DNA from: Cryoendolithus antarcticus
Taxonomy: Eukaryota > Ascomycota > Dothideomycetes > Cladosporiales > Cladosporiaceae
Assembly (NCBI GenBank): GCA_002077065.1
Contig: NAJO01000022.1
Coordinates: 558,001-622,000, forward strand
Reading direction: 5' to 3'
DNA length: 64,000 nt
Shown here: positions 1-64,000 of the stretch, one piece after another
Numbering within the stretch: the first letter of the stretch is position 1
Layout of the letters: the number at the start of each line of letters is the position of its first letter
The notes under the pieces: model-generated
Told to the model about the DNA's origin: nothing
What the model saw: the letters and a program-made list of their open reading frames with translations, nothing else
Databases searched by the model: none
Program-made: the position numbers and the translations under genes

Positions 1-2257
1 GCTCACCCTTCCCCATCTCCTCAAGTCCCTTTGCCACGACTTCGGGCCTCCACTTTCCCAGATGCTTCCCTGCCAATGCCCTCGCATCCTCATTGTTCCG
101 CCACAAGCCCTCAAGCGCATCCAGCGCCAGCTCTCTCACCGGCGGTCTGAACATAACGAGGTAAAGGAGGGCTTGCACCACCAGCCCGACGCGCTCAGGA
201 TCGTCGGCCACTCTCTCTATCCGCGGAAAGACACCAGCGGGAAGGGACGGGATTTCTGAAAGCAGCCTGATCAAGATCTTGTTGTCTTTCGTGTCGAGGT
301 AAGGGATCAGCGAGTCCAACAGCCGCAGCGTGAGGGCCGTGTAAGTATGCGTCTGCTCCTCCGGTGTTGGCGTTGGGTTACCATTGCCGTTTGCAGCGTC
401 GGGAGGGTGAGCACCGCGGTAGGCAAGCGTATCGCAGTACCACTCCTCACTCAGCCAGGCTATGGCGACATTGATCCGTCTCCGAAAGTCTTCCATAATG
501 TAGCTTAGCAGGGTTTCTCGAATGCGAGAGGAGAGATTGTGTGGTGGTGCTTTGATCAAGCTACGATCGCCATTTTCTTGTTTCGCATCGTCGGAGTCGT
601 CAGTAAGGCCGAAGGGTGCGCGCGTCGCGATCCGAGTTAGGAGTGTGATCCAGTGGTCTCTGTCGTGCGCTGTGCTCGTAGAGCGGGTGAAACCTTTACT
701 TACTTCAGCCTTTTTGGCGGGCTTGATCTTAGCTTCTTCGTCTAGGTCGCGGAGCGTGGAGAAGACTCGCACTAGAGCAGTCTTGGTGTACTCTTCCTTC
801 TCAAAGTCGTCCATCGGAGGCGGAGCGGGGAGCTTGAAAGGGCCGATCGCGATGCCAGGACCGGCAATGTCTTCGGGGGGCATCTGATCGAGACGGTTCA
901 TGACCTGCTCTACGTCGCCTTCTTGGAAGGCGGAGGCTGGATCGTAGTCATCTTCGTCGTCTCCTAGTAATCCACGGGCTGCTGATCGTGCATCTAGGGG
1001 TGGCGGTCGGCTGAGGTTTAGTAGCCGCTCCGAGATGATCTTCGTTGCTGCGACGAACTTTGCAGGATCTATCGATGCAAGCAGAGGGGGTACGAGCTGG
1101 GCGACGTACGGCAAGGGTATTTGCTCTACGTGAAAGCTCGTCACGGCTCGATCGTTTGAGAGCGTGAACAGCTGCGCGAGGGTCGAACCTGGTGGTATGT
1201 ATGTCGGTATTGGTGGTGCGTGTTGTGCATTGCGCGTGCCGTTGACCGTCGCTCCTTCAATGCGCTGCCGCTTGACATCATCTAAGCCATCCGTCGGCTC
1301 GTCTGGTGCAGGACGCTTGAGCTGCTTTGTCTCTGTGAAAGCTTGGGCAAGCAGAGCACGAAGCCGGTCGACATGCTGCATTATCCGTCCTGCCAGATTG
1401 TTCTGCGGGTTTCGCTTCATGGCATTGAGCAGAAATGACATTGTAGTCCTCGTCATACTTCGCACAGCGACCTTGTCCTTCCCCGATGCCGTCCCGCTTG
1501 CCAACTTGAGCGGATTGAAATTCAACACAGTCCCCAAGATCTTGCTCCCAACACTTGGCCTTCGCTGCACAATCGTCGCCAGCGCATTCAACGTCGCTGT
1601 CACTAGTAGAGCGTCCACAGAGTTCTCCTGCAGCACGAACATCAAGCGATCTAGCAGCCCACTCGCCTCCGCCTCCAAGTTTCCGACCTTCAGCACGCTA
1701 TGCTCACTGGGCACGAGCGCGAGACTGATCTCATTCTGCTCCTGCCGTCTCGGGTCCGCTACGAGTCCTGCAGTCTGCACCTGTACCACAATCGCAGCAA
1801 ACTTGACACAGCAGATTTGCACTCCTGCAGGTCCAGCATCCATGCGCCGTAGAATGCTAGACTTGATCGCGGCCATGGTGCCCCACATCTCCTCGTCTGA
1901 AGTGTTCATCACGTGTCTGAAGACGAGCGGGTAGACACTCGCTGCGCATTGCACTGCGCTCTTCACGACCGCCGGATCCTCTTCCTGTCCGAGCTCCAGC
2001 TTCCGACATAAGTAGCTTTTCAATGTGCTCATCACGCTGCTGCTGCCAATCACCTTCTCTTTCTGCTCTGCGCTGAAGACGGGTGAAGCAAATGCCTCCG
2101 CGAGGAAGTCGGCGCCCCATCGTCGCTGCTCGACTGGAGTGGCGGGACCGACTACGGGCAGCACACCAGGGATGACTTGAGGATAGATAGATGGGTCGCG
2201 AAGGCAGATGTCACGTGCCGAGCTCAATTGCTTCACAACGTCCGCTGGGGAGCCCAT
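1..2257 (-). CDS. PTA1: Pta1/symplekin, pre-mRNA 3'-end processing scaffold (3' end cut by window edge)
   Basis: This gene encodes the symplekin/Pta1 scaffold of the nuclear cleavage and polyadenylation factor. One uninterrupted frame of about 752 codons runs leftwards from the ATG at 2255-2257 and leaves the window without a stop, so the C-terminus is missing. The N-terminal 300 or so residues form a helical HEAT-like region typical of the Pta1/symplekin N-terminal domain. A charged linker near residues 320-345 (KRPAPDEPTDGLDDVKRQR) may act as a nuclear localisation signal. Near residues 590-605 is the family signature RRINVAIAWLSEEWY, which I recognise from fungal Pta1 proteins. A perfect-looking donor (GTAAGT) lies in the coding sequence near 700, but removing the implied 44 nt would break the frame, so I treat the gene as intronless here. 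COA3 is transcribed divergently. Confidence is high for the family. Confidence 0.9.
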   Translation of the reverse strand, partial: MGSPADVVKQLSSARDICLRDPSIYPQVIPGVLPVVGPATPVEQRRWGADFLAEAFASPVFSAEQKEKVIGSSSVMSTLKSYLCRKLELGQEEDPAVVKSAVQCAASVYPLVFRHVMNTSDEEMWGTMAAIKSSILRRMDAGPAGVQICCVKFAAIVVQVQTAGLVADPRRQEQNEISLALVPSEHSVLKVGNLEAEASGLLDRLMFVLQENSVDALLVTATLNALATIVQRRPSVGSKILGTVLNFNPLKLASGTASGKDKVAVRSMTRTTMSFLLNAMKRNPQNNLAGRIMQHVDRLRALLAQAFTETKQLKRPAPDEPTDGLDDVKRQRIEGATVNGTRNAQHAPPIPTYIPPGSTLAQLFTLSNDRAVTSFHVEQIPLPYVAQLVPPLLASIDPAKFVAATKIISERLLNLSRPPPLDARSAARGLLGDDEDDYDPASAFQEGDVEQVMNRLDQMPPEDIAGPGIAIGPFKLPAPPPMDDFEKEEYTKTALVRVFSTLRDLDEEAKIKPAKKAEVSKGFTRSTSTAHDRDHWITLLTRIATRAPFGLTDDSDDAKQENGDRSLIKAPPHNLSSRIRETLLSYIMEDFRRRINVAIAWLSEEWYCDTLAYRGAHPPDAANGNGNPTPTPEEQTHTYTALTLRLLDSLIPYLDTKDNKILIRLLSEIPSLPAGVFPRIERVADDPERVGLVVQALLYLVMFRPPVRELALDALEGLWRNNEDARALAGKHLGKWRPEVVAKGLEEMGKGE

Positions 2258-2676
2258 GGCGGTGCTGACGGTAAAGATGCACGCTCCTTCCGACCTGAGC
2301 CTCCGGCGACTAGCTCACTCGCTACAACGGTGCACGCCAGAACGTCTATGAACAGCAAGTAAAGGGACAGCCGGGGATGGAGTTGAGCATATCAGGGTGT
2401 GTCCTGGTGAGGTGTCGTTGGCGTCGATAGAGCATTCGCTGAAGGTGGCTGGCGGGAGCGATCACGGAGGGGAAGAGGAAGTAGGAGTGGTCAGTGAATG
2501 TATGTGCACGAAATACTAGATTGTTAACAGTGAGGTCGAGAGCCGGCATCGCGTTCTCTCATCGCGCGTGCGAAGCTTTCGGTCCAGTCCGGCGCTAGTA
2601 TGTCTTGCAGTAGTCACTACACATTGAACGAGCAGACGACTGCGCCAATAGCCTCAAGCCACTCATACTTGCCATT
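2258..2676. promoter_or_regulatory. Divergent promoter region between PTA1 and COA3
   Basis: These 419 bp separate two divergently transcribed housekeeping genes and must hold both promoters. I see no convincing ORF, TATA box or repeat in it. Confidence 0.4.
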
Positions 2677-3049
2677 ATGCCTCTCGGACGGTGCGTATAT
2701 CAGGTCGTTGCCCTACTTCACGTTACTGACAGATCTCAGAGTCCCCCAGTCTTCCTACTACGATGCCCAGAATCGCCCCACAGCAGCCCTCTACCGAGCA
2801 CGACAACCCTACCTCATCCGAAATACGATAACAGGGCTATGTATCATGGGCTTCGTGGCGGGTGTTTGTACGTCTCACGTTATGCGAGGGAAGAATGATG
2901 TAGAATGGGACTAACACTCGGACGCAGATAGCTACACTATCCGAGCAATAGGACAGGACGATTTCAGCGACATACCCATGCCAGATGCGCCTGTGCAGAG
3001 CGGAGCGCTCGTGGGGAGTTCGGGGAGTGCGCCGGCCAAAAAGCAATGA
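2677..3049 (+). CDS. COA3: Cytochrome c oxidase assembly factor 3 (COA3), mitochondrial
   Basis: Coa3 is a small inner-membrane protein that binds newly made Cox1 during assembly of respiratory complex IV. Three exons (2677-2690, 2740-2867, 2928-3049) join to 87 aa with phases that fit exactly. The first exon encodes only MPLG plus two bases. Intron 1 (49 nt) carries a CTGAC branch site and intron 2 (60 nt) a CTAAC site. The product shows the family pattern SYYD..N..TAAL.RAR.PYLI.N.ITG before a single membrane segment at about residues 32-52. It then has YTIRAIGQDDFSDIPMPDAP, the conserved intermembrane-space tail. Length and order match fungal COA3. The open frames here that read through the introns are artefacts. 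Confidence 0.92.
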
Positions 3050-3314
3050 TGACCGATCCAGGACGAGGTTATCAATACAGGACTGTACAGGGCATAGGGA
3101 TGATTGCATGGGCGGCGTTGGGGGCATATCAAGCTGGATGGGCATATACATATGTTATGCTGGAAGATCGCGTTTCAACAGGCATGACATGGAACATCCT
3201 GGCCAGTGACGCAAAGCATCGAGATCGCGATGCATGGGCAGAACGCGGTTGTTCAGTGTCCTTTGATCATATGTACACTCTACACTCCCAGCCTTCCTCA
3301 TGACTACACAGACC

Positions 3315-4107
3315 CTACGAGTCCACGGCCGCGGGCGTGATCTTCGCAAAGTCCTTCACCGGCTGCTCCCTTGGCACTCGGTTACTCCTCAGCTGCTCCA
3401 GCTTCTCTTCTTGTGCCTCATTGCTTTCCTTCTGATACTTCGCGATCAGCTGATCGATGTTCGCGCTGCCATGTCCCGCAGGTACATTGTAAGGCGAGCC
3501 AGTGTTGAAGATCCTGCGCGGATCACGTCAGTATCGTCGTCTAACATTCGTTCCTTCCAATATATCGGCTATTTCCGTATCCCGTCCTACGAGCGATACG
3601 CCATCCTGACGGCTCCTCTCTATTCTCATGCCCGCGTTCTCGCACTACAGCTTCAATCCGCGGGGCGACTCACTCAGGGAACCTCAAATCCACATGCCGA
3701 ACCGCCGCACTCGCCTCGTTCAAGAACAACACCCGATCGCTCGCCGCCTGCTCAATCATCTGCGTATGCACATCGTTCCGCTGCGCCCACTTCTCCTCAT
3801 ACCCATTGTACGTATCCGTGATCAGCCGCGTGATTGAAGATGTATCGTAGGATCCGGCGCCGGTGTAGTTGAGCGTGAGGAAGAGGATCGGGATTGCTGT
3901 GAGGGTGATGTAGAAGCCGGCCTAGATAGGGAAGGACGGTTAGTGGGAGGGGCGGAGGGGGTAGAGGGGGACACGCACGCCGAAGGACTCGTTGACTGGG
4001 GTGCTGGGGGGATGGGAGGAGTGCGAGTCGAAGCGGCGTTGGGGGTGCTGCAGAGGTTGCCGCAGCTGACGCGCAGCCCGGGGGACGGCTCTTCGTATTG
4101 AGTGCAT
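3315..4107 (-). CDS. Fungal mitochondrial protein resembling a complex I accessory subunit (17.8 kDa type)
   Basis: Three exons on the minus strand (4107-3979, 3921-3674, 3513-3315) give a 191-aa protein. The N-terminus (MHSIRRAVPRAARQLRQ) is rich in Arg and Ala and looks like a matrix-targeting presequence. The segment TPVNESFG, then a single membrane helix (AGFYITLTAIPILFLTL), is followed by WAQRNDVHTQMIEQAASDR and, after the last intron, FNTGSPYNVPAG. This series of motifs agrees with my memory of a fungal-specific NADH:ubiquinone oxidoreductase subunit, but I could not check the exact subunit, so no symbol is given. Intron phases agree at both junctions. It converges on COA3 with 265 bp between the stop codons. 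An alternative is an unassigned inner-membrane protein of the same family. Confidence 0.75.
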
Positions 4108-4515
4108 CGTGTGTGAGACGGAGAGAAGTAGAGCCCTGTGCGCATAGGACATGGAGCTCGTTGTGGTGCTGTGAGGTCGAACGCTCGCTTACAGCGGGAA
4201 CGTCCGAAAGTCTGTTCTGCGACTTCACCACACGTCCATGGGTTTGCTGTGTTTGGCTGATTACGAAGCACACACGATATGTGAGGGCAGCTGATGGTAT
4301 CTCTCATACTTTCATACTGCTATCGAGCCTGAGGGCTGTCTCATCCAGCCCAATGTCTGCAGCAGTGCTGTGTCAGGCCCCCAACACGAGCAGCTATGTT
4401 GTCCCACGCCCACGGTAGTCAAATCGCCATCGAACGAGGCGGCATGTAGCTCCATGAGTAGCACAAAGCTCCACCTCTCCACTCAGTTTTGTTCTCTCGA
4501 TTTCAGACCGTCCGC
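4108..4515. other. Intergenic stretch, nothing recognised
   Basis: These 408 bp lie between the 5' end of the complex I-like gene and the 3' end of the Myb-like gene. Overlapping open frames here are shadows without codon-level support. No repeat or RNA gene is seen. Confidence 0.4.
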
Positions 4516-5036
4516 TCACGCCTCCCCAACAGCATCCTCGAAGTGGGAATCAGCGACAAAATCGCCGCCCTGCTCACCCTCCTCTCCAGCCTCCCCACCC
4601 TCATCATCAGAGGTTTTCTCCTGCTTCACCGGGTCCCCCTTCTTATTCCTGACATACTTCTTCTGCTTCTTAGCAGGCGTCGGGCTCGCCTCGTCATCAT
4701 CCTCCCCGTCAGCAGCAGCCTGCACTTTCTTGCCTGTTCTCCAAAGTCAGCAAGCGCATTTCACTCACTCGCGGGGAAAGACTCACCGCGCTTCTTGCCG
4801 CTCTTCGGCGTAGTAGCCTCCCCACCGCCCATCTTAGCAGACATCTCCACAGCGGCCTTCTTAGCCGCGCGAAATTTGTGCTCGAGGCCGCTGGCCGAGA
4901 TCCCTAGCTCAGCAGACATCAGGTTGTAGTGCGCATTGCCGACGATCGTGCCGCTCTGCTTGTGCAGTGCTGCGAGGAGCGCGACGATCATATCAGCTGG
5001 ATAGGTCTTGTCGGCGAGGGAGGTGTCTTTGGCCAT
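4516..5036 (-). CDS. Small Myb/SANT-like nuclear protein with acidic tail
   Basis: Two exons (5036-4787 and 4733-4516, 53 nt intron) encode 155 aa. Residues 12-65 form a predicted three-helix segment (YPADMIVALLAALHK, then MSAELGISASGLEHKFRAAKK). It resembles a small Myb/SANT-like fungal domain in which a short helical unit is followed by a basic end. Residues 75-110 carry lysine clusters (KSGKKRGKK, AKKQKKYVRNKK) that look like nuclear localisation signals. The last 45 residues are acidic (DDEGGEAGEEGEQGG). Such short proteins are common in Pezizomycotina and lack an assigned role. Chromatin or DNA binding is inference only. Confidence 0.7.
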
Positions 5037-6067
5037 TGTGTTAGTTGATAAGGTAGTGTAGTTGTAAGTTGGTGTTGAATATTGATGCGGGTTGGGTATA
5101 GGACGAGTAGATGGTGGTGGGTGAAGGGGAGGGAAGTGTAAGTTGCAAGCAGGCTGCTACGCAAGCCCATACCGCTGCGCTTCCGCGGCCTTCTTTTCAC
5201 GTGCAAGTGCTGGGCAGATTGAAGTGAGCTCGCCTCGCCCGAGCAAGTCACATAATTTTGTATGGACACGCCGGGAGCCGCCTGCTTCCAAAGCTTCACA
5301 TCAATCCATCACTCGGATATTTGGCAGGGTTCGTGCGATTGTTCGGTGCTCTGAGCGGAGAGAGCGCAAGGCATTAAATAATTGTATAAGGCAGCATCAA
5401 CCCGTGAGTCACTTCTTGTTGGATTTATTGGGTCGATTGGCATTCACCACAAGATGCTGAGATTTACACGTCAACATACATCTTGAATCTTGCAGTCTAC
5501 TCACCCTAGCTCCAAAGGCCAATAAACACCTCATCACCCCGTCTCATTCACTCGATCAGCAGCAGCCAGCTGCAGGGGTATAAGCGAGCGAACCCATCAA
5601 CATCGTCCCGCGAAGAACGCCCATCCTCCCAAAATTCAATCCATTCTCTCCCGCGTAACACCTTCTCTGGCTGTGAAGCCGCCATCTCCATCCTCCATCC
5701 CGATGTACTGGTTCCTCACTTGCGTTTGCGCATCATGAACATCGTAGCGCGGCAAGCGAAGACCAATTCTTTCCGGTCGTGACCAGCTCCCGATTGTCGC
5801 GAGTTCTCAAGCCACTAAGGTTCGGGTCTCGAATGCCTTAGTTCGAGACTTGCGAGTTTGGCGACATTGAACACGGTGCACTCAACCGAATATGCTTTCC
5901 TGAGGCGGTTCAGGTGCAAGAAAGCGTAGCGGTGAGTCTTGCCGAATCTGACGGACCCGCGGCTTGTATTTCTTCTTGGAGGCAGGCACTTCAGATCCGT
6001 TACTCGAGCTCGTGGCTTTGGCTTTTGGCTCGCGCTTGACCTGCAACGACACGTCCTTCGACATCTC
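5037..6067. other. Intergenic stretch downstream of hapB
   Basis: This kilobase separates the Myb-like gene's start from the hapB stop. The right part (5882-6067) continues the hapB frame after its stop as a protein-like reading frame (see findings). The rest shows no supported gene. Confidence 0.4.
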
Positions 6068-7138
6068 CTAAATGTCGTCTTCAGCATCGCCGTCCTGGTC
6101 CTCCTCGTCGCTAAGCCTCTTGACCTTCTTCCCACCACCGTTCTTCTTGCCATTCAACTTTCGCTTGACATGCTCTGTGGCACTACCGTTGATGGCAGCA
6201 AGATCCTCCGGGGTGAGATCTGCGAAATTCGTGACGCCCTTTGCGTCCATCGCGGCGACTTCGTCCGCAGTCAAGAACCTACCACCCGGTCCGCGAGGTC
6301 TACGCATAGCATGATTGTGTCGGGACTCGTGCAGGTACGGCTTGCGGCCTTTACTGGTCAGTCGAAGCGCCTCCTCGAGCTTGCTACGCGCCATGCGCCG
6401 CTTCAGGATCCGGTGAAACTGCTTCGCGTTGACATACAACGGCGACTCTTCTGCCGTACCTGCAGGGGCTGCATCTGGCGATTGCTGCGTTGGCTGCTGT
6501 GGAGGAGCTGGCTGGGGTGGCTGCTGCACGGAGGGCCGAGGCGGTTGAATCATGGGCTGCGGTTGTTGAGATGGCAGTGATGTCGGGACTTGCATCGCCT
6601 GTGACATCCTTCGCTGTTGCTGCATCTGTTGCTGCATCTGCGGGGGCACACCGACCGGCATAGATTGTGCGGGAGGCATATTCATCTGGGACGACATACT
6701 ACCCGGCACGTGCATCTGTCCTGAGCGCGGTGATGGTGGACTCGGTCGCTGTAATCCAGATCCATCCTGTTTCATGTGCTGCAGCCTCGGTGATGTTTGA
6801 TGCATCGGCCCAGGCATGGGCATGCCTGGCATCGAGTATGGCTGACCGAAGCCAGACGCTGCGGCCGTAGCTGCCATGGCGGCTTGCTGCTTTTGTGTCT
6901 GCGTGGTCTCCATCGGCATTGCGTACGGCTGCTGCATGCTATACTGTTGACCAGGGTAGACCATGTGATTCATCATGCCAGTCTGTGCCATGGCCGGATC
7001 CTGAGGGTGCTGTCCAAAGTGAGGTTGCTGTTGCTGTTGACTGTGCAAGATTGGGCTTGCTTGTTGTGGATGTTGTTGGTGAGGATGTTGTTGATGAGGA
7101 TAAGGTGGAGCTTGTTGATACTGCGAATAAGCCTCCAT
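6068..7138 (-). CDS. hapB: CCAAT-binding complex subunit HapB (NF-YA/Hap2)
   Basis: A single exon of 356 aa starts at the ATG at 7138. HapB is the sequence-specific subunit of the heterotrimeric CCAAT-binding factor and acts in the nucleus with HapC and HapE. The first 220 residues are a low-complexity Gln/Pro/Met-rich activation-type region. Residues about 230-290 hold the full NF-YA core: the subunit-association helix ([20 protein letters not shown]) followed by the DNA-binding part with [19 protein letters not shown] and GPGGRF. A basic stretch ([16 protein letters not shown]) and an acidic tail end the protein. The gene lies alone, with more than 2 kb of non-coding sequence upstream. The TAG stop is followed by a further 61 in-frame codons before the next stop. 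Confidence 0.95.
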
Positions 7139-8866
7139 GATGTCGAAGTCTCCGGGAGATCAACACTCGGCACGAGCGAGAAGGTTGCTGTACGCGCCGC
7201 GAGAGGGCGTTGATAAGTCTTGACGCGGTCGTCAGTTCAGGTCGCGCGATGACTCGTCACTGTTGCGGCCCAAGTGAGGCGTATTGGTCGGAAGACCCTA
7301 GAGGCGGCCACGACGCGTGCAGACCGCGTTTATGCTGCTGCGAATCACGAGCAGTCGGATACAGCGCACCGGAGCGTGGCAAACACCTGGTGCCGAAGAG
7401 GCGGTGCAGTATTGGAGATAAGGTTTAGGTTGACAGTGATGGTACGCAAAATTCCTCGATGAGGCGTACCAGTCAGAGAGCAGCCGAAGTAGCGGGACCT
7501 AAGCGGAACGTGTGTTAGCGATGATGCGCATGTTGAGTATAGAAAGTAATTGGGCGCTGATGTAGGCGGTGGCAGGGGAGGCAGCTCTAAGTCTGCGCGA
7601 ACAGCAGAGCGGCGCCAATGGATGTGCGAGATGTGCACGAGACGAGTCGGCTGCCAGCGCATCAACCGCGCGCTTGCTGCTTGCACCGCCACATGCTCGC
7701 AATGCGGTGACGAACTCGACTCAAATCGTTAGGCGAAATTGATGAGGCTGGTCTGGCCGTGATGCATGACTTCTGTGCGTGATGATGACGGTCTGCGTGC
7801 GCGCTCGGGATCCCATCACAGCGGTCCGATACGAGCAGTTACCCGCTCACAGCATGCGTAGCCTGTGTGCCGAGTGCGCCATATTGCTTTCGTAAAAGCA
7901 GACACGTGAGAGGCACATTGCGCAGCTTACCTGAGCTCGTCCGATGTCCGTACACCGATAGTGATGACCTGCGTCTGCACTGGTCAGCGCTGCTCATTAC
8001 CGTGTGGTTCCATTGCCGTTCAGGTACACTTCGCGCGGCGACGTCATATTCGCGACAAGGCGACAGCGACAGGCTCGCAATGGTCCCAGCAATTCACCGC
8101 GAGGCTGACTCTCGCAGCAGTGGATGGTCACGGGAGGGGACGGTGATGTGCGTACCTGGCAGCTTACTCGTCGCTCGTCGCGTGCGACTGAGACACGCGT
8201 GGGTGTGCGCGCGGGCGTGTGTTTGTCGTGTAGTGCCGTGAAAACTGGCGGCGGGAACAGCCCGATAGGATGATGGATCTTGGAGACAGAGGCGCCAAAT
8301 CACAAGTCAGGGAAGGAAGTGGACGAGGAAGTGGCCAATTATGAGAAGGAGCGCTTCAGATTTGCCCAGTTTCGAGGAGGCGCGGGCCGAAGGATGCTTG
8401 GCGTTTTACAGCCTTATGGCCTAAAGTCAAGATCAGGCACATTTACTTCCATATACTTCCAGAAAGCGGAGGAGGATGAACGTGAAGTCGAGACATGGCC
8501 GCCGAACCATGTTGTCACTAGAGCAGCTTAGATGGAATTCAACACTGTATGTTGATCGCACAGGATCCGCTCTGCCGTGCGACAGTAACGTCGGAAGAGC
8601 CTCAAACGTGTCGATCGCGCTTTCCTTCCAAGATGCGCACACCGACGACCACGCTTGCGTTCACTTGATGTGCCCTCAAACGTTGCCAGGCTACAACTGA
8701 GCAGACGGCGCTTCCATCCAGGACAAGACCTGCCTACCGATTCTGTCCATGCGCAGCCTTGTCGCAGTGAACCTCCGCCGGACACGGCCGGGCCGCTCGA
8801 GTTCGTAGTTCCGATCCTGTACAACCATCTGACGCACGCTACTGCCTCACGTGGCCAATACGCCCT

Positions 8867-9098
8867 CACGCGAATGACAGAAGAAGCGGACCTCTCGAGA
8901 GCACCGGGCAGTCGATAACGCTAGTATACACACCGCTGTGTTGACGAATAGATGTGAATGCCGCCTGCGAGAGATGCTGAATAAGATCACCCCTCTCGTC
9001 GACAGCCTAAGTAGATACATACACTTGCGGCACGGCATGCAACAGCATCTTCGTTCACGGTGGATTGCTGAGCGATCCGCCCTCTTAGCACTCGTGTG
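8867..9098. mobile_element. MITE-like element, copy 1
   Basis: This 232 bp segment starts CACGCGAATGACAG and ends with the imperfect inverse of the same sequence; the terminal inverted repeats are about 26 bp. It is flanked by the same 5 bp, GCCCT, on both sides (8862-8866 and 9099-9103). A diverged copy of exactly the same length is at 35966-36197. Shared internal blocks include CATACACTTGCGG. It encodes nothing, so it would be non-autonomous. Confidence 0.65.
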
Positions 9099-9120
9099 GC
9101 CCTCTTGTCAGGGCCACACG
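9093..9120. repeat. Perfect 11-bp hairpin at the right end of the inverted-repeat element
   Basis: The arms CGTGTGGCCCT (9093-9103) and AGGGCCACACG (9110-9120) are perfect reverse complements around a 6-nt loop. The left arm covers the last bases of the mobile element and its 5-bp flank. No gene ends here, so a terminator role is not implied. Confidence 0.6.
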
Positions 9121-9283
9121 TAGTTGGCAGATCCTTGGATCAGAAATGTACGAGTCCCATCGTGATGATCAACGTACGTGAGCATCTCGGTGCTGCCGAG
9201 ACACTGGAGTCTACCTATGGCATCATTTCGTGACTTCTAAGTGCCATGAAACTGTCTGAGTTTCCTGTTTCACAATTCCAATG

Positions 9284-11311
9284 TCAACGTCCTCTAGCAA
9301 CTCTACAAGTCTTCGTCGACATCTGTGAAGCATCCAACTCAGATGTCGCAGTGAGGTGCACTTTGCCATGCTTTGCTGCCCCAACACCGGCACCTACGGC
9401 GACCTTGACCGCGGTCGAGCCGTCGAAGATGGCACTCGCAAATTCATTGGGCAACACCGCTTGCCAGCCCTCACCATCGACTGCCACACTTAGTCTATAC
9501 ACGTCGGATCGCAAGTGCAGAGTCGTGTTTCCTCCCGCTTCCGCTGGAGGCTTGCCAATATTCTCCAACTCGAATGTGCATGTCGTTACGAATTCGGAAG
9601 CCGTGGCATTGTAGGCTTTTCCGACCTTGCCAGCGCTGAGTCTCACACCAGCTCTCCCTTTCACGCTGTCTAGCGACCTTGCTCCAACAACATAGTGCAA
9701 CACCCCTTGCGCATCTCTTGCCACGTCCAGGACATAGAATTGCAATCTGTTAGCCTCGTCCACATACTCAGCCTTACTCCCGCTCCTCGTTCCAGCATGG
9801 AAGAGCCCATCAGCTAGTTGTCTGTAGTCTCCAGTAGTGATGTAGCTCGCGGTTCCATTCGGCCGCACAAAGTCCAGCAGACCCAGATCCTGCGCATTTG
9901 CATCTATCATCCACTCGAATGGCTGGCGATCCTCGTCCTTGGTCTTGGACAACATGACTCCATGGTCCGGCTGAAAGGAATCGGCGCCCATTCGGTCAAT
10001 GACTTGGATGTCGTAGTTGTTATAGCCTCCACCATCGCAGAGAGCATCGATAGATTGGTTACAAGGCGGTGAGTGATCTGTGCCCATCTCGATGTGCACG
10101 CCCATCCATCCTAAGCCGGGCGAGGGATGTACCACGCGGGCTGTGAGATTCGCAACCAAGACTGCGCCAGACGCGGCGAGGGCGTTACGAGAGATGGTCA
10201 AGATCGTAGCATTATCTGCGAGACCGATGCGCATCTTGTCGAAAGCCGTATGAGGCGAGCCATACGACCCGCCCAAGAGCGCCGGAATCTGCCAGCGCGT
10301 GTGAGGACCTCCGGGCCCATTGAAGCTGCCGCGCGACATCATGCTGAACGGACCGGTGTAGCTTCGAATGGGAGGGACGGAGTATGGGTTGTTGTAGTTG
10401 TCCCCAATGCCCAGAAGATGGCTTAGCTCGTGAGCGTAGGTGCCCATACCGGAGCTCTCGGCCTGGGTAGAGGAGCCTCGTCCTGCGTTCGGCCAGATCG
10501 TAGAAGCGGACGCCCAAGATGTCCAATTGACGTATCGCGTATCGGCCCAGTTGGTAAGCGTACTGTTAGCTGGTGGGCCGAAAGCATCCGGCACAGCGTC
10601 GGGTCCATCGAAAAGCATCTCACCGAATTCTTGCCAGGTAGACGACTCGTCTTGACCCGCAGACAGGATGAAGACCAGCTCAAACGAATTCGCGGTAGCA
10701 TTGCCGACAGCTGCTCGCCAAGCTCCGAGCGCATCGGTACGCAGATCTACAGAACAAGGCGGTCCAGTGGGGCAAGCATTCTCGTTGAAACCGCCCTCTT
10801 CATCGTCGATGCCATACTGGTACGCCAGAGATGGCATGCGATAGGGCCCAAAAGATGTCAAGTCGACCCCGTACTTACCACCACTGTCTTCCATCCAGTA
10901 CTCGTGCAGAGTGTGATTTAGGTTCAGCTCCTGGGGTTTGTTGAGTAAATCGCGGTAAAAGGTTGGCACGTCCGCACGAGGTACGCTGTTGGCAGCTGGC
11001 TGCGGGTTCGTAAAGACCGTCGAGTTGGCACCCAGCGTGATGACGAAGGGCTCATCTGGGTAGTCCACTGCGATCAGAGCGATGTTAAAGTTCCGCTGCG
11101 TCCCTCTCCGGGCAGGATCATACCAGTCCGAGCCTGGCGGACGGACGTAGTCATCCCATGTCATGTGGTCCGGGTTCTCCCATTCTTGATGATCTAAAAT
11201 AGTAAACGGATCGGTCTGAGTCTGGTGTCGGCCCCTTCTTGGTAGAGCATGTGTCGATGTTAGGCCACTAGCCAAGGCCAGCGCCGTGTAACACCAGCAG
11301 TTGGAGAGCAT
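9284..11311 (-). CDS. Secreted M6-type metalloprotease
   Basis: A single-exon gene of 675 aa. The N-terminus (MLSNCWCYTALALASGLTSTHA) is a signal peptide, so the enzyme is secreted. The zinc-binding motif is at residues 294-298 in TYAHELSHLLGIGDNY (HExxH, then G.GD). Downstream MMSRGSFNGPGG fits the Met-turn region of M6 (immune inhibitor A-like) peptidases. Upstream, LHEYWMEDSGGKYGVDL matches the family's propeptide/catalytic boundary. The C-terminal third looks beta-rich, with many possible N-glycosylation sites. Such enzymes degrade extracellular protein. The start is the first ATG of the frame and directly begins the signal peptide. The family call is from motif recognition only. Confidence 0.85.
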   Translation of the reverse strand: MLSNCWCYTALALASGLTSTHALPRRGRHQTQTDPFTILDHQEWENPDHMTWDDYVRPPGSDWYDPARRGTQRNFNIALIAVDYPDEPFVITLGANSTVFTNPQPAANSVPRADVPTFYRDLLNKPQELNLNHTLHEYWMEDSGGKYGVDLTSFGPYRMPSLAYQYGIDDEEGGFNENACPTGPPCSVDLRTDALGAWRAAVGNATANSFELVFILSAGQDESSTWQEFGEMLFDGPDAVPDAFGPPANSTLTNWADTRYVNWTSWASASTIWPNAGRGSSTQAESSGMGTYAHELSHLLGIGDNYNNPYSVPPIRSYTGPFSMMSRGSFNGPGGPHTRWQIPALLGGSYGSPHTAFDKMRIGLADNATILTISRNALAASGAVLVANLTARVVHPSPGLGWMGVHIEMGTDHSPPCNQSIDALCDGGGYNNYDIQVIDRMGADSFQPDHGVMLSKTKDEDRQPFEWMIDANAQDLGLLDFVRPNGTASYITTGDYRQLADGLFHAGTRSGSKAEYVDEANRLQFYVLDVARDAQGVLHYVVGARSLDSVKGRAGVRLSAGKVGKAYNATASEFVTTCTFELENIGKPPAEAGGNTTLHLRSDVYRLSVAVDGEGWQAVLPNEFASAIFDGSTAVKVAVGAGVGAAKHGKVHLTATSELDASQMSTKTCRVARGR

Positions 11312-12392
11312 CTTGCGAAAACGACCTTTAGGAATGGTTGTCTGGTGCTGCTGAGGACTTGCGATGGAAACAATAGAGACCTAACATACCTTTCACCTGC
11401 ACAGCGTTCGGTGGAAGACACCGCGACGGTAGCGGCATTGGATTGGAACCATCATCCATCATCAATGTGACATGCCCTTCGAAGCCTAGCTAAACATTTG
11501 AGACTTCAACGATGACTTGGCAGCGCTGCAGACCTTCTGCTTCGAGCGCAATATCTGGAGACAACTTGAAGAATTGGCGGACGATGAGAAAGAAGATGCA
11601 CATCGCCCCTCTCGTGCAGTGCTTGGTATGCTGGGCGTTCGGCTCTAAAGAATCGTTGTGCCGGAGCAGTCTCCTAGCCATGGTCGAGGACCTTGCCGAA
11701 ATCGCGTCCCTGCAGTGTGCAGTATTTCGCCTGAGAGGCTCTGTGCTGCCGTTTGTAGCAACGCTATCAGAGAGGATGATGCGGCGGACTGTCAAAAGAG
11801 CTCATTGTCGACGGTTGGTGGGGTGTGTCTACCAGCGGTACTTCAGCCAAAGCCTCCACGACTGCGGCTCGCAGGGAGAATGCTCTGGCAAGCCGCTGGG
11901 CTTATGGTATGTAGCTCCTAAGTAATCTACGACTTCTGGTGATTGTCGGCGTGGGGAAGCGGACGAAGAGAACCTGTGATGAAGCCGAATAGACTTCGAA
12001 TCTCACTTGGTGCGACAAGCCGCGGTTTCAGAGCTGCACTCCTTCTTCCCTTTCCCAGCAAATCACACTCACCTTGCGATCGCCACGTACACACAGGAGC
12101 CGCCTAGACGCCATTGCAACACGTTGTGCATCTTATTCACGGCTGCCCACGTGTGATGGCAGATGAGGCCTGCCGTTCAGGACGGCAGCATCTTCGAGCC
12201 CTCTCGTTGCAGATGCGCAGAGACTTCCGCCACAATCCTTCGGCGGACTTGTACTGGACATAGATGTATACCTCGTCGCCCTCCCACGCGCAGACTAGGT
12301 AAGCAACACTTCCATCTTTCTTCCCTCTGACGATTTGTACGTATACCTGTGAGCGCTCGGTCGCCACGTCCACTCATTGTCTCATCGCGAGC
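11312..12392. promoter_or_regulatory. Divergent promoter region of two secreted-hydrolase genes
   Basis: About 1.1 kb separates the start codons of the M6 protease (minus) and the GDSL-like esterase (plus). Both products are secreted, so shared control is possible but not shown. No supported ORF or repeat is seen. Confidence 0.4.
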
Positions 12393-13394
12393 ATGCTGCA
12401 CATCACTTTCGTTCGATTGTTTGCCGCATTTCTGGCCCTTTCTCCACCCTCCATTGCAGCGCCCACTGCGGCCTCGAAGCGTAGTAGCTATGCGTTCGAC
12501 CACATTGTAGCGTTCGGCGATGAGCTCTCGGACAACGGCAACGGTAGTTACGCCCACGGCATTACCGGCGACCCAGCCAATGTGTACGGCTTCGGAACCT
12601 GGACAAATGGCCCTGTTGCTGTGCAGTATCTTGCGGGGCTACTCAATATGCCGCTTTTTGACTATGCCTTTGGTGGCTGCTGTGGTGGCGGGTCGTTTGG
12701 TGCTACGATTAACAATACGTACACCGAATCACCAGCCGACTTCAACGGTCAGCCAGTGACCAGTATCCACGATCAGATATTTCTCAACTTTACAAACCCG
12801 ACGCCTTTGACGATTAAGACTTCCATGGGCTTCATCTGGACGGGCCAGAACGATCTCAGCAAGCACACCGATGCATTTTGGGAAGGCGATCCCCAGAATG
12901 CTGAGTTTGCTCATCAGATCTCTGATCGCATCCGCTACAACGCTGAGCACCTTATCGATCAGGGTGCGCCATTTGTCTTAGTCGCCAACATCTATCCAAA
13001 GCACCTTGCGCCGGTGACGAGGACGTACCTTTGCCCAAACGAGGGCTGCGTGCCGACCTGGGGCAACATCATCACCTCGGCAAACACTGCCATCAAGAAC
13101 GCATTGACTGGTTCGCAGTACAGCAGTCAATTCATTTACCACGACACGTTCGCTTTCATGGTTGATGTGATGAACAACAAAGACTCCTACGGTCTTACAC
13201 AATCATTGAAGTACTACTGTGATGGTAGCAGTACCGATCCGAACCAGCACTGGGACCAGTGTATTGCAGGCGATTATGTTTGGGAGGGCGCGGAGTCATT
13301 CTATTGGATGAACTACATTCAGCCCACGAGGCATGTCCACAACCTGATCGCAGAGGACATGAAGAAGGCGATCGATGCGCACTTTGCGGCTTGA
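12393..13394 (+). CDS. Secreted GDSL/SGNH-type esterase with altered block I
   Basis: A single exon of 333 aa. The signal peptide spans about residues 1-22 (LFAAFLALSPPSIAA). The fold is that of SGNH hydrolases such as fungal CE16-type acetylesterases. Block I is FGDELSDNGN at residues 42-51, the Gly-Asn block is visible as FGTWTNGPV, and FIWTGQND supplies the conserved Asn. The C-terminal PTRHVH supplies the Asp/His-type block (here a Thr-Arg-His). Block I normally reads GDSL with the nucleophilic Ser; here that position is Glu44, with Ser46 two residues on. It may be an altered or inactive esterase, or a subfamily using another residue. Several Cys residues suggest disulfides, as expected outside the cell. 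Confidence 0.82.
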   Translation: MLHITFVRLFAAFLALSPPSIAAPTAASKRSSYAFDHIVAFGDELSDNGNGSYAHGITGDPANVYGFGTWTNGPVAVQYLAGLLNMPLFDYAFGGCCGGGSFGATINNTYTESPADFNGQPVTSIHDQIFLNFTNPTPLTIKTSMGFIWTGQNDLSKHTDAFWEGDPQNAEFAHQISDRIRYNAEHLIDQGAPFVLVANIYPKHLAPVTRTYLCPNEGCVPTWGNIITSANTAIKNALTGSQYSSQFIYHDTFAFMVDVMNNKDSYGLTQSLKYYCDGSSTDPNQHWDQCIAGDYVWEGAESFYWMNYIQPTRHVHNLIAEDMKKAIDAHFAA

Positions 13395-14390
13395 AGGATG
13401 CAGAGTCATGGGCTGCGGGCAGCTGTTCGATTCATGATTGCGGCACCAAACAGTCCACTATTTCTTTCAACAGTCTTGAGCGATGTCACTCATCATGCCA
13501 TGCTTGCAGACTGCATTTGGTCGAGAGCAAGGAGAGTCAGGAAACTTCAACAACTCGCCTCATATGCAACGGCGGGCCTGGCCGAACGTCGAGTGCCCAG
13601 CCGGTGTGCCGAGCAGGGGGAATCTGCATCGAGATATTAGGTAAAGCATTGTGCCTGAATGAATCTCGAAGCCCAAATGTTTGTGCCATGGGCGGAGTCT
13701 ATCGTGTGCCACGCGAGCTGAACGACAAACGGCGGGTTTCAGGGTTTGAGATTCGATCGGACGAACTCTATACCTCAAGAAGACGCCACTCTCGAAATCG
13801 CCAATTCGCAACGGCCTGGATTGCACCACATGAAGTTTCCAAGTCAAGTCAGGCCAGATGATCATCTCGCTACCCCACCGCACATCCGCACGTTACCCGT
13901 CTATCCCCGGTGTTCCTGTGATCGGAACCTGGGGAAAGGCGTATGCGGCACGGGTCCCGGTCTCAGCACATCGGCCCTGGGCCGCGCCCCGTTTGAGGCC
14001 GCGTGTGATTCGACGCCATTGCTCTTCCCGTGTCAAGCCAACAACGCCGACCGAATTTCGTGAGCTCGCCTACAAGATTCCCTACTTTACGCTACCCTTC
14101 GCATGTATCGCCCGACATTGCTGATTCATGTCCATATTGCACTGCATTTGCCTGCGCAACGATCAAGCGTACCAGTGTGGTGTGACCAGACATCGCCTGT
14201 GCGCCGTATCTGCAGGCTATTCATGGCGCCTGTAACGCGTTCTTGCAGCACCGCAGAAGGTAGGTCCGACGTTTTCCTGTCAGACTCCCTGTTCTGCGCA
14301 ACCGTTCTATGATCATAAGGGTTCAGGAGGACATGCTAATGCTCCATTTGCAACGAGCTGCATGCACATTTATTGTACTTTTTCCAAAGT
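13395..14390. other. Intergenic stretch, nothing recognised
   Basis: About 1 kb between the esterase and the rhodopsin-domain gene. Open frames are short and overlap. No motif, repeat or RNA gene was found. The right part must include the promoter of the membrane-protein gene. Confidence 0.4.
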
Positions 14391-15648
14391 ATGGCTGTCG
14401 GTACTGATGCCTCGCCCATTGCCGTGCTGGCAGTGACTCTGGTCTTCATAATACTAGCGACCATTGCTACAATCCTCCGCCTCTACACGCGACTTGTAAT
14501 TGCGCGCAATGCTGGACTGGACGATGTGTTCATTGCACTTGCCCTCGCCTTCGCGCTCGCCACGGAGAGCATGGTGGCACTGGAAGCTGTGTACGACAAT
14601 GGCCGAGCAAAAGCACCTCTTACTCCGGCTCAAGGGCTGAGCTACGCGAAGACGGTGTATGTCTCGATCATTATGTACAATGTGGCTCTATTCTGCATCA
14701 AGATGTCGGTAAGTTTCCGCAAGCAGACGACACTGCGCAATCGAGCAGCATTGGCTAAAGCAAATGTTCCCACAGCTCATCCTACAATATCTGCGCATCT
14801 TCCCACAGAAAGGATTCCGAATGGCTTGCTATGCTATGATGGTCATCGTCTTCATCTACTCGAGCTGGTGCATCTGGGGTCAAGTGTTCTTCTGCACTCC
14901 AATTGCCGGCTTTTGGGACTATCAGCTAGCAAGAAGTGCTAAATGCTTCCCGAAGCTCCCAGTCTGGTACGCTGTCCTGGAGACTCACGCCACCAAGCTC
15001 TACTGACAATTTTTTAGGTTCACCAACGCAGGCATAAACATAGTCACAGACATCGCCATCGTCGGCCTCCCCATCCCCATGATCCGCCAGCTGAAGATGG
15101 CTAAGCGCCAAAAGATTGCCTTGATGGGCGTCTTCGCTCTAGGCTTCTTCACTTGCCTCACATCGATCCTCCGGTTGCAGTCACTCTATTCGGCCGCGCA
15201 GCTTCAAGGCGGGCTGAACCAGCACGGTGCCATGGCAGCACTGTGGTCTCAAGTAGAGCTAGCCACGGGCATCATCTGCTCTTGTCTACCAACACTGCGG
15301 ACACTCATCGCGCGTACGATACCGAACCTACTCGGCTCCTCAGCGCACCGCACAAATCCTTCATCAGGCAATGTGCACTATTACGGCACCAACTCGCTGA
15401 AGGGCGCTCAGCTGCAACGCTCTGGCAGAGGGCTCAGCGGGAGAGAAGAGCCGCAACAAAAGTCGTACGCGAGACGAGAAAGCCATGGTGAAGACTCGAT
15501 TGATCTCGAGGAGTTGGCGTCTTCGCCCAAGAATATCAGAGTCGTGACGCGGGTCGAGCAAGAGGTCGAGAGGCATAGAGATGATGGTGCGAGGAGCGAT
15601 CAGGGCAGCACAAGAGACCTGATCCGGCGGAGCTCGTTCGCGGATTGA
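14391..15648 (+). CDS. Rhodopsin-domain integral membrane protein (fungal, SAT20/PTH11-like group)
   Basis: Three exons (14391-14708, 14776-14966, 15018-15648) give 379 aa with matching phases. Seven hydrophobic segments are visible, starting with VLAVTLVFIILATIATILRL. Conserved family pieces include RLYTRLVIARNAGLDD after helix 1, CIKMS...LQYLRIF, a Cys-Trp pair in YSSWCIWGQVFFCTP, FTNAGINIVTDIAIVGLPIPMI, and a charged cytoplasmic tail of about 110 residues. This is the fungal extracellular-membrane/rhodopsin domain family (PF20684), related to but not the same as Pth11 receptors, with no known ligand. I chose the ATG at 14391 because the frame upstream of it has only a TTG. Confidence 0.85.
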
Positions 15649-16169
15649 TGAGCTGGATTTAGGACGCGGAAGCAGGGCTTGTAGGGGCACGGAACAGGAC
15701 AAAAGGTGCAAAAGGATACCCAGAGTCCGATCGCGCTGGGACGGGCGGCCCGGCTTTACGAATGTTTCTGTATATCTATGTATGATTTGAATGATCTGTA
15801 CAGCTTACGGTTGGCATGGTGGGATACGCTACGAATGTCAACTTGAGAGGCGTTCGATGCCCTTGCCAGAAAGCCGAAGGACAGACACCCAAGTCCGGAC
15901 CGCTCGTTGCTTCTCCAAGAGGTCGATCGCTCACCTGAGCTTCTACAATCTTATTCCGAGTAACGGGCTACTTGCCCACTGTCAGTGAGAGAGAGGGTGC
16001 TGGCCGCAGACGTCTCTGCTTTCAAGTCAAGACTCTCAAAGACACAGCAACATAGCTATTGATCAGCACAGGTACACTGGATCGGGCATCACCCACGTTC
16101 TCAGGCTTTCAGAGAGGGCGATACAGAATAGGGTAGTGAAGCCAGCACGTCGCGACAAGCTTTCAGCAT
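15649..16169. other. Intergenic stretch between the rhodopsin-domain gene and gene A
   Basis: About 520 bp containing the two converging 3' ends. Nothing else is recognised. Confidence 0.4.
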
Positions 16170-19100
16170 CTATGTCCCACCACTGATACCGATATCCTCC
16201 TTCAGCAAAGGCCTAGCCAGCTGCAAGTAGCCTTCGACGTACGTATACGGCGCTCTCTCCTTGCGAATCTTCGTATCCTCTTCCCCAACATCCATAGCAT
16301 TGAACCTCGTGATCCGATCAGCCTTTGCATCCTTCCCCGGCAAATCATAAGGCTGTAGCCACTGCCACATGCCCTTTCTACCACTGATGGGCAGACGTAT
16401 GGGCGCTGCGGCTGTCTTGCCGGTAGTGCTGACAGCACTGGGATCTGGAGGACCCTTGGAGGTGTTCCAGGTGTCAGCCGAGAGAGGCTTATCAACGTAC
16501 AAGGGAACATCGCCTGAGAGGAGATGCGGCCCGAGACGAAAGAATGCTGTCATGCGAGAGAAAGCCTGCTGGATCGTCCACGGCTGCAGGCGGAGGGATT
16601 TGATCGGTAGACTTGGAGAGAAGGCGTGAACCGGCGTGTAGGGGTCGATGATGGCTGTTATCACAGTATACTTATCCGTTCGTGTCCTGATGATGGACGA
16701 TGTTAAGGCTGGATCGTTGAAGTAAGGCGACAGAGGGAAGAGTTGATTGGCTGTGAGATTGACGAATCGTTTCGTGGCGTCTTTGGCGGTCGAAGGGAAG
16801 TAAGTGAATAATTTGTCCCAATGCGTCATGTTGCTGGAAGGATTATCGGTCATGCAATATCCGACCATCCCATCAAATGGCCTGTCCTTGTCTCCAATCT
16901 TGATGGGAAACTTGTAGGACAGTAGGTCATCTTGGTCGTTCGGGGGCTTGTTGCCGAGAGTGTTCTGATACTTCAACGGAGGTCCTTGCAGCTCAAGTGA
17001 CCATCCGATGTTGACGAGTGCAAGTGGCTTGCCAACGATAGAGTTGGCAAAAGCAGCGTAGTCGCTCGGAGGGTAAGGCATATTCTTGATGGCGCCATTA
17101 ATCATGTCGAAGAGGGCTTGCAGGTACTTTGCGGGCGTTTCGTCCTTCACTGGCGTTCCATCATCATTGGTCGGGACGTAGGTTGTGACCCTTCCGATGA
17201 ACTCATCAAGCTGACGGTTGCCGTTGTCTTGAGCCTTGCTGGGAGGATCAAATGGTAGCCATTTACTGGATCCTACAGTGCCGGTCGGTCCACCCACTCT
17301 GACTTCGCGATAGAAGGTCCCGTCGCTGCAGAAGAATTGAAGACCTTGGTCTTGGTAGTTCAAGACCAACCACCCAAATACCGGACTTTCGTGGGTGTCA
17401 TCGTTAGTCTCATGCCAGTAGGGCGCCTTATTGTCCAGATTGGCGTTGAGGAAAGACGCATTGATACGTGCGTTCTGGTTGATGGAAGGTGTGAGCTGTA
17501 TAAAGCGAGTAACGGGCCACTTGTGCTTGTCGCCGACATCGTTCTTGTCTTCGTCGTAGACGGTGTTCAGCTTCTCCGTCTTCATCCATGGATCCGGGCT
17601 GAGGAAATCACTGATGCATGGGTAGAGAGTTGAAGGTAAGGGAGGCAAGGGCCGCTTATCGTTGACATCACGTGGCCTTGGCGTTGGCTTGGGCTCGATG
17701 ACACAAACGGCCTGACCAAACTTGTCGATCAAATTCAGCTTCGTGAAGAACATCTGACCGTGTGTCGCTGGCTTGAAAGGTACACCAGGGTAGTTCTTAC
17801 TGTCGAAAGACAGCAGATTGGCGTATGGCGTGAGTGCGCTACGTTGAACATCAGTTTCAGCCGCCATCAGTCAACTGCTGCATCAATTCTCACCTCTCCG
17901 GTCCGATGAGGTCCACCATCGATGGCTGTCCCTTATCGACATCTGCGTCGATAGCCTTGCACTTGTCTTTTGCTGCCTTCATTGAAGTGAGTGACTGGCC
18001 CTGAGTACGATAATTAGGCTTGACATGGCTGCCCTCGTAACGTGTCAAGAGGTGCTCGGTCAATCCACTCAGTGGCGCTGAGATGAACTGCAGCTTGCGA
18101 ATATTCGCCAAGACGTCGTCGATCTCCTTCTGAGTCAGAGGCAACACACTGGGGTCCAACGTAGCTTGAGCAGCTGATGGATCTGGAGCAGGGGTCGGCT
18201 TGTTCGGGTCTGGGGTCACTGGCTCAGGCTTTGGCATTCCACTAGATATGACTTGTTTGACAACTGCTTCGAGTGAGAACGACGGCTGTGGAGTCAGTAT
18301 GACACGCCCACTGATCGTTCGCACGTCCTTCTGGTCTGCCGCGCTAAGCTGGCTGTTCAGTCGGTACCGCACTTGCGACTGCTTATGCCCGACTGGACTC
18401 GGGCTCACACCTACTGACCACTTGTGTCGGTCGATATGGTAGTACTGTGCCTCCCACTCGATGAACAGCGGCTGAAAGGGGTTCTTGCCACCCCAAGGCC
18501 GATGGGCTCGATCGCTGGTCACAATCAAACTCGGACTGCTCACACGATCCAAGAACTCCTCAAACAGCTTCCGTGCAGGAGTCCTGAGATCACTGTCACT
18601 GAACAACGGCTTCCCTGCCTGGCTGAAGAATGCGTCGGCTCGCGAAGTCGTGCGACTCTTGAGCTGGCCTTGCTGTGCAAGTCGACACACAGCCTTGTCG
18701 AGGAAGTCGTCTGGCCATCCACTTTTCACGCCAGCTATGCAGAGCGTAGGATCCTTGCGGATGAAGAAAGGATCTCTGGCGGACCGCTTGAACGTCGAAG
18801 CCTTACTCAGTCTAGTAATCTGCTGGCTAAGATCCCCGACCCGGGCATTGGCATCGATGATCAGCTTCTTCGATTTCCTAACTTTTGTGGTGTAATCCGC
18901 CTGAAGGCCAGTGTCTGTCCAACCTGGGTCACTGACAAACTTCCACCAATGGGAGAACATATCCCAACGCAGCGACTGTAGCTTTGATGCCAGAGAGTCA
19001 TATTCTGACTGTAGGCCGTTCAGTGACGCCAGTTGCCCTTGCTCTGTTGGAGACGGCAGGGCGACTTTGCTATTTGTCGACTGACCAGCCTTGCCAGCAA

Positions 19101-20655
19101 AGTGCCATTCGAATCCGCCAGCATCCTTGGCATAATTTGTTGTGTACAGCAGGTCTTGGGCTTTCACGCGCTCGTTGTAGCTATCGTCTGAAGCGTATAG
19201 TAGCGAGGCAAGGCTAAGAACGTCTTCGGCAATGGCGCTTGTTCCTGAACCGAATATGGATTCTTCGTCATCGGAGTGGTCCTTGTTGTGTGCTTCTAGG
19301 AACGTCAGGATGCCATCGAGTGCCGTAGTACCCATCGAGAGCGGCTCCATCTTGACATCTGGCGTGAACTTGACAGCGACTTCGTCGGCAGCACTCGGCG
19401 TCTTCTGCTGCGGACTCTTACGATAATTGACGCCATAGATGCTGCCGTGTACGAGGACGTTGTATATGCCATGGGCCTTGAGTATGTCTTTGACCGCCTG
19501 ATCAGAGTCGCCGTCTGGCATTTGAAGCAACAAAGTTGCAAGCCTGGAGCTCAAGGTGGCCACAGCACCAGGATTGCTGTCAAAAAGTGGCGAGTCCTTT
19601 CGATCTGTATGCCAGCCGAGGACGAAGTAATCTGCATCAGCGGTGTCCAGGTGATCTGAAGTGTTTGGCATCTGGAAGCTGTCTATCATACTGAATACAT
19701 TGCTGTTGTGCATCACGTAATCTGTGATCCGTCAGCCATCATTCAATGCCATCGACGCTGATCAGTCCTCTCCATATCTGAAGTCACGGAGTAGCGACAG
19801 GGTGGTGTAGAAGCCAAGTTGAAACCAGGCAAGTGCGCAGTGAACGTGCAGCGTCGCTGGTACATAGTCTGACATCGCATACATTTACTACAGAAACGCT
19901 GGGATCTTCCGACAAGTCGGTGATTAGCGAGATCAGTGAGACCTACCTGGAAACAATGGATTTGACGAGTTCATCACAGTCAACCCTGGCGTGGGTGCGG
20001 CGTCTTCAGGTCGTAACGGATATCCAGGCTGCTGATTCACTTTTCCAGGAGTCCAGTCCAGATGTGCTTCACGTCTCCCCAGAAACACCTCGATCTGTTG
20101 AGCGAATATGGTAGGATCGTTGCTGCCCGAAGCAGCCACGAAGGGCACGCAGTCCACTTCCAGATCAGTCTTGTCGTCTGTGATGTCGTCGATCTTTCGG
20201 ACCCTATCACTTTCGATAATTCAGGACTGATACTCCTGTTGCCCGTCGATTTTCGGGTGGCGGGTGTCCATATTGAGATGACGGATGACCAGCCAGCGGT
20301 TCGGTACATTACGGAACACTGGCTGCGAGGCATCTTGAGTGCCATCTGGCTGCTTGGCCTTGGCTGTTGCTGTCCTGTACAGCCTGGGAAGAGACCAGTG
20401 GAGGTATACGCCAAGTCGATTCTGTCTAAGAGAAAATGGGTTGGTAGAAGGATCTGCCAGACGTGGGTTCTCCCCGATTGGAGTGGACAGGTGTAAGTCG
20501 ACATGGTCCAAGACATCGTGCTGGATCAAGTTGTTTTCGAGCTGCAAGCCCATATAGTTGGGCTGCGTGATCGGTGCTAGGTAGGAGGGTCCATCGCAAG
20601 ACTTGTCGTTCAGTACGAATGCTGTCAGGTCGGCCGGGATACAGACTATGTCCAT
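16170..20655 (-). CDS. Cluster gene A: giant uncharacterised protein, interrupted by an in-frame TGA
   Basis: Three exons (20655-19947, 19721-17894, 17838-16170) make 1401 codons plus a stop. Introns are 225 and 55 nt, with phases that fit. No signal peptide or membrane segment is visible, so the product is probably cytosolic. The N-terminal 150 residues contain GVYLHWSLPRLYR and FRNVPNRWLVIRHL. Further on come LTVMNSSNPLFP and, across intron 1, NVFSMIDSF and YFVLGWHTD. From memory these resemble conserved stretches (LHWALPD, VPNRWLV, NVFSF) of large bacterial proteins of unknown function. A Pro-rich linker (PKPEPVTPDPNKPTPAPDP) lies in the middle. Codon 145 (20221-20223) is TGA, at a place where Trp would fit; see findings. 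It could be a pseudogene, a read-through gene or carry a very short intron. Function unknown. Confidence 0.7.
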
Positions 20656-21457
20656 GATCGTACGTAGTAGCCCGGAGTCTCGAGGGTCCAACACAGCGCT
20701 GAAGCCAACGCTGATGCTTCTTCTTCGTCGTTCCCCATACTTGCCATAGTCACCTCTGGCTGGCTCACATCAGAGGACAGAAGTCGTGTACAGAACCGTT
20801 GCATCGTGAATCCTGAGCAGCTCCATACGGCGGCGTGGCTGACCATTGTATCGAATATGGCTTAGTTATTGGCGAGCTGCATGAGCTGTGCATAAGGGGA
20901 GGCCGGCGTTGCATGGAAACGAGCAAGCCACGTCCGTTGTCCAGACTTGGCTGACAGCGAAAGCTTGTGCTCTAGTGCACCACTAATGCACTCCGCACGT
21001 GTTAGGTACCTTAAGTACATGTACTCAACAACAACTGTCGCATTATCAAGGGTTATACTCGCGGAGCGGCGGTGCCAAATTCGGTTAACTAAGCCGAATT
21101 CCCAAGTCTCCCTGATTTCGCCTCACTCTCACCAAAGTCGGAAGAAGTTCTGTGCTAACATCCTGCACACCACGAGTATCTACCTCGCCTTTGCCGCCAG
21201 GGATAATTTCAATGCAAAATGAGTGGTGCGTAGCGACATGTGCCTCTCACTGATAGTTCGATCGTCCGTCGAGTGGTGCAATTGAGCATGAAGGCGCTTT
21301 GGCGACGCGTATATTGCCACCGATAGTGTCCTCAGACTCACGACAGAGCGGAGGTAGCGAATGCATAGAAGTGTGAATGAGTCGTGAGATCTGAAAGTCT
21401 GTTCATGGTCGCTCAACGACGAATCGCATTCACCAGCGCCTGTCGCTGTTGTCGCTC
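20656..21457. other. Spacer between gene B 3' end and gene A start
   Basis: About 800 bp that must carry the promoter of gene A. It is visibly richer in A and T around 20990-21060. No ORF with support is seen. Confidence 0.4.
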
Positions 21458-24400
21458 TCACCTCCCAGGATCGCCCGGATCGACCTTCCAAAGCTCCTTG
21501 ATTCCCTTGCCACCTCCGGGTACCGAAACGAAGGCTTTCATATCATCGGTGTAGTACTTCTCCTCCCATCGTACCTTCGTCCTGAAACCCGGTTGCTTGC
21601 CCTTCCCATGCACATTGACCGTCGTGGACCCAATCCCAGCAGCGATGGGCACCTCTGCGAGTCTGAAGCTCAGGTCTCTCGTCCTCTCATCGCTCATAAT
21701 GATGGTCGGCCTCGGCTTTGCACTTCTGGGCACGACGCGGACCTGAATATGCGTAGTGGTGCGATTGATGTACACGACGAAGCGCTGATTGGAAAGCATG
21801 CGGGCTCGAGGGTCGTTGTAGTTTGCATCGACGAGGGCTTCAACGTCGGTCACGCCAGTGTGTGGGAGGTTGACGACCACTTCTGCCAGATTCTGATCGT
21901 TTCCTTTGCTTGACTTGCGTATGACAAAAATGAGATCGAAGAGGTAGTCGTTCTTAATAGGTATGTACCCGTTCGGATCGAATGCGTCACCATCCCACTT
22001 GGGAGGCTTGCCCTTGTAGTCGGGGAAGATGTCAAGGGTGAACTGCAGAATTTGTCAATGCCCACGTCCATCGTACAAAGTGGCATGCACACGCACCCAT
22101 GACTGCTTGTTGCTGTTGATGATAGGTGAGATGTCCGCTGGTTTCCCAGTCACTGTCACATTTGTCGAAGCCACAGCGCGAGCAGGAGGGTCGAATGGCG
22201 CTTGTATCCGTGCATTGGTCTTAGGGTCACCCTGAGGAACGCCGTCAGGCTCCTTATCGCCTATACCATCAGTAGCAGAAGTGTCCTCAGTCTCGACTAG
22301 GTCGGCCGTCCAAGGTCTCGACTTAGCACACCACAGCTGTCGAGTATCTGTCTCACCAAGCTTGCTTATCGAAGCCGACGGCTTGAGCTTGAAGTAGTAT
22401 GCCTTGTCATTGAGTTCCATGGCCAGCTCTGCAGAGTTGGGAACAAAGTCCAGATATGCTTCGTCATTACCGGTGGCGGACCCGAAAATGAGCATCTCGT
22501 TGATAGCCTTGGCTAATGGTGTTACTCTGACCATACGAGAGTCAACGTCATACCATGCCGCAGCTTCGGTAGCGCTTGGCGACGGGGACAATGTTGGCCA
22601 GTCTCCTGTAGCCGGTGGCTTGCGAGTGAATAGCTTGGTCAAGTTGAACTCAGGCAGACCCGCGGCAGTGAGGTCATATCCTAGACTGAATCGCTGCTGG
22701 TGTGGCGGCTGTGCGAATGTGATATTGTCCAGTTCCTCCACTTGACGGTCGAGCAAACAAAGCAATGTGATATCGTCGAGCTTCGTGTATCTGCAGTATG
22801 GAGCCCGAGGGTCGACCTTATTTGGGTCGTCGCCCGTCCAGGTGACCGTTATGCGCATGTCAGGCATGACCTGCACTATCTGAGACCGGAATATGAAACC
22901 ATTGAAGGGCACTTGCATGTGCGCCCCACCAATATCTGCTTTTAGGTACTCATTGAACACGCCTTTGATATAGTCACGGACTAAGTCGTCGTCTCGGTCG
23001 AGATGATTAGCTACAGACAATGCTCCATCGATGAGGCAGTCCATCCAGTTTCTATCAATGTGGAAGAAGCGAAGCGACTCGTTCGGAAGGAAGGAAGGAT
23101 CCGGAATAAGAAAGTGAGCCGGTATGTCGGCAAGAGACAGCTTGTCCGCGAGCCATGTACTGATCAGTGGCCAGTCGGAATTATTTGGCTTCGCAAGGGA
23201 GAACTCAGTCCAGATCGCTTCACCAGCGCTGGTCTGCTTTGCGATCTCGTCCTTCATGGCGAGTGCAATCTTTGGACGTATTGCAGGATTGTCTATCGCG
23301 TGCGGTGCCAGAGTCTTCGCTGTAGGCTGCACAATTCTGCGTGGCTCCGGAGTATTCGTGCCCTTGGCTAGGCTCTTCAGCGTTTTCACACTGTCGGTCA
23401 GCCCAGATATCATGGTATGAGTTGGCAGGACACCATTATCGTCACTGTGTACCTTGCTGACCGCCCAATTGTACACGAGCGATCGGAAACGCATCAAAGC
23501 GGCGTTGAAGGCAGTGTCAGCGATTGCCAGGGCTTTACCAAGTTGCCATGCAGAGGAATAACTGAGATCCATGAGGCCAGTGGCTGGATCGAGGATCTGA
23601 TACTCTTTGGAGGTGTTGCTTCCGGCGCACCAGTCGTCACTCGGTGGCCACCGGACCCGCTGTGGTACGAGAGGGCCTCGACTGAAAGCCGCAGTCTCCT
23701 CGCCAGTCTCGGTCCGCCACCTGGCAATCGAGTAGCCTGCATCGAGTCGTTTGTGCAAAGCACCAGCAGTCTTCGCCTGCTTCGTGAGAACAGCGGGTGT
23801 GCCAGACGTGGCCGTCGACGCAGTGTCGAGACCTTTCAGCAGACTTTGTGGAGGCTTAAGCATCTGCATACTCTTCGTCATGGCTCTCATGTCATCGACG
23901 AAATTGACGGGGTTGGGAGGCAGGGCTGTATATGTCCACGAGAATAGACTGACCATGGCAATTCGTTCGTTCGCCACTGTTGCTACCTTCGCACTTTTCG
24001 GATCAGCAGCCAATGCAGCAGCAACGGCACCGTTGTCCGTTTTGACCGCATCATGAACACGTTGTAGGGTAGAGTCGACGTGCTCAATGGAGACAAGATG
24101 ACATACTTGAGTAGTTGGCACAGTGAGGTCGAGCCTTGCCGTCCGGCCGGACACAACAATGCTGTAATTACCGACCTGCTCAATGCCAGCATCTGGAAAG
24201 CCATCTGTATTGACCTGTCGACTGTCAGCAGCGGTTCCCAAACACATGACTCTCAGCGCTCTGGTTGCGCTGAACATACCGCACGCATGTGAGCAAGGTA
24301 TTTGTTGCCTTCAACATTCGACTGCATAGTCCCATCAGCGGCGGTCTGCGTGAACAGTTTGAGGAAGGTCGCCTTCGTCGGAAAGATGGCTGTCATCGCC

Positions 24401-25224
24401 TCGTTGGAAGCCTTCAATTCATCTAGACCCTTGGTGTCGGTAGCAAAACCAGCGTCGTAGTTAACACGAGATCCGAGAGCGAGATGCATGTACTCCTGCA
24501 CCTGCATAGCGAATGCACCGCTGAGTGGCTGCTTGTCGAGCTTGAGGTCGATCAAGGGAGCGTCTTGTATCAGCTTCGGCTTGAAGTCCACGGGAAGAAT
24601 AAGCTCCGCCGGGTCGAACACCATGACTGCCAGCTGAAGCGATGGTCAGTATCATGGAACAAATCAGTGCTCAGCGAGTGTACTGACCCATGGCACTGCA
24701 CTCCGGAACGTGTTAGTCGTCGGATCAGAAGGCTTGATTGGCTTTCTGTTTGCGTCTAGATCTGGATCGCATAAGCCAGGCACGATGATACCGGCAGCCC
24801 TTTCCCAGGGAAAGTGCGGATCGTTCAGTACGATATGTGGCAAGATTCTCGCTTCGTCCTGGTGACCGTCCGGTGGGTAGTAGCTATTGACCATGGATCT
24901 CTCGATTGCGAATTGGGGCGCCACGACTTCGAACTCCTGAGGCGCTGGAATGAAGACATTCGGTGATGCTTCTCGTCTGTTCTGCTTCGTGAGCTTTACT
25001 CTTTTCCACCCTTTATCGTGGTCGTTGGGTGGGTCCTTGGATTCGTAGCTGTCCGATTCGATTACTTGCTCAACATTGATACTGTAATCGCCTGCGAGCA
25101 GGCCGGGACGATAGTATGAGTACAGCTGCATCTGACCGGGGTCGAGTTTGGGGGGCTCAAATGGCGTCCCTGCACTGGCCGCCAGGAATCTTGCCATATG
25201 GCGAAGGGGAATGTCGCGAGCCAT
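21458..25224 (-). CDS. Cluster gene B: large uncharacterised protein
   Basis: Four exons (25224-24688, 24633-24280, 24214-22097, 22042-21458) give 1197 aa. All intron phases agree, and introns are 54, 65 and 54 nt. No signal peptide or membrane helix is seen. The N-terminal region has GQMQLYSYYRPGLLAGDYSI, then PPDGHQDEARILPHIVLND and FPWERAAGIIVPG. The first junction joins PW to LAVMVFDPAEL, and NKYLAHMRA joins VNTDGFPD. From memory this series (YYRPGL.AGDY, LPH..LN, LPWER, PWLALLVF) resembles a bacterial protein family of unknown function. An apparent stop at 22055 lies inside the third intron, whose donor is GTGCGT. The final codons GGG AGG TGA contain a donor-like AG/GTGAGA, so a further small exon is possible. 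Start chosen at the first ATG of the frame. Confidence 0.75.
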
Positions 25225-26115
25225 GGCGTAGACCTGTGAAGAGGGTGTTCTGTCAATCTCCGAGATATGGTATCCAGGACCGTGAAGGCAGGGAACAGCC
25301 AACGAGAGCAGTAATGACGAGGACCGCCTCGTGGAAAGGCAAGCCCAATGTTAGCAGACTACCGATCAACAATGGATCATCGACCATGCCCTGGTGAGAT
25401 CATTGTTTTTGGTTGACAGTACACGACGAACACCTACGGTTGAGGTTCGATGTCCCCTGGGTGCATATTCAGACAATGAAAATAGTCCGCTCCCGTGGCA
25501 CCCCAAAAGCGTGAGGGCGGCGCCGTTGTTGGCCAGCATACATAACAATGCTGTACATAGACCTACCGTCCATCTCAAAGGGGCATTGCAGAACATCTGT
25601 CGCGTGGCGTTCCACTACATCGGTCGAGGGTCAGCTTTCCGAACAGTGGCGCGCGACCAAGCGCGTCGTTGCAACACCGCTGACACCCGGCGGAGGTCAC
25701 AGCTCATGTCAGTCAGCGCCATCCTTTGCAACCAATGTGCTGAGCGGTAGCCCCATCAGCGGTCTGGATGTGTCGACGGAGAGCTGCAGATGAAGTGAGA
25801 CAAGGAGGCTGGCGGAGATGCATGTGTGACAACGCGGAGACTTTTGTGGCTGGCGGATCCCCTGTACCACGCGAAGCTACAACATGAACTGGGAATAGTC
25901 TCGGATGCTGCGACCGCGGCGATTCCGGCAAACATGGCGCTCAGGATTGGCAGGCATACGCGATGAGTGCTAATGGCTCTTGAGTTCGGACTTCAACAAC
26001 AGGCGCGAACACAGCGTGTGAAGATCCTTGAACACCTCCTCGACCTTCAAGTTACTTGTCTATGCCGCTGGGCGTCTAAGTCTCATTCGTACGTTGAATC
26101 GGGCATCCTCTCACA
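25225..26115. promoter_or_regulatory. Divergent promoter region of gene B and the four-helix membrane protein
   Basis: About 890 bp lie between the two start codons. An acceptor-like site (CTTCACAG) just upstream of gene B's ATG could end a leader intron. No ORF with support is seen. Confidence 0.4.
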
Positions 26116-27079
26116 ATGGCGAAGATCACACGTCTGGCAGCTATCCTGACACCACTCGCGCTCGCGACAGTCGCAATAGCCTTCGCGATACAAGCTGCAC
26201 TTGATCGGGACTGGGCTTCAAGGAACTTCTACACAGATGACCAAGCTCAATGGAGTCCAGCGACGATCAACTCGACCGAGTACCGTTCACCTTTCCAGAT
26301 CTGTGGCTACAGACGAGACAATACTAGCTTGAGTCTCGACTCTCGCGATAACACTTACACATACGTCTGCCATCGATTCGGTTCGTCTGGCAGCAACAAG
26401 ACAAGCTGCGAATCGCTCAATTACACTCTGACACAGTCTGACGCTCGCTATGGCGATGAGCGTCTGTGTCAGCAGATCCACTGGGCTGGTAACGTGAGTT
26501 GTCGTGGAGCTGGAACTGATAATGAAGGTAGCTAATGGCATCTTCAAGCTCGTCATCGCCAGCACGTCTTTCATCGGCATAGGCTTCTTCTTTACATTCT
26601 TCCTTGCATTTCTCTCCATGATCATGGTCTTCATCCCAAACGCAGCAGAGCAAGACTCGCCTCGGGAATCCGAAGCCCACGCGGAAGCCTCGAAGCATGC
26701 CACGGCACACTCGCATCAGTCCCAGGATCAGCATATTCGCAAACGCCCTCACGAACGCTTTCTGCTCCCTGTAGCACCATGGTTTAACGTGCTTCTGATC
26801 TTCTGCTTCGTCTTCGGCGGAGTACTCTACATCTTCGCGCAGTTTTATGGCGTGCTAGCATTTGTGCAGTCAGCTCCCGACAATGGCGCGTTCGCATCAT
26901 TCGGCAATAACAACAACGGAGATACTGTGGTTGGGTTGAACCGCGAGCATGCTCCGTGGGTGCAGGGTAAGGCTCTGAGTGTGTACGCTTCCGTGGCATG
27001 GTTGAGCGCTGGACTGGCGGCAATGGCAGCTGCGTTGGTCTGGAGGCTGCCGAGAATTTCCGGGAGGAATGTGTTGTGA
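26116..27079 (+). CDS. Four-helix membrane protein (SUR7/claudin-like layout), unassigned
   Basis: Two exons (26116-26488 and 26532-27079, 43 nt intron with a CTGAT branch site) give about 306 aa. An alternative 34-nt intron would also keep the frame. The first helix is at about residues 6-27. A loop of about 95 residues follows, with several Asn-glycosylation sites and four Cys. Helices two to four are STSFIGIGFFFTFFLAFLS, FNVLLIFCFVFGGVLYIF and YASVAWLSAGLAAMAAALVW. A His-rich hydrophilic loop (HATAHSHQSQDQH) sits between helices two and three. The layout (helix, large outside loop, three helices) is that of SUR7/PalI or claudin-like fungal proteins, but no signature confirms it. It sits between cluster genes B and C, with the opposite orientation. 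Confidence 0.7.
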
Positions 27080-27538
27080 CAACATGGTAGCTTAGTGTAG
27101 ATAGCTTCTCAATTGATTTGAATATATCAGCTGCCCGTCGCGGTTGCATATACGACTTACACGCAATAAGTGGTACTATGTGACTGTCTTGAAGGTTCAC
27201 TAATCTGGGCGACCTCATCCCGCGGTCAATAAACTTGTTAAGCCTCAGCATATGCGGCACTTAGGGTACGCCCAGTACGAACGAGCTTACTACGCACAGC
27301 AGCATGGAGAGCACTATGCGTGATGTGAAGTGTAGGCTAAGCTATGCACACTGCCTTAGTATCGTACTGTATATCTCACCTCCTTGCATACGACTGCGTA
27401 GAGCAAGTCGCTCGCTGTCTCGTTCATGTTATGACCCTCTACCGATTGTCATGGTCCACTCTCGTGCCTTAGTAACCTGTGTTGTGGAGGTCTTCTTTGC
27501 ACTGAAGCGTGTCTTGTCGTGTTTCGTCAACAAACAGC
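27080..27538. other. Spacer between two converging 3' ends
   Basis: About 460 bp between the membrane-protein gene and gene C, which converge here. Nothing recognised. Confidence 0.4.
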
Positions 27539-29311
27539 TCAATGCCAGCCGGCATCCAAATTGAGTGCCACATCCGGCTGGTTCCCCAATGCAGAGACAG
27601 CAGCAGACGCGGCATCCCATTGTTCCGGTGCAAGAGCCATCACTAGGGGCAGGTACGATTTGACAAGCATGTAGGTTGCGCTCGACGGCGAGAATCCGAC
27701 ATTCAAGGTGCTCGATGCATAGCGGCTTTCAAATGCGAGTCGTGGTGGAGAAGCAGGAACACCGGACGTTGGAGGAACTGCAGTGCGGACATCACTGCTC
27801 CAGCTGACGTAGAACGGCGCACCCTCGCAGAAGCCGAAGCTATGTGCTAGGTCGTAGCCGGTGTTGTCGTTGACATTGAGTGCCCTCCGCCACAGTGCTG
27901 CAAAGTTTGCTGGAGGGCCGTTTGAAAAGATGTTTTTCCTGCCGGTGGCGTGAGGGTAGGCCTCCTGCCCAGGCCACGCTAATTGCGGCCTCGTGATTCG
28001 TAGGCTTCCTTGCGTTGTGAGATTGAACATGTTCCTCACGTGGACTTGCATCAGTTGCTCGGCGCGTGCTGCTACAACGGCGGTGGAAAGATCCATAAGA
28101 GTTCTTCCTGCAGCGCCAGAGGCGTCCTGAGCATCGATGGCGCGAGCGAGCGCAGCTGGAGATGTCTTGGGCAGCTGTGGGTAGGTATTCTTCGGGGTCA
28201 TGCCCATCGAGGTTGTAGGTCTGAGAGATCCCACAGCCAGTAAGTATGTCGTTAGGCCGATTATCTGGCTCTCTGCCGCTGCAGACAGGGCGGCGTCCTT
28301 TTCCTCCGTAACAAGCTGAGCAGCATACTTTCTTGCGACCTGCCAGAGCGCCGCGTACTGCATGCTGCGATATACCTCTGAAACGCCCACCTTGGATATG
28401 GTGTTTACCGGTGGATCAAGTCGCGGCTGACCACTGTCAAACCTGTAGGCCCAGGTATGCCACCACAAGCGAGTGTAGGAGTCGACATTAGATCCCAGCC
28501 AGCCCAAGTCGACTTGGTAATTGACCTGTCATTGATCAGCAGGCGCATCTGAGACGATGATGGCTTCGCGAAGCTTTGTACCTGCACGTGGCAAAGATCT
28601 TGATCCTCATTTCGTGCGATAATAAACAGCGGATCCCATCTGACTGGCTTGAATCGAGGATCTGAGCCGTCGGCCAAGCTAGTGACCTTGTCGCTCAATT
28701 TGAGTTTGAACAGATCTAGAGTGTTCACTACCCCAGGAGGCAGCCTTACCTCGTCCACCTTTGCGTTATACTCGACCACAAAGTCCGCAAGCGGCCGAAG
28801 CATAGTCGGAGATCTCTCGGGTGACGTGTCCACGAAACGGAGTGTTGCAGCGCGAAACGCCCGTGTACAGAGATGCAACTGAATCCAGAACCCATAGTCG
28901 GCGATGGGTTGAGCAGACGTGTTCGCCTGCTTCTGTTAGCCATTCGTCGTGATTGACTTGACTGCGCTGGACTGCTGTCCCTACCTCGAGAATACAGCAG
29001 TTGACGGCGGGAAGCAATGTTCCATCAGGGAGATAGACGTTCGTCCTACCCAGTGCGTCGGGTACACAATGCATACCGAATCGTCCTTCCCAGGTGACAT
29101 TGTCCTCTGTGCCATAGCCGCGTTGATCGACTGGCACCATGATCGGGGCATCCACGGATCTGTTTTGCGCTACGTTGAATGATCGGACTGGTATGTCGGC
29201 TCTGCCTGCTGCAGTCTCGGGGAAGAAAGTCGCATCATCGTGTCGTCTCCAGATCACTTTTAGGGCGTGAAATTCGACCTCTAACCCGAGACGAGGGCCT
29301 GGGATAGCCAT
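27539..29311 (-). CDS. Cluster gene C: uncharacterised 554-aa protein
   Basis: Three exons (29311-28985, 28932-28582, 28525-27539) with introns of 52 and 56 nt; phases agree and no internal stop occurs. The start ATG opens MAIPGPRLGLEVEFHALKV. There is no signal peptide or membrane helix. The N-terminal half looks beta-rich (VYLPDGTLLPAVNCCILE, then YGFWIQLHLCTRAFRAATL). The C-terminal half is more helical (YRSMQYAALWQVARKYAAQL) and ends NLDAGWH. I recognise no family. It is transcribed divergently from gene D over a 622 bp interval, which suggests a shared promoter and a joint role, but that is inference. Confidence 0.75.
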
Positions 29312-29933
29312 GATGGTCTGGGATATGAGTGTACATAAGGGAGACTAGCAACCGAGTTTCGCAAGTCGTCAACCAGGCGCTGTAGGCTCGCAACGTTGCT
29401 CATAGGCTCTGCATCATCACGTGTGATCTCGAGCAATGAGCACGTCCTAGTCTGGCGATGGCAGTACGCATTGGTCGTGCCCTACGGTTGGCCGGGGTTT
29501 CGTAGCAGTGCGGTCCCCCAACCTCATTCGGGCACTGTCAAGCGCATGCAAGCCGTGGCCCATGGAAGATCCAGCTGCAGCTGAAGTCGTTCCACACATG
29601 TCCGCGCCAGCCAGAAGATAGTCTAGATCGATAAGACTGAGCTGTCGTCGGGAAGCTCCTGTTCACGCAAGCCACGGGAGAGCCACCAGGGAGAGGCCGT
29701 GCGTTGTGGTGCGACATGGCTTGCACCTTGCCAGGCAAAAGTCGATGCACGGGATGTGGAACTCTGCTCAGCACCATCTTGTTCAACCCAGACATTGTCT
29801 TGTCACGTGAGTGATAGCCATTGCCCGTGATGGAACGGCATGTCCTCGACGATGTCGAGCTTCAGTGTCATTTCATGTCGCTTGCATTCGCCGCTTCGCA
29901 TACGACGGCAACAATTGCGACGGGGTCGCGGCA
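29312..29933. promoter_or_regulatory. Shared divergent promoter of cluster genes C and D
   Basis: The 622 bp between the two ATGs hold both promoters. One inverted CCAAT box (ATTGG) occurs near 29469. No TATA box stands out. The frame of gene D is open upstream to 29811, but its first ATG is at 29934. Confidence 0.5.
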
Positions 29934-32900
29934 ATGTCGTCGGCTGTACTGACGGACGATCACAAGCTGACGGCGGGTTGGAAGACCTTTCTCAAGCAGG
30001 CGAAGGGAGTATCGTCCGCCTCCGTCGACACCGCGTTGAAATACGAAGCTGCAGTAGAGACGCCAGCGGCACCTGAAGGATTTCTGTACGAGCCTGATCT
30101 ACCTATCAAGGCAGTTTACAATTCGCGTCAGAACATCACCACATTTCAAGATGCCTCGATCAAAGTGGGAGACGATGCAGACATTCTTTTACTATCCTAC
30201 GAGAGTGTTTCGGGCACAATCACCTTGGACAATGTGCTATTCGGCTTCGGTGTCCTCAAAGCGCCCGGCGGCAACACAGGGGAGACTGTCATCGACAAGA
30301 TCGTCACCGCTGTAGGACTGGGTCGTGCTTTGGTGGTAGATCAGAGTCCTTCCAATCGCAATGCCACCTGGTTGATCCCCGCCAAGGCTCCGGTCAAAGA
30401 TCTCGATAATATGAAAGATCCAATGGTCACCCTACAGACTGTGACTACCTTGACTTTCAAGCTCAACGGACCCGCTATCACGGGATTCATACAGCAGTTT
30501 GCGTCTGCACTGGACGAGGAGTTTGGTACGTCGCTTGGCAAAGTTGACGGTAGCGACTTGGAGGCTTTCGCGAGGTTATTCTCATTCACTGTGTCCACCA
30601 CGACAACCGGCACATTGCTCAACGACTCGACCTACGACATCACAGTCTCTCCGAAGCTGACGTTCACTGTGCGATTGAAGGGCTTTGTTGTAAACCTCAT
30701 CTACGAGCGCAATGGCGTTTCACTCAGTGTGCAAGAGGACACGACGCAGTCAGACGATCTTGTGACGAAGCTCGCGAGGTTGATGACTGGCCCAACGCAA
30801 GACGCCCCCCCGACAAGTTCCTCCTTAGATGCATTGCAGAGAACACAGGCAATCGCCGAAGATGATATACACCTTCGCAATGTAGCCTTTGGCAAAGACT
30901 TCGGTGGCAAAATGTGGTGGCAAGCTCAATTCTATTGTCGATGGGTCATTAGGAATGGAGTTGTTGTCTGGGTTGGCCTTGCGTACGATAGCCGCTCACA
31001 GACTATCGATGGCGGTCTGCTGTTCAGCCGTGACTTTGCTGACGCGGAGATGATGCTGCTACCTTACTTCGACGAAAGCATGCGCCCACCTGATGGCCTG
31101 GTAGACTCTCTGAACCTCTATGACCTATTCGAGGAGACAAAATCACTCCCAGACAACATACCCCATCTCGTGTCACAAGCTTCAGTGCGTTTGATCCGTC
31201 AGACCACGCCAGCGCGTTTCGAGTTGGCCTTCGCCATAGACAGTGCTCCATCGACGACTGTTCAAGACTCCGGGCCGGTGCCATCACCTTTTGATTGGTC
31301 GAGTCTCGTGGTCAATATCACGAAGCAAGGTCCTGAGATTGCGGTCTCGATTGACACTGCGTGCTTCATCAATCCACGACCAGAGGATGTTGCATTGTAC
31401 ACTCCGGCAACCTTGACTGTCAGCATGGACTACAACAGCGCAACCAAGAACTTCGACCTGATTGGCACAGTCGACAGCCTGCACTTCGGTGCCCTCGCCA
31501 ACTACGCCGATCCAAGCTGCGCCTCAGCGTTCAGTGCCATCTTCGGCAAGTTGGTGCTCAGCCAGCTGATGCTTCGCTACACAATCGATAATGTCACTAC
31601 TGATGACGGTAAGTCCAGCAACAAGGCAAGTAGCTTTCTCATGTTGGGTAAGATCAGGCTTGGCTTGCTCGAGCTGGACCTGGTCTACCAGTACACCAGC
31701 GACATCGCCAAGAAAACCGCCACGGAAGTTCAAGTCGCCAAGCACCCAGACGCGATTGGTAAGATCGAACCCATTGCAAAGCCCACTTCTGCCGACAAGA
31801 GTACCGGATGGACCTTCGAAGCGTATCTGGGCGCTGCTGGTACAAAGGCGACGCTAGCGGAGGTGGTAGGTTCTATTGATCAGGCTGCTGCGGATGCGCT
31901 TCCTGGCTTCGTGGGGGATATCGAGATCGCGCCGAGCGGGGTGGGGGACAGCCCTGTGCGCTTGACTTTGTCAAAGACTTCGCCTCCTGCAAAGGTAGAG
32001 GCGTCCAGCAGTAGCAGCTCCACCACCATAGCTGCAGCAGATTCAACGTTACTGCTGACACTGAGGGTCGCTGTTGGGCCAATCGACCTCACTTTCGTCC
32101 AGCTGTGCGAAAATGGGAAAACAACCACCACTACTCAAGTCACCACAACGACACCGCCCATTCCGAAGAGACTCCTGCGAGTAAAGGTCGGCGAGCTTCC
32201 TAAGATTCCTGATGTTCCGATATTGCAAGATCTTACACAACCTTTCCAAGCTTGTCAGTATATGTACGTCGGAGCTGGTGGTGCGCTCACTACGGATGAT
32301 GTCGAAGCCATCAATGCTAAGGTGGGGGATGGAAACGAGGTACTCTACAAACAGTCTAACAAACCTGCCAAGGCTGTCGAGAGTGCCGGCGGCGCATCGG
32401 GCGGAGACGCTGACAAGAAGAACCCTGTGACTGCACTAGCCATTGGACATCATTTCGTTATCGTGCACGAAAATCAGGTCGTGCTGGATCATGTCTTTGG
32501 CAATGCGAAGAGTCAAACTCCGTCCTCGGACGCGGAAGACGGCAAAGATGCCGACAAATCAGGCTCTGATACGAAGGACTCGGGCGCCTCAAAGGACTCG
32601 GACGCTAAGAAAGATGCCAGCGCTACGGAAGACGAGCCCGCGCCCACCAAGGGTGCACTCAAAGCCCAGACGAAGCTCCTCACGCTTGATAGCGTCGCAC
32701 TGCAATTCAAAGATGGTGTACTATGGATCATGCTCGATGCGACGGTAGCCCTTGGCCCCGTAGCACTGACCCTACTTGGCTTCGGCATCGGACTCCCACT
32801 CGGAGATGCGAAGTTGAAGCCTACAATAGACAATCTCGGCACGTTGATTAGTCACATGCAATTCCAGATCCATGGTCTTGGTGTCTCGTTCGAAAAGCCG

Positions 32901-35899
32901 CCGCTGATGATCGCCGGAGTCTTCGAGCATGAGATCATGAAACAGCTGGTTGGCAAGCCGCCGGTAGAGCAGACGATCGACGCATACAGAGGTGGTATTG
33001 GCATCAGCTTTCCGCCTTACACGTTTGTGGCTGTCGGACAGTACGCGAAGGCCAAGTTCAGTGATGGAAATGAGTACAAATCGTTGTTCGTGTTCGCCAA
33101 GCTTGATGGCCCGCTAATTACACTTGAGTTCGGGTAAGTTGTCTCCGCACACGCCACCGGATGCCAATAGAAGTCCGCCACTGACCTCCTCGCAGTAAGT
33201 CGAGCAAAATCTGTTCCATTAGCTTCTCCGAGCTAGTAATTCACGGCCAGCGCTGCTATCGATGCGATCGCAGCAGTGACCAGGCGCTGTCGGCCCGGTG
33301 AGAGGCAAGCCATACGGGCGCTGAAAGACTGCCCGTTTGCTTCTCGCCGAGACTGGAGCATTGCGTTCCCCATTGCGGTCGCTTAGACACATGCTCAAGA
33401 CGTCCATCAGCTTATCGGAGAAGCGAAGACACTCATGATAGGACAAGATGGAATTAGACTGACCAAATGACATAGCAACGATCAGCGGCGTTCGCATCGG
33501 CTTCGGCTACAACAGCATGGTCCGCTCACCCTCGATGGAGGAACTTACCAAATTCCCTCTCATCGACGATGGTAGTCTGGGGGGTGCTGGCAACAATCCA
33601 ATCAAGCTGCTACAAACCCTGTGCAACAGCGACAACCCATGGGTAGTTCCGAAGCAGGATTCATATTGGTTCGCCGTCGGAATGACGATTACTGCTTTCG
33701 ACATCCTGAAGATCACGGCTGCAGCGTTGCTGGCTTTCCGAGACTCGGGCATCATTGTGAGCCTATACGCGGACGCTATTGCGCAGATGCCGCCAGCCGC
33801 GACGAGCACGTCCGAAATGGTGAGAGCCCTCGCGTCCACTTGACTCAGAATATGAGGATTGACGGTGTGGCATACAGATCCTCTATGTCGAGATCAGTCT
33901 CGTTGCCGAGATGAACTTTGTCGACTGCTACTTCCGATGCGAAGCTTCACTCGCGCCCACTTCATTCCTCCTTGTGCCTCAATGTCAGCTTTATGGCGGC
34001 TTTGCTCTGTGTTATTGGTTTGGAAACAATGCTCATAGCGGCGATTGGGTATTCAGCGTTGGGGGCTATCATCGTTCCTTTCAAAGGCGAGGAATTTCCA
34101 TGGGCAGTGCAAGCGGGCGAAGCGCTAACATGTTGCAGGCCCTCGCACTACCCGAACCCGAAGCGTCTGGGCATATCGTTCACCGTCGGCGACATGGTGC
34201 ACATACAAGGCGAGGGGTACTTCGCCATCACGCCCAAGTGTGCCATGGGTGGCGCAATGATCCACGTTTCGCTCTCTGTGGGCATTGTCAGCGCTTATCT
34301 CGATGCTTCCTTCGATGCCATGATCAACTTCCATCCCCTGCACTATATCGCAGAGCTTCATGTTGCTATCGGGGTCAGCTGCGACATTGACATCCTGTTC
34401 ATCCATGTCCACATCTCGGTGTCGATCGGCGCAGATCTTCATATTGAAGGACCGGAATTTGGCGGCGTTGCACAGTACGTATCCCCGCTCCCGCCACTCC
34501 TCTCCCTTCAATCTGAAGGTCTCTCGTGCTACTATCGACCACGCCACGACTGTCTATGATGTGTGGAGTGTCATCGAGAAGCGATATTGATCGAATGACG
34601 GAAAGCCTTCGGGGCTATCTCTCCACGGCGTTTCTATTACAAGTGCACCGCCGTGGTGCAGTCCATGCTTCCATGAAGGACCTCCAGATACTTGTGAAAG
34701 TGGACATACTATTGACAGTCGGCTGACAATTTCCCAGCGTCGATTTCTGGGTCTTTGGCTTCGATGTCTACTTCGGCGAACAACCAAGGCTTCCAGATCC
34801 TCTCAATCTTAGCGACTTCTACGACATGGTCCACAAAGCAGGGCCAACATCCGGCCGGCCTCCCTCCGCAGGTCCCGAGAGTGCAGGCCTCGATCAGCAG
34901 ATTAAACTCACCATGGAGCAGGGGGCATTCGCTATGCCCTGCCAAGACACCGCGACTGCCACCGCGCAGCCAGATAGCTCAGGCGCGGGCATGAAGTGGT
35001 TCGTCAAAGGCGGCAGCTTTGCCTTCAGAATTGCTTCAGACTTCGCTCTGAGTACAGCCAAGATCATCAACAAAGATGGAGGATATGATGAAATTGCGAA
35101 ACCTGCGAACCCGAACCACGACAATCCGGCTCCCATATATAGTACGCCCATGCATCTCAGCGCGCCGCATCCCGAGCGTTCGCCGCCTGATCCCGGTCAT
35201 CCTGAGATAACCTCCACTCTAACGATCACCATCCGTTCTGCAGAAGGCAAACTTCTACCTGCCACAGGCTGGAAGCCGACCTACATTATCAAGGACGTTC
35301 CCTCCGCCCTCTGGCGCGACTACGACTCAAGCCGCGACCCGATGAGTAAAGGTGGTGGACGGGAGCTCCTCAGTCCGGCGAATGGCACAGTCAAACAGAT
35401 CATGGCTGTCAGTCTCGTAGCGCCCGATCCCATCCTAGCAAAGAGCATGATTCCAGCTTTCAACGCAACGGACGCACAGAAGAGCGAAGTCCTTGATGAT
35501 CATGGCAAGAGCTGGACGATACCAACTCCAGGCGCCGACCAAACGAAAGACATGCTACCCGTAGCGCTCACACCCCCAAGCGACCCGCCCGATCTGCCAG
35601 GCGAGTGGAAGACCATGCAGACTACATGGACGGCGGCCTCAGCCAACGGGCTGGACCTTGCAACAAGTATGGCTGCGCTTTGCGCAACGAAGTTAGGCTG
35701 GGATGCACCGCTACCTGGGCAGCTTACTGGGCCGAAGATCACGGATGCGGGTGTGAAGCCGGCTTGGATGTTGACCACGGACTTGCCGAAGAGAATGGTG
35801 GTTGGGACGAAGAAGGCTGACGATTCGAAGCTGAGGGATGTGATGGATGGGTTGGAGAACTTCTATTTAGCTTTGCCGAGGATTGCTACGGCTGCCTGA
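29934..35899 (+). CDS. Cluster gene D: giant DUF6603-domain protein
   Basis: Five exons (29934-33133, 33486-33819, 33878-34086, 34139-34474, 34738-35899) give about 1746 aa. No signal peptide. The first 850 residues are beta-rich repeats of unknown fold. Residues about 860-905 are a Ser/Asp/Lys linker (SSDAEDGKDADKSGSD). From about 930 to 1500 the protein matches DUF6603 as I know it: LLGFGIGLPLGD, GLGVSFEKPPLMIAGVFE, YKSLFVFAKLDGPLITLEF, GVRIGFGYNS, NFVDCYFRCEASLAP, GFALCYWFGN, HYPNPKRLGISFTVGD and FGGVAHVDFWVFGFDVYFG. Intron 3 (34087-34138) is a GC-AG intron. Introns 1 (352 nt) and 4 (263 nt) are unusually long; intron 1 is phase-consistent only with the acceptor at 33485. DUF6603 occurs in bacteria and fungi with no known role. 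Confidence 0.85.
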
Positions 35900-36414
35900 G
35901 AACACTTTCATAGGTAGTGTATAATTTTGGCGCATCTATTACTTCGCTCGTTCTGCCTGCGTCAGCACGCAGGTGACAGAAGAAGCGGACCACCCCAGAG
36001 ATCCGCACGGCCGACAATGCTGGTATAGACTGCACCATCACAGCAGATTGCTTCGAACGCTGCCTAGGAGAGACGTCAGGAAAGACCGCAATCTCGCCGA
36101 TAGCTTGAGTATGTACATACACTTGCGGTTCGGCATATAACACCGTTGTCGTCCCTGGTGAGTCGCTGAGCGGTCCGCTCCTTTTGTCACTCGCGTGGTC
36201 GGCCAACAAAAGGGACTGTGAGTTTTACGTATCTGTGGGCCTTGAGCACATCATCGGAGTGCCATGCAAATCGTACCATTGATCCGGCTCTAGTCTATTA
36301 GCACGTTCCGTATGCACTCACTATTCTATCTGTCATGCTCAACCCTGAGCCTTCTGGCGAAAGCTTCCTCCTGAGCCATCTGATACCCTGATAGTATTCG
36401 CCCATGATTTGCAT
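35900..36414. other. Intergenic stretch containing the second inverted-repeat element
   Basis: The two genes on either side converge here. Nearly half of the 515 bp is the 232 bp mobile element; the remainder shows nothing recognised. Confidence 0.4.
35966..36197. mobile_element. MITE-like element, copy 2
   Basis: A 232 bp segment with 26 bp terminal inverted repeats that match at about 22 positions. The left end reads CACGCAGGTGACAGAAGAAG and the right end, inverted, CACGCGAGTGACAAAAGGAG. The flanking 5-mers are GTCAG and GTCGG, a possible decayed target duplication. It is the same length as copy 1 at 8867-9098. It lies 66 bp after the stop codon of gene D. Confidence 0.68.
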
Positions 36415-37674
36415 CTAAGCATGTCCATTCGCACTTCCATTTCCGTTACTGATCTTCGCCCCGACCACGACCTTCTCCAAAGCCTGCTTCACGTCACTGA
36501 CAAGGTCTGCCCCCTCTTCCACACCACAGCTGATCCTGATCAAATCGCTGAAAACACCTGCCGCCTCTCTCTGCTCCACTGGAATCCCGGCATGTGTCAT
36601 GCTCCCTGGTAGCTCTACCAAACTTTCCACGCCGCCCAAGCTCTCCGCCAGTGTGAATATCTGCGTAGTCTTGCAGAACTCCTCCGCCGCAGCTTGTCCG
36701 CCCTTCACCCGGAAGCTCAGCATCCCTCCTCCAAGTCCATCGCGATGTTGCTTCAGCGCTATCTTCCTGTGGGGATGTGATGCCAGGCCGGGGTAGTTCA
36801 CGCTGATAACATGCGGGCTATCTTGCAACGCCGCAGCCACTAGTGCGGCGTTCTTACTTGCTTCTCTTGCGCGCAGATGCAGCGTCTTCACGCCACGATG
36901 GGCTAGCCAGCAGTCGAAAGGACTCGGTACAGCGCCGATAGCATTCTGTAGAAATCGCAACCTCTCGTGTAAGGAATCCGAGTTGAGTGCCGCGACGCCC
37001 ATCAGCACGTCTGAGTGCCCGTTGATATACTTCGTGACGCTGTGAACCACGATATCCGCACCGTGATCCAGTGGGTTCTGGACATAAGGCGAGAGGAAAG
37101 TATTGTCCACCACAACCATAATCCCACTTCGGTGCGCAATGTCGGCCACAGCGCGGATATCCACCAGCGAAAGCGTCGGATTCGAAGGCGTCTCAATCCA
37201 TATCAACTTCGTCTCCGGCGTGATCAGATCCTCGATGTGTAGCTCAATGCTGGGGGTAAACGTGACCCGCACACCATGTGCACTCGCCACCTTCGTGAAG
37301 TACCTGTGCGTCCCTCCATACACATCCGACACACTCACAACATGGCTGCCCGCCGCCAAGCTCTGCAGTATGATCGCCGTCGTCGCGCTCCCTGAGCTGA
37401 ATGCAAGCGCATATTTCGCCTTCTCCAAACTCGCTATGCAGTTCTCGAAATTCGTTCGGTTTGGGTTACTCGAGCGCGTATACTCATATTCGCCGATAGG
37501 CTTTCCTACTGCCGATTGTGCGAAAGTGGTGCTGAGGGATATGGACTCGATTACTGCGCCTGTTGCTGGGTCGTGCGGACTGCCGGCGTGCACTGCGAGG
37601 GTGCCGAAGCCGTGGACTGGAGAGTGCGGGCGTGGAGGGGTTTCGATCGCGGTGTCGAAGTCGGCGATGGCCAT
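36415..37674 (-). CDS. CYS3: Cystathionine gamma-lyase (reverse transsulfuration)
   Basis: A single exon of 419 aa. The enzyme is a PLP-dependent member of the Cys/Met metabolism family and cleaves cystathionine to cysteine, ammonia and 2-oxobutyrate in the cytosol. Conserved pieces are present in order: FGTLAVHAG near the N-terminus, YEYTRSSNPNR (phosphate-contacting Tyr and Arg from the neighbouring subunit), FSSGSATT, VSVSDVYGGT, ETPSNPTL, VVDNTFLSPY, the cofactor lysine at about residue 215 in HSVTKYINGHSD, FTLAESLGGVESL and MTHAGIP. The SLGGVESL stretch favours gamma-lyase or gamma-synthase over other family members. The fungal name mecB is sometimes used. Unrelated to the cluster next to it as far as can be seen. 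Confidence 0.9.
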   Translation of the reverse strand: MAIADFDTAIETPPRPHSPVHGFGTLAVHAGSPHDPATGAVIESISLSTTFAQSAVGKPIGEYEYTRSSNPNRTNFENCIASLEKAKYALAFSSGSATTAIILQSLAAGSHVVSVSDVYGGTHRYFTKVASAHGVRVTFTPSIELHIEDLITPETKLIWIETPSNPTLSLVDIRAVADIAHRSGIMVVVDNTFLSPYVQNPLDHGADIVVHSVTKYINGHSDVLMGVAALNSDSLHERLRFLQNAIGAVPSPFDCWLAHRGVKTLHLRAREASKNAALVAAALQDSPHVISVNYPGLASHPHRKIALKQHRDGLGGGMLSFRVKGGQAAAEEFCKTTQIFTLAESLGGVESLVELPGSMTHAGIPVEQREAAGVFSDLIRISCGVEEGADLVSDVKQALEKVVVGAKISNGNGSANGHA

Positions 37675-38295
37675 GGTGGCGGTGGTGGTGTTGCTTTGGG
37701 AGATGTGGCGGCGGTTGTAGAAGTGGAGAGCTGTGTGGAGATAGGAATGCAGGTGAGATTGTACTTAAGTTCTAGGCTTTTGCCACTGGCTTACACGAGC
37801 AGTGGAAGGGTGTCGTGATCCAAGCCTGCGGTCATTGGAATCATGCGTGATATCGACGCTTCCATGCGATTGGAAATCTTCCTCAACAAAGACGGCGCAA
37901 TGGCGTGCTATTTGGTAATGAACTTTGTTAATGCCGAGGTTTACCTAAGCCGCTCTGCTGGGTGACCTCACTTCATTGCTTCTAGGCGATCAAGCCGATG
38001 ATAGAGCGATAGTTCCAGAAAAATACCATACGCTGTCGTGACTGGGAGGAGACATCACACCCATGATCACAGACGACAGGCATGGTGTCGCGCAGCAGAC
38101 GGAACACAATCTGCCGCAACATGTCACGGCCCCTTGAAACATCCCCTACCGGAGAGGGAGCCTCCGTACTGCATGCATGCAAACGAAGTCTCGAGGGAAT
38201 GTCTTGCATTACTCGAAAAGCTACAGCCTGTGCCAGCCATGCATGCGGCATCTATACGCCCTCCAACACCTCATCGCCGTGACTCTGCTCAGCAT
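37675..38295. other. Intergenic stretch, nothing recognised
   Basis: About 620 bp between the CYS3 start and the 3' end of the AA9 gene. It must hold the CYS3 promoter. No repeat or ORF with support. Confidence 0.4.
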
Positions 38296-39221
38296 CTAAG
38301 CATCGAGCACAAAGTCCCTAGCGTGCCTCGCCATCTTCTTGATCGAGGTGAACGTCGGGCCGGGGATAGTGTACGAGCTGATCTTGCTGTAGATGTCGAT
38401 GAGGATTCCGGGCTGTGATATATGTCAGCAAAGTTCCTCATCATGCGTTCGTTTATGCTAGGCGACTCACGTCAGTCGCCTTGTACAGCGCGGAGGCCTT
38501 GGTGCCAGATGGCGTAGCGGTACCGGAACCAGTGATTTGCAGGTTGATGCACTGCGGGTAGTTCTGGGCGCCGTTGCTGGAGCCGGCAGCGTGAAGACCG
38601 ATCAGCTCGTGGCGGAGGACGTAGTTGCCGGGTGCGACGGATGAGGGGATCTTGATGGTCCAGGCGTACGGAGCGACTGTGATATCGTCAGTGATACGTT
38701 ACTGTGCAGTATGCTGCGGTCCAGCATTCACCAGTGATCGCATCAGTAGCCCATGTACCCGGTGGCGAGTTGTCGTTCAGCAGACCGCTCTGTGCAATCT
38801 TGAAGAAGCTCAAGCTGCTCGCATCGGTGAGCGCGGTGCAGTTGCCGGAGCACTTCGCCAAGTAGTCGATGACGGGGCCGTGGTGAGAGATGGGCCAGGT
38901 GTTCCAGTTCAACACCACGGAGCTGCCAGCGGCAACAGGGATCTGCTGGTTGCCAGCCTTTCCAGACTTGTGGCAGCCAATGTCGGCGGTACCGTAGGCA
39001 CTCGGGCTGACGAAGCCGTTGTCCTGGTTCAGGGCGAACCAGCCGGCGGTGGGCACCACCTGCCCCGAAGGTTGATAATACCAGTTGGGGTTGCTGCCCT
39101 GGTAGGTCTTGCCACCGGCGGTAATTGCAGCAACGTAACCGTGAGCAGCCACCTGGGGCACGAGTGCAATGACTGCGGCAGCAAGCACGGCGTCCTGCGC
39201 CGAAGAGGAAGTGAAGAGCAT
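38296..39221 (-). CDS. AA9 lytic polysaccharide monooxygenase, secreted
   Basis: Three exons (39221-38732, 38676-38471, 38412-38296) give 270 aa, with introns of 55 and 58 nt. AA9 enzymes are secreted copper enzymes that oxidatively cleave cellulose and related glucans. The signal peptide ends at Ala26, leaving His27 as the mature N-terminus (HGYV), the first ligand of the copper brace. His113 in [13 protein letters not shown] is the second ligand. [29 protein letters not shown] and AQNYPQC (axial Tyr) complete the family pattern. There is no CBM1 module. The C-terminus ends in a short tail, [16 protein letters not shown]. The first-exon frame alone would end in a false stop; the splice to VAPYAW restores the conserved sequence. 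Confidence 0.93.
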
Positions 39222-41095
39222 GTTTGCTGTCTTTTTGGGGGGTGGAGAAGCGAGAGTGTGTTGTGTGTACGGAGAAGAAGGCGTGGGATCGAACCACTGC
39301 AGGAGTAGTCTTATACTGTACTTACTCGTCTCGAGTGCCAGGAGATCACGCCAAGAGCTTCCGGACGTGTGTAGTACACTCCGAGTGTATCAGGCACGGA
39401 AGCGGCAAAGCGCAATCTATCTGCCAAGATCGTAATGCGCCTGGGAATCTGCGACATGGCATGCGGACACTCGCGAGATAGCCGGTCCACAGTAGGCTTG
39501 CGTCTTTGGGCATTGGCCGTTTCATGCCGGCGCATTATTGCAAGACGCGCCGGATGTCGAGACGATGGCGTGCTTGCATGCTAATGCATGCTGTATCGGT
39601 TTGCGCGTCTCGACGAGTCCATTAGGTTGGTGGAACAATTGGCTTCGCCAGCCTTCTCAGCGGTAAGCAGCTCTCGGAGAAGGTGCAGTGCACTCAGAGG
39701 CACGATGTCCCTGATCGTGATTCCAGTGGAGATATGAAGCATTCTTTACTTGCGCAATCCAGCGCAATCCCTCTCAACGGTGGCATACAGATGGCGATTC
39801 GCAGCCGGCACTAACAGCGCCAGCATACAGTACAAGGACCAGGCTCGTTAGACGAATCTCCGACAATGTGAGATGTTTCATGAGACATGAGAACTGCTGT
39901 AGGCTGAAATGACACGCCACATGGCGGCATATTTTGTTAGGTGCTCGGCATATCGTCTGATCGGCAGGGGTGATGGTTGTCGAGATCTTCGTTTCTGCAT
40001 TGCGTCGTGCTTGGAATGATGCAGTATAATCTCAGTTCCGCGACTTGCGAGCGTTGATGCTGGGTGCCGACGTGAGGATCATTGATCGGGCATATGCCCT
40101 CCACTGCGGACCGCATGGCCGCTCGCGTCGCGTAGCAGATCGCGGAGAAAGATGGACGTGTCGCAGAGTGCCGGAACTATCGACAAGGCGCGTCTGCAAG
40201 TTGACGACGAGAGCTCACATGGCCAGTGTGCATGTGATGGCGCGACGCGATCGACGGAGTGAAACCCGATAGATTGATGAAGTCGCACGGGTGGTGTTTG
40301 AGTTTCGCGGCCCGGTCGAGCGGCGCCTCCCTCAAGGATCAACTAGCACGGAGTTATGTATTGGGCTTGGCGACAAGGTCGACGTGATTTCCAGCGCGGC
40401 ATCCACATAGCTGTCATCTCGTGCTTGAAATGAGGGCGAGAGTGTTGCTGACGCGTCCTTTGGAGTCACGCGTATTCTTGGTAGAACGACGAAATGGCGC
40501 AGCACGCTGTCAGCCATGGGCAATCTCCAATACACTTGTCATGACTCCGCTGGTGCTGGCGATCTTGCGGTGGAGGTCCTTGTGACGAGAGATTGGCCGT
40601 TGGCTCTGCACTCACTTTGCAGGCCAAGTGGATTCATGACCCCGAGCTGATGCTTTCAAGCGGCCTCAGATCGAGTGAGACAGCTTTTTGAGCCTCTCAT
40701 GACCTTGCTCTGGCGTGCGCGTATGAGAGGCCAACAGGAGAGCCGCCGAGGGTGTAACAGAGCCAGCCTTGTTGACGTGCACGAGCTGTGTGGTCACGCA
40801 AACGCCAGGTCATGGTCCGCCTCGGTCATGCAGGTGTCCGCTGGACTCGAAGAGTTCAGAGCGCGTTGCACACGACGTAACGTAGTCACAACATTTGCTG
40901 TCTTGGACAAGCGTCTGATGTCGCGCGGGAAACATCTGATGTGGGTAGGTGGTGGTGGCCCAGCTTCGTTCGCTCCTTCCTTCACCTGTCGTTGAGTTCC
41001 GTCATCCCGCCGAGAGGACTTGCCACCTCTACTGTCTACACACGACACGTGGGAACACTCACACGCGATGAGCTACGCTCACTGATCTCGAAACG
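39222..41095. other. Long intergenic stretch, nothing recognised
   Basis: Almost 1.9 kb between the divergently transcribed AA9 and MFS genes. Open frames are short, overlap on both strands and show no family signature. A GGTTCGATCC box on the minus strand near 39290 looks like a tRNA B-box but no cloverleaf forms around it. Confidence 0.5.
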
Positions 41096-43256
41096 ATGTT
41101 CTCCGCAAGGTGGCCTGCAGCAACTTACCACTTCACTCAGGACGTCGAAGAGGAGAGGAGCCGCCATGTCCGGTCCACGCAGCCGGAGTGGGAGCTGCAA
41201 GACATGGTTGAGACTAACAGAGACACGGCCAGTCGAGACGAGGACGAAGACGGTACTTCGCGTTCCTCCAAGAGCGGATCGTCGAAGCATACCGCTGGAC
41301 AGGAGGAATTGAAGGCGGCGCGCATGACGACCGTGGTAATTGCATTGGTACTCAGTATCTTCCTGGAAAGTACGACACGCGACAGGCATATCTGCAAACA
41401 CTAACAGCGTTGCAGTGCTCTTTGGACACGGTACGCCCAGATCGCTCTCAACTTCTGCCTCGTGTGCTGACAGCATCGCTCAGACCATCGTCGCCACTGC
41501 AATACCCAGCATCACGGTGTGTGGACAGCAGGATCAGCATGATACCACAACCAGCTGACTGAGACATAGAGCCAGTTCAAGGCAGTAGATAATGTCGGGT
41601 GGTACGGCAGCGCATTTCTGCTGACAGTGTCCACGTCTCAAGCAACTTGGGGCCAAGCTTACAAGCACTTCGATCTCAAGTCGGCATTCTTAATCAGCAT
41701 CGCCATTTTCGAGATCGGCAGCTTGATATGCGGTACGCTACTCCGATGGTGCACAATTGCATCGCGCTGCTGACATCCTCGTAGGACTTGCGCAAAGCAG
41801 TATTGCCTTGATCGTAGGACGCGCAGTGACTGGTCTCGGTGCTGCAGGAGTGGTGTCCGGGGCATACTCGATCGTCGCCTTCTCGGTCGTGCCACACAAG
41901 CGACCGGCTTACATGGGAATTCTCGGAGCAACTTATGCATTCGCCAGTGTGTTTGGTCCGGTTCTTGGTGGCTTGTTTGCAGATAAGATATCCTGGCGGT
42001 GGTGGTGAGCCGACCCTCAATTGCGATGACATCCTTGAAGCCGCTGCTGACGATCACAGCTTCTGGATCAATCTCCCCGTGGGCGCCGCTGCTGTGGCTA
42101 TGATCGCACTCACCTTCTCTACACCGACCGCACAAGCTCTCGATCCCGCACGACATCGAAGTCTACTGACTAAGCTCTCCTACATGGACATACCTGGCCT
42201 GGTCACTCTGTCAGGCTCGGTCGTAGCTCTGCTTCTGGCGCTCCAATGGGGCGGCGTCTCCAGACCGTGGGCATCGGGGACTGTAGTCTCTTTGCTCGTG
42301 GTCTTTCCGCTTCTCCTTCTACTCTTCGCTATGATCGAATGGGCTCAAGGCGAGCGTGCCATGCTTGTACCACATATTGTCAGAAGGCGAGAGGTTTGGG
42401 CTGGCGGAGCTCTGGTCTTCCTGTCAGCGTACCCTGACCTTAATATTATTAACTCACTGACGTCGTTCCAGCACTGGCGCAGCACTCTTTCTCTTGGTCT
42501 ACATGATCCCACTATACTTTCAGTTCGTGCAGGGCTGCTCTGCAGTAACGAGTGCGATCCGGAATCTGGCACTCATCATACCGCTCAGTAAGTCCTCCCC
42601 CCAACTCAAGCGATGCCTCACCTGATGATTTCGCCTCTAGCACTCTCTACAATGTTCTGTGGAGCCGTCATGACGCTCAACGGCCACTTCGCCATACTAC
42701 TCGTCCTTGGCTCGGTGATGGGACCGATTGGCTGTGGCTTGATCTATACTCTCGGAGTCGACCCGACAGCCACAGCTTGGGTTGGCTCCCAGATCCTGGC
42801 CGGCATCGGGCTGGGCATGTGCTTCCAGACTCCAGTCATGGCTGCGCAGGCACTCGCGCCCCAGGAGGATCTGGCCACGACTTCGGCGATCATAATTTGT
42901 ACGTCTATGCATTTACTATCGACTTATAGACTCGCGGCTGACTAGGAACAGTCTTCCAGACCATGGGTGGTGCCATCTTTGTCTCCGCGGCGCAATCGAG
43001 CTTCAGCAACAGCATCATGTCAAGTGTGATTCTGCAAAAGGACGCAGGTCTGATGTTCAAGGCTCTCACACTTGGCGCGACGGAGCTGGAGCGCATCCTT
43101 TCGACAGAGGAGATACAATCGGTCATCGCTGCGTACATGGATGGGCTGTCGACGACATTTGTGATGGCTCTCGTGCTGGCGGCGTTTTCAATCCTGGTAT
43201 CGCCGCTATCACCCTGGGTCAATGTGAAGGAAAAAGTGCCTGTAGGCATGGCCTAA
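41096..43256 (+). CDS. MFS drug:H+ antiporter of the 14-helix type
   Basis: Nine exons (41096-41369, 41408-41430, 41484-41516, 41570-41732, 41785-42004, 42060-42422, 42472-42587, 42641-42898, 42952-43256) join to 584 aa with all phases consistent. The product is a plasma-membrane major facilitator exporter. Conserved pieces are LDTTIVATAIPSIT (helix 1 motif), NVGWYGSAFLL, LIVGRAVTGLGAAGV, the motif-C-type stretch FASVFGPVLGGLFAD, KISWRWCFWINLPVG and TMGGAIFVS. These fit toxin or antibiotic efflux pumps of fungi. The hydrophilic N-terminus (about 80 residues) is uncertain; a later Met (MVETNRDT) could be the true start. The first intron is only 38 nt, and exons of 23 and 33 nt follow it. Confidence 0.85.
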
Positions 43257-43332
43257 GGACGTACTGTACAGAGCATTGCATTGCCTAGAAGCCACAATTC
43301 CAATGTTACTCACGACATGCATCATCAATCAT

Positions 43333-44697
43333 TCAATCTTCCGCCCCAGCGCCCTCCCCTGAATACCGCCTCACTCTTTCACTTACAGTCCCATGCTCCT
43401 CAACTTCCGCATCCGCCGGCCCGAATCCTCCCCAGCTCTCGAACTCCTCCGCGAACTTCACAGCAGCCTTCAAATAAAATGAATTCGCATCTCCCCAAGT
43501 CTTTCCCGCTTCCCGCATACTCCTTAGCGCCTTGACAAAGTGCGCATCAGTGCGATACCGCCCCTTCAGTGCCTTCTCGGTGACAAAGTCCCAGCCCCGA
43601 CCATCGAGCTCGACAAGCTTGATAGTGTCGATGTTGATCCTTGGTCTCAGTTGCGCAATGAAGACCAGCAGTGTGAAGAGCCACCATTGTCGGACAAGTG
43701 GGACGTGCCAGCGTGAGGGCAGTATAGGAAGGAGTACGCGGACAGCGTGGGAGGACGTGAGGAGGTGGACGGCGAAGAAGTCGTACTTTTCCTGGCCCTG
43801 GGCTGCAACGAGGAGAGCAACGGCGACTTTCTGGCTCTCGGCGAATTGCTCTTTGGGGTTCTTCAGGTCCCAGGTGTTCCAGTGCTCTAGCACTGCCGCA
43901 GCTGCAGACTCGTTGGCGAGGATGGTGGTGATATTGTCGCTTCCCCTGTGATCCAGCAGACCTTCAAATGTCTTGTCATGGCTGATGCGGTCCAAGATCG
44001 TGAAGAGGCTGTCCGTCGGCTGCTTCGAAGGCCGCGTGTACTTCGGATCGTCAAGATAGACGTGCCAGTCATTCCGGAAGCAGGCTGCGAGACCTAGAGC
44101 TTCGATGGCTATGGTACGCGAGGAAAGCTCGTGTGCGTAGCCGAGGTGGATTAGGGGGTGTCCGAGGCCTGCTATGAGGTTGTTGATCAGGGGTTCTTTG
44201 CCTTGGAGGAGAAATTCGTCGAGGAGGGCGTGCCAATCGTAGCCGTATTTTACGAGTTGGTCTTCGAAGAAATCGATGAAGGCACGTTGGTATCTGTGGT
44301 CTGGATTAGTCGTTGTGATGTGTGCCGAAGCAAGAAGGACAATGTACTCTCGCTTTCCTAGGAAGTCTCGCCAGTCGTGCCGCGCGATCTCACCAGGACT
44401 GTCTGTCCATGCTTCCAAGTGTTTGCTCTCAGCCTCGTAGACGTGATTTAATTCATCCGCATCAGCTCCCAGGATATAGGCTGAGCCGAGGACATGCGGC
44501 GTATGATTATGGAATCTAAGCTTGTTATAGATAATGCTATGATTGATGTGGTTTGCCTTGAGAAGATGCTTGATAGCTCTGGCTCGCTTCTCGGGTTTGT
44601 CTTCGATGCTGTGAGTCTCGACTTTGGGGAGGCGGATGCCGCCACCTGTGAGGAAGCTGCCAATGTCCGGCAGGGATGGAAAACGGATTTGAAGCAT
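43333..44697 (-). CDS. Questin-oxidase-like protein (DUF4243 family)
   Basis: A single exon of 454 aa. It fits the questin oxidase-like family, whose founder (Aspergillus GedK) performs a Baeyer-Villiger-type ring opening of the anthraquinone questin. Family pieces seen are NHSIIYNKLRFHNHTPHVLGSAYILGA near residues 52-79, NLIAGLGHPLIHLGYAHEL at about 173-192, and ALGLAAC following it. The C-terminal half is helical, with WWLFTLLVFIAQLRP. Many such genes lie outside any biosynthetic cluster, and no polyketide synthase is in the window, so the substrate is unknown. Its stop is only 76 bp from the converging MFS gene. Confidence 0.82.
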   Translation of the reverse strand: MLQIRFPSLPDIGSFLTGGGIRLPKVETHSIEDKPEKRARAIKHLLKANHINHSIIYNKLRFHNHTPHVLGSAYILGADADELNHVYEAESKHLEAWTDSPGEIARHDWRDFLGKREYIVLLASAHITTTNPDHRYQRAFIDFFEDQLVKYGYDWHALLDEFLLQGKEPLINNLIAGLGHPLIHLGYAHELSSRTIAIEALGLAACFRNDWHVYLDDPKYTRPSKQPTDSLFTILDRISHDKTFEGLLDHRGSDNITTILANESAAAAVLEHWNTWDLKNPKEQFAESQKVAVALLVAAQGQEKYDFFAVHLLTSSHAVRVLLPILPSRWHVPLVRQWWLFTLLVFIAQLRPRINIDTIKLVELDGRGWDFVTEKALKGRYRTDAHFVKALRSMREAGKTWGDANSFYLKAAVKFAEEFESWGGFGPADAEVEEHGTVSERVRRYSGEGAGAED

Positions 44698-45094
44698 CGC
44701 CTGGTGACACTGACGTTACTGTGTAAAGATGAGCGATAGCCGTGAAAGCAAAACTATTGGAGGCTGATCAATGTGATCAGGTGAAACATGTCATCATGCG
44801 AGGTTCAATATCGATCAGGCGGAAGGCGGTACAAAGCTAAGGTGAAGTGACCGACAAAGCTTCCCCACCAAGATGTAAGAGATCACGACATGAACATTTG
44901 AACACGTCAACAGCAATATAGTACATGTCTTTGGTGGCAAGAACTATTGTTTGAAGATAACAAGAGGCTCATCAATCAGACTATACATTTACACTTGAGG
45001 CGCCATTGCCACGTCTTTCTTAACGGCTACCAATTCGTCACATCGGAACCCCGACCAGAGACGGACGGGGTGTGTGCCGCAGCTATTAAGTCTT
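44698..45094. other. Intergenic stretch, nothing recognised
   Basis: About 400 bp, rich in A and T, between the questin-oxidase-like start and the TspO gene's 3' end. Promoter sequence is presumed. Confidence 0.4.
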
Positions 45095-45871
45095 TCAATC
45101 CTTCTTCTCGATCGTTGGCTTCGAGTTGTTTCTCAAATCCCAGTCGTTCAGATACCCAGTCCCCGCACACAGATACGTAGCGAAGCTCAACCATCCGAGG
45201 TAAGGCGCCAGCAGCCATCCAGATCGCTGATCAACCTGGCCCCAAACATAGATAAGCCAGCCATTAAGACCAGTAAGTGTGACAATATCTACGAGAGCCT
45301 CCACTGGGCGATTGTAGCCGAAGAACAGTGGCATGAAGAGCATGTTGAGCCCGAGCTGGATCGTGTACAATGTAGCGCCCTGCTTTGCGAGCGAGCTCGT
45401 GGCCGGACTGAGTGAGTTGGCGCCGTTCGTCCAAGCGAGATGTGCAGAGAGCCCCGTGAAACCGTAAAGAGCCGTCCATGCTGGGCCGAAGAGCCAGGCC
45501 GGTGGGTTACCGGGACTAGCATGATGTCAAAATTGTCCTTGTGATTGACATGGCCGAGGCTGGCTCGCGAAAACGCGATACTTACTATGAAGAGGTCAGC
45601 CGTTAATACTTACAATCTCCGTACATTCTCAGCACCAGACTCCGAACCTACCGGTTTCTTGAACGTGCCATATTGTTGCTTGGTCTTGTCGGCTAGCTTG
45701 AGCGTCAGTATCTCTGGCGACTCCGAGCGGATGGCTCCGGCAGTGTGGCTACCTACGTCGAGTGATGACATATCCCGAGGCGGTTCCCAGTAAGATTGGT
45801 AGCAGTATCGATGCTGCCGCGTTCTCGAAGATGAAAGCTGGGAGCGTGAGGGAGGGTATATAGGTCGTCAT
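45095..45871 (-). CDS. TspO/MBR (peripheral benzodiazepine receptor-like) membrane protein
   Basis: TspO/MBR proteins are five-helix membrane proteins that bind porphyrins and sterols. I support exon 1 at 45871-45757 (MTTYIPSLTLPAFIFENAAAS), exon 2 at 45713-45652 and the last exon at 45515-45095. The last exon holds the family core: NPPAWLFGPAWTALYGF, LNMLFMPLFFGYNRP, WLLAPYLGWLSFATYL and LNDWDLRN. Exon 2 ends in TFKKP with phase 0, whereas the last exon needs phase 2. Either a 14-nt microexon (CCAGCCTCGGCCAT, 45563-45550 by my count) lies between them, or the frame is broken. The family call is firm and the full gene model is not. Confidence 0.75.
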
Positions 45872-46820
45872 CTCGGTGATGTTGGATTGGGAACCGACCA
45901 GAAAGATGCGATATCAGTGCTCCGACTTTGACAGAATAAGATAGATATCAAAGAGAGCCCGAGTTGCAACCCAGTGACTTATACGTTGTCGGAAGACACA
46001 GGATGGTGTTCGGCTCTATGTCACGCCATGCTCGCAATCACCATGCATGTGCTGCGACTTCGAGGCAGTCTCAAACAAGTTAGTGCATGCGACGGGAACG
46101 GCCCGCAGGTAGCTCCTGCCGCCTGCGCCCCTCTCACTTGAGCCGACACGTCCATCGCCTCGACCTCACTTGACCTGACACCATTGAGCGCGTGTCCGGC
46201 CATCACGTCTACGTGAGCGCTGTACACAACCTCATCCGCATCACCAATACTTCACACTTGTGCGTATACCTCCCCCTCAGCTTCACGCGCTGGCGTCTGT
46301 GCCAGTCGCGCCCTCCTTCAGCTTCACGATGAGCACCTCAGTCATGCCGCTCCGCGACGTGTGCCTCAGAGCCACCGCAAGCATGGCATCTATTCCATCC
46401 TTTCCACAGCCTTAAGGGCATCATCATTCATTGAAGCACGCGTTGTTTATACTTGCTTGGCAAAGTTGTTCTCTTCTGACGCGCAATGGCAAATAGTCAA
46501 ACTACCCCCGACAGCACTTCACTCAAGCGCCACAACTGGACGCTGGAGTGAGTGTGGCTTACTTAGGGTCTTCGGGAACTCGAGCCTCCTGGACGCTGTG
46601 CATGGACTGACCGAACAATCCGGACGGGCCAAACCTCGCCACCACCCGAACACCGCATTGCCAGGCCATCACGGGACATATCTCCAAGCGCAGAGCGACG
46701 GAGTCCGAGATCTGGACCACGTCATCGGCCAGCATCGATCACGAGTCCAGCTCACAGCAGCACACGGCACAGCAGAGCAGCATCAAGCCACTCCGGCGTT
46801 CTAATACGATCATCACAGGT
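45872..46820. promoter_or_regulatory. Divergent promoter region of the TspO-like gene and ARS2
   Basis: About 950 bp between two divergent starts. It is rich in CT-runs near 46150 and 46300. No supported ORF or repeat is visible. Confidence 0.4.
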
Positions 46821-49726
46821 ATGGAGTACGCAGAGTACTCACGCGACTCGCCAGATCGCGCTCCTGTCCGCGACGGGCGCGACGACTACCGCGCAAACGA
46901 CTCTTATCGCGAGCGGCGTCGCTCCCCGGTCACTGGTAAGTTGTCCCATTCATACTTTTCCCCTCCCTATCCATCTATGTCTTCACAATCACCCCTCGAC
47001 TCATGCCTCCACCTCCTTCCGACCGACCTGAATGGGCTCTCGCTCGACGACAAGGGCCATGGAGACATGTCCTTGGACTTGAGAGATACCTCTTTTATGG
47101 ACGTCCTGGAAGACGGGGCTGGATGATCCGGAGTGGAACGACCTTCAACTTTTCCCATCACCGTCATCCCCAGAAGGCTTCGATGACACTTGCTTACGTG
47201 ACTTAGATCGTCGGGTCGATGACAGGGATCGTACTCGCCGCCGCTCCCGCTCGCCTGGAGTCGACCGCTACGCGCCAAGCCGCGTGCCTCGCGATGACTA
47301 TTACTCGCGTCGTGATCAGGAGCCACGTCGCGACCGCCGTCGATCATCGCCTGGTGACCGTGGTGCGCCGCTAACCATCGACCGCTACGTTCCGAGCCAG
47401 GCACCCAATCCCCTCAGCCTCGTCAACCCAATCGTAGACCCCATGCTGCTCGAGATCCAAGCTGGCTATACCTACTTTGCGGAACACTGGCGCCAGGAGA
47501 AGCGCATCAAGGAAGAGAGAGAGTTCGCAAAGTCCGGCAGGCGCCCAGCCATCAAAGGCGACCGTGAGATGCGCTCTGATCGCGATGCGGAGAAGGCAGT
47601 CATTCAAGCTGCCTACGACGAGTACAAGGTCAATCTGCAGAAGAAGCACGCTCAGCAATTCGTTCGTGCCCACAAGCATGAGAACTGGTTTCGCGAGCGC
47701 TACGTTGGTGAAGTCCGTGAGCCGTTCCGCGCCAAGCTTATGGGATACCGCCGCGAGCTTTACGATCTCTGGGTAAACGATCTGAACGAAGGCGTGTTTG
47801 ACAGCTTCACTCTCGAGGGCATATACAAGTCTGAGTCCAATGGTGCTGGTGGCGTACTAGAGAAAGAAGAAGGCGAGGCTACCGCTGCGACTGAAGTTCT
47901 TGGAGTTGGTGATCTGGACGCTGCATTGGGTGGTGACATCCGCGATCCGATCGCCTCGCTGCCTACCTTACTCATCAAAACGCTCGGCCCCAGTGTCGGT
48001 CGTGTCCAACTGGAGGACCTGGCCAAGGAGCATCTCGGCGAGGGCGAAGGCGGATTCAAGCACTTATCACTTGCGGACCCGAACCCGCTCAAGAAGTGCT
48101 TCCGCATGGGCTGGATGATACTCAACCCCGAGACGACAAAGGCCGATATGATGGCTACACCCGAGGCTGACAGCAGTGAAGCAGTCGAGGCGCCCAAAGG
48201 CAGCGTCGGCGAGCGTGCACTAGAGAAGATCAACGGCAAGGTCATCGAGGATGGATCCGACCGTGGCGGCTTCACTGTGCACTTCGCGCTCCATCGCCCA
48301 CCGACTGAGCCGCGCAAAAAGGCCTTGTGGGATCTTTTCTCGACTCCAGAGCGCATCGTTCGTGATGCCGAGCTCGCCACCCGTCTTGTCCGCCAGCTCG
48401 ACAATGAACTAGGCGACAACTACTTCGGCGTTGCCAAGGTTCTGCAGCGTGTCGAGCAGCTCATCGAGTCCGGCCAGCTGAAGGCGCCATCGCCGCCTTC
48501 CCAGGACAATGCCGACGAGGACATGGACGTCGCAGAGGAGAATGGAGAAATCATTGAAGAGCAGGAACCAGCCTCTGATCTCAGTACCAGCATCGAGTTC
48601 ATCCAGACCAAGAAGAACCTTGACCTCCTCGTCGAGTATCTCCGCCGCGTCCACAACTTCTGCTTCTTCTGTGTCTTCGAGTCCGACTCAGTGCACGAGC
48701 TGCAGCGCAAGTGTCCGGGTGGTCACCTGCGCCGCCCACGCTCGTCACTTACCAGCACTGCCGTCGAGGTCGGACGTGCTTCTGCAGCCGGCCAAGACTT
48801 CCCATTGAGGTCAGATCGCGGCAACGGCAGGCCAGTCTCGCCTAATGAGGATGGGGAGGCGGAGTTTGGGAGCCCAGTCATGGAGCGCAAGATGACTGTG
48901 CTACCGAGAGAGACGGTCGGCCAGTTCCAGCGCGCTTACAAGTGGGTGAAGACATTCGAAGACAAGATCTTGCAGTTGTTGGAGCCAGGGAATGTTGACA
49001 TTGTAAAGTTGGGAGGGACGTCGCTGGAGGACGGGGTTGATGATGAGTTGAAGAAGGTAAGAAAGTAGCCTGTCCGAGATGCTGCAACTTGCTAACACAT
49101 CACGACAGTGGGTCAAGCTCGAAGATTCTAATCGCATCCGCTGCAAGGTGCCAGAGTGTACCAAGCTTTTCAAGGGCATGGAGTTCTGGCGCAAGCACGT
49201 CGAGAAGCGTCACGAAGAGTTCTACGATCGCGTGATCAAGGACGTCGAGCTTGTCAACACTTACGTCCTCGATCCCGCTCACATCGCGCCCGGTCGCAGC
49301 GACGCCAACTCCAACGGCCACTACCCCATCGGCCAGAACGGCCAGCTCACAGGCACCCCTCGTGGCTTCAACCTCTCCCAGCACATGATGGGAGCTGGCA
49401 TGCCCGGCTTCAACCCAGGGATGACTCTGCCAACCGGCTGGGGTCCTCCAGGTTCAGCCACAAACCCCATCATGGGCATGATGGGTGCTACCGGTCCCAT
49501 CCGCACTGGCGGCTTGCGCAATAACAATTACCGCAACCCAGGACCCTATGCTCGCAACGATGGCCGCGCGCGTCAACCCAGCTTCACTGGAATTCGCGAC
49601 CAGCGTACGTTGATCGAGCATGGCGTCATCGGACCCATTGCCGCTACTACCGGCAGGTCTATGCGGAGCTATGAGGATCTTGACGCTGCTGTACCAACCA
49701 ATGCTTCGGCCGAGCTCGACTACTAG
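46821..49726 (+). CDS. ARS2: ARS2/SERRATE-family RNA metabolism factor (fungal Pir2 type)
   Basis: Three exons (46821-46935, 47207-49056, 49109-49726) give 860 aa. The first intron is long (271 nt). Ars2 links the nuclear cap-binding complex to RNA processing, decay and silencing in the nucleus. The N-terminus is an Arg/Ser/Asp-rich segment (RRRSRSPGVDRYAPSRVPRDDY). Next come the SERRATE/Ars2 N-terminal region (WFRERYVGEVREPFRAKLMG, then LKKCFRMGWMILNPET), a central part with YLRRVHNFCFFCVFES, and after the second intron the zinc-finger segment RCKVPECTKLFKGMEFWRKH followed by VEKRH. The C-terminus is Gly/Met-rich, with GTPRGFN. Order and length match fungal Pir2/Ars2. Confidence 0.93.
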
Positions 49727-50819
49727 AATTGGTCGAGTTGCCTTCGCAAGCTTTGATTGTGTGCACGTGGCTGACGTGCGAGTGTAGACCTTCTCCACCG
49801 GGTCGATCAGGCCTTGAGGGCATGTGAGGAAGGAATGGAGAGGAACTGTAAATTACAGTCTCGGGCGCAGAAGCTCAGTGGCATGGAGGAAGTTTGGGCC
49901 TTGCGCCCGCAACAGGCTCACTGCGTACGACTGCGAGGCAAGCGGGAAGTAATATAAATCCTCCACAAGATCGATGCGCTTCTTGCAGATCCTCCGTGGT
50001 GGATCGAAGCAGGATATGGAATGCAGGCCCGTCAATTGGGGTTGGTTCGCTCAAAGCGGAGGATCCTGACGGGATGCAATGCGTGTACATACCACATATG
50101 ATCGTCGCTCGCATTGTCAGTGGCATTGGCATGGGCTTCATCAATAGCACTGTGCCTGTGCTGCAGGCTGAGTTTTCGCCGAAAGCCACTCGTGGGCGTT
50201 ACGTGTGTGCCTAACTCTCAACTCTGAACTTCGGTCGGTCAGCCGCCTCCCTTCGCACCACAGGTAGCCATTGCCGCACTTGCGATTAGTTCACTCTCTC
50301 TCACTCCAGGTCGCGCCTCCCCTCCGTATTCTTGACGCTTCCACTCAAACCATCTGCCCGATTCTGGTGGTCATCGGTACAGTCTATCAACTCCCATGGC
50401 GCGAATCTGAAACACTGCCGACAAGCGAGTTCTTCGAGACAAACCAAACATGGGCTTGGCATCGACATCAAACAAGTCCAACCCCTTGTCGCGTCAACAC
50501 ATCCGACGTCATTTGCTACTTTCGCTTGTGAGCGTTGCGACCACGCGCTGCCACGCAACCTTGGATTGTTTGCGACAATGCTGAGATTGCTGCAAGGGCC
50601 CGTTGGCGCGAATGTAGGGTGACGCAGTGCGCGTGCTGGTATGGTGGTGTACTGATATAGAGTGAGGTATGTGGAGGTGAGAGCGCAACCCGTTCACTTT
50701 GTTGTCTTCACTGCTTCCTCATCAGAGCTCGTAGCATTACTGTCAGAGTCTCATTGCGAGGCCTGCTACCATTGTCACACCAGAGTAAGACCGAATCATC
50801 ACCAAGAACAGCAGCAACT
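49727..50819. other. Intergenic stretch containing a transporter remnant
   Basis: About 1.1 kb between ARS2 and the SUR7-like gene. Apart from the sugar-transporter remnant at 50071-50235 nothing is recognised. Confidence 0.5.
50071..50235 (+). pseudogene. Fragment of an MFS sugar transporter, broken by a stop
   Basis: The frame encodes GMQCVYIPHMIVARIVSGIG, then MGFINSTVPVLQAEFSPKATRGRYVCA, stop, LSTLNFG. This is the fourth-helix region of fungal hexose/lactose permease-like transporters, in which RGRYVCAQLSTLNFG is expected, so the stop TAA at 50212-50214 stands where CAA (Gln) belongs. Nothing before or after continues the protein, so only one helix-sized piece is left. A C-to-T change in a CpA context is what RIP would make. 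Confidence 0.7.
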
Positions 50820-51716
50820 ATGCGCTTCCTCGCCATTCTCCCCGTGCTCCTCAGCACCGCCGCCCTGATCCTCACAACGCTATGCCTATTCGCCGGCTCT
50901 CGCCCAGGTTTCATGGAGGACTACGCCCTGGTGACTCTGAACACATCACGCATAGGCCAGAATGTCCTCAATACCACTTCCTCGGAGAGCTCAAACCCCT
51001 TCATTTCGTTCATAGACAACGTGACGAACTCAGTCGAAGCAGAAATCAACGAAGGCCTGAACTCATTCGCGAAAGAACTCGGCCTCCATGACTTCTACTC
51101 CGCGCACATACTCGACTTCTGCGAGGGCTTCTACACCCCAACGGACATGCCCAACGCCACTGTATCGAAGTCCGAGATCAAGAAGAACGTCACGGACTGC
51201 AGCAACCGCACAGCTATGTACCACTTCGACCCACAGCAGACGCTGCAGCTCGAGCTGAACAATAGCGGGAACAGCAACATCAACCTCACTGATCTGAACT
51301 GGCCTGACGAGATCGATGCTGGTCTGAAAGCATTGCGGATCGCTTCGCAAGCTATGTTCGTACTGTACTGCATTGCCATCGCGTTTGCAGGAGTGGCCTT
51401 CCTGGCGGCGCTTGCGAGTATCTTCTTCACGGGACGGATCAGCAGCTTCATCAATGTGCTGATTGATCTACTGGCTTTCCTGGCGATCGGCATTGCGTCT
51501 GCGATCGCGACGGCTATTGCTGTCAAGGCTGCGGATGTGATCAACCATTATGGCAATGAGATTGGAGTGTCGGCGCAGAAGGGCGGGAAGTTCTTGATTT
51601 TGACTTGGGTTGCTACGGGTTTGATATTCGTGGCGAGTCTGGTGTGGTGCTTCGATTGCATCGCAGGTCGCAAGGATAAGAGCAGGAGGTACAAGAACGA
51701 AGGTGGCTACTCTTGA
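50820..51716 (+). CDS. SUR7/PalI-like four-helix membrane protein
   Basis: A single exon of 298 aa starting at the ATG at 50820. The layout is a first helix (LAILPVLLSTAALILTTLCLF), an extracellular loop of about 150 residues with several Asn glycosylation sites and the Cys pair in ILDFCEGFY...NVTDCSN, then three helices (MFVLYCIAIAFAGVAFLAAL, FINVLIDLLAFLAIGIASAIA and FLILTWVATGLIFVASLVWC). A short basic tail follows (RKDKSRRYK). The SUR7/PalI family acts at the fungal plasma membrane in eisosomes or pH signalling; which branch is unclear. No intron was needed. Confidence 0.8.
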   Translation: MRFLAILPVLLSTAALILTTLCLFAGSRPGFMEDYALVTLNTSRIGQNVLNTTSSESSNPFISFIDNVTNSVEAEINEGLNSFAKELGLHDFYSAHILDFCEGFYTPTDMPNATVSKSEIKKNVTDCSNRTAMYHFDPQQTLQLELNNSGNSNINLTDLNWPDEIDAGLKALRIASQAMFVLYCIAIAFAGVAFLAALASIFFTGRISSFINVLIDLLAFLAIGIASAIATAIAVKAADVINHYGNEIGVSAQKGGKFLILTWVATGLIFVASLVWCFDCIAGRKDKSRRYKNEGGYS

Positions 51717-51869
51717 GAGTGTGAACTGGAGACATGAGGCGTCGGAATAATTTGCATGAAGATTTGGGGCTACGCTGGTAGTGGCGGAGTTTTGTATGAG
51801 CGATATACCCCAGTCCCCTGTATCTATGCGAGCATTGATTGATCAGCCTTACTTCTATAATGATTCCCT

Positions 51870-53015
51870 TCAGTTGCTTTCCGTCAGCACTCGCTTGATC
51901 TCCAAGTAACCCGCCACCGCACTTGCCAACATCATCACTGGATCCGGCTGGCTGGATGTCTTCGCCAACACGATTCCATTCTTGCGATCGACAACGAGCG
52001 TCTGCCCGTGAATGCCCAATCCAATCATAATCCCTAATTTGCCACTCACAGTCCAGCAATTGCGGTACGCGAAAGTCGACTTCGCGTCACCGAACGGCGA
52101 GACCAGTGGCGCGAACGAGCCAGCTGCAAAAGCTCCCGTGTCACCACCGTGCAATATGTCATCAAGCCAAGTCTTGGAAACAAGGGAGTCGGAGAGCAAG
52201 GCCTGGCCGAGCCTACCGAGGTCTAGTACGGTGGCGCACATACCCCCAGCTCCACGAGGATTGCCAGCGCTGTCTACCGCCATCAGAGCATCGCTTTCCG
52301 CTCCAATTGGCTTCCAAATGTGCTCAGAGATGAGATCAACCAGCTTCTTCCCGCTCACTCGCTCTAAAGTCAGGCCGAGGACATCAGTGTTGACGGAGTT
52401 GTAAGCGAAGGCCCCTCCTGGCGGAATTGTCGGAGGGTTGAAGGTCTTGAGGAAGTCATTGAAATTTGTTGCTTTCTCGCCTTCATTGAGTGGCGACACG
52501 CCAAACGCGACTCGGTACTCGTGCGACGAGTCGTCGTACTGAATGCCGCTTCGCATGTCAAGTAGATGCCGAATGGTGACCTCTTTGTAGCTAGTCTTCG
52601 CAAGTTCGGGCAGGTAAATGGGTATTTTTGCTTCCGGATCGACAAGACCTTGATCAACGAGGACGCCAGTGACAAGCCCCACGACGGACTTAGTCATGCT
52701 CATCATGATGTGTTTTGTCTTCTCGTTGTTGCCGTGGGCGTAGAACCTGTGGACAAGTTCACCATTGTGCAACACCAGGAAGCCATCGGTGTGCGACTCG
52801 ACGAGGAAGCCGGTGATGTCGAGCGTCCGTCCATCTCTGGTCTTGAGTGAGAAGCTGTCGAGGGTCTTGGAGCCTTGCTCGAAGGTTTGACTTGGTTGCG
52901 AAGCTTTCTTGATGGTTTCGGTCAGAAGAATTTTGTCAACATTCGCGAAGCCCCATTCACTGTATGGGTGAGTTCGCCAGTTGGACAAATCGGCTTTGAC
53001 CTCCTCAGCAGCCAT
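51870..53015 (-). CDS. Beta-lactamase-fold serine hydrolase (class C/esterase type)
   Basis: A single exon of 381 aa from the ATG at 53015. The frame upstream has no other ATG. The SxxK motif is Ser106-Met-Thr-Lys109 (MMSMTKSVVG), and the Tyr motif is Tyr205-Asn in FAYNSVNTDVLGL. A HxG near the C-terminus (GIHGQTLVVD) replaces the KTG box, as in class C-like esterases. IRHLLDMRSGIQYD is the family's conserved helix. There is no signal peptide, so a cytosolic esterase or transacylase role is more likely than antibiotic breakdown. It converges on the SUR7-like gene with 153 bp between them. Confidence 0.87.
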   Translation of the reverse strand: MAAEEVKADLSNWRTHPYSEWGFANVDKILLTETIKKASQPSQTFEQGSKTLDSFSLKTRDGRTLDITGFLVESHTDGFLVLHNGELVHRFYAHGNNEKTKHIMMSMTKSVVGLVTGVLVDQGLVDPEAKIPIYLPELAKTSYKEVTIRHLLDMRSGIQYDDSSHEYRVAFGVSPLNEGEKATNFNDFLKTFNPPTIPPGGAFAYNSVNTDVLGLTLERVSGKKLVDLISEHIWKPIGAESDALMAVDSAGNPRGAGGMCATVLDLGRLGQALLSDSLVSKTWLDDILHGGDTGAFAAGSFAPLVSPFGDAKSTFAYRNCWTVSGKLGIMIGLGIHGQTLVVDRKNGIVLAKTSSQPDPVMMLASAVAGYLEIKRVLTESN

Positions 53016-53508
53016 GGTGGAAGACGCGATCTTGAGAAATGGGGATGATCGGCAACGTTGAAGACCTACCGCTTCCTTATGTACTTGCTCCAATGAAGCG
53101 ATGTACCTCGTCAGCTCGCATTATGTGGACCATGACCATGATCTGCGTTCAACCCACCTCGGCTGTCGTTCATCAAACATGCCGAAAAGCTGTACATTTC
53201 AGTTGCGAAAGGAAGCGGTGGAGAAAAACATGCCGTGCCGATTGTTGAGGTATGCTGCGACTCCATCAGGCGATATCAATGGGATGGAGTCGAAGTGGAA
53301 GAGACGAACACTACGGAAAGTTATCGGCCGAGATCAACCCGCAATCGGACTTGAGACGAGTACATCGTCTTACTTGCGATGCACATCAGATTATGTCGAA
53401 CACAACGAAATGCAACCTGTGACGACTAAAATCGCCTCCTAGGAAGCTTGCTAAGCATGAAAGACGAGTGTCTCGGCCGGCAGTAACGGTCCAATGTGCA
53501 CATGAATT
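53016..53508. other. Intergenic stretch, nothing recognised
   Basis: About 490 bp between two minus-strand genes. It must hold the promoter of the beta-lactamase-like gene. Confidence 0.4.
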
Positions 53509-54978
53509 CTACACGAAACTACTCACAGCCTCCATGAACGCCTCATGATTCTCCAACATGGGCAGATGCCCAGCATTGGGTATGCTCACGAATCTCGTAC
53601 CGGGTATGCCGAACTTCTGCATCGCCTCAGGCAGCTTGCCATCGCCGTCGCCCGCTATCAGCAGGCCTGGCGTCGTAATCTCAGCGAGCTTGTCTTTGAG
53701 ATCGTAGTTGCACAACGCTCCCGCACTTTGCTCGAAGCCGTCAACATTGGCCGGCTTTACCATCTCAACTACCTTGTCGAAAGCTTCCGATCTATGGTTG
53801 GCAGGTGTAAACCACCGCTCGACCGTCGCTTTCGCCAGTGCTGGCATGCCTTCCTTCTTCGCAAGCTCGATCCGGTCAGCCCAGGCTTGGTTATTCGCAG
53901 GACTCGCAGCTACGTTGCAGTCACATGCAATAAATCTCTCCAGCCTGCTTGGGTATCTGATTGCGAAGTTGATGGCTGTGACTCCACCCATACTCACTCC
54001 GAGGACGGCATGAGCTTTGCTGACGTTGAGGCGATCGAGCAGGTACTCGAGGTCGTCCGTCAGTAGGTCAAATCTGGTGTCGTTGCTCTTCGATGCTTGC
54101 TGTAAGTAGCCTCGCGAGTTGTATCGTAGCACCCGATAGGACTTGCCATTTACACCTCTGGTGAGCTCCGCAGCCACACGATCCCATATGCTGAAATTCG
54201 TGAGTATCGAGTTCACACACACAATGACCGGGTCTGCTGGATTGCCCTCCATCTGAAACTTTAATTCCGCGCCATCAGTAGTGATCACAGATGAAGGCGG
54301 TTCCCGTAGCGCATCAAAAGTGTGGTAATGGGACCACAGCCGAATCTCGCCGCCGACAAGCTTCTTCAAGACTCGTCCGAAGTCTGGCGTAGCTTTCGCT
54401 GCATCATCCTCCGGACCACCAAGTCCGTTCTCAGCCTCGAATTCATGCACAGCTAGTGTCTCGGTCTGACCGGTAGGTGGCATGCCCTTCAATCCAGGAG
54501 CGACCAATCGAAATCGGCGTGTACGAAGCCATCCAGGGACTTTGGCGAGCATACCGGTGTGCTCCTCTTCGTACCACCCGTCGAAGTCAGCCAGATCCTC
54601 GTCCGCAAGCACGGCAGTGACAGCCACTTGCACTGGTGCTGATCCAGAGTAGCCAGGCTTTTGCCTCGTGGAAGTCTGAGCGTAGATCTTGCGGTCCAGA
54701 GAGGTGAACGTGCCCATTACCTGCTTCTCACGTTTAGATCGCTCCTCGCGCATGCGTGAATAGATTCGTCTTTCGAGGTTCGAGAGATCTGTGACATCGT
54801 AGACGGCGGACCAGCCGGGTTGCTTGGAGTCTGAGGCTTTGTAGCGATCACCCGTTGTTATAAAGGGAAGGCGAAGACGAAGAGGGCCATGTTCTGTGTT
54901 GTACCAGTCATGGAAGGCAGATTCGTCAGTATTGGGGCCTGTCTCGATGGCGACTGCAAGATAGCCAGGGCCGTTCAT
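53509..54978 (-). CDS. Alpha/beta hydrolase fused to two N-terminal dimeric-barrel repeats
   Basis: A single exon of 489 aa. Residues about 1-110 and 115-225 look like two ferredoxin-like (dimeric alpha/beta barrel) units. Each has a W/FH-DWY or FDGWY..EH signature: FHDWYNTEHGPLRLRLP in the first and FDGWYEEEHTGMLAKVPGW in the second. From about 240 comes an alpha/beta hydrolase fold: nucleophile Ser329 in GVSMGG, LLIAGDGDGKLP with the acid residue, and the His in NAGHLPMLENH. This part resembles 3-oxoadipate enol-lactonase and related lactonases. A role in the breakdown of an aromatic-derived or lactone substrate is plausible but unproven. Confidence 0.83.
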   Translation of the reverse strand: MNGPGYLAVAIETGPNTDESAFHDWYNTEHGPLRLRLPFITTGDRYKASDSKQPGWSAVYDVTDLSNLERRIYSRMREERSKREKQVMGTFTSLDRKIYAQTSTRQKPGYSGSAPVQVAVTAVLADEDLADFDGWYEEEHTGMLAKVPGWLRTRRFRLVAPGLKGMPPTGQTETLAVHEFEAENGLGGPEDDAAKATPDFGRVLKKLVGGEIRLWSHYHTFDALREPPSSVITTDGAELKFQMEGNPADPVIVCVNSILTNFSIWDRVAAELTRGVNGKSYRVLRYNSRGYLQQASKSNDTRFDLLTDDLEYLLDRLNVSKAHAVLGVSMGGVTAINFAIRYPSRLERFIACDCNVAASPANNQAWADRIELAKKEGMPALAKATVERWFTPANHRSEAFDKVVEMVKPANVDGFEQSAGALCNYDLKDKLAEITTPGLLIAGDGDGKLPEAMQKFGIPGTRFVSIPNAGHLPMLENHEAFMEAVSSFV

Positions 54979-55820
54979 GATGATAGTCCTGTTCCTTCAA
55001 CCCGTGTTGGTCGAAGACGATGCTCCATACATCTTGCGTCGATGTTGAAGAGTGATTACAGTCACGGTAGCTCTCGGTACAGCTCCCCGGCACTGTTCGA
55101 TGCCGCGACAACGTTCACCCGATGTGAGGAAGTCAAAGCCATGTGGCCAGCTACATCACTTCACGTCAAGGGACAATCTATCCGCAAGCAGGACAGGTGA
55201 GCTTTGATACTACGGATGCCTAGGCCTGTCACATGTTGCAGCGTTCGAACTGTCGATCCGTGATCTACGTAGCAGCGCCGGGCGCAGAAACATTCTCATT
55301 CCACAGCGTTGTAGGTACCCCAGTTCTCGGCGCAAATTGCTTGTTAATTTATTGTTTTCTTCAAGGACATAGGGCTGTGCTCCCGCACAATTCAACCCCT
55401 GCACCGTGAACGACAGCTGGACCTGCTCTTCTCCACTATTGCTTGCTCAGTCACGCGTCGGATAGGTTGCGGTTCTCTGCGGCGTCCACGGCACCTCCGT
55501 ACGAGTCGTCATGCCCTCCGCGTGCCGGCAAGCGATGCATAATACGATGATCTGCAGGCAAATCTCGAAATAACCACCACGTCAGCCAATGATGCCCTAG
55601 CATGAGGCACCACGGCGAGAACTCCAGCCGTGAACGCACATCATCGGGTGAATGCTGCTTCTAGTACAAGAGAGGAGTATTCTTTCAATACCTACATTGT
55701 CCATCTCATTTCGTTTCTCTTAGGCAGACTGTTACGTTCGTTCAGCAAACACTCGCTTTCTTGATAGCATTTCCATCGTCATTGCAGCACCGTACAGCAC
55801 CGCAATCTAATCCGCACATC
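54979..55820. promoter_or_regulatory. Divergent promoter region of the hydrolase fusion and GH17 genes
   Basis: About 840 bp between two divergent starts. No supported ORF or repeat is visible. Confidence 0.4.
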
Positions 55821-56746
55821 ATGCGTTTCACCACCATCCTTACAGCTCTCGCGGCTAGCATTCCGTACACAACAGCATACTGGAAAGGCTTCAATGTGGG
55901 CGCCAACAATCCGGATGGCTCTTGCAAGACCACGGCACAATGGACCACAGCCTTCCAGAAGATAGCCGGCCTCCCTCAACACATCACCTCGGTCCGCCTG
56001 TACGCCTCGAGTGACTGCAACACCCTCGCAAACGCCGTGCCAGCAGCAATAGCGACTGGCACCCAGATTCTTGTGGGCGTGTGGGCTGAGGATGCGACGC
56101 ATTTCACGAATGAGAAAAATGCTCTGCAGGCTGCGATCAATGCACATGGTTCGAATTGGATCATCGCGATTTCGGTGGGCAGCGAGGACTTGTACCGGGG
56201 AGACACATCGGCGAGTGCACTGGCGCAACAGATCTACGATGTCAGAGGCATGGTAAGGGCAATGGGTGTGCAGGCCCAGGTTGGGCACGTGGACACCTGG
56301 ACCGCGTGGGTGGACAACAACAACAAGGCCGTCATCACGGCTTCTGATTTCATCGGACTCGATGGGTAAGCATTGTCCCGTTGGCGATTGATCGAGATTA
56401 CACGCTGACCTTTATTCCCAGATATCCCTACTTCCAGAACGCTGCCATCGCGGACGCTTCCGCCGTCTTCTGGGACTCAGTCACAGCCACTCGAAACCAA
56501 GTCAACGCCGTATCGCCCGGCAAATGGGTCTGGGTGACCGAGACTGGCTGGCCCGTGAGCGGTCCTAACAGCGGAGCCGCGGTCGCCTCCGTACAGAATG
56601 CTCAGACGTACTGGAGATCAGTCGCCTGCCAGGCGTTCAACTCGATCCACATCTTCTGGTACGCGTACCAGGATTACAATGCTTCACCTAGCTTTGGCGT
56701 ATTTGGAAGCAACGGGAACGCGATTTACGACTTGTATGGATGCTAG
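55821..56746 (+). CDS. GH17 family beta-1,3-glucanase/glucanosyltransferase, secreted
   Basis: Two exons (55821-56365 and 56422-56746, 56 nt intron) give 289 aa. The signal peptide spans about residues 1-19 (ILTALAASIPYTTA). GH17 enzymes act on cell-wall beta-1,3-glucan. The acid/base Glu122 is in ISVGSEDLYRG and the nucleophile Glu222 in WVTETGWPVSGP. YWKGFNVGANNPDGSC opens the mature domain, and FWYAYQDYNASPSFGVFG closes it. No GPI signal or Ser/Thr-rich tail is present, so the protein should be free rather than wall-anchored. The intron falls in the conserved GLDGYPYFQN stretch, which is restored by splicing. Confidence 0.93.
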
Positions 56747-57636
56747 ATCAGCGCATGGACGTCCTCTCTTGTGTCTTCGCTTTCGCATAGCGTGATGGGC
56801 ATGGCAAAGGCTGAAAAGTTGGACTCGTAACAGTCTTAATCGGGGGGCATGCGTGTGTAGTATATAATGTTGCATAGCAAGGATCACCTGCATCAAAGTC
56901 TATTGATTTGCGCTACTCTCGAACCAGATACGAGGCTGTGCGACATTGACCATGATGCTTTGCCTTACTTGGAAACAATGGAAAGCGCGTGCAGTCACAG
57001 CCAGGATTGCCAAGACAGGGCACAATTCATCTTCAAGGTTGAGAGCAAAGCGACATTGCTGGCTCTTCTAAGGTACCCTTTACTTCTTCGTCTTAGGTCA
57101 CTGGAATCATGCATTACGGCGACACTCTGTGGTCCCCTTCACTGGTGCTTTGATACCGCACTCTCATGTGCGTTATCGCGGCGCAGCGCATGTTGTCCCA
57201 CACACCCTCAATCGTCACTGACAGAGCTTTACTGGTACGACCAGCATGTCTCCCATCATGACCTGTACGCTCATCACTGTCGCCGCTCATCACTGGCCGA
57301 TACCAAGCCGCCATGCATCCTTGACCGCCGCTCACAGTGTCAAGACTCACATTGGCATCATCTGCGCGACTTGGCAGCACTTATCGCAGCTTGCAGACCT
57401 TCTACATGGGGCATAGATGCATGCACGACATGATCCATATTGTCTGGGCGAATCAAGCTCATGCAGGAACTGTGCATCAACACTGCACATCGAGTCGTCG
57501 GCTCCGTGTAGGCTGTCGATCGATGTCGCGACTGATCAATCGCAGGCCGTAGGTATAGATTCCTCGAGTCCCTTGCAGCGAACAATGCGTCTTCTTTTCA
57601 ACCTACCCCTTTGTGTCTCTTTGTGATTCAAGCACC
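56747..57636. other. Intergenic stretch, nothing recognised
   Basis: About 890 bp between the GH17 gene and the S53 protease. No supported ORF or repeat. The promoter of the protease is presumed at the right end. Confidence 0.4.
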
Positions 57637-59856
57637 ATGAAGATCTCATACGGTCTTCTCGCAGGTCTAGTGGGCGCCTCGGCGACTGCCACGAGCGATG
57701 TCATGGAATCGTTGACGAGCGTGCCTCAAGGATGGACATCGATCGGCAGACCATCGAGCAATCAGCGTGTGCACTTCCGAATTGCAATGTCTTCGCCTAA
57801 CGAAGGCCTTGGTCTCTTTGAACAAACGTTGTATGATATCTCGACACCTGAGCACGCAAGCTACGGAAAACATCTGAAACGCGATGAGCTCAAGGCATTG
57901 CTGCGGCCGCATCCCGCAGCGACCGAGTCGGTTGTGACTTGGCTACAAAGCGCCGGCATCGACGATATCGTTGATGATGGCGAATGGATCAACTTTGTCA
58001 CGGTTGTGGACAAAGCCGAATCACTCCTGAACACCAAATTCGAGGTTTACCGCAACAAGTACTCAAAGCAGGATAAGATCAGGACCCTGCACTACTCTGT
58101 TCCGGAGCAACTTCACCAATTCATCGATATGGTCCAACCGACGACGCGTTTTGGCCAGATCAAGCCACAGATGAATCAAGTCATCGACGTTCACGTAATC
58201 GGTGCTGCAGGTACGGGACTCAACGTAACTGCGTGCAACGCAACGATCACGCCAGATTGCTTGAAAGATCTTTATGGTATTCCAGAGACCCCAGATCTGA
58301 ACCCAAAGAAGAGTGGTTTCGCTGCCTTCAACAACTTCCTAGGCGAGATCCCAAGGTTCAAAGACCTCGCCACATTTGAAGCCGAATACGCCCCATACGC
58401 AGTAGGAACAACGTTCGCCACACAAAGCATCAATGGCGGTCCTTTTGATCAGAATTCCACGGAGGACAGTGTTGAAGCCAACTTGGACGCGCAATACATC
58501 CTCTCCATTGGCTACCCTGTACCTATCAAAGCATACTCAACACCAGGACTGGGTCCACTGTTGCCCGATCTCGATCAACCTGAAGGGCCTGGTCAGAACG
58601 AGCCGTATCTCGACGCACTTACGTATCTGCTCGCACAACCCGACCGTGCCCTACCACATACTATTTCGACTTCGTATGGCGAGGATGAGCAGTCTGTGCC
58701 ATTGGCCTACCGGAAGAAGGTGTGCAACATGTTTGGTCAGCTTGGTGCTCGTGGCGTGAGCGTACTCTGTAAGTGTATCAATCCTCCTTCGCTTCCTGCT
58801 TGACCCGAATGGGGTCACTTCACGCTTCGTCAGACAATGCCCCATCAGACGAAGCCCAATAACACGAGCGTCCATCACTCACTCTGAATGAATATCACTT
58901 CAAGCCTCATAATTTCACTCCAGACTCCTTCACACTTCGCCACTTCACGCCCCAACACTTCACGCCCCAACACTCACGCTCAATTGCTCACGCTCCATCA
59001 CTCACGCCCCATCACTCACACTCCATCACTCACGCCCCATCACCGGAACACCATCGCTCGAAGCATCGTCACTCTGGCTCCCGTGCCATGTCACCTCATC
59101 ACTTCAAAGACGCCCCATACTGACAGTGTTCAAGTCTCCAGTGGCGACACAGGCGTCGGCTCAGCCTGCCAAACAAACGACGGCAAGAACACGACACGAT
59201 TCCTTCCCATCTTCCCAGCCGCTTGTCCCTACCTGACAAGTGTCGGTGGCACTTATCGTGTCAAGCCCGAGCGCGCCATTTCGTTTTCATCGGGCGGCTT
59301 CTCCGATACCTGGCCCACACCCGCATACCAGAAGACCGCGGTTCGACGATACCTCAACAATCTTGGTTCACGCTGGCAAGGGCTTTATAACCCTGGCGGA
59401 CGCGGCTTCCCTGACGTAGCAGCTCAGTCCTATAGATTCCACGTGGTTGACAAACAGAAAGAGATCCTCGTTGGTGGAACCTCTGCGTCTTCTCCGGCCT
59501 TCGCTGGGATAGTGGCGTTGTTGAACGCGTATCGACTCAAGGCCGGGAAGCCAGTGTTGGGCTTTTTGAACCCTTGGATCTACTCAGAGGGCTACAAAGG
59601 CTTGACGGACATCGTCGATGGTGGGTCTACTGGCTGTACGGGCAAGGACATCTACAGCGGGCTGAAGACACCTTTCGTACCGTATGCAAGCTGGAACGCT
59701 ACGCCTGGATGGGGTGAGTGACTCTGTTATTGCCCTATTTTAGCAAAGGAAAATACTGACATGACGTGACTCGCAGATCCTGTGACTGGCTACGGAACGC
59801 CTAACTTCCCTGTTCTGTTGAAGCTGGCGACAAAGGGCCCGAAGGGTCATTGGTAG
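57637..59856 (+). CDS. Secreted S53 sedolisin (tripeptidyl-peptidase type)
   Basis: Three exons (57637-58768, 59135-59713, 59777-59856) give 596 aa. Sedolisins are acid serine-carboxyl peptidases made as proenzymes. The signal peptide spans about residues 1-18. The prodomain (about 30-200) contains [17 protein letters not shown]. Catalytic Glu280 and Asp284 are in VEANLDAQY, the oxyanion Asp382 in SSGDTGVG and the nucleophile Ser494 in [21 protein letters not shown] is interrupted by the last intron and becomes [13 protein letters not shown]. The first intron is 366 nt, far above the local norm, and is filled with a short repeat (listed separately). Its ends restore VLFSSGDTG exactly. Confidence 0.93.
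58920..59045 (+). repeat. Degenerate minisatellite in the first intron of the S53 gene
   Basis: About eight imperfect units of about 14-15 nt, variants of CACTCACGCCCCATCA, follow one another. They fill the middle of the 366-nt intron between two conserved protease exons. Confidence 0.65.
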
Positions 59857-60501
59857 ACTCGATGGCGAGTGGAGTACGGAGAGGAACGTACGGAGATCTA
59901 TGAAGTCACGTCAAGTGGTAGCGCCGGATCTCCAATTATCTGAAATGTAGGTAATGCTTCTATGAGTATGGTTGCGACTACGAGGGACCAGGCTACTGTA
60001 TCTATGAGAGACCAAGCGTCTGCGTCGATTGCACCGTAGAGCATAGGCCTCTCTCTAGAGCGTCTCTCAAGCGTCTCACTGGTGTGAGTCCATGGTCAGT
60101 AGCGTAGGCATCTCCTGAAGCTATGAGAGAGAAGCGAGTATCAATTGATAGCTCTGCTCACCAATGAAGAGCTCCGCACTTGGTCTTTCAGCGTGATGCG
60201 GAGGGCCATCTCACGGAGTGATATCGTTGAATATGCTCATCTGGCGCCATCTATATCAGGGCGCTCTCCTCCGGAATCTGCCCATCTGCTCTCCGCTGTT
60301 GTTCTATCAAGGACAGCACGTGCAACTGACCCGGCAGTGGTCTTCCTCACTCCGCCTTCGTAGTCACTGACTCGCACCGAAGCGCTCAGAGCACGGCGCT
60401 GGACGACACTGGGCACGCCGTTCAATAAGATCACTCTACTCGGTGTCTTGACCCTCGTGGGGTTATCATAATTCATCAACTCTCGGACCCTGCTCTTCCC
60501 T
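59857..60501. other. Spacer between converging genes
   Basis: About 640 bp between the 3' ends of the S53 and GCP3 genes. It shows runs of variants of GAGCGTCTCTC near 60050 but no clear repeat or gene. Confidence 0.4.
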
Positions 60502-63099
60502 TCACCCCTTCGTCTTACCTCCAGGAGCCCGCCGCCTCCTAGCCGGCTGGTAAACATCATTGAAATTCATCACGACCCCCAAGAATCTCATATCCGTATC
60601 CGGCTGATCCCGCAAGTCACCCAGCAGCACCGTGATCTTTGCCCTGAAGTCGCCTCTCAGGCCCCTCAGTCTTTGGCGCAAAGTCTCAAGCACAGCGTGC
60701 TCGTCCAGCGGCTTGCTGTTACCCATAGACAGCAGCGCGGGGATAGGAGACCGCGTGCTAAGGGAAGATGCGTCGTCGTCTGCTTCCGTGAGGCCCCAGC
60801 GGCCAGCCTTGGTGCGTGTCTCGATCTTCGCGGCTCGTTCCTGTCGCCGGCCAAATTCATCGATAGAAATGGACCAGAGGGCGTCGGCGGCCTCTTTGTA
60901 GGAGAGCATGAGTTTCAGCAGCTCGTGCAGTTGCGTAGGGAAGTCAATCGCGCCTCCCCCAAGCAAGCCTTTCCGCGTGATGCTCTTCAAGTACGCCGTA
61001 TGCGCCGATATAAGCGTGTCCAGCGTCGCGTCCGGTTTCCGTATGCTCTTCTGCAGCCCCTCACAGCCTGCTTCAATGACTTCGAATAAGATGTACCATT
61101 GCAGCTGGTTCACGAAATGTATCATCTCTGCCATGGCGCCCCTGGCAAGCTTCCAGTCAGCGCCCAGCTTGTCGTCCACAGCGGCCAACACACCACGAGC
61201 GCCAGTCATGCATTTCCGCCATGTTGTGCCTAGCGCAAACTCCACACGCTTGACGCGCCACAGAAAGTTGAACACTTTTAGATATTGCTTACTTGCCCAG
61301 GGCGTGACGATGACGTCTAGTGGTGAGTCGATCCGATACTCAAGCGTGAAGACATCCCATCCGATCTCGCCGTGACTGAGCTCGAGCATGCGGGCATCTA
61401 AGCGGCGGAGCACATCAGCGTTGTCGTGCTGGGCGTTGGAGTTGCGGATAGCGTGTTCGAGCTGCGCGGTGAGTGTATGACGGTACTGGGAGTTTGCTGG
61501 CTGGTCGAGGTTGTCTGCTAGTGACTCCATGAGCAGAGCTATGAAGTCGCCTTGGCCGAGCAGGAGATACTTCTTCAGAGCTGTCAGGTGTGTGAATAGT
61601 GCGAACTTCGTTTCCATAAGTGAAAGCAGACGGGCCATGACAGCTGTGTAGGCGGTGTCTATGCTCGAAGAGAGAGTCGCTGTGTCACCGTAGCTGAGCT
61701 CGCGAGACGAAGTGAGGGAGTGTGACTCGATCCAAGGTGAGTCGGCACAGGAGTAGCGGATGAAGTTCAGAGACTTGCCGATCAGGAAGACGCGGTTGGC
61801 GAAGTCTGGTGTCATTATGCTGGGGACCATTGCAGGTTTCAGGGCATACTTATGCTCCCAGACGCTTGTTGCGCCAGGTCCCATGCCATCTTCGTTATCG
61901 CTGTTTTCGTGGACGAAGAACTCTTGGTATGGGTCTTCTAGCTCACCATCATAGACCCAACGTCGGAGCATGCTGTAGAAGGGCTTCGTGATGTTGCCGA
62001 GGAGTCGCTCAGCAAAGGTATGAACGAAAGGATCGCCATGCGAGGTAGCATAATCGTGTATGCAGCTGATCAGCTCTCCGCCTTTCTTGCCTCGCGAGCT
62101 TTCAACGATCAGGCTCATTAGCCGCAGAGCGATAGTCGCATCTCGCGTCCACACCACAAGCCGCTTGAGCGTAACGCCAGTCTTGCCCAGTCCGCCCTTT
62201 GGCGCCTGATCGTCCACAGATAGCAGTGCCCTCCTGATCTGGCCCTCGAGTTGTGCGACTAGAGTCAGGTACGAGCGCAGCTCCATACCGATAGCAGATT
62301 GCAGACTTTGGCTCACTAGCCCACCAGTCTCTGACTTTTCCGCGAATTTCGCAAGTGACCTATACAGCAACGCAGGCTCCGCAAGCGCATGCAGTAGAGC
62401 GATCATCGGCACAGGCAATGTAGGTGGCAGCTTGAGCGACACATCGTCTTCGAAGGCCAGGTTCGTAGACGACAACCCTTGTAATGTGAAAGGTAGGTCC
62501 CTCATTAGCGCTGCCTCTGTCGGACCGCCACCCTGCTCAACGCGCCCATTCGCTATATCATCTTTCTGCTCCGCGCCCACGCTGGCCTCCTGCGGTCGCG
62601 GCCCCGTAGCCCGCTCCCCTACAGGTCTCGCCCGTGGACTTCCCATCCCTCGACTCCGCGGCACGCCCAGCAACCTCTTCCCCTCATCATCCCCATCATC
62701 CCCTTCCCCCTCCTCCTCTTCCCGCCTCATATCCTCAGCAACCCGTCCCAGGAACCACAATATTCCTCCCTTCCTCCCCAACACCTTCTGCGCCTGCAAC
62801 CGTTCCACCAATCCGCCCAGCCTCTGCGCCCTCTCCTGCCCATCATCATCCCCCTCGTCCCTCATTCGTCGCCTCAACTCCTCAGCCACGAACTCCACAT
62901 CCTCCCACCTCCCATCACTGCTCTCATCCGCCTCAGCATCCGCCGCACTGTTTATAAGGCTTCGCGCGCGCTCATTAGCGGCCTCCCAGCGGGCGTCGGC
63001 TTGCTCTTGCGATTCATGAGGGAGGCGGTCGGGGATGAGGCGCGAGAGGAGGGAGGAGAGGGCGGAGTCTAGACGGGTGGGAGGGGCGGTGGTGCTCAT
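60502..63099 (-). CDS. GCP3: Gamma-tubulin complex component 3 (GCP3/Spc98)
   Basis: A single exon of 865 aa from the ATG at 63099. GCP3 pairs with GCP2 and gamma-tubulin at the spindle pole body to nucleate microtubules. The first 170 residues are acidic and low-complexity (EEEEGEGDDGDDEG). From about 190 comes the family start with MRDLPFTLQGLSSTNLAF. GRIP1 motif parts follow, with FVHTFAERLLGNITKPFYSMLRRWVYDGELEDPYQEFFV. GRIP2 parts are FTLEYRIDSPLDVIVTPWASKQYLKVFNFLWRVKRVEFAL and MIHFVNQLQWYILFEVIE. All are strongly diagnostic of GCP3 over GCP2. No introns are needed. Confidence 0.95.
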   Translation of the reverse strand: MSTTAPPTRLDSALSSLLSRLIPDRLPHESQEQADARWEAANERARSLINSAADAEADESSDGRWEDVEFVAEELRRRMRDEGDDDGQERAQRLGGLVERLQAQKVLGRKGGILWFLGRVAEDMRREEEEGEGDDGDDEGKRLLGVPRSRGMGSPRARPVGERATGPRPQEASVGAEQKDDIANGRVEQGGGPTEAALMRDLPFTLQGLSSTNLAFEDDVSLKLPPTLPVPMIALLHALAEPALLYRSLAKFAEKSETGGLVSQSLQSAIGMELRSYLTLVAQLEGQIRRALLSVDDQAPKGGLGKTGVTLKRLVVWTRDATIALRLMSLIVESSRGKKGGELISCIHDYATSHGDPFVHTFAERLLGNITKPFYSMLRRWVYDGELEDPYQEFFVHENSDNEDGMGPGATSVWEHKYALKPAMVPSIMTPDFANRVFLIGKSLNFIRYSCADSPWIESHSLTSSRELSYGDTATLSSSIDTAYTAVMARLLSLMETKFALFTHLTALKKYLLLGQGDFIALLMESLADNLDQPANSQYRHTLTAQLEHAIRNSNAQHDNADVLRRLDARMLELSHGEIGWDVFTLEYRIDSPLDVIVTPWASKQYLKVFNFLWRVKRVEFALGTTWRKCMTGARGVLAAVDDKLGADWKLARGAMAEMIHFVNQLQWYILFEVIEAGCEGLQKSIRKPDATLDTLISAHTAYLKSITRKGLLGGGAIDFPTQLHELLKLMLSYKEAADALWSISIDEFGRRQERAAKIETRTKAGRWGLTEADDDASSLSTRSPIPALLSMGNSKPLDEHAVLETLRQRLRGLRGDFRAKITVLLGDLRDQPDTDMRFLGVVMNFNDVYQPARRRRAPGGKTKG

Positions 63100-63453
63100 A
63101 TTGATCTGAGCAGCATAGTGGGTGTGTGCATCTGGGTCGTCGTTTACTTAGTAGCAGATAATTATAGTATTAAGACGCGTGAAGTGGGACGCGACTGTTG
63201 TGGTGGGGGTTCAGTGGGGGGCTTCGCTGGATGGCCATGAAGACAACACAATGGGTACTGTATTGCGATATGATATTCTCATAAAGTGGTATCACAGTGA
63301 TGATTGTATACTCGCTATGCTGTGTATCGCTAACATACAGTCGCCGACTCATCGTATGCTTCGCAATGCACCCGCGTATGCTTAATCCATGCTCATGCAG
63401 TACTCTCTACACGCCCCGTAACGCCATGCTAAATCCAAGTCAAATGCAATCGA
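63100..63453. other. Short intergenic stretch, nothing recognised
   Basis: About 350 bp, A/T-rich, between the GCP3 start and the 3' end of the last gene. No supported feature. Confidence 0.4.
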
Positions 63454-64000
63454 TTACTCCATGATCACAGGATCCTGCCCAAAGTCGGAGTCAATGCCCT
63501 TTGGCATCACGACCTCGACTGGCGTCTCTTTCTCGGTGCCAGCGCTCTCCTCAGCAGAAGACTCCGGAGCGTCCGAGTAGACTTCCCCAGACCGCTGCTC
63601 TTCCTTCACTTCCTCAAGCGAAGGTCCATCAAGCTGCTCTTCATCCTCCTCCTCGACAACACCGTCAAGTGTAGCATACTTCGCTTTACTCTTCCCTTTC
63701 ACCGAGGGCGCCGGCGTCTCGGCAGGCGTCTCGAACGTTTCTACCTCAGACTCGGTCTCCGGGACTTTCATAGCACTCTTCGCACCATTGACAGCTGGAT
63801 TCTGCGAAGCAGCCGTGACGTAGCCTGCGTCCGTCTCATCGCTCTCACTCTGCACTTTCGACTTCCCATTCATTGACTTCTCATCAATATGCTCGGGATG
63901 CTTGTGCAGCTCTGGCGGAGGTTCGCTGGGATGCTGCTTACTCTTAAAGCTCTCCTGATCGTGAGCCGCGGCAGCAGGGTCAAGACCTTGCCACTTCTTC
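63454..64000 (-). CDS. C-terminal part of an acidic, disordered protein (5' end beyond window)
   Basis: The minus-strand frame is open from the right edge to the stop at 63454, giving about 181 residues. No start codon can be set because the gene continues beyond 64000. The sequence is highly charged and low in hydrophobic residues, with repeated Glu/Asp runs (GVVEEEDEEQLDG, EKETPVEVV) and short Lys patches (KGKSKAKYATLDG). I recognise no domain. Composition suggests a disordered tail; function is unknown. Confidence 0.6.
   Translation of the reverse strand, partial: KKWQGLDPAAAAHDQESFKSKQHPSEPPPELHKHPEHIDEKSMNGKSKVQSESDETDAGYVTAASQNPAVNGAKSAMKVPETESEVETFETPAETPAPSVKGKSKAKYATLDGVVEEEDEEQLDGPSLEEVKEEQRSGEVYSDAPESSAEESAGTEKETPVEVVMPKGIDSDFGQDPVIME

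What the first reader, a model, noticed from the sequence alone, without database searches (positions are those of the whole stretch)
16170..35899. A four-gene cluster of giant uncharacterised proteins around a DUF6603 protein
Seen: four large genes (A about 1400, B 1197, C 554, D about 1746 residues) sit together; A, B and C point one way and D diverges from C. None has a signal peptide. D carries the DUF6603 pattern. A and B contain short conserved-looking phrases (VYLHWSLP, VPNRWLV; YYRPGL.AGDY, LPH, PWER) that I remember from large bacterial proteins of unknown function. Inference: the genes came together by horizontal transfer as one unit and their products act as one assembly, since none resembles a fungal enzyme and all are large and beta-rich. 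I know of no described fungal system with this composition. What it does cannot be read from sequence alone.
Basis: partly seen in the sequence, partly recalled or inferred. Interest (0 to 1): 0.9.

Follow-up and report, generated by a model that had tools for sequence, protein, structure and literature searches.

The report
Bacterial giant-protein operon adopted by fungi
A cluster of giant uncharacterised genes in an Antarctic rock fungus contains three genes that also sit side by side in many kinds of bacteria, where they are often followed by a phage-tail-like adhesin, so fungi seem to have taken over most of an undescribed bacterial machine.

Summary
In detail: A, B, C (minus strand) and the divergent DUF6603 gene D occupy 16170-35899. 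Two corrections: A carries an in-frame stop (20221-20223), and a small plus-strand gene lies between B and C. A, B and D are homologues of three genes that lie together on one strand in bacteria of many phyla. In draws not chosen by motif, all 4 A-carrying actinobacteria (of 396, centre included) carry DUF6603; A, B and D lie together in 8 of 8 new proteobacterial loci but only 3 of 11 actinobacterial ones. A, B and D distances mirror each other (r 0.91-0.93, 44 loci). Fungal A and fungal B each form one clade, both nearest the same Gram-positive operons. No bacterial relative of C was found. In bacteria a gene with one shared domain and a variable rest (beta-propeller, laminin-G/tail-collar, fibre-like) follows A in 26 of 48 A-bearing loci. 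A bacterial D core is predicted as a long beta-meander; a bacterial A is predicted confidently (pLDDT 90.6) without a clear PDB match. Best reading: an undescribed signal-less, membrane-directed assembly with exchangeable adhesins, acquired by fungi as a unit. The mechanism is inferred.

The parts
16170..20655 (-). Gene A, about 1,400 aa, introns about 19946-19722 and 17893-17839; homologue of the bacterial operon protein A; interrupted by one in-frame stop
   Evidence: Models; 157 database matches; bacterial matches; dN/dS 0.11 over 1,322 codons against the C59 copy
20221..20223 (-). In-frame TGA in gene A (codon 145); relatives and the second copy are open here
21458..25224 (-). Gene B, 1,196 aa, introns 24683-24627, 24279-24215, 22096-22043; homologue of the bacterial operon protein B
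   Evidence: Model; 130 database matches; bacterial matches; dN/dS 0.087
26098..27076 (+). Small gene with a hydrophobic start between B and C, kept at the second cluster; role and membership unknown
   Evidence: Open frames; 89.7% DNA identity over 1,140 bases at C59
27539..29311 (-). Gene C, 554 aa, introns 28984-28933 and 28581-28526; rare family, no bacterial relative found
   Evidence: Models; 5 database matches; two copies at C59
29934..35899 (+). Gene D, DUF6603 protein, first exon to 33133 then at least four more exons (boundaries approximate), divergent from C
   Evidence: PF20248 matches; open frames; dN/dS 0.12-0.13

Best explanation
A, B and D are the fungal form of an undescribed bacterial operon of three giant proteins, often accompanied by an adhesin gene called E here. 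SHOWN by sequence: homology, linkage, co-variation, one clade each of fungal A and fungal B, purifying selection, and an exchangeable E gene after A in many bacteria. PREDICTED by modelling bacterial relatives: D's core is a long antiparallel beta-meander, amphipathic in the bacterial proteins tested; A is one large compact protein unlike solved structures. INFERRED: A and B form a soluble hub; E docks on it by its shared domain and chooses the target surface; D's sheet binds or inserts into lipid. As no component has an obvious signal peptide, the particle is made in the cytoplasm and leaves by lysis or another non-classical route, as tail-like particles and toxin complexes do (recalled). Fungi took over D, B and A together from a Gram-positive lineage and lost or never received E; in this fungus C sits in the cluster, perhaps as a new partner. 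The fungal version would then be a cytoplasmic or lysis-released membrane-acting complex.
For: Operon: 43 of 43 searched genomes of motif-selected loci carry DUF6603; A, B and D together in 35 of 40 chosen regions. Draws not chosen by motif: 8 of 8 new proteobacterial loci, 3 of 11 actinobacterial loci, A only where DUF6603 is, 4 of 4, 3 of 3 plasmids inspected of 9 with a match. Co-variation: r 0.91-0.93 over 44 loci, 0 of 2000 permutations as high. Single transfer. Selection. E. D fold; alternation z 3.6-6.1 in four bacterial D. A fold. No obvious signal peptides.
Against: No contact, secretion or membrane action was tested. D's model rests on 10 sequences and is poor outside its core (mean pLDDT 61.5); its matches to ApoB and barrels have low TM-scores or rmsd near 14. 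The window's own D exon 1 does not alternate more than shuffles (z 1.1). 22 of 48 A-bearing loci show no E in the stretch read, and fungi have none. 7 of 11 new actinobacterial DUF6603 loci stand without A or B, so DUF6603 also acts elsewhere. Fungal D's place in its tree is unresolved. Some A proteins have a hydrophobic start. The E domain profile was iterated five times and could have drifted. The window's A copy has a stop.
Confidence: 0.42

Rival explanations
1. Lipid carrier or store: D wraps or channels lipid as the ApoB beta-belt or bridge-like lipid-transfer proteins do, A and B are its scaffold, and E tethers the particle to a surface in bacteria.
For: Best Foldseek match of the D model is ApoB100 (E 6.3e-5); no signal peptide; works equally in Gram-positives, Gram-negatives and fungi; very long D variants of about 3,300-3,650 residues in open frame.
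Against: TM-scores against ApoB are low (0.15 and 0.30, rmsd 22.5) and barrels match as well; variable adhesins with tail-collar parts fit targeting better than storage.
Confidence: 0.23
2. Surface or matrix scaffold: the complex is displayed or shed as an adhesive layer and E binds sugars or neighbours; it is not membrane-active.
For: E carries laminin-G, beta-propeller and Fib_succ parts; sporadic presence in bacteria.
Against: No signal peptide or anchor was seen in the proteins checked; D's predicted meander is not explained.
Confidence: 0.2
3. Enzyme complex: A is a large enzyme (conserved H, W, D and R residues) and B and D are accessory parts.
For: Strongly conserved polar and aromatic residues in A across bacteria and fungi.
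Against: No enzyme family by sequence and no enzyme fold by structure above chance level; the first motif histidine of bacteria is a tyrosine in fungi.
Confidence: 0.1
4. Chance or loose neighbourhood: four unrelated fungal genes that happen to lie together.
For: C has no bacterial partner and few relatives.
Confidence: 0.03

Closest known systems
DUF6603 (Pfam PF20248)
   Same: D is a member by its curated score
   Different: The family has no assigned function; its linkage to A, B and E is not in the name, and some actinobacterial members stand alone
Phage tail fibre and tail collar proteins (PHROG 1800, 523, 8469; Pfam Collar)
   Same: Some E proteins end in such domains (L113 phrog_1800 E 7e-80; L121 Collar 47.9 bits)
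   Different: A, B and D of L104 match no PHROG, and a D protein has no match in 50,697 phage records
Toxin complexes (Tc) and contractile injection particles
   Same: Large, signal-less proteins of one operon with exchangeable binding parts; working analogy only, partly recalled
   Different: A and B match no Pfam family; no sheath or tube gene was recognised in the neighbours scanned, but not every neighbour was scanned
ApoB100 beta-belt and outer-membrane barrels
   Same: D's core is predicted as a long antiparallel meander
   Different: Low TM-score or high rmsd, no sequence match; D lacks an obvious signal peptide and occurs in Gram-positives and fungi

Membership tests
DUF6603 (PF20248) | Score above the curated 27-bit cut-off | tested here: met
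   Window D: stretches of 132, 90, 81 and 74 bits; exon 1 alone 80 bits
D-B-A operon described here | Homologues of A and B on the same contig as a DUF6603 gene | tested here: met
   Window and C59 cluster; bacteria
D-B-A operon described here | E gene with the shared domain after A | tested here: not met
   No match better than E 0.48 in the window frames or the fungal A, B and C proteins held; present in 26 of 48 bacterial loci with A
Tc toxin complex | Pfam families of Tc subunits in A, B or D (family names recalled) | tested here: not met
   Zero families for A and B pieces and a bacterial B; only DUF6603 above cut-off for D
Contractile injection system | Sheath and tube genes in the locus | tested here: inconclusive
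   None recognised in the neighbours scanned, but neighbours were sampled; one plasmid has baseplate-V genes about 9 kb upstream of D
Outer-membrane beta-barrel | Signal peptide and barrel fold | tested here: inconclusive
ApoB / large lipid-transfer proteins | Shared fold and lipid cargo | tested here: inconclusive
   Foldseek E 6.3e-5 but TM 0.15/0.30; lipid cannot be tested here
Known anti-phage defence systems | Match to a PADLOC-DB model | tested here: not met
   No family for 10 pieces of A-D at E up to 1

The most novel reading that the evidence does not exclude
DUF6603-B-A-E is an undescribed class of membrane-directed particle: a hub of new fold (A), a giant lipid-acting beta-sheet (D) and swappable adhesins (E). 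It occurs sporadically across bacterial phyla, sometimes on plasmids, and entered fungi as a working three-gene unit that has since been kept under selection.
Probability: 0.4. Interest if true: 0.92.

Novelty: categorically new. Interest (0 to 1): 0.8.

Why it matters
Transfer of a multi-gene bacterial complex into fungi as a unit is unusual, and here it stayed linked in distant fungi and was duplicated in one. The operon joins a family of unknown function (DUF6603) to two unnamed giant families and to phage-tail-like adhesins, so it turns proteins now called hypothetical in many genomes into one testable system. The predicted A protein has no clear match among solved structures and is a good target for structure work. 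Searches for DUF6603 and PF20248 found no paper in the library, which holds open-licence papers only.

Tried and rejected
Ordinary neighbours: rejected for A, B and D by the bacterial operon, the second cluster and the mirror-tree result. Phage origin: D has no match in 50,697 phage records; a pattern scan of viral contigs with A gave 4 stretches and no relative. Sequence profiles against solved structures: no match for A, one chance-level match each for B and C. The first scan of bacterial genomes with the fungal A alignment matched 12 stretches but no relative; a motif recalled from memory (V-H-L-H-W-A-L-P) then worked, so the 56 loci are motif-selected and the draws are the fairer test. The fungal A profile, run over 43 whole genomes, rang in 29 and the fungal B profile in 42; the bacterial profiles used later are more sensitive but were built from some of the same loci. 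C in bacteria: none, but one search had no positive control. Fungal D placement: unresolved; an AU test did not reject grouping it with seven Gram-positive and other rows (p 0.169). No whole-protein PDB match for A; single domains were not searched apart.

The protein searches scored only the 7,993-7,995 candidates sharing most words, so their totals are lower bounds. The 24-base 'intron' of the public A model was rejected as too short.
Full report
THE OBSERVATION. By hand models A runs on the minus strand from 20655 to 16170, B from 25224 to 21458 (1,196 aa, three introns), C from 29311 to 27539 (554 aa), and D on the plus strand from 29934 to 35899. The DUF6603 match of D is strong and spread over several exons. 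No curated Pfam, NCBIfam or PADLOC family was found above its cut-off for the pieces of A, B and C tested. Homologue searches returned the same proteins from Cryoendolithus antarcticus (A P0001 and C P0241, both with a longest contig of 788,809 bases), so the window is from that fungus or a very near relative.

TWO CORRECTIONS. Gene A has an in-frame TGA at 20223-20221. The public model P0001 is otherwise the same protein but leaves out a 24-base stretch there. The related protein P0003 (Zymoseptoria brevis) and the second copy in this genome are open at this place. Also, a small gene lies on the plus strand between B and C (26098-27076); it is kept at the second cluster (89.7% over 1,140 bases).

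A SECOND CLUSTER. The same genome (46.97 Mb, 149 contigs) holds a second set on contig C59 in the order D, C, C', B, A, the mirror of the window's order. Between the two sets dN/dS is 0.11 for A (1,322 codons), 0.087 for B (1,196), 0.14 for C (301) and 0.12-0.13 for D exon 1 and last exon, so all four families have been under purifying selection. dS differs widely (A 0.29, B 0.80, D 1.1-1.3, C 1.75), so the two sets do not share one simple history.

BACTERIA. The first scan with fungal patterns found no relative. A motif recalled from memory gave 56 loci of at most 8 kb. The fungal A profile matched 48 of these 56 at E of 1e-3 or better, and the fungal B profile 31 of 56. I gave 44 of the 56 loci to a genome search; 43 were held and 43 of 43 carry DUF6603. 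Over the same 43 whole genomes the fungal A profile rang in 29 and the fungal B profile in 42. In 40 regions that I chose around these matches, A, B and D lie together in 35, B and D in 4, and D alone in 1. In the 35 the three genes run on one strand; by my reading of that listing the order is D-B-A in 22, A-D-B in 9 and B-A-D in 4, that is, always the same cycle. Record titles include Acidobacteria, Actinobacteria, Chloroflexi, Bacteroidetes, Cyanobacteria, Firmicutes, Gemmatimonas, KSB1, Plesiocystis and Proteobacteria.

DRAWS NOT CHOSEN BY MOTIF. DUF6603 was found in 12 of 396 actinobacterial genomes and 9 of 398 proteobacterial genomes, each count including the centre genome. Of 11 new actinobacterial loci, 3 have D-B-A, 1 has D with the start of B at a contig end, and 7 have a more distant DUF6603 gene without A or B, one of these on a 3.4-kb contig. 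Of 8 new proteobacterial loci, 8 have A, B and D. From A's side, A was found in 4 of the same-sized draw of 396 actinobacteria, and all 4 carry DUF6603. Leaving the centre out, 3 of 3 among 11 carriers in 395 would happen by chance about 1.6 times in 100,000 (hand arithmetic). Plasmids: 9 of 72,556 records match D; the three inspected, from Paenibacillus polymyxa and two Streptomyces, all have D-B-A.

ONE UNIT. Over 44 bacterial loci the distance matrices of A, B and D correlate at 0.91-0.93, with 0 of 2000 permutations as high. Part of this may reflect the species tree. In maximum-likelihood trees 27 fungal A (of 72 rows) and 28 fungal B (of 80 rows) each fall on one side of a branch (SH-aLRT 99 and 100; the same). 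In both trees the fungi share a side of the next supported branch with the same six Gram-positive rows: L130 (Nonomuraea), L157, L144 and L145 (Streptomyces plasmids), L143 (Paenibacillus plasmid) and L167; support is 99 in A and 93 in B, where L108 (Bacteroidetes) joins them. The trees are unrooted quick searches. The simplest reading is one transfer of the unit from a Gram-positive lineage into an ancestor of these fungi, with later loss or further transfer. Fungal D falls in the same part of its tree without firm support.

THE FOURTH BACTERIAL GENE. After A, on the same strand, often lies a gene here called E. Iterated profile searches from five seeds found one shared domain in E genes. Among 62 regions, 48 hold A; in 26 of these 48 an E gene follows A, and none precedes it; 22 show none in the stretch read. 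The rest of E varies: beta-propeller (L104; weaker in L107), laminin-G with phage tail collar (L113, L121; phrog_1800 at E 7e-80 in L113), laminin-G (L123), Fib_succ domain (L138), or repeats that to my eye look like a fibre shaft (L130, L144; no PHROG match). In some A proteins a piece of the same domain ends the protein. The window and the fungal proteins held show no such domain (best E 0.48).

MECHANISM. Shown: homology, linkage, co-variation, selection, and the exchangeable partner E. Inferred: that A and B form a hub, that E docks and selects a surface, that D acts on lipid, and that the particle leaves the cell without a signal peptide. In two annotated plasmid operons the D, B and E proteins and one of two A proteins have no hydrophobic start; the other A has one. 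I put 0.42 on this whole reading, and about 0.85 on the narrower claim that A, B and D are one functional unit that fungi received together.

LITERATURE. Searches for DUF6603 and PF20248 found no paper, mixed searches found none, and the species name found one taxonomy paper (PMC10739867, search listing only). The library holds open-licence papers only, so absence from print is not proved.

Noticed in passing
window 20221-20223: In-frame stop in A, bridged in the public gene model by a 24-base gap; a second, open copy exists on contig C59.
   Followed up: partly
window 26098-27076: Small plus-strand gene with a hydrophobic start between B and C, kept at about 90% DNA identity at the second cluster.
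   Followed up: partly
G000 C59:398855-420810 against the window: The two clusters differ unevenly: dS about 0.3 for A, 0.8 for B, 1.1-1.3 for D and 1.75 for C, which suggests gene conversion or a mosaic history; C is doubled at C59.
   Followed up: partly
L117, L118, L124, L133, L136, L139, L141, L180-L184: Very long D genes; the open frames that hold DUF6603 reach about 3,250-3,650 residues.
   Followed up: no
L112:11186-16381: One open frame matches both D and B, an apparent fusion; in many proteobacterial and Bacteroidetes loci B is split into two genes.
   Followed up: no
L109, L119, L126 and their clusters (L113, L114, L115, L122, L123, L131, L134): Recurrent 190-810 aa neighbours in two sequence clusters; L109 and L119 have a metallo-beta-lactamase-like start, and L109, L119 and L126 match a PHROG tail family; role unknown.
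   Followed up: partly
L158, L161, L162, L164, L165, L166: Actinobacterial DUF6603 genes of a more distant kind without A or B nearby; a separate use of the family.
   Followed up: no
L143:5454-10449: On the Paenibacillus plasmid, two baseplate-V genes and a DUF4280 gene lie about 9 kb upstream of D; a link to the operon is unproved.
   Followed up: no
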